In this document: piece by piece, positions 1 to 64,000 of the stretch
Numbering within the stretch: position 1 is the stretch's first letter
Layout: each line of letters opens with the position of its first letter
Assembly: GCF_000219625.1 (NCBI RefSeq)
Contig: NC_018213.1
Coordinates: 1,978,055 to 2,042,054 of the forward strand
Length of the DNA: 64,000 nucleotides
Direction of reading: 5' to 3'
Origin: Zymoseptoria tritici IPO323
Taxonomy: Eukaryota; Ascomycota; Dothideomycetes; Mycosphaerellales; Mycosphaerellaceae
Translations under genes and position numbers: made by a program
The notes under the pieces: model-generated
Told to the model about the DNA's origin: nothing
The model's input: only the letters and a program-made list of their open reading frames with translations
Database searches by the model: none

Positions 1-455
1 GAGACGACATTGCATACCGAGGTATGCGAGCCAGTATTGGCAATCCTGTGATGGGTAGATGTTAGATGTGATGCCCTGCGTTTGTATGTTTGAGATGTCC
101 CACTTACAGCTGCTCCTCCGGCCATGGTACCCAACAGACAGCTGTTGATCTCGATGACCTTCTTCACCGTCTGACTTGCAATCCAGTTTCCTGCTGTTGC
201 TCGAGAATCTGTGGCGACGATGATGCCGCCCTTGAAGCGGAAGGCGAGTGTGGTGGTTCCGTGGGCGATCTTGATAGGGCAATTTGGGTTCGAGGCATCA
301 TCGGTCATTGCGCGCAGCCATGATTGCGATGAGGCGATTGGAGGGAGGGCGAACTTCAGGGAGAGTGGCGGTGCGAGGTCGGTGTTGATCTGTTCGGTGT
401 CGTCCAGGTCCTCGGTGTGTGATGGTTGGCTGTATTGAGCCACGAGGGTGTCCAT
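1..455 (-). CDS. PRE2: 20S proteasome subunit beta type-5 (5' part; runs off the window)
   Basis: This is the chymotrypsin-like catalytic subunit of the 20S proteasome core, acting in cytosol and nucleus. Two exons are visible: exon 1 at 455..108 (116 codons) and exon 2 from 45 down to the window edge. The 62-nt intron has a GTAAGT donor at 107 and a CACAG acceptor. Residues 1-66 form a propeptide. The sequence then reads [13 protein letters not shown], so Thr67 is the expected autocatalytic N-terminal nucleophile of the mature subunit. The segments [11 protein letters not shown] and [19 protein letters not shown] follow, as in beta5. The start codon sits in CCATGG and the first residues MDTLVAQY match fungal PRE2. 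The gene is divergent from the kinase starting at 721, so the two share about 265 bp of promoter. About 131 residues are present and the remainder lies outside the window. Confidence 0.96.
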
Positions 456-720
456 GGTTGAGGAGGTGTGGCGATGTTGTCGAGGTGATGGAGTGGAAGG
501 TACAGGGTGGACGAGAGGATGGAATTCGTGTCGGAAGTTGTGTTGATGTTGATGTCGAGATAGATGATGAAGTCAAGCTTGGAGCTCTGAAGGCAGGAGC
601 AGCTGTCGCGTTCGACAGGAGCGAGGTCCGAGTGGCCCGTGCTTTTTGCTTGGACGACTGACTTCCTTCTTGACCATTCACAACCGTCGAGCCAACGATC
701 ACAATACCGAGATATGCAAC
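456..720. promoter_or_regulatory. Shared divergent promoter region between PRE2 and the kinase gene
   Basis: These 265 bp separate the start codons of two divergent genes, so both promoters and 5' UTRs must lie here. I see no convincing TATA box or other specific site. ORFs crossing the stretch are not conserved in appearance. Confidence 0.6.
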
Positions 721-2072
721 ATGACGGACGACTGGCAGAAGCATCTGAGTTTCTCGGATCGTTTGGCTGAAATCTCGAAAATGCAAGTGAGTGTCCAAAC
801 AATGTGTGAAGCAGTTAATGAGTGTTTACTAATGACATTCAAGTGCCTCCGCCTACAAGACTGCTCATCCTGACTGCACATCTGCAGAAGCCTCGAAACA
901 TGCAAAAGCCGAAGAGGAGTCGGCGAGGAGACATGCACTGAATGCCGTACGTTCACCACAATCCCTACTCCAGCATGTATTGACGAGCGGCAGGACGAGT
1001 ACAGAGAGATATGCGCAAAGACGGTTCAGTTACTGCTCAGCTCAATAACAGTACCACCTCCCACACAGGACCCTCATGCCGATGAGCACATCTTCCCCAA
1101 TCTCCCGACTTCCGGAGCCCACATCGGACGGTTCGCCAACGCCGAACACATCAACGATGGAATCTTCTCTGAGATATTTCGGGCCGAGGACCAAGAGGCT
1201 GATCCGCCCAAAGTGGTGGCCTTGAAGATTACGACGCCTTCGATGTTGACGCCTCCTCATGATTCTGTTCGAGAGGCTCGAATATTGTCGTCCATCAAGT
1301 GTGCACAGGTTGTGCCTCTGCTGGAGACATTCCGACAGCAAGATGGTCGCTTCATCCTGGTCTTCCCGTACTTCAAGCATGACTTGAACGTGCTTCTCCA
1401 CGAACGCCGACTGCCACCAACATCCCGTCGGACGGTCCTACGTGACATATTATCAGGACTGGCCTATCTGCATGGCCAAAGCATCATTCATCGGGACATC
1501 AAGCCCTCCAACATCCTTCTGTCGAGTCCCTCAGGGCCTGCGTTGATCGCTGATTTCGGTATTGCCTGGTCGCCATCCGATCCGTCTTCCGAGCCCGACG
1601 GCACAAAGATCCTCGACGTTGGAACCACTTGCTACCGGCCACCAGAACTCCTCTTCGGCCATTCTGGCTACACCACGAAGCTAGATATGTGGGCGGTGGG
1701 CTGTGTCGCTGCTCAGATCGTCTGTCTGAATGGCCGAACACTCTTTGATGCTGGTGATCTGGGTAGCGAGTTGGCCTTGATTAAAAGCATCTTCCAGAGT
1801 CTCGGCACTCCTGATAGGGATGTTTGGCCAGAAGCAAGGTCAATGCCTGATTGGGGCAAAATGAACTTTACGACATATCCAGCCAAGGCATGGTCGGAGC
1901 TATTACCGGACGCTGACCAGGACGGAAGAGATCTGGTGGAAAGTCTCGTGAAATTTGAGAGCAGTTGGCGACTCAGTGCCGAAGATGTGAGTTATTACAA
2001 CGTGAACACGCGGCCGCGAGCTGCACTAACTGTGTCCAGGCCTTGAAGCATCCATACTTGCAGCATGCATGA
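721..2072 (+). CDS. CMGC protein kinase, Csk1/Cak1 (CDK-activating kinase)-like
   Basis: This is a Ser/Thr kinase of the CDK-related group, possibly one that phosphorylates the T-loop of CDKs. The model has four exons: 721..786, 860..946, 994..1986 and 2040..2072, giving 392 residues. The second exon fits only if the acceptor at 859 is used; the nearer AG at 843 breaks the frame. Visible motifs are the VALK lysine (about residue 129), HRDIKPSN (catalytic Asp about 219), DFG (about 238) and the RPPELLFG P+1 segment, then the DMWAVGC helix. The N-terminal 50 residues are charged and low in complexity. The glycine-rich loop is not canonical: the segment before the lysine shows only a weak GIFSEIFRA. 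A missing Gly loop is known for Cak1. Assignment to Csk1 rather than another small CDK-like kinase is inference. Confidence 0.85.
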
Positions 2073-2562
2073 GTTCAGTAGACCGAGGACACCTAACCGT
2101 CGAGGCATAGCATCGACATAATGACATGACTCACAAAGAAGTCCCTCGTTGGCTCGGACGTGCCGGATATCTTGAGAGATAAAGGCTTCACCTATCAATC
2201 GCGTAGAAGCGTGAAGCAACGCCACTGAGAAGTCGTAAGAAGCGTATAGATCAGATAGTGAACCAAATATGACAGCAACTGGTGAGCTCATGTCGGTATT
2301 CCGCGAGAGTATCACATGGTGACCGGACAAGATATGCATTCGCATGTTCACAAAGCATGAGGTGTGGTAGTCGTGAAAAGGAGTTGTCGGGCAGTCGGAG
2401 GTTGGTTTCAGGCTTGGCTGTAGGTAAGGTACTTTTTGGTGGAGAGGTATTTCTAAAACGTCAACGCTGATTCGCGGATCGAACCGTCACCCCGTCAGCT
2501 TTTGAACTTCCGCGACATCACTCTTGCTCACCACCGCCACCACTCAAAACAATCCCTCCAGC
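2073..2562. other. Intergenic, no gene seen
   Basis: This 490-bp stretch lies between the kinase stop and the complex I subunit start. It should contain the kinase 3' end and the downstream gene's promoter. Only short ORFs without recognisable similarity occur. Confidence 0.6.
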
Positions 2563-3309
2563 ATGTCGTCGCCACGAGTATTGACGGCGCTGGCGCGGTC
2601 GCGGCCGACTGCATCACGATTGACCGCCACCGCTGGTCGCTACTCCGCCCCGGCCTTCTCTACGAGCGCGCAGGCGCAACGACCAACGTTGGGTGGCCAG
2701 ACCGAAGGCCCAGCACCAGAGAACTTCCGAATGACGCCTCCGCCGCGATGGAATCAGCCAAAGGACAGCCTCATGGATCACGCTGGCAAATACTTCCTCC
2801 TCGGCGAAATGGCGAGGGGTATGTATGTGCTCCTTGAACAATTCTTCCGCCCACCGTAAGTCAAGACACGCCACTTAAACAAATGGACATTCACCTGACT
2901 TTATATTCCCAGATACACCATCTACTATCCGTTCGAAAAGGGCCCGATCTCACCCCGCTTCCGTGGCGAACACGCCCTACGCCGCTACCCGACCGGAGAA
3001 GAGCGCTGCATCGCCTGCAAGCTCTGTGAAGCCATCTGCCCCGCGCAAGCCATCACGATCGAAGCTGAAGAGCGAGAAGACGGCAGCCGAAGGACAACAC
3101 GGTACGACATTGACATGACCAAGTGCATTTACTGCGGCTTCTGCCAGGAGTCATGCCCTGTGGATGCTATTGTAGAGGGACCAAATGCCGAGTACGCGAC
3201 GGAGACGAGGGAAGAGCTGTTGTATAACAAGGAGAAGTTGCTATCGAATGGAGACAAGTGGGAGCCGGAACTGGCGGCGGTGGCGAGAGCGGATGCGCCG
3301 TACAGATAA
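2563..3309 (+). CDS. NDUFS8: NADH:ubiquinone oxidoreductase 23 kDa Fe-S subunit (complex I, TYKY/NDUFS8)
   Basis: This is a peripheral-arm subunit of mitochondrial complex I that carries clusters N6a and N6b and passes electrons toward ubiquinone. There are two exons, 2563..2855 and 2913..3309, with a 57-nt intron (GTAAGT donor, CTGAC branch). The product is 229 residues, close to the family's usual 210-230. The N-terminus ([19 protein letters not shown]) is rich in Ser, Arg and Ala without acidic residues, as expected for a mitochondrial presequence. Two 4Fe-4S motifs are intact: [12 protein letters not shown] and [12 protein letters not shown]. An upstream in-frame extension to 2524 begins with TTG, so the ATG at 2563 is the start. 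The C-terminus ends VARADAPYR, typical for the family. Confidence 0.97.
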
Positions 3310-4476
3310 AGAGGAGTGTAGGGTGGCGACTGCGGCTGCTTGAGCTACAGCGCTTTTTTTATGTCGACAATGCTACAAAATATGTACATACCACTGAGCT
3401 GGTGTCGAGGTCGATGACTTCGTAAGACAATTTGCGTGGAAAAGCCTTGCTTCGAAGGTCAACAACAATTGACCGACTTGTTCTAGCTGTCCGGATCTGA
3501 GCTGCACAGTGGGCCTCCCACATCGACTTAGCGATCGGGCAGGTCTGTGGTGGGAACTATGGCCTCGCGTCAGAAACTGTTCAATCCTATCAGGTAATCA
3601 ACACGACGACCTACGGTGAGTCGGCATCTTTGCCTCTCGCCATACTGAGCCGTCCTTGATGCGAACATGGAGGGTGATGAAAAGGCGAAGCTCTTTGCGG
3701 AGCAGAATACGCTAATTTAGAAGCGTGAAGTCTGAATGCTCCTTTGGTGCCTTGGAGTGCCTTGGAACAAACAAGCGGCCATCTCATGCGATGTCCTTAT
3801 CGTCCCGTGAGGTTCCCCGTGTTAGCGAGATCCCGCCCCTTCTGGATTGATTTACGCCTATCGCGATGCAATGCGAAGGGACATTACAGAACAGTGGTAA
3901 GACCAGAGGCGCGTTGAGTAGATGGATTTTCCGACAGCTCTCCCTAATCTGTCGCATGATGATGGTGGGGTGGCAGCCTCGTGAGGCAGGTGACAAAGGC
4001 GCGGCCAAGGTAGAACCCTCCTAGCTCCCGTCTCTTGATAACTTGTGCCAACAACATTCTCCATCAAATCGATGGCGACAATTACCACCGATCGGCAACT
4101 GAACGTTTGGAAACACTTCTTGCAGTGACAGAGCATTCAAAGGTGCAAGGTGTTCGCCGAGCGCCTGTGCTTCCCCGTGCAGTATACGACTGTTCCGCCA
4201 GAGCCCGCCCGCCAACAGGAACTGAGACTTGTTGACCACGGGTCCACGACCACACGACGGCTTGCTTGCCTTTTGCAAGTCGGACCGACGATCCGCAGAC
4301 GAGGACTACGAAGGGATGACCAGGGCCCTCGATAAGTCGGTTGATTGACGAGATACTTTGCTCACAGTGAGGCTCTGCCGGATCCTTTCCCTACTTCGTC
4401 TACCTACTTTAGATTATGCGCGGACAACGAAGCTCTCGCAGTCTTCTACTGACCTCGTCACCAGCAGAGTATCAAC
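3310..4476. other. Intergenic, no gene seen
   Basis: About 1.2 kb separates the complex I subunit from the ABC transporter. Short ORFs on both strands have no recognisable similarity. A short ATG reading MASRQKLFNPI at 3559 ends at a donor-like GTAATC, but I could not build a gene from it. The promoter of the ABC transporter should lie in the right part. Confidence 0.55.
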
Positions 4477-7400
4477 ATGAATAGCAGCGCAGACAACCTC
4501 TTCGGCCCTCAGCTTCCTGGATCCTACGACTTCACAATCGTCTTCGAACAGAGCATCCTGTCTCTGCTGCCATCATGCATCTTTCAGCTCGCGGCAGTAG
4601 TGCGAGTGCTTCGCCTCTGGCGTCGACAGACGCATCCACGATCGAGACTGTACACGGCAGCGTCGACATCAAAGTTGGTAGGTGTCCATGCATTCCTGTC
4701 CGGAAATTTTCCTCCCATCTAAGCTGATAAACCAGTAGGTACTTGTCACGGTACACTTCTGCGTCCAGGTCGCATTTCTGGTCCTGTGGTCGCTCCCTCC
4801 ACATGGAAAGCACATACTTCTCTCCCTCTGGCCACAATCGGCGTGCTTGAAGCCGTGGCGATAGCGGTGGTTTCCGGATTCGAACATTTCAAGTCGAAGA
4901 CGCCTTCATTGCTGTTGAATGGGTTCCTGCTCCTGTCGCTCGTGCTGGGCATTCCTGTAGCCAGGATTTATTGGCTCAGACCAGGATTTCAGATAATTGC
5001 AGCTGCTTACACAGTCTTGCTTGCGATCAAGGCGCTTCTCCTCATCGTAGAAGAGCTCCCGAAACGACACGCAGCTGCAGGCGACCATCCGGGCGTGGAG
5101 TCGAATTCGGGGATCCTCAGCAGAAGTGCATTCTGGTGGCTCAATCCGCTGCTGCTGAAAGGTGCAAGGTCGATTCTTTCAGTTGATACAATCAGCAGCA
5201 TTGGGCCCAAGTTCTCTTCTCAGAGACTGAAGAATAAATTGGAGCACTACTGGAATCTTTGTAAGTACAACTTTGCCGCCTAGACGCATTCGTTTCCCTT
5301 GTTTGACCTGAGATCGCAGATGATCGAAAGGACGAATACGCTCTGCTTAAGTGCACATTTCTGGCGTACAAGGGGCAATTCGTAGCCGGAGTACCGGCTC
5401 GCATATGCTCAAGTGCATTTAACTTCGCACAACCATTCCTCATTCACTCCCTCGTAGACTTCGTTGGCCAGCCTTCAGATCAAAGGTCCAGGAGCGCCGC
5501 GAATGGTCTAATTGCTGCGACAATCCTTGTCTATCTGGGTCTGGCAATATCCAACGGCTGCTACCGCCACATGACCTATCAATTATTGACCATGTGTCGC
5601 GGCGGGCTCGCTCCACTCATTTTCGGCAAGATGCTCAGGCTTCAATCGAGCAAAATCGAAAGTGCTGCACCAGTGACTCTGATGAGCACAGACATCGAAG
5701 GCATTATGCTCTCAGGGAACGCCGTACATGATGCCTGGGCCTGCCTGTACGAGCTTCCATTGGCAATGTATATTTTGCACAGATACGCTGGCCACACTAG
5801 CCTGCTCATACTCGTCCCGACCGTTGGTACGATAAGCTGTAAGGTGAGAAACTTGAGACCGACTTGCTGACGACCGCTAGTCTCTTCACTTATTTCATTC
5901 AAGATATCGCCGGCCATGGGACCCGCCAGATCCAGATGGAGCGAGGCCATACAAAAGCGGATCGCTGCAGCATCCGGCATTTTAAGTCACATAAAGAGCA
6001 TCAAGATCACGGGTTCTTGTCAGCTGTTCCACGACCATTTACAGAATCTGAAGCGGAGTGAGCTCAAGTTGTCGCTCGCTTGGCGGCGAATCTGGATTGG
6101 AGTGAACATTTTAGGTGACTCGAATGCGCTTTGAACTTACAGATGAAGAGCCTGTCACTGACCGATCGTAGCTACGCTTGCCGAAGATCTCACGCCTGTC
6201 TTGGTTATGCTCGCCACTATCCTTTGGTCCAAAGCAGGGCAAGATCTTACCTTCGCGGAAGCATTTACAATCCTTGCCGTCATTAATCTCACGATCACAC
6301 CGCTCAATCATATGCTCACATTGCCATCCCAGATCGCCAGCGTAATGGGTTGCTTTCGCCGTCTGCAAAGCTTCCTCCGCCTCGAAGAAGACCATTCGAT
6401 GTCGGAGCATCGTCTTCGCCGGCCATTGCTTAAGCCACATAACGCGACAGATAGTCGTGTTCAGGGCTTCGAAATGCAAATACCGACCTTTTGCGATGAC
6501 CGGCCCTGCCTGGGAATGACCGATCAGGAATACAGTCCTCCAGGAAGCAATATCGCGATCGCCTTAGAGCACGCCAGCTTCTCGGGCAGCGACGGTCGCA
6601 TCGTTCTAGAAGATTGCAACCTCCTTTTCGAAAGAGGGAGTCTTTCCATGATCGTTGGCCCGACAGGATCTGGAAAGTCGTCCTTGCTGAAAGCTATCGC
6701 AGGCGACATGACGAATACTTCAGGGCAGGTCATGGTCGATTGCAGAGCTATAGCGCTCTGTGAACAAGAGCCTTGGCTACAGAATGTTTCCATCCGGGAC
6801 AATATCATTGGCAAGTCGGCACCAGACGAAGCCTGGCTGGACGTTGTGCTACAAGCGTGCGCCCTCAAAGCCGACATCGCGGCTTTATCCAATCATCAAT
6901 TCACCATCGCTGGATCGGGGGGCATTGCGCTCAGTGGTGGGCAGAAGAAGCGAGTGGTATGTTCGACGCATCCCGCACGCGGCCAATAATGGTATGGATT
7001 GACACTTTACACTTTCTAGGCTCTCGCGCGTGCGGTGTACTCGCGTTGTCCTCTACTTCTCTTGGACGACATCTTAAGTGGTCTCGACAGGACGACCACC
7101 GATGAGATTCTTGAGGCTCTTCTGGGTCCATCTGGTCTGTTGCGGCATACCGGGATCACGATTGTCATGGCCACATCGAGCGGTAGGAATGAGGTCGCTG
7201 CCATGATTCAGTCCAAGCACTAATGCGCTTCCGAGTAGTCGAGCATCTTGAGTTCGCAGACCGCATTACCGTTCTCCATGAAGGACATGTCAGCAAAGGT
7301 CAAGTGACTTTGGACCGTATTGACCCTGCAACACAGCGTACAATACCACACGAGACGGCTCGCAAAGCTGCCTCAAGCGGCGGCTACGGTCAGCATGCAT

Positions 7401-9570
7401 CGCAGTCTTCCGAAGCACGACCTATCATGATCAGGGACAACAACACAGACTTCAAGAGACAAGCAGGTGCGGCTGAGTACTGGAAGGTCTATCTCCGGTC
7501 CGTTGGCGCATTTGGTGCGGGTGCCCTGCTCATCATCACTTCACTGCATACCGTGTTTGCAAAATTGCCTCGTAATCATACTACCCTTTCCACGAGAATA
7601 TCGTTACTTTACTGACTTCACGTTTCAGAGATATGGCTCCTTTCATGGACAAAAGAAGGGACTCGCAATCACGATGGTTATCACATAACCGTATACATAG
7701 CACTGGCCTTTGCTTCGTCTGCCACTTTCACCGCCGACCTCATGTGAGCCATCCAAATCGATGTCCGGCTAGGGAAAGTCCGCTGATCGTCTCTAGTTAC
7801 TTTCTGCTGATTACTGTTCCACGATCTTCGAAGAATCTGCACGGCCTTCTGGTGACCTCCGTGCTCAGGTCAGCAGACATACATGATGCATGAGCCAGAA
7901 AAGTGCTCACACGGCTCTAGAGCTCCCCTTTCTTTCCACACCTCGACAGATTCCGGCACCATTCTCAATCGGCAAGTGCATGATCAATCGATGTGAAGAG
8001 AGCTCACTGACAATATGACAGGTTCAGCCAAGATATGACACTTGTTGATAATGCACTACCAATGGCTGCGCTGATGGCAATAGTTTGTAAGTTGACACAA
8101 TCGCACATGATACAAGGTCAATGGCCTAATCGGATCAAGTCGCTTTCCGTGCGTTAGCAGAAGTGGTCATCGTTGCATCAGGCGCATCTTTCGCCGCAAT
8201 CGCTATCATACCGAGTGTTGCTGCCTTGTACTTTGTGCAAAAGTATTACCTTCGAACGTCCCGACAAATGCGCCTTCTGGATCTGGAAACGAAATCGCCA
8301 CTGTACACTTTGTTCAAGGAAACACTGGCGGGACTGGCCACCATTCGTGCCCTTGGCTGGGATACTGCCTTCGTGCAAGACTGCGAGCATCGATTGGACG
8401 AATCACAGAAACCGTTCTACATGATGTTCTGCATACAGCGATGGCTCCAGGTGGTGCTCGATCTTTTCACTGCTGGTGTCGCTTTGGTACTTGTCTCTCT
8501 GGCAGTGAATACTTCCGATGCAACATCCAAGGTTGCCATAGGTTTGGCCTTGGTCAATCTGATCGGGCTAAGTCAGACGCTGGTCTTGGTCATTGATCAG
8601 TGGACGCGGTTGGAGACTACGCTCGGGGCGGTCGCAAGACTCGACTCTTTCATCAAGGATTCTCCCGACGAGGATCGATCCGGTGAGCCACGTGGGTCCG
8701 GCTTACCAGACGACTGGCCGAGTCGAGGTGAGCTCGAGTTCGAAAATGTTACGGCTTCTTATGGGTAGGCAAGAAAACAGCGTATACCGTGGCTTCAATA
8801 GTTCTACATGCTGACGCCAACGCAGAGAACACGCCGCCGGTAACGCCATTCGCAATATTTGTCTCCGAGTGCAAAGCGGCCAGAAACTTGGCATCTGTGG
8901 CAGATCTGGAAGGTTTGTGCCCCGGAAAGCAGCGTTCATTGTCAAGCAAATTTGTACTAAGCTTTCTGGCAGTGGCAAGTCATCCATCGTTCTCGCAATT
9001 GCACAGATGATCCAGCTCAATACCGGACACATTCGACTCGATGGCATTGACCTCGCAACAATAGATCTGCAAGAGCTCCGCTCACGTCTGATAATTGTAC
9101 CTCAAGATCCTCTTGTCTTCTCGGGCACCATCCGACAAAACCTCGTCCCATACGACAGGCAGGCGCCATCGGACGACCGCATCGTTGAAGTCCTTCGCAA
9201 AACCCTCCTCTGGCCAGTAATCTCGTCCAAAGGCGGCCTCGATGCGGTCATGGACGACGGCTTCTCAACTGGACATCTGCAACTACTCGGTCTAGCTCGC
9301 GCATTACTCGCACCTGGATCGATTATCATTCTGGACGAAGCAACTAGCAGCGTTGATCAAAAGACGGACGAGCAAGTGCGAGCTCTGATATGCGATGAAT
9401 TGATCGGTCGAACGGTGATAGAGGTTGCACATAAATTAGAAGTCATCGGTGGTTATGACATGGTCATTGTGGTCGACCAAGGAAAGGTCATTGAGTTGGG
9501 AAACCCCCGCGAGCTGCTAATCAAAGATGACCCAAGTGCCTTTGCGGCTTTGTGGAGGCAGGCTTGTTGA
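4477..9570 (+). CDS. ABCC-type (MRP-like) full-length ABC transporter, 14 exons, with a possible early frameshift
   Basis: This is a membrane ATP-driven exporter of the ABCC group with TMD0, TMD1-NBD1 and TMD2-NBD2. Exons by splice signals and family fit: 4477..4681, 4739..5260, 5320..5843, 5904..6114, 6172..6956, 7020..7182, 7239..7571, 7629..7743, 7797..7868, 7921..7971, 8022..8086, 8140..8764, 8826..8912, 8973..9570 (1,451 residues). NBD1 has Walker A VGPTGSGKSS, Q-loop CEQEPW, LSGGQ and LLLLDDILSGLD. NBD2 has Walker A GRSGSGKSS, VPQDPLVF and IIILDEATSSVD. Oddities: the NBD1 H-loop reads ATSS with no His, and the NBD2 signature is FSTGHLQ. Intron 10 starts with GC. In exon 2 the family-like TM helix (VAFLVLWSLP) lies in a different frame from the rest; see the findings. 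The substrate is unknown. Confidence 0.9.
7972..8021 (+). other. Non-canonical GC-AG intron in the ABC transporter
   Basis: The exon ends ..AATCG and the intron begins GCAAGTGC, ends ATGACAG, and is 50 nt long. Joining CG|G restores the codon order ILNRFSQDM, a conserved ABCC stretch. No GT donor nearby gives the same protein. GC donors are normally rescued by an otherwise perfect GCAAGT, as here. Confidence 0.8.
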
Positions 9571-11250
9571 ATTGTTGACTGGGTTCGAGGGGTGACAGCA
9601 AGCAAGCGATACTGCCTGAAAGACGACAACTATCGCCTTAGTCTGCTCAATCCAGTCTCGATACAACGGGCGTCAAATTCGCTCGAACCGTGTTCATCGA
9701 TGTGCTGCAAGTCATACCATGTCGGTTGCTTCTTATCGGAGGTGTGTCGTCAATTCGAATGCGGCGTGGCCAGCGAGCTGGAACACGCTTGACGCTTCCT
9801 GGGCGAGACTTATCGCCGTCGATTTTGCTTGCACCGATCACGCTATACGGACGGATGCTGTTTCCGGCAGTTCAATGTGCACAGGTTGCTGTGATGGGAA
9901 ATGAAGCTTGATGTGAAAAAATGGGTCGCCGAGATAGGAGCCTCCCGACCGCTCGCAACAGAGGTAATCTCATGGGACCAGACGCAATGTTTGGCGTGTG
10001 ATCGCACCCTGGAGAAGTTGCCGGTATCCCCCAAGCGATGCAGACCCCTGGACATATCGGCCCCTGCTCAGGTATGTACGGCAATAATGTGCTGTTCAGT
10101 AGCGCTGTCCTGCATGCAGTCCACACTGCTCTCCGACGAAGCTCCGTGATCCTTTCACTACGCTGCCACCATTCGAGACAAGGGTCCCCTCTCGCAGCGG
10201 TGCCTGCAGTTGTCGAGACCTGCATATCCTATATCACGGCGCTAGCAACTCGCTATCCATGTCTGCATCTTGTGCCGCATACTTTTGGCGCTGTAAAAGA
10301 ATTTTGTGATCGAAAATTGCCGGGATCTTGATCATGCACGATTGGCTCATACTGGCGAAGCATGACCGTAGTCAAAAAATCGATGCCCATACTGTGTCAA
10401 TGAATGCTACGGAGGAGGACCTGTTCATCTGGTTCCATATCGTCTTAGGCGGTAAATGTGAAGCTCAAGCGTACCGCATTCAAGTCGTTAGGAAACCAAA
10501 GCCCCTGCCCGCGGACCAGCTATGTTGCAAAAGTATGACGGAACCGAAGGACCAACTCACTGCTTGATCACGCCTTGCTCATGCCATCGTGGTCGCGGCA
10601 CTTGAACGGTCCTGGCGATCTAGCTCATCTCGTCTCCGACACGGGACCATTTCGTTCCTTCAGCCGACGTGATTCTGTTACTGCATTTCGGGGGCCAATA
10701 TCCGCCGGGGCACCCGGTATCCACAATGTACACCAATAACTAGCGCTCGGTTGTCAATCTGGGGTAAGGAGAAACAAGGCGGAAGGCCAGCAAAGATAAG
10801 GCATTTGGCGTGCAACATGACCAGGGGTCTGATGCTTCATGTGACATCGAGCCAGCGTCCTAGCGCGGGGCCAGTGAAGTAGCGGAGCCTAGCATGCAAC
10901 GACTCTGTGTCATTTTGAGGACATATACCCGCGAGGCATGACTCGGTCTCGACCTTGTGTCTCACCGACGGTCGTCGAGTGAGATGCACACTACAGCATC
11001 GAAGACGTGCGGCATGCAGCGTCGTCGGACCAAAACACCATCAGGATCGTTAGGCTGTTGATACTTGCAGTGTCCACCGGTCTTGCATGGACGGTCCGAA
11101 AGCTCCACTGGCCAGACTATCAGATGGTCTCTTCTTGCTGTCGAGGCATACTTATACAAGCGAAGCCTTCGGCTCCATTTGGAATGTTGGATTGCTCACT
11201 CAAATCCTTTCTGCAATCCATTATCGCACACCTTTGCTTCCACCTTCACC
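9571..11250. other. Intergenic, no recognisable gene
   Basis: About 1.7 kb lies between the ABC transporter and the UstYa-like ORF. The longest ORFs (9872..10225 on the minus strand, 10328..10567 on the plus strand) have no domain I recognise and no matching splice pattern. A TATA-like ACTTATACAA occurs near 11147, about 100 bp before the UstYa-like ATG. Confidence 0.5.
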
Positions 11251-11661
11251 ATGCGCGACGAGAAGACCGAAGTCCAGTTCTCGTTACTGTCCGGTGAGGA
11301 GGACGAATGCCTTACCGAGAGACCGCACAAGCGTTCTCTAAGATTCTACCTTTGGGGGATCGTGCCTGCTGTGATCATTTACACTCTCGCGGTAGTGGCT
11401 ATAACTTCCAGCGCTTTCGATGCCAGCTGCGCTGGTGGACCTCGCATTGTGCCCAATATTCTTCAAGACTCCATACGATATCAGCCACAGACCTGGCAGG
11501 ACCACGACATGATCACTCATCCCTACTTCGGTCACCCGACCGCTGACTTGGACCGTCGATGGAAGGACCTTCTGAAATGTGAGCTGCCGAGCTCGGCCCA
11601 TTGCGAGCGAGCCCGCGGTGGGGAGGGCTCGAAGCGAGGTGGACTGAGGTTCAGAGATTAA
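11251..11661 (+). CDS. UstYa/DUF3328-like membrane protein, N-terminal part only
   Basis: The ORF encodes 136 residues from an ATG in ACCATGC context. It has an acidic cytosolic N-terminus (SLLSGEEDE), one transmembrane segment around residues 33-55 (FYLWGIVPAVIIYTLAVVA), then the luminal stretch with YQPQTW, HPYFGHPTADLDRRWKDLL. This order (short polar head, TM helix, Y-x-P, PxxxLDxxWxxLL) is what I know from UstYa-family oxidases, which cyclise peptides in fungal RiPP pathways such as ustiloxin. The family's two HxxHC motifs, which come later and are needed for activity, are absent both in the ORF and in the following kilobase. The last 25 residues are Arg/Gly-rich and may be intron read-through from a GTGAGC at 11579. 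It is probably a truncated gene or pseudogene. The neighbouring repeat precursor supports the family call. Confidence 0.55.
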   Translation: MRDEKTEVQFSLLSGEEDECLTERPHKRSLRFYLWGIVPAVIIYTLAVVAITSSAFDASCAGGPRIVPNILQDSIRYQPQTWQDHDMITHPYFGHPTADLDRRWKDLLKCELPSSAHCERARGGEGSKRGGLRFRD

Positions 11662-12737
11662 AGAGTCTCCGGTACTTGGTAGCTCCGCATAATCTCTTCG
11701 TGCCGGCCCAGAGAGTGCACTCGTGACAGGTCTGCAGGAGCTCTGCTGGCGCTCTCTCGCGGTGGCAGCAACGCATCTGGTCCTCTAGGCCTCTCGACCG
11801 CTACGCTGGCCGCGATACAAAGTTACTCGTCGTAGCGGCGCGCAGATTTGAGGCAGATTTGCAATCCGGGCTTGCGCGGCTTGAGGGAGCCGATGATGGA
11901 TAAAAGATGTATTCATCTGGTCGGCCAAATCAAAACATGCGCATTGCATGGCAGAATAGCGATACGAACTTCCTTCCTAATGCGGTAAGCGAGCCTTAAT
12001 TCTGACATCCTGATGGCAAGTTCCATCACGCTGGCACGATGGTTCGGCGGGTCCCTCGGCGGCACAGCGACATTGGAAACGATCTCGGTATGCTAGAGCA
12101 CTGTCTCACTTTGCGCAGTACGACCGTAGAGCCATGTATCCGCCTGGCGAGCTCAATTGCCACGAGCTACAGCTTTCAACCGGCACAAGTGCGAGTCCGG
12201 CGACAGCTGGCGCCCGTGCCAGATGCGCTTCTGAGCTTCATTCGACCATGCGAGCGCTTCGATTGCTGGATCCGCTTTGCCGTACTTGCGCTTGGTCCTG
12301 ATGCAGACCGGAGGAAGTGCCCCATGGCGGTGTCGTCGGGCTCCGCTGTCACCGCGTGATCAATAGAGCAGAGACATGCACAGTCCATAGGCTCGCAACG
12401 ACCGGTCTAGCTCGCATGATCTGGTCGGAGTCTGTGCAACTAGATGAGTATGCGTCAGTCAGATGCGCCGAAGTGGGATGGGGTAGTCCGCCCTGATAGG
12501 ATTGTGGAGCAATACTGTTGTCGTCTGGTCTAGGGCGAGCTTGTGACTCTCGATGTCACCCAAGCTGTCTGGCCACGGCCTGCGGAGCTGTGTGACTGTG
12601 TGGCTGTGAGCATATATACTGCTCGAAGCCTTCGATTTTGAGCAGGTGCAACAACTCTCGCAAGTCAAACATCCCTCAGAAGTCCCTCATCAGCACCGAA
12701 TCTTTCATCTCGTTATTCCGGGCCCTTGTCAACGATC
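11662..12737. other. Intergenic between the UstYa-like ORF and the repeat precursor
   Basis: About 1.1 kb without a recognisable gene. I searched by eye for the HxxHC motifs that would complete the UstYa-like protein and found none in frame. The right end should contain the precursor's promoter. Confidence 0.5.
12611..12620 (+). promoter_or_regulatory. TATA-like element of the precursor gene
   Basis: CATATATACT lies about 120 bp upstream of the ATG at 12738, a plausible distance for a TATA box with a short 5' UTR. This rests on sequence inspection only. Confidence 0.4.
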
Positions 12738-13379
12738 ATGCCTTCAATCTCGACAGTCCTGCTTGTCCAGCTGCTTGCTGCAAACGCCATCTTGGCAGCA
12801 CCATTGAATGGTAAGGCAACCCTCTTCCAACCCAGGGCACCAGTGGTGACAATGCAAGCAGGAGCGAATACTTACCTTCATGCTGGCCCAGACTACGTCA
12901 ACTACGCCGAGAAGAGGGACACTGCCGTCGAGGACGCAGCTGACTACCTCAACTACGCCGAGAAGAGAGAAGACGCTGCTGCCGACTATCTCAACTATGC
13001 CGAGAAGAGAGACGCCGTGGCAAAGGACGAAGCCGCCGATTACATCAACTACGGCGAAAAGAGGGATGCCGTGGCCAAGGATGAAGCCGCCGACTACCTG
13101 AACTACGCCGAGAAGAGGGACGACGCCGCCGCGGACTACCTCAACTACGCCGAGAAGAGAGAAGACGATGCTGCCGACTATCTCAACTATGCCGAGAAGA
13201 GGGACGCCGTGGCAAAGGACGAAGCCGCCGATTACATCAACTACGGCGAAAAGAGGGATGCCGTGGCCAAGGATGAAGCCGCCGACTACCTCAACTACGC
13301 CGAGAAGAGGGACGCCGTGGCCAAAGATAATGTCATGGCCAAAGAAGAGGCTGCGGACTACCTCAACTACGCCGAGTAG
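12738..13379 (+). CDS. Secreted tandem-repeat precursor with Kex2 sites, candidate dikaritin-type RiPP precursor
   Basis: The 213-residue protein starts with a signal peptide (MPSISTVLLVQLLAANAILA, about residues 1-20) and a short pro-region to about 51. Ten repeats follow, with cores DYVNYAE (once), DYLNYAE (seven) and DYINYGE (two). Nine of the ten cores are followed by Lys-Arg, at residues 59, 76, 90, 108, 126, 140, 154, 172 and 190, the cleavage site of the Golgi protease Kex2. Spacers are acidic and Ala-rich (DAVAKDEAA and shorter). The last core ends directly at the stop codon. There is no intron and no Cys. This plan matches UstA/PhomA-type precursors of cyclic Tyr-containing peptides, and a UstYa-like ORF lies 1.1 kb upstream. 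I do not recognise this core. Alternatives are a Kex2-processed repeat protein without modification, or a cell-wall repellent-type peptide. The ATG at 12738 is chosen because the upstream extension lacks an ATG. Confidence 0.85.
   Translation: MPSISTVLLVQLLAANAILAAPLNGKATLFQPRAPVVTMQAGANTYLHAGPDYVNYAEKRDTAVEDAADYLNYAEKREDAAADYLNYAEKRDAVAKDEAADYINYGEKRDAVAKDEAADYLNYAEKRDDAAADYLNYAEKREDDAADYLNYAEKRDAVAKDEAADYINYGEKRDAVAKDEAADYLNYAEKRDAVAKDNVMAKEEAADYLNYAE
12973..13312 (+). repeat. Internal 192-bp tandem duplication in the precursor gene
   Basis: The block starting GCCGACTATCTCAACTATGCC at 12981 recurs at 13173, an offset of 192 bp (64 codons, four peptide repeats). Across about 140 bp the two copies differ at only a few bases, including the same synonymous codon choices (GATTACATCAACTACGGC). 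Array growth by unequal exchange is the likely cause. Confidence 0.85.
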
Positions 13380-13992
13380 AAGAGGCGCGCCTGCTGGAAG
13401 AGGTCGGCGGTCATAAAGTAGGCCGTGCAGAGGCGGGCACTCGCCATCGTCCGGACGGTGAAGAGGACCTGAGAGCCTGCTCCTTGAAAGCGCTTCGATT
13501 TATGGGCGATGGTGTGGAGGAAGCGGACCACTAGCGTTCCGGTTATGACAAGCATATCGACTGCTGCCGACGTGAGTGATCCTTCGTAAACGCAAATGCA
13601 ATGTCTGTTGCAAACGTCCTCTCGTCAGAGCTCTCGCAGTACCGCCACATTCCTTGTCTTAGCCCTACTCCCCGATCGAGGTGTCCTCCTTCCCGTTGGC
13701 TGCGGCCTGGCGTAGATGACTCCGATTCCGTTTCATGTTTTGGCCGTTTCCAACTCCAGTTGTATCGGCGAAGCTTGCGGGCGTCCAGTGCAGGACGAAA
13801 GCTCTGCGGTCCACGCGCATCTGGACATACCAGTTCGCCAAGATCGGTCGGTTCGGGATTCAACATGAAATCCTCTTTGCAATGCGATTGGCAGAAAGCG
13901 GTTATGTTTATCCACTGTTCTTCGCAACGCCAATGCATTTTAACAAACGCTTTCACAGACCTCGTACGGCTCACTAACCTCCAGCCTCTTGC
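13380..13992. other. Intergenic, no recognisable gene
   Basis: About 600 bp lies between the convergent precursor and Avo2-like genes. Overlapping ORFs on both strands (for example 13543..13974 on the minus strand) have no recognisable domain. Confidence 0.5.
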
Positions 13993-14941
13993 TCACTGTA
14001 CACCTCCACTTCCCGACCGCGTCCTGACCATCGCAATCGTGGCCGCTCCCCAGTCCCCCCCACCTCTAACACCCGGTGGCGTAGGCGGTCTCCTCCTTTC
14101 CCCACTTGGACTCCAGGCTTGTTTGCTCATCACATCATCCTCCGCGGTACCACCACTACCTTCGTCGTCCATAACCAACCTCACTGCCCCAGCTCTAATG
14201 CCCACCTTTCCACTCTCCCTCTGCTCCGCCTCAATCATCTTCCTCCTCTCATACTCCGCTACCAGATTCCGGAAATACACCTCCGCCGCCACGGTCTGAC
14301 TGTACGCCACGGGCATCCAGTCGTAAAAGTTCCTCGCCGTGGGATCTGCGCCCGCATCTAGCAATAATCGCAGAGCTTTCAGCCCGCCGGAGGCCGAAGC
14401 GTGGTGTAATGGCGTGTTGCCTTCGTTATCCCTACTCTCCATGTCTGCGTAGTATATCCCGTTGCCGGAGAGGAGCGTTGGTATCAAACCGGTAGACGCA
14501 GTGTTTTGTGTTGCCAATGCGAGGGCGTCGAGGCCATCTTTGTTTCGGTAATGTATCGACCGCGGGAAACGCACGGCGAGGAAAGTAGCAGTTTCGACGT
14601 GCCCGGCTTGAGCGGCGAGCATGAGAGGGGTGTTGTGATCTGCATTGCGGCTGATCTCGTCGCCGTCGTGTCCAGCGTCGATGAGCAGGGTGGCTATGGT
14701 TGTGAAGCCATGCGAGGCAGCTAGGTGCAGGGAGGTGTTGGCTTTCGAGCTGAAGTCGGGATTGGAAAGGAGACGTGGATGAGAGCGAAGGAGACGAGAG
14801 ACGAGGGAGGCATCGTTGAGGTGGATTGCGCGGCGGAGGCGGATGGACGGTTCGATCCTGTTGGTAGTGGTGTCAGTGATGTGGGAGGTGAAGGGGCTGC
14901 CGGGTTTTTGTGAGTGAGTGCGAGAAGTGAAGAACATACAT
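13993..14941 (-). CDS. Ankyrin-repeat protein, probably TORC2 subunit Avo2
   Basis: The protein has about five ankyrin repeats: residues after IRLRRAI, then NTSLHLAASHGFTTIATLLIDAG, NTPLMLAAQAGHVE, GLDALALATQ and NTPLHHASASGGLKALRLLLDAG. A charged C-terminal tail contains PPTPPG. This layout and the N-terminus (IEPSIRLRRAI) fit fungal Avo2, a non-essential peripheral subunit of the TOR complex 2 that links it to plasma-membrane signalling. An 82-nt intron (14858..14939, GTATGT, CACTGAC branch, CAACAG) leaves AT of exon 1 (14940-14941) joined to G of exon 2. The start codon is therefore created by splicing, and the protein has 288 residues. Unspliced, an ATG at 14955 reads through in the exon 2 frame with an unrelated 33-residue head. 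Assignment to Avo2 is by overall look. Confidence 0.75.
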
Positions 14942-14955
14942 TTTGTTGATCTCAT
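14940..14955 (-). promoter_or_regulatory. Five-codon uORF overlapping the splice-created start codon
   Basis: After removal of the intron, the mRNA reads ATGAGATCAACAAAATGATC. The first ATG opens a five-codon uORF whose TGA overlaps the main ATG in an ATGA arrangement. Such overlaps allow re-initiation or repression. The uORF is visible directly; any effect on translation is inference. Confidence 0.5.
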
Positions 14956-15334
14956 TGTTGATGACGAGGGATTATGCTTGAGTCCTGCTCGAAGCTGATG
15001 TTGCGTCACAGCATGTTGGTAGGCGAAGGAGAGAGAGTGAGGTTAAAGACGGGAGTTGAAGTTCAAGTCGAAGCTTGTGAGGTGTGAGGGGAGCTCAAAC
15101 AACTTCGCTTGGGGTCCGATTTCAAAGAGCCACAAGGCTTCACGCCGACGTCGTTCTAATCTGTACACAAAAGTGCTCTCTAGTAGCACAGTCTATGTTC
15201 ATGTAGATATACAAGATCGTCTGCGATCGTTCGTCTTGGATGTAGGACGCTGTTCCGAACGCTGCCCGGCCTTCGAGGCAGCTCTATCAATGCCGACAAA
15301 TGCATGTTGGCCTCATACATCTCTATTAGACATC
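14956..15334. other. Intergenic between COQ1 and the Avo2-like gene
   Basis: About 380 bp contains the 5' region of the Avo2-like gene and the COQ1 3' end. No further gene is seen. Confidence 0.5.
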
Positions 15335-16749
15335 TCACTTCCTCCTCGCCATGACCTTGGTACACATGTCCATGAGCCCAACCTTCGCCTCGCTTTCGGG
15401 GAAGCCTGCAATCGCGCGTGCAGCTCGATCGACATAGTCTTGTGCCAGAGCTCGTGTCTGCTCAATTGCGTCGCTTTCAAGCACTATTTTGCGAGCCTGG
15501 AAAAGTCAGCAAAAGTCTCCCATCGCATCGACTCCGCAACTTTACTCACCCTTGCGACGTCGCCCTCCTCCGCAAACTTCCTCCCAACCAGAGTTCCCAG
15601 CTCCTGATTATCTTTCCACGCGAACAGCAACGGCGCGGTAGCCAGACCAAGCTCTAGATCAGCACCAGCCGGCTTTCCCAACTCCTGTCCGCTCACGGTG
15701 TAGTCCAGCATATCATCCACCAATTGGAACGCGAGTCCAAGGTTCTTTCCGTACTGGTATGCTGCCTCTACCACCTCTTTTGGATGCTCTCCTAACAACG
15801 CCGCTGCTCGGCAAGACTTGCTGATCAAGCTGGCGGACTTGAGGTATGTCTTTTGTAGGTAATAGCTTATTGTGTCCTCACTCCATGTTGGGTGCTTCTC
15901 GTCAAGAGCCGTGTTTTTCAATTGCATGAACTCGCCCTCGACCAGATTTGCAATGACTGTCGCGAGCAGCTCCGTCACTTCCGGGTCGCGTAGCCGTGCC
16001 ATCGCTACTGATGCTCTCCCGAGCAGGAAGTCCCCAGCCAAAACCGCCATCTTGTTGCCAAATGCGACATTCGCCGAAGGATTGCCTCGCCGTGCTAATG
16101 AGGTGTCGATAACATCGTCGTGAAGGAGGGAAGCGGTGTGGATGAGTTCGGTTATTTCTGCCAGTCGTCGTTGTGTTGGTAGGACACCGCTTTCGATCGC
16201 AGCTGCGTCAGCCTCGACGGTATCTGCTGTCACCAGTGGTGATGAAGGATTCGCGTCGTTGAGGACGGATGCCGAAGCGAAGGGTGTATTTGTGGCATCG
16301 GGAGAGGCAGGTCGTGGTGCTCGTGGGAGGAGGGCCGTTGCTTGCGATATGAGTAACACTAGCATTGGCCGGACATATTTCCCTTCGCATTGTGTGTAGT
16401 ACTTCGCAACAGTGTCCAGCATGGGATGTCCGGATCCCAATAATTGTTGTATGTTGCCCGTCATGAACTTCATCTCTTTCGCTACACTCCTCAACGGATC
16501 AATGCCCATGGGTCCTGAAGGTGGCGGGCCATTGAACATCTGCTTCGCTGCCGACACCGCTGCTGCAACACCAGCGTTACTCCGTCGCGTACTATCATGA
16601 TACTCTTTCCGTCGGTCATTATGGAATGTGCGGTTGGAGATGGGTAGGAGGCATTGCGGACATCGTAATCGTGGTCGGAATGCGGATGTGGCTAAGGTCT
16701 CGACTTTCCCAACCAAAGCACGCGAGTGCTGTAATTTTGGTGCAGGCAT
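15335..16749 (-). CDS. COQ1: Mitochondrial polyprenyl diphosphate synthase for ubiquinone side chain
   Basis: The enzyme extends allylic diphosphates with isopentenyl diphosphate to make the ubiquinone tail in the mitochondrial matrix. Two exons: 16749..15550 and 15496..15335, with a 53-nt intron (GTGAGT..TTTCCAG). The product is 453 residues. The first Asp-rich motif DDVID (residues 211-215) and the second DDMLD (345-349) are intact. GKYVRP, HTASLLHDD and LAFQLVDD are conserved. The N-terminus is basic with hydroxylated residues and no acidic cluster until about residue 18, fitting a presequence. The frame continues upstream to a TTG at 16815, but the first ATG is at 16749. A Pro/Ala/Ser-rich insert of about 45 residues lies before the first Asp motif, as often seen in fungal COQ1. 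The gene is divergent from VMA12. Confidence 0.95.
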
Positions 16750-17000
16750 ATATTCGTCTCCAATGCGGACTGCGGTCGGCGGATCAGATGTGTCAGGGGT
16801 GTTGTCCGATCGCAAGCAGAAGGTCGTCCAGTAAAGAATGTCGGGATGCGGGTCTTCACGGAAGACAGTCCGAGTGCTGTCAAGTAAATTCTTGAGCTGT
16901 ACATGACGCTAAGATTCAGCCCTATAGCTCCTGTCCTTTTAGCCAGGTACCAACCACTTCATGTGAATCTCCTTGCACTTCAAGCAGATTGCGAGACGGC
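16750..17000. promoter_or_regulatory. Shared divergent promoter region between COQ1 and VMA12
   Basis: These 251 bp separate two divergent start codons and must hold both promoters. No specific element stands out. Confidence 0.5.
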
Positions 17001-17830
17001 ATGGTACTGCTCACGACCACGGCGACTGCGAAGAGAGCCATCGAGGAGTACTGTCGGGTCAACGTAGAGCTCAGGGAGGAAAGCAGGAAGAATCTTACAA
17101 ACATCGAAACAGGCTCCCATATCGAGCATCAACAACTGGTTGACATCTCGCGATATCTGGTTAAACACTGCGCCGATCCATCGGGAATCGCAACGGAATG
17201 GCGACTTGAGACGTTGTTGAAGAGCGCGTCAGTCTACCAGCCGCCTCCGCCACCAAAGCCAGAGCCTGTAAGTTCAATGCCTTTCTTGCAGCAGCATCCA
17301 TACTGACGGAAGAAACAACCAAGACCGCTCAGTACAAGGCTCTCATGCAGCGTCTGCGCGAACAAGACGAACAACGACAATACGAGCGCATGACCAACCC
17401 ACTCGCGCCAGAGACATTCGGAGAACACTTTCCCAACGCCACCACATCTTTCGGACATGGCATGACTTCAGAGCCTCACGAAGTAGACGAAGTGACCTAC
17501 GCCGACGTGAATCGACAGATGATACTGATCATCAACGTCCTAGTCTCCATCATTTGCACCAGCGTTGCGGTGTGGATGGCAGCTCGCAGGTGGAGTGTGC
17601 CACAGCGACTTGCGTTGTCCTTTTCGAGCAGTACGCTGGTGGCTGTTGCTGAAGTGGCCATTTACATGGGCTATATCCGACGGATCCAGGAGTCGAAGAC
17701 CAAGGAGAAGAAGTTGATTGAGAAGAAGGAAATCGTTGACACCTGGGTCATTGACGCGAAGGCCACTACTACGGGACAGCAAGCCAAACCGAACGACTCG
17801 ACCCGGAGCAGGAAGGGAAAACACAGGTGA
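17001..17830 (+). CDS. VMA12: ER factor for vacuolar ATPase assembly, Vma12 family
   Basis: Vma12 (Vph2) works in the ER membrane with Vma21 and Vma22 to assemble the Vo sector of the vacuolar H+-ATPase. Two exons, 17001..17267 and 17324..17830, with a 56-nt intron (GTAAGT, ACTGACG branch, CAACCAAG) give 257 residues. The cytosolic N-terminal region contains PPPPPKPEP, followed by YKALMQRLREQDEQRQYERM, a motif typical of the family. Two hydrophobic segments at about 155-175 and 184-206 form a hairpin in the membrane. The C-terminus is Lys-rich and ends RSRKGKHR. The ATG at 17001 is the first in frame; the longer frame starts at a TTG. The gene is followed 130 bp later by CHL1 on the same strand. 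Confidence 0.88.
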
Positions 17831-17960
17831 ATCCCGGAATCTCGATATTTCGACTAATGTTTGAAGGACAACGCGAACCCAAACTTTGTCGTCAGTCCAA
17901 AGAGATTGCACTCCTTTCGGGCGAGAAGCAAGCTCTGTTGCGCGAGGGCGGTAATAGAGG

Positions 17961-20438
17961 ATGGCGCGAAAGGATTTCCACCATCCATTCACGCCCTATG
18001 ACATCCAGCAGCAATTCATGGAAGCAGTCTACAAGTGCATCGAAGAAAGCAAAGTCGGCATCTTCGAATCTCCCACTGGAACTGGCAAATCGCTCAGTCT
18101 GATATGCGGAGCTCTGACTTGGTTGCGAGAGAACAAGCGGAAGACGTACGGCGAAGCGATTGCGACCGTCGACATTGATGATGAGGAGCCGGAGTGGATG
18201 AGACGACATGCCGTCGATGCTCGAGTAGCTGAGATAAGACGTATGCGAGATGACTTTGAGGCAAGGCTAGAGAGGGTGCGGCAGCGCGAGAGGAAAATCA
18301 AGGAGCGCGCAAATGGAGGTACTGAGCCCGCTTTCAAACGGCGAAAGCAGGATCATGAGAAACAAGACGACTCAGACGAGGCCCAATTCGTGCTTGACGA
18401 TTATGACAGTGATGACGAAAGAAAGTCTTCTGATCAGACGGAATTCTCGTCTGCAACCACGACTCTCATGACGAAGCTGGGCCTGCTCAACCGCAAAGAC
18501 GATGGAGGTATTGCAGATGAGGAGCCGGATGAGATGAAAATCTTCTTCTGCTCGAGAACGCATTCTCAACTCTCGCAATTTGTAGGCGAGCTGAAGCGTG
18601 TCGGGCTTCCACCTGGCTTTCCGCCCGCAGATCTCAAAAATTCCGGCACGGTTGAGCCAACGGAAGAGCTCAAACATCTGACTCTGGGCTCTCGCAAGAA
18701 CCTTTGCATCAACGAGAAAGTGAACAAGCTCACCAGCCAGACCGCCATCAACGAGAAGTGTATCGAGTTGCAACAGTCAACCACTCCAACAGACAAGAAG
18801 TGCGGCTTCCTTCCCAACAAGGACAGCGAAGATGTCGTCCTGGAGTTCCGAGACCATGCTTTGGCCAAAATTCGAGACATTGAGGATCTTGCGACCCTCG
18901 GGAGCAAGTTGCAGATCTGCCCATACTACGCCTCCAGACCTGGCATTGGGCACGCGGAGATGGTCACCTTGCCTTATCCGCTGCTACTTCAGAAGGCTGC
19001 AAGAGAAGCCCTCGGTATCAACCTCAAAGGCCATGTAGTCATAATTGACGAAGCTCACAACTTGATGAGTGCTGTGGAAGGCATCTATTCTGTGCAGATT
19101 TCGGATGCGCAGCTCAACCGAGCGAGAGACTCGTTGATGGTGTACCTCCAGAAATTCCGCAATCGGCTGAAAGGGAGCAACAGGTCGTATGTGACGCAAG
19201 TAGTCAGAGTCATCGACTCACTGCTTCAATTCACCAGATCGGTTCAGGACGAGAAGACTCCTGGTAGCGTCGTGGCCGCGAGTGCGCTGTTAGCCGGCAA
19301 ATCCGTCGACCAGATCAACCTTTCGAAACTGATACGGTACATCAATGAGAGCAAGCTCGCACGCAAAGTCGAAGGGTACTCCGTCTACAAATCACAGTTC
19401 GAAGCTGGCGACTGCAGCACACCCCAGCAGGTCGAAAAGGCAGACGTGCCGACACTCACACATGTGCAGAACTTCCTCCTGGCATTAATGAATCCATCTC
19501 GAGAAGGTCGCTTCCTCTGGTCGAAAGAAGACAAGAACATTACCATCCGTTACCTGCTGCTCGATCCGTCCGAGCATTTTCGAGAGGTCGTTGAAAGCGC
19601 ACGAGCGGTCATTCTTGCTGGCGGCACCATGTCGCCGATGGAAGAGTACAAGCAACAGCTCTTCCCATACCTGGACTCCATTACCACTTTCTCTTGTGGG
19701 CACTTGATTCCGCCGAGCAGTCTCTACGTCCGCGCTATCACCTCTGATATTGATGGTCGCGTCGACTTCACCTTCAAGTCCAGGACTGATGCCACCGCTC
19801 TCCGTCTCGGCCGAGCTTTAGCAGAAATCGCAAAAAAGGTCAAGGGCGGCATGATCGTCTTCTTTCCCAGCTACAGCTACCTCGAATCTACTCTCGCATT
19901 CTGGAAAACCCAACCAATATTCTCCCAATTCGAAGCCATCAAACCCGTCTTCTGCGACGAACGTTCCGGCGCCGCAGAAACTACCTTCAGAACCTACAGC
20001 GAAGCCATCGCTGGATCTTCCACTCGCGGCGCGATTCTTCTTTCCGTCATTGGCGGTAAGCTCTCCGAAGGAATCAACTTCGCCGACGATCTCGGTCGGT
20101 GCGTTGTCGTCGTTGGACTACCCTATCCGAACCTGGAAACTCCAGAGTGGAAGTCCAAGATGCAGTATCTTGAAGAACAGGCTGGTACAAGAGGGGAGGC
20201 AAAGAGAACAGCGAGTCGAGAATACGCGGAGAATGTGTGTATGAGGAGTGTCAATCAGGCCATTGGCAGGGTTATACGGCATAAGGATGATTGGGCGAGC
20301 ATTCTGCTTTTTGATGCGAGGTATGCGGATGACAGGATTCGGAGCAAGTTGCCGGGCTGGATCAGGAGTAGTGTGGATGAAAAGACTGATGGGAGGGTCG
20401 AGGGCGTTGTCGCTGGATTGGAGGCCTTCTTCACGTAG
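17961..20438 (+). CDS. CHL1: Fe-S DNA helicase of the Chl1/DDX11 family
   Basis: This is a 5'-3' DNA helicase of the XPD/FANCJ group needed for sister-chromatid cohesion. It is a single exon of 825 residues, the usual size for fungal Chl1. The N-terminus FHHPFTPYDIQQQFM is the Q-motif region. Walker A is SPTGTGKS (about 37-44), followed by a charged acidic insert (about 70-190). Four Fe-S cysteines are seen at residues 249, 267, 281 and 320. The DEAH box is VVIIDEAHNLM (about 359-369). C-terminal helicase motifs include SVIGGKLSEGINFADDLGR and QAIGRVIRHKDDW. All key residues are present. The assignment rests on these motifs and the length. Confidence 0.95.
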   Translation: MARKDFHHPFTPYDIQQQFMEAVYKCIEESKVGIFESPTGTGKSLSLICGALTWLRENKRKTYGEAIATVDIDDEEPEWMRRHAVDARVAEIRRMRDDFEARLERVRQRERKIKERANGGTEPAFKRRKQDHEKQDDSDEAQFVLDDYDSDDERKSSDQTEFSSATTTLMTKLGLLNRKDDGGIADEEPDEMKIFFCSRTHSQLSQFVGELKRVGLPPGFPPADLKNSGTVEPTEELKHLTLGSRKNLCINEKVNKLTSQTAINEKCIELQQSTTPTDKKCGFLPNKDSEDVVLEFRDHALAKIRDIEDLATLGSKLQICPYYASRPGIGHAEMVTLPYPLLLQKAAREALGINLKGHVVIIDEAHNLMSAVEGIYSVQISDAQLNRARDSLMVYLQKFRNRLKGSNRSYVTQVVRVIDSLLQFTRSVQDEKTPGSVVAASALLAGKSVDQINLSKLIRYINESKLARKVEGYSVYKSQFEAGDCSTPQQVEKADVPTLTHVQNFLLALMNPSREGRFLWSKEDKNITIRYLLLDPSEHFREVVESARAVILAGGTMSPMEEYKQQLFPYLDSITTFSCGHLIPPSSLYVRAITSDIDGRVDFTFKSRTDATALRLGRALAEIAKKVKGGMIVFFPSYSYLESTLAFWKTQPIFSQFEAIKPVFCDERSGAAETTFRTYSEAIAGSSTRGAILLSVIGGKLSEGINFADDLGRCVVVVGLPYPNLETPEWKSKMQYLEEQAGTRGEAKRTASREYAENVCMRSVNQAIGRVIRHKDDWASILLFDARYADDRIRSKLPGWIRSSVDEKTDGRVEGVVAGLEAFFT

Positions 20439-20823
20439 AGCCTGCCCATTTTCAGAGAAACATGCTGGCTCCAAACAGAACAATGCCAAGATCTTTACGT
20501 GCAGTCGCGTGCCACGCTAGCTGCAAGCGGTTGCTCGCCGCGGAGGTGGTCGTGAGTGAATATGCCGACGACCTCGAACCGCGCATTACGATCAATGAAC
20601 ATGCATGTGGTGAATTGAGGAGACTCCTCATGCCCTATATACTATGTGCAATAATCGTCTGCCCTTCGCACCGAGAGAAATTGCGCTCACCTTGTCGAAA
20701 GACACGTAGCTTGTATTTCAGGGTCAACAGCCATTGATCTCACACTCCCGTCCCGACCAACGTCACTTCCACTTTTTGTCCTTTTCGATCATTCGTCGAC
20801 CACACCAATGATAACTTGAAGCA
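20439..20823. other. Intergenic between CHL1 and UGGT
   Basis: About 385 bp contains the CHL1 3' end and the UGGT promoter. The short ORFs here are not gene-like. Confidence 0.55.
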
Positions 20824-23800
20824 ATGGCTGTTCTATCTGGATGGAAAGCAGGAGTCCTTGCCAGCTTGCTGGCTTGGGCAAATGCTGTTCCGTCCATAAA
20901 TGTCGAGCTTCGAACCTCGTTCGGTGCTCCACCATATCTGGTAGAGCTATTGTGAGCATTGTGCTGTTTCCTATCTCACGTGTACGAGCTGACGAGCAGC
21001 AGAGAAACTGCCGCCGAAGCAAACGCAAGCTCGTACTTTCCCCTCCTCGACCGAATCGCCGACGGATACTTCGACTCCTCCAAAACCGACCGCGATCTAT
21101 ACAACTCATTCCGATCCGTCCTCCAGCAAGACTCGCACCTCTCGAGCGAAGCCCTATCCCTCTTCGACTTTGCCTTGTCAATACATGCCGCAGCACCGCG
21201 AATCGAAGCCCACTACCAGTACTACAACACATCCATCGTTCCAACGCTTCTCGCAGATGAATCAGAAGGATGCGAGACATGGGCACACATGTCGTACAAA
21301 AGGCAAAGATATTGCTCACCGGAGCTACGAGAGTCGGATGTAATCAAGGATTATGGACCAGCCGACGACGACGTGCGTTCGCTGCCATTCGACCGCGTGC
21401 TTGGAGATGATTTCAACGAGAAGCCATCGGTGCTGTACGCAGACATCGAATCGGAGGCTTTCCGAAAGTTCCACAAGAAGCTAAGTCCGACAGCGAAGGA
21501 GGGTTCCACTTCATATCGGGTCAGATATCGGGCGACGCCTGGCTACGAGAGCAGACCACTGGCCGTGAGTGGATATGGAGTCGAGCTGGCGTTGAAGAGG
21601 ACGGATTACATTGTGATCGATGATCGGCAAGCCGAGGAGGCGAAGAGCGAAGATAATGCAGGCGATGCGACTTTGAGCGAGGAGGAGCTGTCCGATCTGC
21701 GGCCTCTGTCGTCCTCAGAGTTGAGACGTTTGGGATTGAAAGCATCTAGTTTTGTGATGGCCAGCGAGGATCCATTCGAGACGCTGCTTCGGCTCTCGAG
21801 TGACTTTCCAAAGCACTCCAGTCCAATTGCTGCGACGAATGTGTCGAAGGAATTCCTCAAGGAGCACGAGCACAACCGCGAGCTCTTGCTTCCTGCTGGG
21901 TACAACGTCATGTGGATGAATGGCTTGCAGGTCATGTCTCGCGATGTGGAGGCATATGCACTCCTTGAGCAGTTGAGGCGGGAGCGAAAGATGATCAATG
22001 ATGTTCAAAGCATTGGCTTGACCGGAGCAGAGGCGGTCGAGCTCCTATCACACGAAGCCATCACCAAGTCCCAGGTTGGTCAGGAAGCTCAACGTTACGA
22101 TTGGCGGGACGATGCTGAGGGTGGTAATGTCATCATTTGGCTGAATAACATCGAGAAGGACAAGCGATATGCATCGTGGCCGGCTACGGTGAATGCATTC
22201 TTGCAGCGGACGTATCCTGGCCAGCTTCCTTCTGTCAGGAAAGAGGTGCAGAATCTTGTCCTACCAATCGACTTCTCCGATCTCAGCGATGTATCGCTGG
22301 TCGCCGATAGCATCCGCGGGTTTGTGGAGAGGCAGGTCCCGATTCAATTCGGTCTGGTCCCACGGATCAATTCGCCGGCGAGTAAAGAGCAGGCGAAGGT
22401 GTTCTACTATCTTGTGGACCGGTATGGTGTTGCCGTTGCTCTCGACTACTTGGAGCGATCAGTAGCGGGATCGACCCGCAAACTCGGCGGGCCTGATGAG
22501 AAGCACTTTACCACGGCAATCGCCGAGCGAATTCTACGGCGCAGCAAGGAGGCTTTGGAATTCAGCAAGATCGCTGACGATGAAGAACTTTCTGCACGCC
22601 TGAAGCCGGTGCAGGCGTATCTAGCACGACTTGGGGACATCGACGCAGCTCCACATGCTTTCATCAACGGAGTGCCGATCCCAAGGACGGATGAATGGCT
22701 ACAAGTGATGAGCCAGAGGATCGGCCTGGATCTTCGTGTAGTGCAGCAGGCCATTTATGAGGGCACGCTTTCTGACGACGACTATCTACCGGATGTCTTT
22801 CTGTCCAAGGCGAGCTTCAGACGCAACAATATCGTCATACCGGGAGACGACAAAACTCTTCGCCATCTGAATCTGGGAGAGCTGCCCCATTTTGAACTTC
22901 TGCCTAGCCTTCCGGCCAGCAAGGACACAATCGAGCGAGAGCTAGTGCATCTCACGGTAGCGGCTGACTTTGATACGACGGAAGGCTTTGAACAACTGAT
23001 GGAGGCCCTCGTCTTTCGCGAGGAGCATGATAACGTTGAGCTGGCAGTGTTACACATTCCAATCTCTCCTAATCCCGCGATACACATGGTTGCGGTCTTG
23101 AACAAGGAATTAATCGAACAGACGCTCAGTGGCTACATCGAGCAGTACAAGAAACTTCAAGGAGAAGTCGCTACCGGAGACAACCTATCTGCCAGACGCG
23201 AGGTCTACGCTTCGATGCGCAAGACTGCCATGACTGGTGATGATATCAATGAGCCGGGATTCGAAGTGTTTCTCAACCACAAGCTTATGAATGCAATTGA
23301 TAAGGAACGTGACGAGAAAGCGCTGGTGATCAATGGCAGGGTTGTTGGGCCTTTTGCTCAAGAGACTGTACTCGAGGTGGCCGACTTGGAGGCATTGTTC
23401 TCGTACGAACGGAAGAGGCGTCTTCTCCCAGCCGCTCTGGCGATCGAAAGCCTCAAGCTTCAAGACAAGGCATCGACACCCCTGGCGTTCGCTCGCGTGT
23501 CCAACGTGATTGCACTTTCCTTGATCTCGGAGGTACCAGAGGGTATCTTCGAGCAAGCCCCGAGTGTCCGAATGGACACTTTCAAGAAATGGGACTCCAC
23601 TTACACGGCGATCCGTATCGGCGATGAAAAGACTGCCAACATTCAGATCTACGCCGCTGTGGACCCAGCATCTGAAGTGGCGCAGCGATGGATCCCGATT
23701 ATCAAGGTGTTGTCAGAGCTGGAGGGCGTATACGTCTGCCTGTACCTGAATCCGAAGGAGCGGCTTGAGGAGATCCCAATTAAGAGATTCTATCGCCATG

Positions 23801-25503
23801 TGATCAGCTCGAAGCCTGACTTTGAAGACGACGGGTCTCTCCGGGCCGCTCGCGCTCAATTCGGCGGCCTTCCTGCTGATGCGTTGCTCAACATGGGCAT
23901 GGATCTTCCGCCCTCCTGGCTCGTCGCGCCAAAGCACACTGTTCACGATCTGGACAACATCAAGCTGAGCGCGGTCAAGTCTGGCTCTGACATCGATGCT
24001 GTGTACGAGCTTGAGCATATCCTCATCGAAGGACACTCGAAGGATGCTTCGAGTGGGCCACCTCCTCGCGGCGTGCAGCTCGTTCTCGGAACCGAGTCTG
24101 ATCCACACTTTGCGGACACGATCATCATGGCGAATTTGGGATACTTTCAGTTCAAGGCGAATCCGGGCATCTACAATCTAGCGCTCCAGAAGGGTCGAAG
24201 TGAGGCTATCTTCAACATTGACAGCACGGGAGCGTTGGGATACAATGTCCAATCTGACGATGACTTTCCCTCCACCGAGATTGCATTGATGAGCTTCCGC
24301 GGCACGACTCTTTTCCCAGAACTGTCACGAAAGCCCGGCATGGAGGACGAAGACGTTTTGGAAGCATCGAAGTCAGCATTTGAGTCTCTTGCAGACAACG
24401 CAGACAAGTTACTGGCACAAGCTGGTCTTAAATCCGGCTCTGCAGGCAAGTACTTGTCGAAAGCAGCTCAGCTCGGCTCCGGCCTATTCAGCAGCAAAGA
24501 CGATGTCCAGGCACCCAAACACGCCGACATCAACATCTTCTCCGTCGCATCTGGCCACCTGTACGAGCGCATGCTGAACATCATGATGGTGTCTGTGATG
24601 AAACACAGCTCACACACCGTCAAATTCTGGTTCATCGAGCAATTCCTGTCCCCATCCTTCAAAGACTTCCTCCCAATCATGGCAACAGCGTACGGTTTCC
24701 AATACGAGATGGTAACCTACAAATGGCCGCACTGGCTGCGAGGACAGAAAGAAAAGCAACGCGAGATCTGGGGCTACAAAATCCTCTTCTTGGACGTCTT
24801 GTTCCCTCTCGACCTGGACAAGGTCATCTTCGTGGATGCCGATCAGATCGTGCGGACGGACATGTACGAGCTCGTGCAGCACGACCTTGAGGGCGCGCCG
24901 TACGGTTTCACGCCCATGTGCGACTCGAGGACTGAGATGGAGGGCTTCCGGTTCTGGAAACAGGGATACTGGAAGAACTTCCTCAAAGGCCTGCCGTACC
25001 ACATCTCCGCTCTGTATGTCGTGGACTTGAAGTTGTTTCGACAAATGGCGGCAGGTGATCGGCTGCGGCAGAATTACCACCAGCTCTCCGCGGACCCGAA
25101 CAGTCTGAGCAATCTGGACCAGGACCTGCCGAACCATATGCAGTCGTTGTTGCCGATCCACAGTCTACCGCAGGAGTGGCTGTGGTGTGAGACTTGGTGT
25201 TCGGACGAGAGTTTGAAGGATGCGAAGACGATTGATTTGTGCAATAATCCGCAGACCAAGGAGCCGAAGCTGGATCGTGCGAGGAGACAGGTGCCGGAGT
25301 GGACAGCGTATGACGATGAGATTGCTGGTGTTGCGAAGCGTTACAAGGACAGTCGGAGTGGTGGTAAGGACAAACCTGATGGCGCACCGGATACGAGTGT
25401 GCCCGTCGTCGCTCAGGCTGGGGAGGAGAGTATACAGGAGCGGTTGCAGAGGGAGGACGCGGAGAGAGAGCGGAAGAAGGTGAAGGGACACGACGAGCTA
25501 TAG
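20824..25503 (+). CDS. UGGT: UDP-glucose:glycoprotein glucosyltransferase (ER folding sensor)
   Basis: The enzyme re-glucosylates misfolded N-glycoproteins in the ER lumen so they re-enter the calnexin cycle. Exon 1, 20824..20951, encodes a signal peptide (MAVLSGWKAGVLASLLAWANA) and the start of the folded region. Exon 2 is 21003..25503. The 51-nt intron ends CAGCAG; using the second CAG gives ..VELLETAAEANAS, which fits the family. The protein has 1,542 residues. Thioredoxin-like domains fill the N-terminal three quarters. The GT24 catalytic domain begins near INIFSVASGHLYERM and contains the metal-binding FVDADQIVRTD (Asp about 1321 and 1323). The C-terminus is the ER retrieval signal HDEL. 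No lesions are seen. Confidence 0.97.
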
Positions 25504-25972
25504 ATATAGATGCTGTATCTACGGCTGTCATGCCCACGATGGCAGGCCCTTGAAAGGCAGCGGTTTTGGTTTGGAACAGGTTTGTACCGATGGTCAATTC
25601 TTCCAGTTGACGAGCTGCAAGTACGATGCGCGCAATGCTCGAGACGCCGATACGACACGACGCCTCACAGTCCCGAAGATGATCACTAAAAACAAGCTAA
25701 CCAAGATCTCCTGAAACAGCTTCGGCTTTGTCGCTGGTAGCACAAGAACACCAATCTACATCGCACCGCATACGCCAATGCCGTGCCCAGACCCACCTCT
25801 CGAGCACAACAGCAGCCTTCAGGTCCTTGTGCTCCACCACCCGACTCTCCTCCAACCTCCCAACTTCGCTGCTTAAATTAAACGAGCTCCAAAAGCATAT
25901 AACTCTCGACCTCCGCTCGCCACCGCTCCACATAAGTCCATTGGCCTCCAAGAATTCTCTCACGCTATCACA
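25504..25972. other. Intergenic with probable promoter of the secreted-protein gene
   Basis: About 470 bp. A TATA-like CATATAACT near 25896, roughly 75 bp before the ATG at 25973, and pyrimidine-rich sequence up to the start are consistent with a strong promoter. No gene is seen. Confidence 0.45.
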
Positions 25973-26624
25973 ATGAAGACCGTCAACCCCATGCTCGCTG
26001 TTCTCGGCCTCATCGCGTTCTCACAAGCACAATACTTCAACCTTCTAGCCGCCCACTCCGCCTCTCCAATCCACCTCTCTCCCATCAACGCCAATGGCGG
26101 CGCTCTTTGGATCGGGAAACCTCAGTCCGACTATTGTCCGCCCGGAATATCCGGACTGACGTGTTCCAACACCACTGGCTTGGATACAGCTTACGGAGGA
26201 GGGAAAGCGGGAGGAGGACTGAGTCTGGGCGTGAGAGTGCCGGGCGGGCAGCAGATGTACGTTCCTTTCTGTGATGGACGAGATTACAAAATGCCGTTGG
26301 CTAACCACGGGTACGAGCAGATTCATCGACAAGGCCTGCGGTGCGTTGGGCTACACTCGACCTCACTCGGCTTCCATCCCGACAGGAGCGTACGTGACGG
26401 GTTGGACCAATACGCCGTTTGCCTTCTTCGGCTTCCTCGATTGGAAGCTCAACGGAACTGGAGAAGGAATCGTGTTCTGTTCGGAAAATGGGGATGCGAA
26501 CGTTGGGCCTTGGAAGGCCTACGCTGTACTGGACGATATTGAGCTCCCAGCTGGTGCGTGTTTGGGAGCGGACTTGATCAGCAGTGAAGTCAACAGCACG
26601 AGCGTGTGGGAGTATACCGGCTGA
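25973..26624 (+). CDS. Small secreted protein, IgE-binding-protein-like family
   Basis: Two exons, 25973..26256 and 26321..26624, encode 195 residues. The 64-nt intron has donor GTACGT, branch GGCTAAC and acceptor GAGCAG; splicing joins GGQQI to FIDKACGALGYT. A signal peptide (residues 1-19, ending SQAQ) is followed by YFNLLAAHSASPIHLSPINA, then a Cys pair region (YCPPGISGLTC), the VPGGQQ motif, HSASIPTGAY, and an ending VWEYTG. I know this order from abundant secreted fungal proteins annotated as IgE-binding protein or related to allergen homologues. The molecular function is not known to me. Without the intron the frame diverges, which explains two overlapping ORFs here. Confidence 0.8.
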
Positions 26625-26920
26625 AAGACGCAGCACTGAGGCAGCCAGCAAGAAGAGAGGTATGTGGAATGCATGCACGAATCAACGATGCGCCATGTTG
26701 GGGTTCTTCTCGAAGTACAGTATTATCATGTCCAATGCCATCCATCCTCAAAATCGTACTTCGCCGTTTCCTGTGGCCATCGCACGAGGAGATCCAGGAC
26801 GAATTGTATATGGCATCGATAGGGTCGATAGTCCATCGCACATCATCTCTCATCGACATAACGCTCGATCCAAGCAAAATTGTTCCCAGCTCGCGCTCCG
26901 ACCAGGTCCCGCAGGTATGG
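26625..26920. other. Intergenic between convergent genes
   Basis: About 300 bp lies between the stop codons of the secreted protein (+) and the first cysteine-rich gene (-). No additional gene is seen. Confidence 0.5.
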
Positions 26921-27272
26921 CTAATAGCACTTAGCATCGATTGGAAAAGTCGTCCATTGATTATCGAAAGGAATGCCGTCGACGTAGCACTCCCAGCCCT
27001 TTGTCGAGAGAGGGAGACGTTAGCGCAAGGAAAAGCGATGCATAACCTTCGGTCAGGATCACGGCGACTGACCTCGCGGCATGGATAGTTCCACTGTTCT
27101 GTTTTCTCTGGTTCGCCTTTGCAGAGGCCATAGGCAGTGGGACCTTTGCCAGTGGTCCTGGTGTATTTCTAGATCTGGTCGGTGTAGGAGGTAAGAGAGC
27201 AGCGACGAGACTTACGTAGGCCGTGGCCAAGGATGTAAGGGCGAGAAGGTTGGAGAGGTGGAAGATCTGCAT
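26921..27272 (-). CDS. Small cysteine-rich secreted protein, tandem family copy A
   Basis: Three exons, 27272..27216, 27168..27073 and 26998..26921, encode 76 residues. Exon 1 is a signal peptide (MQIFHLSNLLALTSLATAY). The mature part contains TTGKGPTAYGLC, YPCRE, GWECYVDGI and a final KCY. Introns of 47 and 74 nt sit at the same codon positions as in copy B. Compared with copy B, the first cysteine is a tyrosine (KYTR instead of KCTR) and one mid-chain cysteine of B is missing, so at least one disulfide must differ. Function is unknown. Size, signal peptide, Cys content and tandem duplication are those of candidate effectors or antimicrobial peptides, but I recognise no named family. Confidence 0.75.
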
Positions 27273-27532
27273 TTTCTTGGTGTCAATCGTTGGAACCTCT
27301 CAAGTGCTTGTGGCGAGAAGATCAAGAGAGCATCGAGAGCTGAGTACGCCTCTCATGTCGCGCTTTCTTGAGCTGATCAAAGATCGATGATAAGGCTACC
27401 CTGTATACATATCACCACATCCGACCTGTTCTTCTCCCAGATTGACCGCCTCAAATTTGCAGTACCTCGTACTCTCTCTCAACCCGAACTCGTTGCTGGC
27501 GCTCGTTCGAGTGGCCCTCCCGCATGCAAAGG

Positions 27533-27879
27533 CTAACTGCACAAGGCGTCGGAACCGTGCACCTGATCGATTTGGGGATAGCACTCGATATCATCTTGGT
27601 AGCATTCCCAACCCTAGGACCGAGTCTATCAGCAATAGCGGAAGTTGAGAGCAACGAAGAGACGACGGACATAACGGCATGGATAGTTCCCAATCTCGAG
27701 TGGATTTCCCGGCTCGGCCTTGCAGAGACCATAAGGAGCGGGTCCGTGACCAGTAGCCCTCGTACATTTCTGGTCGTTTGTTAGTAAAGGGCGTGCGGAC
27801 GGAGAGGAGCGGAGAGAGTCACGTAGGCTGTGGCCGCGGTGGCGAAAGCGAGAAGGACGGAGAGCTGGAAGAATTGCAT
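27533..27879 (-). CDS. Small cysteine-rich secreted protein, tandem family copy B
   Basis: Three exons, 27879..27823, 27769..27671 and 27613..27533, encode 78 residues. The signal peptide is MQFFQLSVLLAFATAATAY. The mature protein contains KCTRATGHGPAPYGLC, NYPCRY, GWECYQDDIEC and ends DALCS, giving six cysteines. Introns of 53 and 57 nt start GTGACT and GTCCGT and end GACCAG and CCTAG; both branch-like motifs (ACTAAC, GCTGAT) are visible. All three exons are phase 0, so exons correspond to signal peptide, first half and second half. It is the intact member of the trio. Function unknown; see copy A for alternatives. Confidence 0.78.
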
Positions 27880-27880
27880 T

Positions 27881-27905
27881 GTTCTTGTTGTTGTTGTTGT
27901 TTTGG
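27881..27905. repeat. (TTG)n microsatellite
   Basis: A short TTG run (GTTCTTGTTGTTGTTGTTG) lies directly upstream of the copy B start codon. Confidence 0.85.
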
Positions 27906-27940
27906 AGTTGTGACCGTTGGAAAGTTTTGTTTGGTAATAG

Positions 27941-28000
27941 CAGGAAGAGAGAGGGAGATAGGGAGAGAGAAAGAGGGAGAGAGAAAGAGGGAGAGAACCA
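27941..28000. repeat. GA-rich microsatellite
   Basis: A purine tract built of GAGAGAAAGAGG units lies 60-120 bp upstream of copy B, within its presumed promoter. Confidence 0.85.
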
Positions 28001-28289
28001 CGGGAGCGAGGGTAGCTTTACCCCCAGATTGAGCTTGCCTGTTGGTTGGAGCTTGCCTGCAGAGCTGACAAGAAGACGGCGGTCTTCAATGCTTGCAAGA
28101 GCTGACAAGTTCAAAACCGTATTGGGCGCACAAGAACGCTGTCCAGTAGAACTATACACCATCTTCTCCGATCCGTACTTCTCCCGAAGTGATCCCCTCG
28201 TTTTTGCAGCAACCCCAGCAACCCCGCCCGACCTCATGACCGACCCAGGATGGTCATCGACGTCCATGCAGCAGCCTTGAAACGCATCT

Positions 28290-28683
28290 GATGAGCGCTG
28301 CTTGCACAAGGCGCAGACGGGTTGCTTGTCCCATTGAGGAGTGCAAGCAATATCGTCGACGTAGCACTCCCAAACCTATCGTAAATTGTTAGCGCCAGCG
28401 GCGAAAGATGCGTAGTCTCCAAGTTGGAAGAAACGGTACTGAGAGACAAAAAAGAGCAACCTTCCTTGCGGCATGGAAAGATACCATTTCCCTTTGCGAG
28501 GCCGTCGAATGCACAGAAGCCGTGTGGCCATGGGCCCTTTCCAGTAGCTCCGACGCACGACTAGAGTCTTGTTAGTCTATCACACGACGTCGTTGCTTCC
28601 GGACGAATTAGAGCGGAAAGACTAGCTTATGCTGTGACCGCGGTGACCCTTGCGATGAAGATGGAGAATTGGCAAATTTGCAT
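28290..28683 (-). pseudogene. Third copy of the cysteine-rich secreted protein family, disabled (copy C)
   Basis: The copy begins MQICQFSIFIARVTAVTA but the next codon, TAC in A and B, is TAA. The first donor is GC followed by TAGTC instead of GT. Exon 2 is recognisable as SCVGATGKGPWPHGFC..FPCRK. The second donor is GA in place of GT. Exon 3 (VWECYVDDIACTPQW..CALC) has lost the stop codon present in B and reads on for many residues. Four independent lesions make this a pseudogene. It lies within about 100 bp of the repeat-rich block, and its cysteines are otherwise retained. Confidence 0.75.
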
Positions 28684-28739
28684 CGTGGCTGATAAGGTTG
28701 CCGTGGTTGGCGTTGGTTCCTCCCGTCCAGTCTGCTGAA

Positions 28740-28870
28740 CAATTAATCCGCTGGATTAGTGGATTGGTGGATTGGTTAATTAATTAATCAATCCATGGCT
28801 CTGGTTGCTAGATTGTTGCCTTAATTAATTAATCTATGGCGTCTGCGTTAATTAAGGGTGGATTGAAGGA
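28740..28870. repeat. TTAATTAA-rich boundary sequence
   Basis: Runs of GGATTGGTGGATTGG and three TTAATTAATTAAT tracts mark the transition from gene-type composition to the RIP-degraded block. No ORF is present. Confidence 0.7.
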
Positions 28871-29159
28871 TTAATAGTAGTATTAAAGGGGTAGTAGAAG
28901 GTAGATTTAAGGGTAGATTTAAGGGTAGATTTTGCTCTATATACACCTACTCGGCCGCATATTTAAGCACGGCCGCAGCAGTTCTGTTACCTGCGCAAAC
29001 GACTCGTATAGAAGCTAGAAACGACGAATCTACTATTAAACGCTTAGCTAATAAGAAGGCTAGAAACTCCTTTAGTTTTTATAACTTAGCCGGCTATGTT
29101 TATAGTAGTAAGGGTAGTAGAGGTGTTGTTCGTAAGGCTCTTAGTAAGGGTAGTTATAA
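28871..29159. other. RIP-altered sequence with no identified element
   Basis: About 290 bp of TA-rich sequence downstream of the hAT remnant, perhaps its 3' non-coding end. No protein similarity was found. Confidence 0.4.
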
Positions 29160-30283
29160 GGCATTATAGTCGGTTATCTAGCTTCCTTATTAGCCTTATT
29201 ATCTACTAATATTACTACCGGCTTAAAATTAGTCTATATAATAACACCCTCTCTCGTCTAGCTCTATAGTAATGTTGCTACTACAATAGTGTCTTCCTTA
29301 AGGCGGCTACGCCGGTTAGTAACTATTAAGCCGGTAGAGCTAAACGTACGTTTAGGCTCGTCGCTTATCGGTAGTGTTATAAGGACGTCTAGTACTATAC
29401 GTATTAATTAAGGCTATTTAATGCGGTAATTCTACTACTATTAGTAGACGTTGTCGACGTTGTAGTCTACTTTAAGGGACGTATAAACCGACTATTACTC
29501 GGCCGGTATTAACGCCGTCCGCTACTACTTAGCTCGCTCTTTATCGCTACTATTAGCTATGCCGGCGAAGTCGTCTACGTCGTTATTAAGGACTCGTTAG
29601 TAGCGTAGGCCGGTCGTATGCGGTAGTAGTAGTTATACGGCAACCTTAGAAGCTAATTAAGAAGGTGTTATCTCGCTGTTCGTAAGGTCGCTATTATTAC
29701 TATTAAATAAGCTCGTAAGCGTATATTTATACTACAACGCCTTTAACTTAGCCTTCGTAGCGGTAAGCTATACCGGCTTCTTACTCTACTTCTTCTTAAG
29801 CTACCGGATGTTATATCGAGGGTATAGGACGACGGCTATAACGTAGATTAGCGTATTGTCGGTAAGGGTGTAGTAGGCATCTAGCTTCTGCTACGCGAGG
29901 TTAATGTTAGCTCGGAAGTAGTGCTCTTATTAGAGCTCTTATAACTCTAGATAGTTAGTAATAATAGCCTCTACGTTGTCGACTATATAGAGTCGTTTTA
30001 CGCCTTCGAAGTAAGTAAGGAGGTATTTAAGGACTAGCAACACCTACTATATCTAACTATGCCGGCTAACCTAACCTTATAGCTTAATCGTTGCCTTAGT
30101 TAATAGCCTAAGGATCTTGTAATACTACTGCAACATATGCTAGTCCTTATATAAGAGGCGGTCGTCTAGCTATACCGGTCGAGCCTTTATTACCGGTCGC
30201 TTGTTAAGGGGCTTATAGCTATGCTTATAGAGCTAGTCGTTCTACGAGGGTGTTAGCTAATAAGGTCGATATTTATTATGCGC
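29160..30283 (-). pseudogene. hAT-family transposase C-terminal remnant, RIP-degraded
   Basis: Read on the minus strand with TAG/TAA as former Trp/Gln codons, this stretch gives hAT-type segments: a region with RPVIKAR then LDDRLLYKD; a middle part LKYLLTYFEGVKRLY with INLAW further on; and near 29180-29330 the C-terminal dimerisation motif SDEPKRTFSSTGLIVTNRR, the equivalent of the family's SSE-x-x-R-x-FS. Stops are frequent and the copy is dead. Its N-terminal part is not visible; the gypsy element at 30289 interrupts the sequence on the right. The call rests on motif order only. Confidence 0.7.
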
Positions 30284-30288
30284 TCTTA
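30284..30288. repeat. Target-site duplication (left) of the gypsy element
   Basis: TCTTA here and at 38750-38754 flank the two LTRs exactly, as expected for a 5-bp integrase-generated duplication. Confidence 0.8.
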
Positions 30289-30590
30289 TGTAATAATGAG
30301 TGGTAGGGATGTATGAACAAGCGTACTACTCGGGTGTGCAACAGTGTGAGGATACTGTACTATCTGGTGCAAGAGTAATTCTTGCCCTTTCGATCCGCCT
30401 ACGGCGGCTACCTATTTAACCCTCGAGAGATGGACACGAGTCGGTGCGGAATAGGTGCGGGACGCCTGCGACTCGCTACGCGATATCTAACTCGCACCCG
30501 CATGTATACACCGCAACGATATCGTAGGGACTTCGCAACGACCTAAAGGTCCCTACGGTCCGCCTACGTTCAGCCTTGGCGCCTTTTACA
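30289..30590 (-). repeat. 3' LTR of the gypsy element (relative to gag-pol)
   Basis: It begins TGTAATAATGAGTGG and ends TTTTACA on the plus strand and aligns end to end with 38448-38749. It is 302 bp long. Confidence 0.88.
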
Positions 30591-30989
30591 CACGCCTCCT
30601 CCTTGTGCTAATGTCCTTAGCAGCAGAGGCCCTAGCTATCCGCCTACGCCTCCTTGCGCTTTGTAGTTCTAACTCCCTTAGTATTTATTTCTTACTCCTC
30701 TCGGATCCCTTGCGATCCGCTACTGTTCACGTGCCTTTAGTTATCTCGGTTTGGTCGTTACGAAGCGTCCGCGTAGCGACGGTCGCTGGGCGCAGCCCCG
30801 CGTTGTTATTCCGAATTTTTATTAACACTCTAGTTAATCCTCGGCGGAACGCCCGCGAGTTTATACCCTAAATATTTTCCTTACGAACGACTTTTTCTCG
30901 ACGGGATAGCTTCTTTTTACACTACATTCGCAACCGACCTACAACCGATCCGCAACTAATATTACTAACTAACATTATTACCCGCACGC

Positions 30990-33190
30990 AAGCGTGCCGC
31001 GCGCCTCTATAGCTATAGGCTACTAGAAGGGCGCTATAGCGGACTTTGTGTATCTAACAGACCTGCTAGAAGAAGCCGTCTATAAGTAGAGCGCAGACGA
31101 CATAGCTCCGGATGCTCCTACTACCTAGATCGATTGCTATAGGTGCGCAAAGTCTATTGCGGTTAGTAGGGAATATAACAAGCTACTAAATAAGGCTTGT
31201 AAGTTTTGCAACTCTAACAACTGTAAAGGTTGCTATTAGGTACGTATGCGCTTCGCTATAACTTGTAGACTTTAACTAACTACATCGTAGGTGCTTGGCG
31301 GTATATAGGGTAGAGTTAATAAGATCCATTCCCTCTTTAATATCTACTACGAGGAAATTAACCGCGTCCGCCGCGAAATAGAGGAGGAGGGCATCCTATT
31401 AGATAACTTAGAGGAGTGTGTCCGCGAGGATAACGTAGCTTTTACGGCCGGCCTTAACCTGTCTCTAGCTGCAAAGACGTACAACTCCGAGATCTAGCAG
31501 ATAGAGGCGAATGCGTCTCGCTAGGGATACCGGTTATTCGGCCTAACTTCGAAGCCTCGTTCTAATATAGAGGCTACTCTCCTCGCTAACGAGGCCGCTG
31601 CGCGCCTTAATAGTATATACGCCTCGCAGGTAGCTAGCATGTTTTCTTCTAGAGCGTCGCGCGTATGTTGTCTCGTAACTATACCGCAACGACCTTTTAC
31701 TAACTTTTCGCTTTCTTCAGACTCCCCGCTCTAACAGAGTAATCGAACTACATCTCGCCGTACGCCCTTTCGCCTCTAACGAACAGGGTACGATTACCTT
31801 TAGCTCCGGCCCTACCGACATGCGTCTCCCCTCTAACCGTAAGGCCCCTAGCACCCCTTCGACTCGCGTTAACGACCGTAGCGCCTCTAGCGCAACCGCG
31901 GCTGCTAGTAGCGACTTAGAGGATAAAGGCAATAGAGACTATAATAAGGATGCTAGCTTAAGCGAGGTCTCCGACACCGAAGAGTCGTCTAAGGACGAAG
32001 AAGAGGACGATGTCGTATACTCCCCCGCGGTCCGCCGTAGTCGCCGTCGCGGCTCTTCTAATAACGGTAGGGCTTTTAGTAGCCGCGTGCTAAAGAGCAA
32101 GTCGCCTCGTAAGGGCGGTAGTACTCTCCGCCTCGCGAAGGAAAAGCGTGCGAAAGCAGCGCGTAAGGCGGCTCGCTAGGAGTAGCGTGCCCGTTATAAT
32201 AAGCAGCGCCGTGCTATCCGCTTGGCTAACAAGCGCAACCGCTCTCGTAGCGGAGGTCTTTCTGTTCCTGCTGCGTAAGGCAGCCGCACCGGTGCCGCCG
32301 GCGACGACTTTATCCGCAACCGCTCTATTAACCGTATAACATTTAATAAGAACACCCTTCTAGGCAGCCTAGAGGGTACTCCTACTCGCGACAACCGCGG
32401 TCGCTAACCTCTCGCCGAGATCGATCCCGCAATAATAAGTGGCACTCTTCCAAACTCGGTAACTAAGTAGGACTGTCTTCGCTGCTAGATCGCCGACAAC
32501 TAAGCGGAAGCTCTGCGCCTCGATTAACAGCTTACGGAGCGCACCTAAGAGGACCTCGATCGTAAGGCTGGAATATTTAATAGTACCGCTAGTAGCCGTC
32601 CCGCTACTCTATTTAACGCTAGCTCGGCTGATCTACCTCTGAACCTTACTATGCCTACGGCTCGCACTAACTCTGCATTAACTCCCTAATCTGCTCGTCT
32701 TACCCTCCTTCGCGAGCGCCAGCGCATCCGCGAGGAGCAAGTCTAAGAGGCTCGCTAGCGTAAGATTAAGCGCACCGCTATGATCTAGCGCGAGCGCAAC
32801 TAGCGCTAAGCACAAGAGGAGTAGGCCCGTATGGCGGAGGAGGAGTCCCGCGAGATTACCCGTGCTACTGTCGCTAATGTAGTTCTTCGTATTAAGGCCA
32901 ACCGCAACGCACCTATAAGCACTTCGCTAAGTAGCAACTATATCCTCGGAGGTCTTTAGACTCCTAGGACTCGCGGCGACCCGACGGCGGCAAACCCTAA
33001 CCTGCTGCCTCGCTCTGTTCGAGAGGAGGTGTACCTTTAGTTTCCTACTAATCCTAACTACCGCAATTAAATTATACAGGCTTGTCTAGCGGATTACCTA
33101 GAGGATCTAGCGCGTAAGAACGACGCTCTGTAAAGAGTAGATCTCCGCGCCGACTCCGCACCTATCTCGCAACGACTTATTATCGTAACT
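30990..33190 (+). pseudogene. Antisense extra ORF inside the gypsy element, three CX2C pairs
   Basis: Opposite to gag-pol, a degraded coding region shows at 31135-31240 three CxxC pairs (CYRCAK, CKFC, CKGC), a layout like the fungal DUF3716 zinc-binding region. It continues with an uninterrupted acidic-to-basic stretch at 31820-32179 (SDTEESSKDEEEDD then RRSRRRG and KEKRAKAARKAAR), and a charged, probably coiled-coil region to about 33190. Stops (TAG) at expected Trp/Gln sites indicate RIP. Some LTR elements carry an additional antisense ORF of unclear role; whether this one belongs to the element or was captured cannot be decided here. Confidence 0.55.
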
Positions 33191-33249
33191 ACAACTCGCA
33201 GTTACTACTATAATAACTTCTCTTCTTTAACATAGCGCATTTTCCAGGC

Positions 33250-36200
33250 GCGGGCAATTGGTTAGATTAGAGTCTCGAATGCGACACGCATAGGACGACA
33301 CCGACTTAGTAGTTCGACAATACTAATATGTTTAATTATAATCTATGTTCTCCTAGTCTTTCGCTATAACTTCGCAGTAACTTCCTATTCTTATAACAGC
33401 TCGTCTATGTCTTCGAAATTATCGGCGGTTTGCTATATATTACAAGTCTCGTCATAGTCTTTCTATCTTAATCGATACTGCATCTCGCTGTCGCGAGTCC
33501 GCTAGTCCACAATTCTTTCGACCTCGTATACCTCGTTGCTATCCGTAGTAACATCCGGTAGCTTAACATTCTTTAGCTCGAAGCTAGGTCTGATATAGTA
33601 CAGTTGTAGTAGTAAGATATAGAAGACGTTATAGATCTGCTATAACGAAGGCAGCACTAGGCGGTACGCCTGCGCCTTCTCTCTAATTACATCGTCTACT
33701 CGGAAAGGTCCTACGAACCTAGGTAATAGCTTCCGGCTTAGCTTCTTTAACTTTAGATTTTTCGCACTTAGTAATACTAAGTCGCCCCTACGGAACGCAT
33801 AGTTGCGATGCTTCTTGTCGTACGCCCTTTGCTAGTACTTCTAAGAGGTCTTAAGCTTCTTTGTAGCCGATTCGCGTGCGCTTTACATCTCCTCGAACCG
33901 CTCGATTACTACCGGCGCCTCCCCTTTGTAATAAACGGCCTCGTTTATATCGTTCTATCGCGGATTCTCTCTATATACTAGGAAAAAAGGCGTTTTTCTA
34001 GTACTTAAATAGTCCGAGTTGTTATAAGCAAATTTAGCGTATAGTAACAACTTAGCCTAATTATCCTGTCTTTTATTACAGAATGCTCTTAGGAATCCTT
34101 CTAGCGTTTAGTTCTAACGCTTAGTTTAACTATCCGTTTGCGGATAATACGCGGTACTTAGTCTTCTTCTTATCTAGCATTAAAAACACAGCTCTGTCCA
34201 AAATGTAGATATAAAGAGTATACTACGGTCGGACATAATGCCTTTAGGGAAACTAAACTTAGACGCTACTCGATCTATAAACACTTTAGCGAAGTCTGAA
34301 GCTTTCTAAGTTTCTTTTCCTAGAATATATAATACTATCTTTAATCGTCTGTCTACGATTATAAGTATAGAATTAAATACATTATTGTTGCGCTTCGACG
34401 GCGGCAACTTTATAATAAAATCTAGGGTAATTTCTTCCTAATTCTTTCCTAGAATCGGCAGGCTAGACAATTTGCCTAAGGGCAACAATCTCGGAGCCTT
34501 TATTCGTTAGCAGACATTATATGTCTTTACGAAGTGCTTAACATCCGCGTCTAGTTCGGGCTAGTACAAGGACCTCGTAATAAGCTTAATAGTCTTGTCG
34601 GCGCCGAAATGTCTTACAAGCTTAGAGTCGTAGTAAACTGCTATAACTTCGTTCCTTACGGCCGGTTTATTTAGTATATACAACTTGCCGTACCTACGGA
34701 GCAAGTTGTTGTCTCCTAAGCTCTATGCTTAACTCCCGCGCTTCTTTCGACTCTCTATCTGTACCTCTTCGCTAGATCTCTATCGCTTAACAAAGTCGTC
34801 GCGATCCTGTAGTAAAGATACTAGCTTAAGGAAAGGTTTTAAATCTTCCGAAGATGCGGTTGCGCTAGTAAGTAGGACTTTTGCTATATAGCGTAGCACG
34901 ATCTGTATGCATTTAGAAGTGCTAGCGACAGGGGATTTCGTAGAGACTGCGTCGCTTTAGTCTGGGAGGTCGTTGCGATCTCCCTACGGTGTGTTACTAT
35001 AATCGGGTCCCTAATCCTTTTCGGTTGCGATTCTGGCGAACGCAACCTTTACGCTCTAACTTACTAACTTCAGCTTGTTCTGCAGAGTTGGAAGTAGCTC
35101 GTTTACAGCCGAATTTTTAGTCTAGTAATCCGGTCTGCGAGATAGTCTATCTGCTAGGTTCGATTTCCCTGCTTAATAGAAAATCTCGAAGTCGAATAAG
35201 CCTAGGTATAGTATGTACCGCGCTTGCTTCGCATTTAATTTCTAGATAGTCTAAATGCCTTTTAGATTGTTATAGTCCGTGTAAACCTAGACTAGGTTTT
35301 CCGAACTACTAAAATAGTGCCTCTATATCTTAAAGTAGTGCACTATTGCTAACAACTCCTAATCGTACGTCTAGTAGTTGCGCTCCGCAGGCTACATCTT
35401 TCGAGACGTAAACGCTATAGGGTGCTATTTACTATCTGGATGCAGCTGCGACATAATACCTAAGATACTAAAGTTAGAGGCATCTGTTTCTAGCTTAATC
35501 TTCAGTTTCGGATCGAAGTACCTAAGAACGATATCGCTAGTAAATACCTCCTTTAGTTTTCTAAAAGCCGCGTTAGCTTCCTTGCCCTATACGAACTCTT
35601 TGTCTTTCTAGAGCAGGTCGGTAATCGGGCCGCTAATCTTTACAAATCCTAATACGAAGCGTCGGTAGAAGTTTGCAAAACCTAGGAAGACCTAAACGTC
35701 GTAGACGCTATTCGGTTGCGGCTATTCCTAGATCGTTACGATCTTTTTAGGGTCGGTAGTTACACCTTCGGTCGTAATACAGAACCCTAAATACGAAACC
35801 TCCTGTGCCGCGAAGGTACACTTCTTAAGGTTAACGTACAATTCTGCGATACGTAAGCGGTCTAGGACCTGGCGGACCGCAGCCTAATAGCCTTCGATGT
35901 CCTTACTGTAGGTGTAAATTAATATGTCGTCGAGGTACACTATATAAAGGTTATTAAGAAGGCCCGCCAGGGCACGGTTAATGTAGGCCTAGAATGTGGC
36001 CGGAGCATTAGTTAAGCCGAAGGGCATAACCTTATACTCGTAATAGCTATACCGCGTGCGGAACGCAGTCTTCCATTTATCGCCCTTACGAATGCAGATG
36101 CGATAATATGCTTCCTTAAGATCGAGGGTAGTAAAGAACTTCGCACCTATTAGGCGATCTAAGGTTTTATTAATTAAAGGCAGAGGGCATCTATCTTTAA

Positions 36201-38440
36201 TAGTAATAGAGTTAAGTGCTCGGTAGTCGACGCACAAACGCAGCTCGCTACCCTTCTTTAGAACAAAGATAACTGGTGCACCCGCAGGGCTAATGCTGTG
36301 TTATATGCGACCCGAGGCCAACTCCTTTTCTAAGTAATCCCGAAGGATACCTAACTCTTTCTCCGAGAGATTGTATAGGGAGCTATATAGTAGTTCCCGG
36401 CCCTCGACCAAGTTAATAGTATAGTCGGTAGCTTAATGCGTTAGCAACGCAGAAGCGGAGTTAGAGTTAAATACGTCGGTATAGTCTAAGAGAGCTGTAG
36501 GGATTTTAACTACCTTTACTTCGGCTAAGCTAACAGTATATGCGAGGCGCATAGATCCCGCAGGTGTTACTGTAATCCACCCGACGATAACAAGCGGAGT
36601 CTTGTCGTTCCTTAACTCTTTCTTTAATCTTTTGTACGAGATCCTGCTAATAGTTTCGGTCCCCAGACCCTATCGCCAGGTTCCCGCACCGACCTAGATG
36701 TTAATTCCTTTCGTCGTTATAGTATGTTGTCTAAAGAGGATCTCTAGTCTATCCTTGTCTACCCTATATATAAGTATAGTATGTTCTTTAACGATACTAT
36801 TGTCGTCTATTATCCGAATAGGAACATTATACACGCTATAACAGGTTATACTTTGATCTTAAAGCTAAACTAGAGATAGGAGTTCGGCCTCGACTATTGT
36901 AAGGTCGTGGCGAACTACAAACTTCTAGTCGATTAGGGTGATTTGCGACCCTATATCAAACGTAGCGGAGACTATGCGATGTCCCTGCGACAATATAATA
37001 TCGACCTGTCGAGTAATAACCTGTCTAGCTTCGACAGGCTATACTAATTTCGGCTCCGTTATACTTTGTACGGTTGCGACGAAGCCTATCCTTTTCCCGA
37101 ACTAATTAGAGCTCGGTTTGGATTTCTACCTCCCTATCCTTTCTAGGGACAGGTAGTTAAGACATAACTAGCCTTTCCGCATATCTAGCAGCTAATAGTA
37201 GAGGATAAATCGGCGGGGCGCGAAGGGAGATTAGAGCCTCCTCTAAAGCCCCTATAATTTCCTCTACTACGATTATTACTGTTGCCTCTCTAGCCTCCTC
37301 TACGGTTATTCCTATTAGAGTTTCGGCCCTAGCTGTTATTTCTTAGCTCGCGGTTGCGAGGCGCTAGCGTCTTAGAAGGTTCTAAAGGTCTCTAACTAGT
37401 GCTCGCAGAGGGAGCTTTTGCATCCTTAATATTCTTCTCTATGCGAGACGTAAGGTCTACAAGCTCTATGCGAGTAGTTAGTATTATATTGTAATCTATA
37501 ATCTTAATGCGAACATCCTTGCGAAGTCGCATATAAAACATGTACAACGACTATTCCTCTAAAGGCAATAGTAGAAGCTAAGCTTCGATGCTTTCTAAGT
37601 ATGTAAGGAACAAGCGTACGGACTAATCCTTGCCTTGCACCGCGACGCGATGCTTTTTAAAGGACTCGAGCTTACGAGCGTCCGGATCGTCTAGCAGGTT
37701 GTTAAGGAATTCTATAAATCCTACCTAAGTTACTGTAGTACGCAGGTTAGGGTTATTAGCCTACTAGCTGTACTAGCGTTCTCTCGGATCGTAAGAGTAA
37801 GCTAGGTATTGCATAGACTATATAACCTTCTAAGAATTACTGCGGAACGACTACGGTGCATTAGCAAATGTAAGCTCGCATTCGAAGCGCTAGTTACGCA
37901 GCTCCTTTACGCTCTTGCCCTTAAGGTCGAAAGGCTTCTTAATATCAATCTTAGCTCTTCTAACTCCGGCAAACTCTTTATCGGACTGCACCCTTTTGTG
38001 TCCGGTTACGCGACCGTAGGCGATATCGTCTGCTAAGTTCTTATTAAGTTCCTTTATCTTTCTAAGCTTTTTCCGAAGGAAAGCTTTAGCAAGAGCCTCT
38101 TCCGCGGCGACAGCAGCCTAGAGGTCGACCATTTCGTCGATTTCGGCATTGTCGTCTTCGTTTCCCTCGGCGGGATCCGCCGGCAGAGTAATTGCGTGCT
38201 CTTCCTTAGAGAGTGTCGTAGTAATATCGTTACCTTCCTCTTAGTCGGCAATAAGGTTATCTTAGTCGTTATTAACGACTTCCTTAATGCGACCCGCATC
38301 GGCAGCAGCTTCGGCAGCAATGCCCTGTTTATCGGGCATAGCGCTACTTATAAGTAGCTCGTCTCTTCCTACAGCGACCCTAGTAGTTCGCTTAGGTAGC
38401 ATCCTCGGACTGTTACCCTTATAGTAAAGGTTAAGGAAGA
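33250..38440 (-). pseudogene. Gag-pol of the gypsy element with chromodomain integrase, RIP-degraded
   Basis: On the minus strand, from right to left: gag with Arg/Asn/Gly-rich tail and a zinc knuckle near 37170-37330 (CGKASYVLTTC, where Tyr replaces the usual His); reverse transcriptase with an open 82-codon segment at 35989..36237 ([39 protein letters not shown]); RNase H about 35000-35500; integrase zinc region at 34490-34700 (RHFGADKTIKL, TRSLYWPELDADVKHFV) and core about 34150-34350; and at 33400-33570 a chromodomain (EVYEVERIVD and DNFEDIDELL). Trp and Gln codons are mostly TAG/TAA, so nothing is functional. Chromodomains in this clade direct integration to heterochromatin, which fits the nested setting. 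Confidence 0.85.
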
Positions 38441-38447
38441 ATTACTA

Positions 38448-38749
38448 TTTAATAATAAGTAGTAGGGATGTATAAACAAGCGTACTACTCGGGTGTGCAA
38501 CAGTGTAAGGATACCGTACTATCTGGTGCAAGAGTAATTCTTGCCCTTTCGATCCGCCTACGGCGGCTACCTATTTAACCCTCGAGAGATGGACACGAGT
38601 CGGTGCGGAATAGGTGCGGGACGCCTACGACTCGCTGCGCGACATCTGACTCGCACCCGCATGTGCACACCGCAACGATATCGCAGGGACTTCGCAACGA
38701 CCTAAAGGTCCCTGCGGTCCGCCTGCGTTCAGCCTTGGCGCCTTTCACA
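38448..38749 (-). repeat. 5' LTR of the gypsy element (relative to gag-pol)
   Basis: It is 302 bp long and collinear with 30289-30590, ending TTTCACA. The first bases (TTTAATAATAAG) show one transversion and RIP-type changes relative to the other LTR. Confidence 0.88.
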
Positions 38750-38754
38750 TCTTA
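38750..38754. repeat. Target-site duplication (right) of the gypsy element
   Basis: TCTTA, identical to 30284-30288. Confidence 0.8.
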
Positions 38755-39079
38755 CGTGCCTTATAAACAGTCTATTCGTTAAACTCTAACTATTGTAGTA
38801 GGTAGAATCGACTACTACTAACCTAAGGCACTAAGAGGTAAGTGCATAAGTACGCGGTATCGAGCGTAGAATTATATTAAGAAATAAGCAGTAGCTATAA
38901 AGTGCATTAAGTGCTACCGACGACTGGTAATGTTGTTGTCCGATCCTTAAAAAAAGGAAGAATCCGACTACTATATATCGCTAAGACCTAAAACTACGCT
39001 ATACTATAAACTATGTTCGACACTATTTGCCCTACAACATTTCCCTCCCCTACTTATTATATATCTGTGCTATAGACAC

Positions 39080-41213
39080 AACAAGCACTACTTAATAGCG
39101 ACTAAGTTCCTTAACGTCGTCGTTACGAAGATCTAGCTTATTAAGCTAGTTCTTAGCGAGCTAGTCCTCTTCCTTACTACCGAACTATAGGTATTGCTAG
39201 TAAACCTACTCTATAGTCGGCACGTATCCGTCGGCAACGCGACCGGAGGTGCTAAAAACAGGCAGATCCTTAGTGTTAGTCTTAGCCGAGGGGTTACGAG
39301 CCTTACTCTCCTCGACTATGTTGCCCTTAGCATTAATAGTTACCTTTAAACCCTTACTATTATTGCGGTCGTTAATTTCCTAGGCTATTTCCTTAACCTG
39401 TAGCTTGCTCTTATTCTTAGCTAGTGCGGCTATACGCTTAGTACGCTCCGTATCGCTCGCGCTTACCTTCTCGTACTTGCTACCGCCGAAGTAGCTATTA
39501 TTAAATCTAAAGGCTTCTTACTCTTACGGACGGACGTAGTCGGCTATAGTAAGGAAGACGCGAGCGACTAATGTAGCGCGAGTCTTAGTAACGTACTCCT
39601 TACGGTAGAATTTAGACTTAGAGAAGAGGGCATCTTAGTTAGCCTTAACACTAGCATCGAGGTAGGTAGTAGCACCGAGAACAGTGTTTAATAGAGCACT
39701 CTACGTACGGATAACTACCGAGGTAGGGAAGGGCGTAGTCGGTGTGCTATAGTTGTTAGGCTTGCTAGACGGAGTCTTAAAGCTAGGCATACGTACGGAG
39801 TAGGAATAGGCAAGCTCGGCGACGGTACTAGCTAAGGCATTCTCGATAGTACTACCGGGTTTTCCGGCGACAAACTATAGTAGAGTAGTTATACGTAGCT
39901 TAGTTACTAGTCCGGTAGATCTATGCGGAAGTAGTAGATAAGAGATGCGAGCAATACCTACCTTAACTAGCTAAAGGTACTAGTTAGTCTTAAATTCCCG
40001 AAGATCCTCCGTAGTAATTATCTTATCGGTAATCGTTAGAACTATCGTATTACGTAGACTAAGCTTAAAGCGAGCATCCTTCGTAGTAGCCTCCTTATCT
40101 ATACCCTTAGCGACTTTAGAGTCGATAAGTGCCTACGTACGCTCCTCTATGTTAGTACACTACTTCTTCTAGTGTAGGTGCATACCGGGGATAATTAGGG
40201 TATAGTTCTCCTTATCTTTATTGATAAGGGAAACCGAACCTTAAATTATTATTACTATTAACTTATTACCCTCGAGCATATCGATAGGGTTACAATCTAT
40301 ATACTTAAAAGTAGTAAACGCCCCCGGAAGCGTAAGCTTAGCGTAGTACGGGTATAAGTAGAGGTTTATTACCTTATCTAGTCGAAGAAGGTAGTATAAT
40401 ACGTAGTATATTAGGTCTTAGCGCATGCTCTACTATATTAGCGAGTAGAAGTAGTTACGCAACTAGCTAATATCGTTAGTGCCGGGAGGTGTAAGGAAAT
40501 AATAGTAATACATCTTAAACTCGCTCTTAAAGATATATAGAAGGTCGAAGTTCTTCTACTAGCCGAAGATGTTAATAGCGATCGTACTATCTAGCTAGAA
40601 CTAATCGTAGACTCCGGGCAGTATAGCTTTAGCGGCTATAGAGAAATCGTCGTTTATTATATAAACCTCGAACACTAATTTGTTAGGGATCTTACGGTAT
40701 ATAAGGTAGGCGTCGCGGGGATAAGGGGACCGAGCAAACTTCTTAACATTAGCGTAGGCATTATTAGTTAATAAGAAAGCCGCAATACGATTACCGGTGT
40801 TGTTCGCGTAGTCGATAATGCGCTATATAGCGGTGTCGTAGCTAAGTACGTTAACGTAATATCTAGCCTTTCTAAGAAGCTAATGCTAATGCGCGAAGTA
40901 GATATAGTAACCGTCGCTTAGGTAGGTAGCAGCAAGAGCTATAACCGTATTAACTTTAGTACGAGCAGCTACGGTAATTGTAGCCTTGTCCTTAAGGCGA
41001 GTAAGTTTCTTAATTTTCTCGATAACCGCCTTTAAGGCGGCTTTCCGAACAGTACTATCCGAAAGGTTAGTAGTTACGGATGTATTCGGGCGGAAGTATA
41101 TATAGTTATCCTTAATTCTAGCCTTTATAGCCGCAGTCTTAATACCGCGGCTACGACGACCTAGCTTGTCCTTAAAGTCGTCGTTGCTAGCATTATCCGT
41201 ATTATCTTCCTTA
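39080..41213 (-). pseudogene. Large repeat-associated ORF with possible 2OG-Fe(II) dioxygenase-like motifs, RIP-degraded
   Basis: Minus-strand reading gives a long, mostly coherent protein of about 700 codons interrupted by TAG/TAA. It begins near KLGRRSRGIKTAAI. In the middle it has SEFKMYYYYF and then a segment LPGAFTTFKYIDCNPIDM (40290-40330), followed by QGSVSLINKD, IIPGMHLH (about 40178) and LPHRSTG (about 39920). The spacing resembles an HxD..H..R iron/2-oxoglutarate site in which the first His is now Tyr (TAT at 40301-40303), the change RIP causes in CAT. The C-terminal part is Lys/Asn/Ser-rich and ends near 39080. I recall similar fungal repeat-encoded proteins but cannot name the family. 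The element type is unknown. Confidence 0.45.
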
Positions 41214-41406
41214 TGTGAGGGACTGGCGCCCTTTCTATGACACGTGGCGCAACCCCGTGCTTTGTCTTGGCAGCCCACATCCTTTTCTGCGCTTACCGCG
41301 AGGTTCTAGGCTGCTTCCTTATCGAACTTGCTGTATCTAACACAGACTCTGAACTCTCGTGTATATATTGTTTACCCGTAACATTAAGTTCAATCTACTC
41401 GATACA
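41214..41406 (+). repeat. Probable 5' LTR of a second gypsy element
   Basis: It starts TGTGAGGG, ends GATACA, and precedes a plus-strand gag. Its CpA/TpG content is normal, in sharp contrast to both sides. No second copy occurs in the window, so the ends are inferred. Confidence 0.5.
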
Positions 41407-44400
41407 ACTCCTGCTATAAACGACATAACGGACAACGGCGTAAATCCTTCGGGATCCGGTAACGTTAATCCGGAGGAGCCGAGTACACCCGATCTACAAA
41501 CGTTCCTCTAGCAACTACATGTACGTTAAAATGCAATGTAGGTAGAGCTAGAACATTAGTAGAACGCTATTAATCGGGCGGAAGCCGAGCAGAATATACT
41601 GTAGCCGGCAGCCGAGACTAGAGGAGCCCTAGTAGATCTAGCGGCCCCTTCTATAAACGACCTAATTCGAGCACTAACCTAGGCGATCTCCGGTCGACCG
41701 GCCGTAGGCAACGACTTAAAACCCTCGGGCCCTAAGGGTTAGAAGCCGGCAGCCTGGGACGGGAAGTCGAGTACTTTCCAAGACTATCTGCTACAGCTAA
41801 GAAGCTCCTTTCGAGTGCGTGCCGGCCTTAAACTAACGCTCCCCGACCCGTACTACTAGGACGCTATCTACGACACCCTCCCTTATAAGGAGAGATCTCG
41901 TATACGTTATTTCTAGGAGTCGGGAGGAGCGAACGAAGCACAGGACCCCGAGGCTTTCTTTACGCGACTCGAAGAGGTCTTCGGCGACAGCAGAGAGGCC
42001 TTAAACGTACTAGAAGAGCTTACAAACCTCTAGCATAAACTTAGTTAGCTATAGCACGACTACTAGCTAAGATTTAACGATCTCCTGCTTAGTGCCGGCG
42101 GAGCGAGCTAGAAAGACGAGGTCTAGATTAGATACCTAAAACACACCTTTTCGAACCCCGCAAAGACACATACTGCCTCTATCGCAAACATTAAGGACTA
42201 TAACGATTATGCGGAGGAGGTCGAGCAGGTAATAACTAATCTAGAGGCTACTAACTAGTTTAAGGCTGCTAACAAAAAGTAGAAAGAGAAGAACAAGGAC
42301 ACCGTTTCTTCTATACTAGTAACCGCGCGCCCTTAGGGTGGGAGCACCTTAAGAGCATAGGTAGACGCTAATAGAGATATTGTTATAACCCCGGCCTAGA
42401 CGAGCGGGAATCGCTTAAGAAGCTAAGGAAGTCGGAATAGTAACGCTAGAAGGAAGTAGAGGGCAAAGTAGGTCGACGACGTAGAAAGAGAGCGACGCTA
42501 ATAGGAGAGACTCTGCTTCCGCTATAGAGCGGACGGACACTATAGACGCGAATGTCCCTACGCCGTAGCAACGCCTCCCGCCAGAATAAACGCGGTCCGC
42601 GCGGGACCGGTTCTAAAGGACGATAAAGAGGAGTCGGATTCCGTAGAGACAGGAAAAGACTAACTCCTTCCCGAAGTACTAGGGTAGGAGACGGTGCAGC
42701 CGTAGCAATAACAGCAGGCTAGGAGGCGTTTAAAAGCAAGATAAACGGTACCCTAATCTATAGCGACGTAGTCCTAGAAGAAACCTTCGGGACCTTCGCC
42801 CTAATCGACGAAGGATGTTAATACTACGCTACTATTAACGGAGACCTAGCTAAAGGCCTCGGGCTTAGCTTAGTTAGCGATAAGAAGAGAGGCGTTAAGG
42901 GCGCTACTACGACTATACGTAACTCGTAGATTAAGGGAGTCGTCGCGTTCCGGATAGGAGTAAGCGGATACACCTAGTTAGTATATGCTTACGTCGTGCC
43001 TAACTTAGCCTTCCCTCTAATCCTCGGGAACCCCTAGAAGGCGCATAATAAGATCCGGACTGCACTAGAGGAACACCGGTTCTACTATAGTATCGCTAAC
43101 AAATAGGTAGAAGAAGGGAGGAACTATAAGGAGATTAAGGACTCCGGCAGCTTTGTAGCGGCTACTACAGCTTTAGTCGAGGACGTTAAGAAGACCCTTT
43201 AGGGTGCTAAGAGGTTTATAACCCTCGCTGCCGCGACAGTTTAGGATATCTAGAAGTCCTTAGAAGTAAAGGAGCCCCTAATAGACAAGTAGCTTAAGAG
43301 TAGGCTCCCCCCGGAGCTTTACGACATGCTACCGCTATTTAGGACGCGGGAGGCCGACAAGCTCGCTCCTTATAGAGGGGATCTAGACTATAAGATCGCT
43401 CTCCGGCCGAATCCCGATAGTTTACTACCCTAATTGCCTTAGGGCCCCTTATACGGCATATCTAAGGACGAACTCCTGGTCCTAAGAAAAGTTATCGATG
43501 CCCTACTAAAAAAGGGATATATCCGGCTAAGTTCCTCGGAGGCTGTAGCACTAGTGCTTTTCGCTCGCAAACCGGGAGGGGGACTGCGTTTCTACTATAA
43601 CTATCGAGTGCTAAACGCCCTAACAAAGTATAATAGGTACCTACTCCTGTTAGTTCCGGAGACCCTAAGGAACCTTACGGGCTTACGATAGCTTATAAAG
43701 GTCGACGTTGTAGCCGCCTTCTATTACATTCGTATAGCAGCCGGCGAAGAGTACAAGACAGCCTTCCGTACTAGATTTAGTCTGTTCGAGTAGTTAGTAT
43801 GCCCGTTCGGTCTGTCCGGGGTACTAGCTACTTTCTAGCGGTTTATTAACAATTTGTTGCGGGAATATCTAGACGACTTTGTATTAGTATATAATAATAA
43901 TATAATTATCTACTCCGATAGCATGCTCGAGGATTACTACTAGAAGGTTCGTACAGTCCTCCGGGCCCTTTAGGATAGGGGCCTATACCTAGACCTAGGA
44001 AAGTGCGCTTTCGCATAGAAGACTATTAAGTACCTAGGGTTTATCGTTTATGCCGACGGAAAAGGCGTAGGACCCGACCCTAAGAAGATTTAAGCAGTAG
44101 AAGACTAGAAGGCACTACAAACATAAAAGGAGGTTCGAAGGTTCCTAGGTTTTGCTAACTACTATAGGATATTTATCCCTAACTACTCTAAGATCGCCGC
44201 TCTCTTAACCGCGCTTACCGGGAAGGGAACACTGTTCTCCTAGGGAGAACTTAAGGAGAAGGTATTCTAGAGGTTAAAGGGGAAGTATTGCAGGGCTCTA
44301 GTGCTTACATACTAGGACCCGGGGCTTCCTACGTTCCTAGAGACGGATTATAGCGGGTTCGCGATTAGAGGCGCGCTCCTGCAGGAAGCGAATAGGGTCC

Positions 44401-45055
44401 TAAAGCTAGTAGGCTTCTTTTTATAGAAGCTTAATAAGGCCGAGATTAACTACGACATTTACGATAAGGAGATGTTAGTAGTAGTGTCCTACCTAAAATT
44501 CTAGGCACCCGAGCTAAAGACGTATAGTCCCTTTACTATTTAAACGGACTATAAGAACCTAGAGTACTTTATAACGAAGAGGCAGCTAAGTAAGAGGCAG
44601 ATTCGATAGTTTAAGACCGTTGCCTTATTCTAGTTTAAACTCGTGTACCGACCGGGGACCGAAGCGATTATGCCGGACGTACTTTCTCGTAGGGAGCAGG
44701 ACACTCTAGGCGAGGACGACAAGATGTTACGGTTTAGGAGGTTCCTAGAACCTAATCTAGCCCCGGATTGGCCGGCGGCCGGAGGGGAAAGGGAGGTAGT
44801 AGCTAACAACCTGTCGGCTACGTCTATCTAACTCTGCTACCTATAAGCTATACTAATATAGCTAGTAGCTTTAGAGCCGAATTCCGACAGTAAGGACGCA
44901 GCTACAGCGGGACCCTTTTAGGACAGCGAGTTGAATAAACTATAGGGTCCGACTTTAAAAAAGGACACCTAGTATTAGACGGTAATCCGCGCTGTTAAGG
45001 ACGGATCCCGGGCTATTCCACCGGATCTAAAGGTTAAAATCCAGATTAGGGATTG
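41407..45055 (+). pseudogene. Second Ty3/gypsy element, gag to RNase H, truncated before integrase
   Basis: Plus-strand order: gag from about 41450, zinc knuckle at about 42510-42560 (CFRYRADGHYRREC), reverse transcriptase 43480-43930 (FARKPGGGLRF, LIKVDVVAAFYYI, YKTAFRTRFSLFEWLVCPFGL up to stops), and RNase H about 44330-44560 (LETDYSGFAIRGALLQEA, NYDIYDKEMLVVV). An open 62-codon piece follows at 44643..44831 (YRPGTEAIMPDVLSRRE). The frame ends near 45055 where a LINE tail begins, so integrase and 3' LTR are missing at this place. TAG/TAA at former Trp/Gln codons are frequent. Confidence 0.8.
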
Positions 45056-45638
45056 TTTGTTTTGTTTGTTTGTTTGTTTGTTCCATTTACGTCCTATAGG
45101 AGTCTATAACTATGTAGGACGGCTGTCTCGCGACAGCAGTCTATCTATGTACAATCGTTGTTCTCTCGTATCTCTTAACCTTAGGGAAAGACCCGTGCCT
45201 AGGATAGTAGCTAGCTAGTATCGAAGGACTTTAAAGAAAGACAAATAAGGAAAAGTAAAAGGAGTGTAGGCTAGACGGTCTCGTCTTCGCCTCTTGCTAG
45301 GTGCCAGGACCTAGAAGCAATCTTTATATCCGAGAGAAAGGTAGTAAGGTGTTTCCGGAGTTCCTTATCTTCTACTATTTCTAGTAGAGATTGTGCTTAT
45401 CGTAGCGGTAGTAGCCTAAATACATCGTAAATAGGGCAGCTACATACGAGGTGTTCTGCTGTTTCTCGTCGTCCGCAAGGGCAGTCTGGCGTCGTTACGT
45501 ATCTAAAGCGATAGAGATAGGACTTTAGGTATCCGTATCCTAATAGGATAGTATAGAAGGCACTAGTTAAAGCGCGTCTTCCTCCTATTCTATGTTTTCC
45601 TGGCGAGCTCCATGGAAATCGACTAAGGTAGCTATTTG

Positions 45639-45652
45639 TATTCCTAGGTACC
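45639..45652. repeat. 14-bp target-site duplication (left) of the inner LINE copy
   Basis: TATTCCTAGGTACC, identical to 46449-46462. Confidence 0.85.
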
Positions 45653-46448
45653 GACGGCCGAACAGACTGCACCTTCACGCGGTGGCCGTCGTAAGTACCT
45701 TCCTTAGAAGGGAAACGAAGACAGTCTGGAAGAAACCTCCTCGAAAACCTCTCGAAATCCGCCCGAAATCCTTCTCGAAATCCGCCTCGAAACACAAGCT
45801 ATAGAACAACAGCACGATTCGAACGAATAGCTCTCTACGCTACGAACAAGAAGAAGAAAGAAGCAGTCCACTCTGCCCTATACGCGCACCTCCTCGAAAT
45901 CCGAACCGAAGCACTTTAAAGAGCTAGAACAGTTAGTAGAATCCACAACTCTACGATCAACCTGCGTAGCTGTATGCGTTTAGAAGCGGCATATAGTTCT
46001 ACAAAGGCATATTAAGGATAAGAGAAGGCAGCGAGTTAGACAGCTGCTTTTATACTGCTTTTGCACTGCTTTTGTACGGCATTTTGTACGGCATTCTGCA
46101 CTGCTCTTGCACTACTTTTGCACGGCATTTTGCACTGCTTTTGCACTACATTTCGAATTCGCAGCGTGTGTGCGAAGCGGAAGGATCCGCTGAAAATTCT
46201 GCAAAAGCTTAGCGCGAAAATTCTGCAGCCTTAGGCTGCAACACTCGTTTGATTTCCTTTGTCTCGCATTTGTTTAAAGTCCTTTAGCATTGCCTTAGGC
46301 ACGGGGTCTCCCCTAAGGTTAAAGAATACCGAAAAATCTAATTGTAACTAGATCTACTGCTTTGCCTTTATAGCAAAGCCGTCCTACATAGTCTTGGACT
46401 CCGAAAGGACGTAAATGGAACAAACAAACAAACAAAACAAACAAACAA
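45653..46448 (+). mobile_element. 5'-truncated LINE copy inserted into the larger LINE
   Basis: About 796 bp in plus orientation, ending in a (CAAA)n tail at 46447. The last 75 bp before the tail (CCTACATAGTC..GGACGTAAATGGAAC) match the 3' end of the outer LINE, so both belong to one family. The 14-bp duplication on both sides fits target-primed reverse transcription. CpA/TpG are common here, indicating weaker RIP or a later arrival. Confidence 0.85.
46038..46152 (+). repeat. Minisatellite within the inner LINE 3' region
   Basis: Ten or so imperfect copies of an 11-13 bp unit (CTGCTTTTGCA / CGGCATTTTGCA) run through this stretch. Confidence 0.75.
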
Positions 46449-46462
46449 TATTCCTAGGTACC
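46449..46462. repeat. 14-bp target-site duplication (right) of the inner LINE copy
   Basis: TATTCCTAGGTACC, identical to 45639-45652. Confidence 0.85.
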
Positions 46463-49400
46463 TTATTAATCTCCCGTTGTCTTGCTATTTCGTATCGGGT
46501 TTTCCAGACGCTAAAGAGATCGTCTTTTGCGTAGTTAGCCCTCTCGTGTTCTACGAAATGCTTATATTGTCGGAGTCGATAACAGAGTAGTTGTATCTGT
46601 GTTCTCTGTCGTTTTTGCGGAAGTATCTCTCTCGAGTCCTCGTATCGGACTTCTCGCGTATCCGAAGGCGCGCTTTAGATAGCGAGTCTTATAGGGTAGT
46701 TTTCGGGTAGCTTTGCTACGCGTAGAGAGTATAAAATTAACTGTCTCTCTAGGCGTAGATCCGGGGGGAAGAGATTTGACTCTACTTCGGACGGGACGTT
46801 TAGGGCGGTACGGAAAACGCCTAGGATCTTTCTACAAGCTTTACTTTGTAAAGATACTAGAGGTTTTATGCTCTTTTTCGACCGCTACTAAACCGGGGCC
46901 CCGTAGTCTGCTATTATAGTAACGCAGGCTAGGTAGATCTTTCTTAACGATATAGAAGATAGACCGCGTTCGGTATTTGCTAGTCTTTCTAATCGATAGA
47001 ATGCTGCTTATACTTATGCCGATCTTATTACAATATGCTCCTTAAAGGTAAGACCGGCGTCTAGCTAAATCCTAAGCTACTTTATCGCTTTCTTTGCCGG
47101 GCGAACAATATCGCCGTTTAGAAGAATTACTAGGCAATCGGACCCTTTCCCTTTTAAGAAGTATACTAGGTCTATCTTTACTAGGTCGAAAGTAATCGAG
47201 TTCTTCTTTCCTAGGTCTATTAGCCTTCTTGCCTTATATTCTAGTACCTTAGAGTTCTTCTTAAGGGACGTAGACGAGGTAGATAGTCTAATATCGTCGA
47301 CGTAGGAACTAGGAGTAACTCCTTATAGCGAGAAGAATATGTTGCGCGTATAGATAAGAAAGAGGATAGGAGACATCGGGCTGCCTTATAGAACGCCGAT
47401 CTCTACGTCCTGGAATTCCTATATCTATCCGTCGAATACTATTCGTAGGCGTCTATTACTTATAAACGACTAAACCTAATGTATAAGGCTATGCGGAAGC
47501 CTTAACTGGATTATTATTCTTAACAGTCGGTTCTTTGTAACGTAGTTGTATGCTCTTCTTACGTCGAGGAAGATAACCGAAGTCTTCTTTTTCTTTCTTC
47601 GATTCTCTTCGATTTCGTTTGTTAAGAGAAGCACCGTATTAATAGCCGATTTCTTCTTTCGCCCTCCTAACTACGAGTTATATAAAAGGGGCTTCGTCTC
47701 TACGATAATCCTTAGGCGTTTTGCGAGTATTCTCTCGCTAATCTTACTAAGATAGTTTAGGAGAGAGATAACTTAGTAGGCCTTAGGGACCGAATAGTCT
47801 AGTTTTCCCGGCTTTGCTAGAACTGCGCCTATCGCAACTTTCTAGTATCGGGGGTAGTGTCCTTCGTCGAGTAGCCTACTGTATATACGTAGAAAGGTAA
47901 TAGGAATAGCGCTATACGCTTTACTAATAATAGCTTGCGTAATACCGTCTAGGCCCGGCGTTTTTCCTTTTACTATCTTTGTACTATAGGCGGCAGCGAG
48001 TTCTTCTTCGGTTAGCGTAGTCTAGCCCTAATCCCCGGCTATATACGCTTCCTAACGGCTAGGTAGAGGTTCCTCGGTAGGAGGGCGCGGAAATAAGGCT
48101 TTAGAGAAGGCCTTATATTTCCCCTTAAAAGAATCTTCGTTGTTTATCGTAGGTATCTGTCTTCGGCTGCTATTCCTAGTATAGGACATAGCTTTAAAGA
48201 TAGATTTCGAGTCTTCTTTTTCGAGGAAAGCGTTCTAGTAGTTCTTCTTAGCTGTTTTAATAGCTTAGAAGTACTCGTTTCTCGCTTTCGTATACGCCTC
48301 TTTCTCGTTTAGCGTTAGCGTACGTCCGTAGGTAAAGGTCTGTCTATATGTTCTAGACATTGTACGGCGTAGCGTACGTAGCTCTCTATTCTACTAAGGT
48401 TTTGCGCAGGCGTATACTACTTTCTCTAGGATTGCTCCCTACATCGATTTGGTAATACACGAGGTAAAGGAGTCTGCGATGTCGTCGAGGGAGTTCGTAT
48501 AGTTAATAGACGTCGCCTTACTTATTAGGAGATCTGTAAACAGTTCCTAATCCGCGGAAGCTATATCTAGAACTACTTTCTTCTATTAGGCTTAATCTTA
48601 CGCGCTAATAAGGTCTATAGATATAGCCTTATAGTCTAAGCCTATCGGAATCGTTCTCTAGTCGATTTCTTTCGTAGATAAGGATCCTCTTGTAAACGTA
48701 AGGTCTAAGACCGACTCTACGTCTAGGTGCGGCCTATAGAAGGTCCCGACATCTATTATATTATGTAGAGTAAAACCCTAGTCTTCTATCTACTCTATAA
48801 ATTCGCGGGCACTAGTAGTATCCTTTCCCCTCGGATCCTAGGACGGGTGTCTAAGGTTAAAGTCTCCTATTAGTAGAGTGTTTAGAAGGAACGTATTGCG
48901 TAGAGAGTAGAGGCTTCTCTCTATCGTTCGTCGGTTTTGCGGGTTCTCGGTATCCTAAAGGTCCTTCTCGTTATAAAGATTAACTATCTAGATCTTATTG
49001 CCCTTCTTGTCTAAAATAACAAAGGAAAGTATGTTACTATCGTCTAATAAAATAGGAGAGATATTAACGTTAAGTCTTATGCTAATATATAGTATTATTC
49101 TTAGCCGGATCGTCGAATCCGTAGTCGTTAGGAATAGCTAGTTGTAATCCCGGTGTACGATAGATCTTGTCTCTTTGTAGCCTATTATCGGGTCTTCTAT
49201 AGTCCACAGTTCCTAGACTAGTAGAAGGTCGGCTTTCTACTTAACCGCGACGTCTAAGGTAGACTCTATAGCCTCGATAGATCGGTTAAGATTAATATAG
49301 AAAATCCGTAGAGAGTGTTCTAATATATAGAACGTTCTAGGGGCCTCCCTTTCTATTATATACGATCCTTCGCCTTCTCGACTCTTAGGCTGTCCGCGCC

Positions 49401-50990
49401 TACGTATAGACGGTTTTAAATAGCCCTTTTTGCCTCCTCCTCGGTAGCAAAACCTACTAGAACTGTCGCCCTAGTAAGAGTCCTTCTTCTCTCTTCGTTT
49501 GTTAGCTAAATCGGGGTGCCTGCGAGTTTAAGACCTCTATTAAAGGTCTTAATTTCTCGTTAAATGTCCTATAGGCCTGTTAGCATATTAAAGTTCGCGG
49601 TCGAGACGCTATAGACTACGACTTTATACTAGAGAGAGTCCTCTATTACCTATGCCTCGCCTACGATATTAGTAACCTTAGTAAGGCTATCGATCGTTCG
49701 TTAGCGGGCTTTCTCTATTATAAAGTTTAGGATAATGTTACCCCGAACTAATTTCTTTATCGTAAGGATAGCTAGCTCTTAGTCTTCGCCTTTGTAAGTA
49801 TTGTTAATTTTGTCTCGGGTTGCGATCTAGTCGAGTTCCTTCTCTTTATCCTTTAGTACAAGGATAAGAGGTATTAGTTCTACTTGTTCTTTCGGCTTGC
49901 TAGCCCTCCGGGAGACGGTCGTCTACTGTTGTTATTATTATTGTTATTGTTATTATGTTGTCTTTGTTATTAAGGAGGTAGAGGTAGAGGTAGCGGATCC
50001 GCTATCTCCCTTAATAACGTCTACGAAAGTAGGCTTCTTCGCCTGTGCTGCTAGTTTCTTTGTTATCGTTTCTAGGTTCGAGACTTGCTTTACGAGGATT
50101 TAGGACGTTATCCTAAAGTCTATACGCTCGGTAAAGTGCCGAAAGACTTCGAGAAGGTCGAGAACCTAGGTTTGTTCTTCTAGAAACCCGCCTAGATCCC
50201 CCGCCGCTTCGACTAATAGCTGTCGGGCTTGTAGGATCTTCTTGTTCGCGGGCGTGCGAGAGAGTATTTGTTTCTTTCCGAAAGAAGGGCTACGAGTCGG
50301 GGAGCTACTAAATTCGAAGGGGTTTTGCCTTTTCCTAGGTAGGAAAGGAATGCCGGTTCTTTTTAGTAGTTCCTTCGGCAACAGTAGGGTTTTAAGAGAC
50401 TTAAACGTAACTTCCTCGTCCCCTCTAGCTATAGCTTTTAGAGTCTAAGGGGCTAAGCTTGCGTCTATTATTTCCGTCTCGGTAGATATTGTCTTGTTGT
50501 TGTTGTTTGTTATTTAAAAAGAGGCTTAGTAGTCTTACGCCGAGAGGGCTACTTGTTCGTCTCTATTTCTAATTGCGTTTAGGTCCTAGCCTACTTACGA
50601 CACTAGGGCACTCTTCTCCCTACTATACAAAGTAGTATAGGAGAAGGTATACTTTAAAGAGGAGAGAAGAGATATATAAATATACCTCTACTTCTAGGAA
50701 GTACTCTAGCCTATAGCAACGTACGTCTTTATAGCAGGCTTTAGAGGCGTTCTACAGGTAGCCGTAGTAGGTTCGGGACAACCTTTGTCTCTAGGGAAAG
50801 GTAGGCCTATACTCTATATAAAGTATCTAGCTATATAGCTAGTACTACTACTCTAATCCTTAGAGGTGCAAATTCGTCCTTACTAAACTATACTACTCCT
50901 TTAGCTTCCTCTCTCGGCGGCGTAGGACAACAGGTAACTCTAGTATAGAGAGAACTAAGTATATATATATATTTGTATATCCTAGGAACA

Positions 50991-51990
50991 CTGCTCTTGT
51001 TTAGCCTTTAGCTCTTTCAAAATTCGACTAAATCAGGCGTTTAATAGCTAGAATAAAAGCTCTCGTCGAGGGCTTTTAAACGGGCTACACGGCGTCCGAA
51101 TCGGCGGCGTATTAGTTGTGTTGTAGTATGTTAAAGTGTTATAGTACAGGTTGTAAACCTTCCTTATGCAATGCCCTAAACAGGGAATATTTCGAGTGTA
51201 GGGGAGGTAAGGTCGGAATAAGGTTTCGGAGGTAGGGGCCAAATCCCGGAGTTTAGCAAAATTTGCACCCTAAAGGGGGCAACAAGGTAAATCTTTAAAC
51301 TCTAGTAGCGGCGTAGGTTTTAAGGGCAGCGGGGTAAATGCGGGTTCGTTAGAACGGCCTTGATAAGGGCTTTCGAATAGTGCGTGTTTAGTAATGATCG
51401 GGTCAATATTAGGTATGCAATGGAAGTGCGGATGTCGATGCTTGAGTAGCGCGCCTTATAGTATAAGCGTAAGCGCTAATAAAGTCGAGTCGGCTATCTA
51501 GGCCGGTTATAAAGGGGGTAGTAAACGAGGATATTAATAAGGAGGTTGTAGTCGTAAGAAGTAACTCGAGAAAATATATAAGAACTACCGGTAGGAGAAA
51601 ATAAGGCTAGCCGGCTACTCCCGATTAAGGCGGAAAGTAGTAGTTAATATATACCTACTATAAGTGTCGATGTTAAGTGCGAGTAGTTGCGCTTTAGTAC
51701 GTACATTAAAGAGCGTAGTTAGTTTAATAGTTCGCTATTTCTAGATAGTCGAGCTAGTGCTAGTTACTACCTTAATGCGACTATTTTCCCTCGATTACCC
51801 CCGGGGGTAGCCCGGGGTAATACCGGGACGGGGTAGCGGGGACGGCAGTAGTAGCCGCGATATAACAATACTAGTCGTAGCAATAGTTGTTAGTAAATTC
51901 TAGATGTTTATAAACCTTCTATTAGAGGTAAATTGTTTCTAATTGTTAGAAACCGCTTACAATTGTTCCGGAAGCGTAGCTAAGCCCCTA
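50991..51990. other. Repeat-derived sequence, unclassified
   Basis: About 1 kb follows the LINE. The part at 51045-51420 has more normal dinucleotide use and a 64-codon open frame on the minus strand without similarity; the rest is RIP-like. It could be an LTR or a leader region. Confidence 0.35.
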
Positions 51991-53190
51991 AAAAGCTTTA
52001 CTACTTACTATTCTTTCTCCTCTTCTTCCTTACTACGCTTTATAATTAATAGTAGTGTTCTAGTAGCGATAATTCCGCTTATTAAGCTACTCTACTCGGT
52101 CGAGAACCTATAGGCGTAGACCGGACCGCCTCCCGGCCTCTCGGAGTAGGAAGAAGCGCGCGGTGCTACCTAGTATTAGTAGTGCGAGTTTACTACTATA
52201 TACGACGGACAGCTTTAGGAGTTCTTTAACGTAAGCATTTGCGGTAGTAGAGAGTAGGCTTATTGTTAGCGCGCTAATCGGATGCGAATATAGACCGACG
52301 CTAGTGTTATCGCGACTTACGACGAATTCGAGACATTCTATAAGGTTTATCGCTAGGCGCTAGCTAGTAAAGAGCCTAATTACGATAACTTAGTAATAGC
52401 CGTCGAGGAGGTGTACAACCTGTCCTTATACCTTAATATACTAGTGTCCGGCGAGGGCGGAGAAGGCATAAGCTTCCGCTACGTATAGAAGAGGTTTAAG
52501 GACATCGGAATGCGCGATATAGTAGTATAGGCTATTATAGGAATCTAGGAATTCGGCACCGTCGGTACTAAATTAGTTAGTGTTGCCGGGCAGTCTAAGT
52601 CTAAGTAGCCGGAAGAAGAAGTCTCCTCGGAGTCTAGCTCGGAGGTAGCTTAAGTAAAGGTAGTACGGATACCGGTGTCGCGAGCTTAGTATAGAGAATA
52701 GGCGCCTTTCTTAAATTTAAATATATCCCGGCGCGGAGGCTTCTATACCTTAGTCCTATATTTAGTAGTATCGGTAGGTAGGTAGGATAGCGACTAATCG
52801 GCTAATTAACTTCTTATACGGAGGTGCGCCCTATCTTAGGCTATAATGTTATAGATGTCGTTTAAGCCGGCATTTATTATAGTCGGGTAAGGGTAGTAGT
52901 ATAGGCGCCCCTTAAACTTTATTTCCTATTTAGCGGTGCCGGTAGTAGATAATTAGCGGCGGGGACGGCGATGTTATAGGCGAAAAGAGCTTACTTTACT
53001 ACTTTAGGCGATCTATGTTAGTATACTTAGTATAGATATAAATAACGAGGTCGAGCAAATAACGCCGCGTACTCTTCCCCCCCCCCTAAAGGCTATTATA
53101 CGAAGCGCTCGTACTACGATACGTCTAGTAAGGCTAGGTTAGGTAGTCGCACCTACGGGGACGGTAGTAGACTATCGTCTTCGTCGCTTA
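51991..53190 (+). pseudogene. Gag-like coding remnant, RIP-degraded
   Basis: Plus-strand reading gives a charged protein (KEPNYDNLVIAVEEVY, RRGGFYTLVLYL) with a Ser/Glu-rich middle (EEEVSSES) and a Cys/Arg-rich C-terminal stretch. Frequent TAG stops are present. It resembles a retrotransposon gag or an accessory ORF but has no decisive motif. Confidence 0.35.
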
Positions 53191-53199
53191 GATTATGCC

Positions 53200-54700
53200 C
53201 TTCTTTAAGCTTGTCCTCTAGAGGTATAGTAGATCCGACTTCCGGTAGCAATACGCGTATAGAATCCTACTTAGGCATAGGGCGGAGCACTCGGCGCGGA
53301 AAGGTCGTAGTAAGAACGGCGCTAGTAAATTCCTTAATCTTATACGTCGACGTAGCTTCTAGGTATAAGTGTATACGATATAGTCCCTTCTATCGGAACG
53401 ATAGCTTTTCCGTAGTTAACTTTCTTTCTCCGCGGCGTATAAGAATAGTAGTGCTAAGAGGGATTAGTATGTCGTCGGTGTTATAGGTATTATCCTAGTA
53501 TTCCTTAGTAAGCTCTCGAAGCCGTAGGCTACGAAGGCGTGCTTCCTTAATGTCTATTTCCCTTATAAGGATCTGCTCGGTACGTAGGGCAATAAGATCT
53601 TCTTCCGTACGAATGTTGTTTTACGCCGTAGTATTCTAAGTCTAAAACTTAAGCTCTACCGGAAGGATAACATTAAAGGAATACTAGAGTTTAGAAGGTA
53701 CATAGCCGGTAGTTCTTCGAATAGTAGATCGATTAGCCTATAGCGCGGTATAGAAATACCGGCGCTATCCTTTTATAGTTCCGTTCGTACACTTAGCGAG
53801 AACATCGAGTATATTCGGGTGCCCTCGCTCTACTATTCTATTTCCTTAAGGGTAATAGGGCGACACGCAACTAAGCCGTACGTCTATTTGTACGAGTAGA
53901 GTAAGCACCTTACCGAAGTTCTTACGGCTACTATTAAGTCGGATTAATTTTATAACACTATACCTATAAAAGAGTATCTCGTATATAAAGCTAGCAATTA
54001 TAGTAGAGCTAACACCGTTAGTACTAACAAGCCTACTTTTGTTTATAATACGCGCCTCCGGGAAGCCGCTAACTAGCTCCCTTACTATAATAATGCTTAT
54101 AGTTAAGTCGACATTTATAGTGTTAATCGCCTAGATCGTACTAGGCTCCGGATTAGGTATATATAGTAGAGCATTCGCGTAGTTACCCGTACTACGTAGG
54201 TTGTACTACGGGCATCCTTTAATATATCGTAATACGTCCTTATATATGCCCTTCTAGAAGTACCTACTAGAGAGCTTATAGAATACTACTTCGCGACCGC
54301 GGTAACCGGCATCCAGGAAATTATAGTAGTACAAAAGTATAGTCTTACGCTTATCCTTATTATCGATTACTCGAGCTAGTAGCGCATTAATACGCTTTTG
54401 GCGGTACAGAATCCTATCGCGAATAAGATACCGCCTTAACTTCTTCTTAAGGGTATAGAACTCTATTAGATCTACCGAGGGCGGTCGTAAAAGTGTAGCT
54501 AGGTAGTACGTAATCTTCTAGTAGAATTCGGATAGCTCGCCTTCTATAATGTCCTTAATATTAATATTGCCGGTATGTACTATAGTAGGGAATATCGCAC
54601 TATTACGTATAGTCTATATCTAGCTTAAGCTTCGTATATAGGTCGGAGGATTAGAGAGGGACACCGACTACTAGTACCTCCGGAAGGACCTTCGATACGA
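53200..54700 (-). pseudogene. Ty3/gypsy integrase remnant, RIP-degraded
   Basis: Minus-strand reading shows the N-terminal zinc region then FWKGIYKDVLRYIKG with W at a TAG (54180-54250), the core start INTINVDLTISIIIV, and further left the third-acidic-residue motif IVERGHPNILDVLAKCTNG (53800-53870). A C-terminal region continues to about 53210. Reverse transcriptase is not found to its right, so the element is truncated. The ERGHPNILDVL motif is almost the same as in the gypsy element at 62900, so the two are related. Confidence 0.7.
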
Positions 54701-56600
54701 ATACGAGGCCTAATAGTATAGAGTACTTAATACTACCTCTTTTGCCCCCCTACCTTTTACTCTAATTGTATAGTTTACCGCCCTTTTTGCCCCCTATACT
54801 ACCCCGTACGTCCGTACTACTACTATCCGCGGGAGATCGGAACCTTTAGAAGTTCCCCCCTTATATTTTAGTAGGCGATATAAGACTCCTTCCTTCGCGA
54901 AAGCGGAGAAGGAGGATATATAAAGGATAGGTAGTAGTGCGGAAGTGCGGAGCGGCTACGACCTTAATAATAGCGCTGGTCGCCTTACGAGTACTTACGA
55001 CGCATACGACGAATACCCTCCCTCGAAGAAAGGATTACGATATACCTCTGCCCCTTAGCTAGGGCAGTAGGCTTAAGTACCTAAGATTAAAGTCTAAGTT
55101 TAAAATATAAAGTACCTTAATGTACAAATCGCTATGTGCATATTACTAGATCTACTACCGAATATACCCTAAATATACGAATATATATATATACTCCCTA
55201 TGCCCTACCGAGCTATATACCCTACGCCGAGTAGCTCGTCGATATAGCCTAAGAAGGAGAAGGAAGAAACCGAGGGAGCAAAAGAGTATATAAAAAAGGG
55301 ATACTAACATCGTATAGAGGCTCGGTATAAAGCGCTCTCGTACTAATATATATAACCGCGCTACCGGACTCGGATATACGCCCTTAAAGCGCGACGCTAT
55401 AGCGGAGAGTATATCGACTATAATAGGCGCGATTTAGGGCGAAAAGAAGCCTCCTAGGCCTAAAATCGTACTACTATAGCTTTTCCTATACCCGACTATA
55501 GTAGTTAAAGGTAAGCGAGACGAGCGGCGACTATATTTTATCTCTTATTTAGCGGCCCGTAGTGCCCTATAGGCTCCGAAAAGAAGGACGAGCGAGTAAA
55601 TATACCCCCTTAAGTACCTAGAATATCGTACTGGTCGCGGTAAAAGTTATAATAGATATAATAGATATTAGAGATTATCGCTCCTATACCTATACGAGCG
55701 ACTACGCTACCGAGCTCGGCTATACGCCTTTAAAACGCGACACTACTACGGAGATAATATCGACTCTAGCGGATGTAAAATAGGGTAAAAATAAGCCTCC
55801 TAGGGCTAAAATCGTACGGCTATAGCTTTTCCTATGCCCGACTACCTACTAAGGAAGGTAGGCTAGGCGTACGGTAGGCCCTATACAAGGCGCTCGTAAA
55901 GAAAGGAAAGAGAAACAGGGTAGAAAAAGAGCCCTCTAGTACCTAGAAAACTTTACCGACCGCTATAGTAGCTATAATAGACATACTAGATATTAGAGAA
56001 TACTCGGTTACGTAAGCCGTCCCGTACTCTCGATAGAATAGCTATAAGAAACGAGACTAACTAGCTATTATAGCGTAGGCGTCGCGAATACCCTAAGAAA
56101 CGTCGCCCTATCGTACCGATCGCCCGACCGCTCCTCGGTATTACTTTTCGAGGCAATAGTAGATAATATCGCTACGAACCCTATACTAGAACTAGGGAGT
56201 ATATAAGCCCTACCTAGATCTACCGACACTAGGTTCTCGGTACGAGAATGTAATATATAGTACTCGGCTCTAGCTAGCTAGAATAGTCTAAGAGGTACGA
56301 CCTTTCGAGGATACGATGTTTCCTAGACTAAATTAGGAAGAGGGTCTAGTAAACAAATAATACCGAGCTACGGACCCTAGACGCATTCCTAGTCCTTATT
56401 CCCCTACCCTAGACTCTTTTATACTATACGAGAAGCGATCTCGCCTTATTCTCGAGTTTCTAGATACTTAGCCGTCCTACTTGCCCGGAACGTACGATTA
56501 TACCCTACCTATACTAAGGAGACTATCGAATATAGCCCTAGACTATATATAAACGGTATAATTAGCTATAGTGCACTACTAGTAGTAATAATGTTTCCTA
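54701..56600. repeat. Non-coding repeat region, includes diverged 330-345 bp tandem repeats
   Basis: Segments at about 55350-55500 and 55695-55845 share CTCGG.TATACGCC.TTAAA.CGCGAC and GCCTCCTAGG.CTAAAATCGTAC. A neighbouring block at 55612-55685 recurs at 55940-56010. It may be the LTR or leader of the element to the right. No coding sequence is recognised. Confidence 0.5.
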
Positions 56601-56613
56601 GACTAATAGTCTA
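56589..56613. repeat. Palindromic motif, copy next to gypsy 3 gag
   Basis: TTTCCTAGACTAATAGTCTA followed by GCAAA: an AGACTA/TAGTCT inverted repeat. Related copies lie at about 56310, 63753 and 63816. Confidence 0.7.
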
Positions 56614-59600
56614 GCAAACCCTCGAGAGCTTTAAATAGCCTACTCCCGCCGCCCCGGTATCGACGACGACTTACTAACCTTTTCCTATACGCCTTCTAAA
56701 TACGTATTTGTACTCCTTACTTCCTATTTCCCTATTTGCGATACTAAGCTACATATCGCTATTACGATATCTTCTAATAACACTCCTACTACCGGCCCGG
56801 ACGGACCCTCCCGTCGTAGCTATCTTAATACTCCCTCGGAGATTCTCTATAACACCCTAAGTACCGGCGGGGCTTCCGGAACTAATAGCCCTATCTAGGT
56901 ACCTTCTAATACTCGCGCCTTCCGCGATAGTAATAGGATTCTAGTAGCTCGCTTTGCGACTAATTCGACTAAAGGGTCGACTAATAAGGCTCTCCCTTAA
57001 GCCGAAGGGATTACTACTATAGCGACCTATAGTATAGTTCCCGCTCCCTAGCCTACTAACATAAACATAGTAGATCTTATTACTGCCCTTACCGCGGCTA
57101 CTTATAATAATAGAGCCCCTACTTACCGTAGTCGCGTACCCTTCCCTAGAGAGCCTAGTACTCTATCCTTCGAAAGTAAGGATACCTCGACTTTCTTCTA
57201 GACTATAGCCGACTTCTTCGATTCGTACTTTAAAGGATTACGTACTCCTAATAGGGAAAGGATCCGACTTACTATTCGACACTCGGTGCCGGATATTCGA
57301 GCTTAGCTCGAGAGTCTTTTAGGCTTCGACAGCAAAAACTATAAAGCTTTTAAGGAAGAGGCTCTTTCCTACTATCGGTACTATAATAGCTAGGTATATA
57401 AGTATAGCCTTCCTTTCCTCGAAGAGCTATACGTAAAGGAAAGAGTCTAGGATGTCTCCGGATAGAAGGATAACCTACGTTAGTACGTTATAACGTTTAG
57501 AGTAGTCTCGAAAAGGATACCTCTTAAATAGTATAACGAAGTCGCTCGATACTACCTCTTCCTTAAAGGCTTGCCCTCCGAGGTAGGGTAGGAAATTATA
57601 AATAAGCTCGAAGTAGACGTCTCGAACCTAGCCTCCTATACTTAGCTTCCTCTATTATATAATGCGACACTTAAGTACGTTATAAGCCGCATAGCTTACT
57701 AGGAGTTGTACGGCAAGGGTAGGAGCTAGGTTACTAGCTAGCTTATTAACTAGACTAAGAAGAAGTATCCGAAGCTAGATACATCGAATAATAGAGTCTA
57801 GTTATTACGCGTACTAAAAGAGAAGCTGCCGGACATAGAGGACCTATCTAAAAAGCTTTCTAAGATAACTATTACTAAGATTAAGCGTACAAGAGCTAAG
57901 AGAAGTGTATATATAGCTATTAATCTACCTAGAGACTTTCCGAAGTCTTATATAGCTACGCTATATACTAATAATACCCCTAATTCTCCCGAGTACTACT
58001 TATATAATATCGCTAGACCTAGACTAGTACCCTATTAGTCGTCTAGCAGCTCGAACCCCTTCTACTAGGAAGCCTCTAAGTATATATACTTTTATTACTT
58101 TAAACCTAGTTATAGTATTTAGGAATGTAAGTATATAAACTACCTCCTAAGTGCGGGATAGATACACCGCGATAGTAAAAAGAAGTAGTATATCGGACGA
58201 GAAGGTAATGTTAATAAACGAAAGGTGTAGTTTAGGAACTAGCCGGATTAGCCTAAGCTCCGGATAATAGCTCCCGCTATCGAGAAAGTATAGGGAAGGG
58301 CTATTACTTAGCCTACCAATGCGAATCTCGAAGATGCTAAGAAATACTAGCTAGCTTATAAACTACCTATAGCTGCCTTTGCTCCTCGGACACATATACT
58401 AAGTATACCTCTTAACCCGGCACTTGTTCCTAGCCCTATTCTACCGACCTTAAAATCTATACCCTCGTTACTAGCTTAACTTAGTTACCTAGGCTAAGGC
58501 TTAGGTCCCCCTATAGGACCCGTACTAGCGACGAACATAAATAGAAACTAATACAATATCGTCGCTAGAAGTACGGTTCCTAATAATCTAGTATACATTA
58601 ATAAGCGAGACCCTCGTGCCCCCTATATAAATTAGATCCGTACTAACTCTCTATCTACGAACGCTACGACTAGGCTAACGAGTACGACTAAGGGAAAGGA
58701 GCTAGCCGCTAAGCCGAGTAATAATACTAGTCGTATTGTAAAGCTAAAGAAGATAGTATCTATTAAGATCGATGCCTATAAGATCCCTAATACGGAAGAG
58801 TATATAAAGGTAGTCGAAGAAGGCTCGTAGTCGACATAGGGTACTCTTACTAGTAATAGTATATTTAATACCGGTAACTAGCCGTAGTCCGCGAACGATA
58901 GCTAGACCTAGGACCCTACTAGAAATATAGATATAGATCCTACCCCTCCTTCTTAGGGCTTCGTTAACCCCCCGCTACTAAAGAAAAAGAAGAACTAGAA
59001 GCCTACTACGACTAGAAAGGGTACGTAGAGAAGGGACATTTACCTTCGAGAGCGGCTTAATATAGAAAAAGTGCTACTTAATAGGATACTAGCGTAGCTG
59101 TCTAATATCCCTATTAGGGAGCTTCTCGCTACCTTACCTACTATAGCTAGGGGACTTCTTAAGCGCTATGCTCGGAACTAAGAAGACTTCGTAATAGCTA
59201 CTAAGGAAGCCGGGCTATCGATTATCATTAAGGAGGACAACATTACTACTACTATAGTATACTAGTACGATATAGACGAGCCGCTTCGTTCTTACGGGGT
59301 GCGAGTCGAGTTTAAACTTAGTAGTGCTACCGCTAAGCATATCCTGCCCTCTAGATTTTATATACGTAATAGGTTCGTAGAAGAGATAGAAGACGATAAC
59401 CCTACTTTCCTCGGTCCTATAGTTAAGGAGCTATATATTACGATGCCCCCGAGACTAATATAGGACCTATACGAAGACCCTAAGGACGCGAGGTTGTCCT
59501 TTAACGACCGAGACTATATTATTATACCCTCGCCCGTTATAGAATATATTATCGGTCTAAAACGATATAGGGAGCGTCGTACTATAATTAACGAGGGATC

Positions 59601-62600
59601 TAAAGGGAATATTATAAGCTAGTCTACGGTAAAGCGAGCGGGTGTTAGTATACGCACTTACCGGCTAATATAGATAAATACGGTTAGTAGCTATACGGAT
59701 TTCTTAGGTATTATAGAGCGGGTACTAATCGAGGTTATAGGAGTTCTTACCTACTCGTCGTTTCTTGTTATATAGACTACACCTTTCCTTCTCGGCCGAC
59801 TATAGACTAGATAGGTACAGCTTAGATCTATAAACTACGACGACGGGTCCCTCGAGTATATAATCGCGACACCGGATAGAACAACGATTACCTTTACTAG
59901 AGTTAAGGGATACGGAGACAGGTACGGTCCGACCGAGGCATTTTATACGACTAAGCCCGAGGAGTCGGGAAACGAGTAGGCTACCGACACCCCGGTAACG
60001 CGGTAGTATTATTTAACTATCCGGAGGATTACTTATAGTCGTCCGGAACGAGACTACTAGTCAAAGTCGACCCGAAACCTTTCCTAGACCTTAGGTCTAG
60101 TAAGTATTTCCTTAGCACCTAGGATAAAGTAAGGACTTAGGAGGAGTTCCGGGCTATTACCTCGACAAAATATACTATTAATCCCTCGGATATAGTCTAG
60201 GAAACTACCTTATAAGCTTAAGTAGCGTCGCTACTTATTAAGTAGGCGGATATTCTCTAGTTAGATTACCTCTAGCGTAAAGCGGAATAGGAGGTAGGAT
60301 CCGCTCCGAATACGTATACTATATATAAACGTAAGGCGGACAAGATTAGACCCGTTAATAGTAGTATTTACGATACCGGTAGTAAGCCCCCTAATAGTAC
60401 TTTTAACTAGCGGCAGAGATGTCTTAAAAATAAGGCTAAACTTATACTAAGTACGTACCCCTAGGATAATAAGTACCTTATCCCTAAGTTTTCCGACATC
60501 GAGAAGGGTTCGAGACTTACCCCTAAACGTATAACTAGCTTTAAGACTACGATCGAACTAAAGCCGAAAGAACTCGAGCTTTTTTATACCTATCTCTTCC
60601 GACGAGAGAAGTCTCTTACTTAGGATTTCTTACATATCGGTCGCCTTAACGAGGATGTTTCCCTACTAGTAGAGATCCGTACGATTCCGTATAAGGCCTA
60701 GTAGTATAAGAACTTCCTTATCCCCGTAGCCCTCGAGAAGGTAGTAATATAGATAGTTAGTAAGCGAGCCCGTAATAGAGTAATCGAGCTATCCTATAGT
60801 ATATACCGGAACCCCTAGTTTATCGTACAAAAGAAGCTAGATAACCTAAAGCTACTAAAAGCTAAGGACCCTATACCGGAAGGGGAGCGTATCTAAGAAA
60901 AGAAGGAGGAGAAGAAGTACCGACTTATTAACTTAGCTATAGAAGTAAACCGTATTACGCTAAGGGATGCTAACATACTACCGGACGTAGACTCCTTTTC
61001 CGTAGACTTCGTAGGGTGTACTACTACCTCGCTTATAGACCTCTTCTCTAGATACGACTAAATACCCCTAGCCGAGTACTATCGGGACCTTACCTCCTTT
61101 TATATACCGCTAGGGCTATTTAGGTATATAGGGATTCCTATAGGTAGAACGAATTCGGTCGCTTAGTTCTAAAGGATTATAACTACTATCCTTTAGGAGC
61201 ATATAAATTACTAAGCTCGCCCCTTTCTAGACGATATTAGAGTTAAAGGTCTACGTACTACGTACGATAACGAGGAAACCGAGCCTGCTATCCGACGTTA
61301 GGTTGCTAAATATGTTACGAACCTTGACATAGTCCTTACTAACATTAAGAGAGTAGGACTTACTATATTAGCTCTTAAGTCGCGATAGTTCTCGATAGGG
61401 GTACTAATTGTCGGGTACGTTTGTAATATATATAGCCGTTACCCTAATAAAGTACGAGTCGTTAAGATTACCGAGTAGCCTACTCTAGATAACCCTAAGG
61501 AGGTTCGAGTATTCCTAGGCGTAGTCGTATACTTCCGCATCTAGATTAAGAAGTATATATAGGTGTTAGCTCCGCTATACAATCTACTAAAGCCTAATAT
61601 GTGCTAGTATTAGACCGCCGAGCATAACGCATCGATAGAGAAATTAAAGAAGGCTCTCGTTACTATACCGGCGCTTAAGACTATAGACTACGCTTCGGGA
61701 GGACAGATTATCCTTACTATTAATGCATCCGGGGATAGGTTCGGAGTAGTCCTTATATAACGAGATGTCGATAACTATAAGATAAGATACCTATCTCGGT
61801 ATAAAAGTAGCATCTAGAAGCCGAACGAGCGAAAGTTCGATATTAGGAAACTTAAGTATCTTAGTGTTTTAAAGGCATTAAAAAAGCTAAAGTACTATCT
61901 CTACGGTGTTTACTTCCTACTTAAGCTAGATGCGAATACTCTAGTCTATTAGTTAAACCGACTACCGACCGACTTACCTAACGTAGTAATAATAAGGTAG
62001 CTTTTATAGATACGACTATTTAATTTCGATATAAAGTATATTCCCGGCCGACTATATAGTACTATAGATGCGCTGTCTCGACGACCGCGTACTTAGTCCG
62101 ATAATATCGACGAGGAGCATAAGTAGGACTACGAAGAAATAATTAATAGTACGCTATATATAGTATACGCGAATCGTATCGAGGCCGAAGAGATTACCCC
62201 TACTCTAGAAGAGGAACTTGTTCGGAACAGTATTAACGGCCTCCTCTCGGACTTCTACCGCGATATAATATACTACCTCCTAACCCTTCGACGACTAGTA
62301 GGAGTAAATAGGAGCAGCTAGCATACCTTTAAGAAACGGGCATCTCGCTACCTAGTTAGGGAGCGCTACTTATAGTATTAGAAAAGAATTAATAAGCCGC
62401 TATATAGGGTTATCGATAAGGAGTCGGAGTAGAAGTCGATTATCCGTACCCTCTATAGGGACCCTACCTCCGGCTATAGAAGGCGTAAAGGGACCTATAT
62501 AAAGATCGCTTGTCGGTATTACTAGTAGGGACTATATAAGTAGGTCCGAGATTTCGTCGGAAAGTACCCCGAGTATCTTCTTCGATCGTCCGGACTAGCG

Positions 62601-63752
62601 AGTATATCGGAATTGCACCTAAGATATAATAGCTATATTAGCGAGTCGTAGTATATAGACGTCGTTTATATCGATAGCTCCGGAAGCATTATTATAGCTA
62701 GGGAGTCTCTCTCTAGATAGCTAGAAGGAATAATCGTAAACAAGGGGTAGAATTAAGGTATAAGCTTAAAGTAGGTCGCGAAGTTTCTTTTTAAGGACGT
62801 CTTCTTACGTACGGGAGCCTATAACCGGATCGTCTTTAATAGAGGGCCTAAGAACTACGGCGATATACCTAAACTACTAGCTTAAATAGATATAAACCTT
62901 AGTCGTATGTCCGCCTACTACCCTAAAGCGAACGGTCTAGTCGAGCGTAGATATCCTAACATCCTAGACGTCCTCTTAAAGTATACGTAGGGTAAGCTAA
63001 AGGGCTAGAGATCCTTTTTCTACATAGTACTATAGGTAGACCGTACTACTATTCGTAGGTCTACGGGATGTACGCCGGCAAGTCTTTTCTATATATTTAA
63101 TGTCGTCCTACCTATTAAGCTACGGTACGACACTTAGAAAACGATTAACTAGAAGACGGTTCGTACGACCGAAGACTTACTAGCTACTCGAGTAAGGTAG
63201 ATCTTCTACTCTAAGAAGGATATTAAAGAAGTTACCGCCCTATAGCGTAGGCTACGAGATGCCTAGAAGGAGTACTAGGATATAAACTATAATATCGATA
63301 ATAAGCCGCTTAAGAAGGGGCAGCTCGTACTATTAAAAAGAGGCGAGCGAAAGTCTACCTACGAGAAGCTATCCTTTCGATAGAAGGGGCCCTACCGAGT
63401 AACAAGTATAAGCCTAGACACCGGTACCTATAAGATTATAGAGCTAGACGAGGCAGAGCTCTAAGGTATATAGTCTAGGGACATACTTCGGGTAGTCCCT
63501 ATAGACTACCTCGAGCATATTAATAAGCTCGAAAAGCTAATACGCGGGGACTTAAACCCTAAATAGCTTATAAGTATTAAGAGTAAGGATAAAGAGCCGG
63601 CATTACCTTAGGGCGACGACCCTGCCGCTAAATAGTATAGAGAACCGGCTCCCGGACCTCCGAATATCGTATAGGGGGTAAGGGAATCCTCGCTGTCCCC
63701 GGAAGAACGATTATAGTACCTAAGAATCTAAGTGCGGCTATAATTCGCATTA

Positions 63753-63777
63753 AAATATTTCCTAGACTAATAGTCTA
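63753..63777. repeat. Palindromic motif, copy after gypsy 3 integrase
   Basis: The same TTTCCTAGACTAATAGTCTA + GCAAA sequence as at 56589. A diverged version (TTTCTAGACCGGTAGTCTAG) follows at 63816. Confidence 0.7.
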
Positions 63778-64000
63778 GCAAATATAGCGACGTATGCTCT
63801 TAGCTTACTATAGTTGTTTTCTAGACCGGTAGTCTAGTAAAGGCTCCGCTCGCTCTCTTAGGCAAACATTATTATTACCTAAAGAGACATATACATTTCT
63901 TTATATTAAAGGGGGCTCTTTTCGCCTATAACAAGACTCCCCCGGCACGACCTTATCTCCGTCCTCGCCGCCGCTATCTATCTAATAGACCGACACCGCT
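63778..64000. other. Window end, repeat-derived non-coding sequence
   Basis: No coding sequence is recognised. The palindromic motif's second copy lies at 63816-63840. Confidence 0.4.

What the first reader, a model, noticed from the sequence alone, without database searches (positions are those of the whole stretch)
12738..13379. Candidate new dikaritin-type RiPP precursor with ten YxNY cores
Seen: a signal peptide, ten near-identical cores (DYLNYAE, DYVNYAE, DYINYGE), nine Lys-Arg sites and acidic spacers. Known: UstA, PhomA and asperipin precursors share this plan, with Kex2 releasing Tyr-containing cores that UstYa-family oxidases cyclise. Inference: this locus makes a cyclic peptide with a core I do not recognise. 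Two Tyr per core (Y-x-N-Y) would allow one or two Tyr-derived crosslinks.
Basis: partly seen in the sequence, partly recalled or inferred. Interest (0 to 1): 0.9.

Follow-up and report, generated by a model that had tools for sequence, protein, structure and literature searches.

The report
Repeat peptide precursor beside truncated oxidase
A fungal gene carries ten near-identical short peptides ready to be cut out of a secreted precursor, but the neighbouring oxidase gene that would normally cross-link such peptides has lost its catalytic half, so in this isolate the peptides are more likely released without cross-links.

Summary
ORF 12738-13379 (+) encodes a signal-like start and ten DY[L/V/I]NY[A/G]E cores, nine followed by Lys-Arg and the tenth by the stop. 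An in-frame 81-nt intron (12811-12891) probably removes 27 residues. It is a Kex2-processed repeat protein (KEP) with the plan of ustiloxin/phomopsin precursors; its core was not found in the full-text searches made. The genome is probably Zymoseptoria tritici IPO323 (name recalled).

A UstYa-type gene lies 1.16 kb upstream (11251-11661), but only its N-terminal half is recognisable. No + frame from 9001 to 14500 holds the HxxHC copper motif, whereas 29 of 30 UstYa loci of about 3 kb from this genome hold at least one. A profile of those motifs scores three held-out loci at 48.7-51.1 bits and this stretch at most 4.1. No tyrosinase or S41 peptidase match falls in the window.

Best reading: an open, apparently constrained KEP whose partner oxidase is truncated in this isolate, giving linear peptides unless another UstYa protein acts in trans. 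New member of a known kind. Expression and conservation in relatives could not be tested.

The parts
12738..13379 (+). KEP precursor ORF, ten DY[L/V/I]NY[A/G]E cores, nine KR sites
12738..12810 (+). predicted exon 1: signal peptide, ending ...AILAAPLN
   Evidence: signal peptide judged by eye
12811..12891 (+). predicted intron, 81 nt, GTAAGG...CAG, in frame, no stop
   Evidence: similarly placed donor after ...SAPIFN in the contig-4 precursor; no RNA evidence
12892..13379 (+). predicted exon 2: ten cores and spacers
11251..11661 (+). N-terminal half of a UstYa/DUF3328 oxidase gene with membrane anchor (similarity ends near 11583; possible donor at 11579); no HxxHC motif follows
4723..9570 (+). 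ABC transporter gene in several exon pieces (two PF00005 matches, one PF00664 over cut-off); possible exporter, link to the KEP not shown

Best explanation
The ORF is a Kex2-processed repeat protein. Inferred route: it enters the secretory pathway, Kex2 cuts after nine Lys-Arg sites, Kex1 removes Lys-Arg, and a Ste13-like dipeptidyl peptidase may trim the acidic/Ala spacers, releasing up to ten Y[L/V/I]NY[A/G]E-type peptides per precursor. The gene is, or was, paired with a UstYa-type cross-linking oxidase. In this isolate that neighbour keeps only its membrane-anchor half and no copper-binding motif, so the locus cannot by itself cross-link the peptides; they are released linear, unless another UstYa protein of the genome acts in trans. 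Shown by sequence: the precursor anatomy, the missing catalytic half, mostly silent differences among cores. Inferred: splicing, processing, expression, absence of cross-links, and that the two genes were once a working pair.
For: Ten cores and nine KR sites; pS 0.44 against pN 0.051 among cores. UstYa half beside it: PF11807 positions 4-94 of 220, 26.4 bits, best paralogue stretch 61% identical over 23 columns, E 0.001. No HxxHC in + frames of 9001-14500 nor within 1.5 kb of the UstYa match, against at least one in 29 of 30 UstYa loci. Motif profile from 23 pieces: three held-out loci 48.7-51.1 bits, best piece of 11251-12900 4.1 bits on the minus strand, best + piece 1.6. Pair geometry: four other KEP arrays in this genome lie about 0.8-1.25 kb from a UstYa match and have at least one HxxHC beside them; here the gap is 1.16 kb.
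Against: No expression, mass or population data. The UstYa match is near the cut-off (26.4 bits, 24.2 and below cut-off), so the half could be a chance or very divergent relative. One of the 30 UstYa loci, L031, also lacks HxxHC in its 3 kb, so absence near a match is not unique. The three held-out loci were picked by me from those with both motifs. The open frame and constrained cores fit a functional product and do not say whether it is linear. The core Tyr pair fits a cross-linked product: Tyr is in 65.6% of KEP repeats with a DUF3328 neighbour and 38.2% without (PMC7329392, Discussion).
Confidence: 0.6

Rival explanations
1. Working dikaritin pathway: the YxNY cores are cross-linked by a UstYa-type oxidase encoded elsewhere, or by an unrecognised oxidase, giving a new cyclic peptide.
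For: Precursor plan and Tyr-rich cores; many UstYa matches elsewhere (61 matches) and tyrosinase genes elsewhere (18 matches). Asperipin-2a is made by a four-gene cluster with a single UstY homologue and no tyrosinase listed (PMC6514808, passages), so a sparse locus is no bar.
Against: The neighbouring UstYa lacks the catalytic half. In the same genome the EDYVIP array on contig 4 has UstYa matches, a tyrosinase and an S41 peptidase match within about 24 kb, which this locus has not. Action in trans is not known to me for this family (recalled).
Confidence: 0.2
2. Linear peptide signal or effector by design: the KEP releases unmodified peptides with a pheromone-like or host-directed role, and the UstYa half gene is an unrelated relic.
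For: KEPs without a DUF3328 neighbour are common (22% of KEP genes have one, PMC7329392, Discussion). XA dipeptides, said to mark alpha pheromones (PMC6339444 section 8), follow KR in 5 of 9 spacers (DAVA).
Against: No Cys pair and no PYGxPxG, the two alpha-pheromone types described for this class. The UstYa half sits at the distance seen for other precursor-oxidase pairs.
Confidence: 0.13
3. Decaying locus: the pathway is being lost, the precursor is not expressed and the peptides have no present role.
For: Oxidase truncated. The stop after core 10 is followed in frame by AAG AGG, Lys-Arg codons, so the array may once have been longer.
Against: The precursor frame is fully open, every core is intact and core differences are mostly silent; the stop leaves core 10 complete. 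No RIP-like composition in the oxidase region.
Confidence: 0.07

Closest known systems
Phomopsin/ustiloxin-type KEPs (type G-10, core YXIX; PMC7329392, section 6 part 1 and Discussion), with a copy in this genome on contig 4
   Same: Signal peptide, many near-identical Tyr cores, acidic residues before the core Tyr, KR after each repeat, a similarly placed intron behind the signal exon
   Different: Core Y[L/V/I]NY[A/G] instead of YXIX; no tyrosinase or S41 match in the window; the UstYa neighbour is truncated
Asperipin-2a precursor AprA and cyclase AprY (core FYYTGY; PMC6514808, passages)
   Same: Several Tyr per core; small locus with precursor, one UstY-type gene and a transporter
   Different: Different core; AprY is a working cyclase, the gene here lacks the HxxHC half; no isoflavone reductase seen among the 20 protein pieces scanned
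Ascomycete alpha-pheromone precursors (PMC6339444 section 8)
   Same: Secreted repeats cut by Kex2; XA dipeptides after KR in 5 of 9 spacers
   Different: No Cys pair and no PYGxPxG in the core

Membership tests
Kex2-processed repeat proteins (KEPs) | Secretory precursor with repeated motifs separated by Kex2 sites | tested here: met
   Ten cores, nine KR; signal peptide judged by eye only. Definition from PMC7329392 passages
Dikaritins | Precursor with signal peptide and highly repeated cores | tested here: met
   feature as stated in PMC12048977 passages
Dikaritins | DUF3328/UstYa protein with HxxHC motifs in the cluster | tested here: not met
   N-terminal half only; no HxxHC in + frames of 9001-14500; profile at background
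Dikaritins | Tyrosinase, S41 peptidase or methyltransferase in the cluster (not in all known cases) | tested here: inconclusive
   0 of 18 tyrosinase and 0 of 3 S41 genome matches fall in the window; methyltransferase not searched genome-wide, none among 20 protein pieces scanned
Dikaritins | Transporter in the cluster | tested here: inconclusive
   ABC transporter at 4723-9570; functional link not shown
Dikaritins | Tyr-derived cross-link in the product | not testable with these tools
   needs mass spectrometry
Ascomycete alpha pheromones | Core with two Cys, or PYGxPxG | tested here: not met
   no Cys and no PYG in the ORF; feature from PMC6339444 section 8
Ascomycete alpha pheromones | Ste13 XA/XP dipeptides after the Kex2 site | tested here: inconclusive
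   DAVA after KR in 5 of 9 spacers, not in the other 4

The most novel reading that the evidence does not exclude
The YxNY cores are substrates of a UstYa-type oxidase encoded elsewhere in the genome, giving a new Tyr-derived cross-linked peptide in which precursor and cyclase have come apart; or the peptides kept a role after losing cyclisation, a RiPP precursor turned into a source of linear peptide signals.
Probability: 0.2. Interest if true: 0.7.

Novelty: new member of a known kind. Interest (0 to 1): 0.42.

Why it matters
KEP precursors are widespread but few products are known. This one is open, apparently constrained, and its only local oxidase is incomplete, so it offers a direct test of whether such cores are used linear, modified in trans, or are relics. 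It also adds a YxNY core to the KEP arrays of one genome (repeats containing EDYVIPVD, YEGDVEWK, RGGIMDYIKR, SPYYGDRQNYKR and VYAYAPSKR).

Tried and rejected

Completion of UstYa by ORF 12039-12359: rejected, no Pfam match up to E 0.1 and no HxxHC. A transposon insertion behind the UstYa half: not supported, 11580-12737 and 9571-11250 each gave only themselves in the genome (that search skips very common words). RIP damage there: not seen. An HxxHC on the minus strand near 9998 lacks the following L..R pattern; taken as chance (3% of shuffles of 11251-12737 give one in the three + frames). The precursor's sub-cut-off Pfam matches (ATP-synt_B, 26.8 bits against 28, and three weaker) were taken as low-complexity matches.

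The EDYVIP pattern with a close KR failed; the relaxed one found nine exact sites in one array on contig 4, one exact site on contig 2, and 13 one-mismatch sites. Alpha-pheromone patterns: strict none; relaxed 12 single sites against 3 for the reversed control; inconclusive. My first C-terminal profile was empty through a bad pattern and was redone. Core strings in the literature gave no paper that I could connect with this core, judged from the listings. Passages seen of two papers on Z. tritici gene clusters (PMC5561558; PMC8939313) do not mention this core. Supplementary tables, where KEP lists are kept, could not be opened, so this KEP may already be listed.

Full report
1. What is there. 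ORF 12738-13379 (+, 213 aa) is at the coordinates given. It holds ten cores: 7 DYLNYAE, 1 DYVNYAE, 2 DYINYGE; nine are followed by Lys-Arg, the tenth by TAG. Spacers from Lys-Arg to the core Tyr are 6, 9, 10 or 16 residues, acidic and Ala-rich. The precursor has one match in the genome, itself, and the core pattern's nine exact matches all lie in it. Core codons vary mainly at silent positions (pS 0.44, pN 0.051, 45 core pairs), which points to selection on the peptide, with the reservation that recent duplications make the pairs dependent.

2. Gene structure. A GT-AG intron of 81 nt (12811-12891) fits: donor GTAAGG, ACTTAC near the 3' end, acceptor CAG, in frame, no stop, so both forms are readable. 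Spliced, the protein runs signal peptide-APLN-DYVNYAE-KR. Support from the same genome: in the EDYVIP precursor on contig 4 the signal-like frame piece ends ...SAPIFN followed by GTGAGT, and the repeats lie in another frame piece. No RNA was available.

3. Which genome. 39,686,251 bases in 21 contigs. Consistent with that, there are nine EDYVIPVDKTKR repeats on contig 4, and two surveys report a phomopsin-type precursor from Zymoseptoria (core YVIP: PMC7329392, passages and Discussion; EDYXI motif in Z. tritici: PMC6339444, section 10).

4. The neighbour oxidase. Upstream on the same strand, 11251-11661 encodes the N-terminal half of a UstYa/DUF3328 protein: 26.4 bits, profile 4-94 of 220, cut-off 25. 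The genome scan gives this stretch 24.2 bits, just below cut-off. Its PYFGHPTADLDRRWKDLLKCEL stretch is 61% identical over 23 columns (E 0.001) to a paralogue on contig 12. The catalytic half is not found. No + frame between 9001 and 14500 has HxxHC, nor any within 1.5 kb of the match. Of 30 UstYa loci fetched from this genome (about 3 kb each, several pairs covering the same gene), 29 have at least one HxxHC on the matching strand and 20 have two or more, some of these clearly chance; the exception is L031. A 32-column profile from 23 motif pieces scores three held-out loci, picked from those with both motifs, at 48.7-51.1 bits and the best piece of 11251-12900 at 4.1 bits on the minus strand, among background. 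In CctR, a DUF3328 enzyme, these motifs hold two copper ions per monomer and alanine mutants lost all activity (PMC12435403, passages). The 1158 bases behind the half gene gave no second copy in the genome and no RIP-like composition.

5. Comparison inside the genome. In these, four other KEP arrays lie about 0.8-1.25 kb from a UstYa match: repeats with RGGIMDYIKR on contig 6 (L011), YEGDVEWK on contig 7 (L018/L030), SPYYGDRQNYKR on contig 7 (L040) and VYAYAPSKR on contig 2 (L047). All four have at least one HxxHC beside them. The half gene here ends 1159 bases (possible donor) or 1076 bases (ORF end) before its precursor. The fuller contrast is contig 4: EDYVIP array at 1706288-1706688, UstYa matches at 1684589-1691926, tyrosinase at 1688404-1689081 and an S41 match at 1682555-1682749. 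None of the 18 tyrosinase or 3 S41 matches of the genome falls in this window.

6. Other neighbours. ABC transporter pieces lie at 4723-9570, with two ATPase-domain matches. Then ordinary genes: ankyrin protein (13993-14955, -), polyprenyl synthetase (15484-16908, -), Vma12-like, DEAD_2 helicase, UDP-glucose:glycoprotein glucosyltransferase. Pfam was run on 20 protein pieces of the window, not on all 74 ORFs listed.

7. How it probably works. The precursor enters the secretory pathway, is cut by Kex2 after Lys-Arg and trimmed by Kex1; spacers may be removed two residues at a time by a Ste13-like enzyme (8 of 9 have even length and 5 of 9 begin DAVA). All of this is inferred. Cross-linking would follow in a complete dikaritin locus. 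Here the local gene cannot do it, so linear peptides are the first expectation and modification in trans the second.

8. Known or new. It is a KEP. It is built like a dikaritin precursor, but the locus does not meet the dikaritin definition, since the oxidase feature was tested and not met. Hence a new member of a known kind, with the truncated partner as the point of interest.

Noticed in passing
contig 4, 1682555-1706688 (L053 and neighbours): A phomopsin-type KEP with nine EDYVIPVDKTKR repeats, with UstYa, tyrosinase and S41 peptidase matches within about 24 kb; reported for the genus in the literature.
   Followed up: partly
L011, L018/L030, L040, L047: Four further KEP arrays about 0.8-1.25 kb from UstYa matches, with cores unlike each other.
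   Followed up: partly
L031 (contig 7, 643111-643272): The only one of 30 UstYa loci without any HxxHC in its 3 kb; a split motif or another degenerate UstYa gene.
   Followed up: no
window 13377-13394: The stop after core 10 is followed in frame by AAG AGG, the Lys-Arg codons that follow the other nine cores.
   Followed up: partly
window 34000-64000: AT-rich half with RIP-like dinucleotides (GC 0.432, TpA/ApT 1.96, (CpA+TpG)/(ApC+GpT) 0.34) and no stop-to-stop ORF of 150 aa.
   Followed up: partly
window about 26900-28000, - strand: Two similar small secreted-protein-like genes (starts MQFFQLSVLLAFATA and MQIFHLSNLLALTSLATA, each with a G.GP.[AP]YGLCK.EP stretch), perhaps a tandem pair.
   Followed up: no
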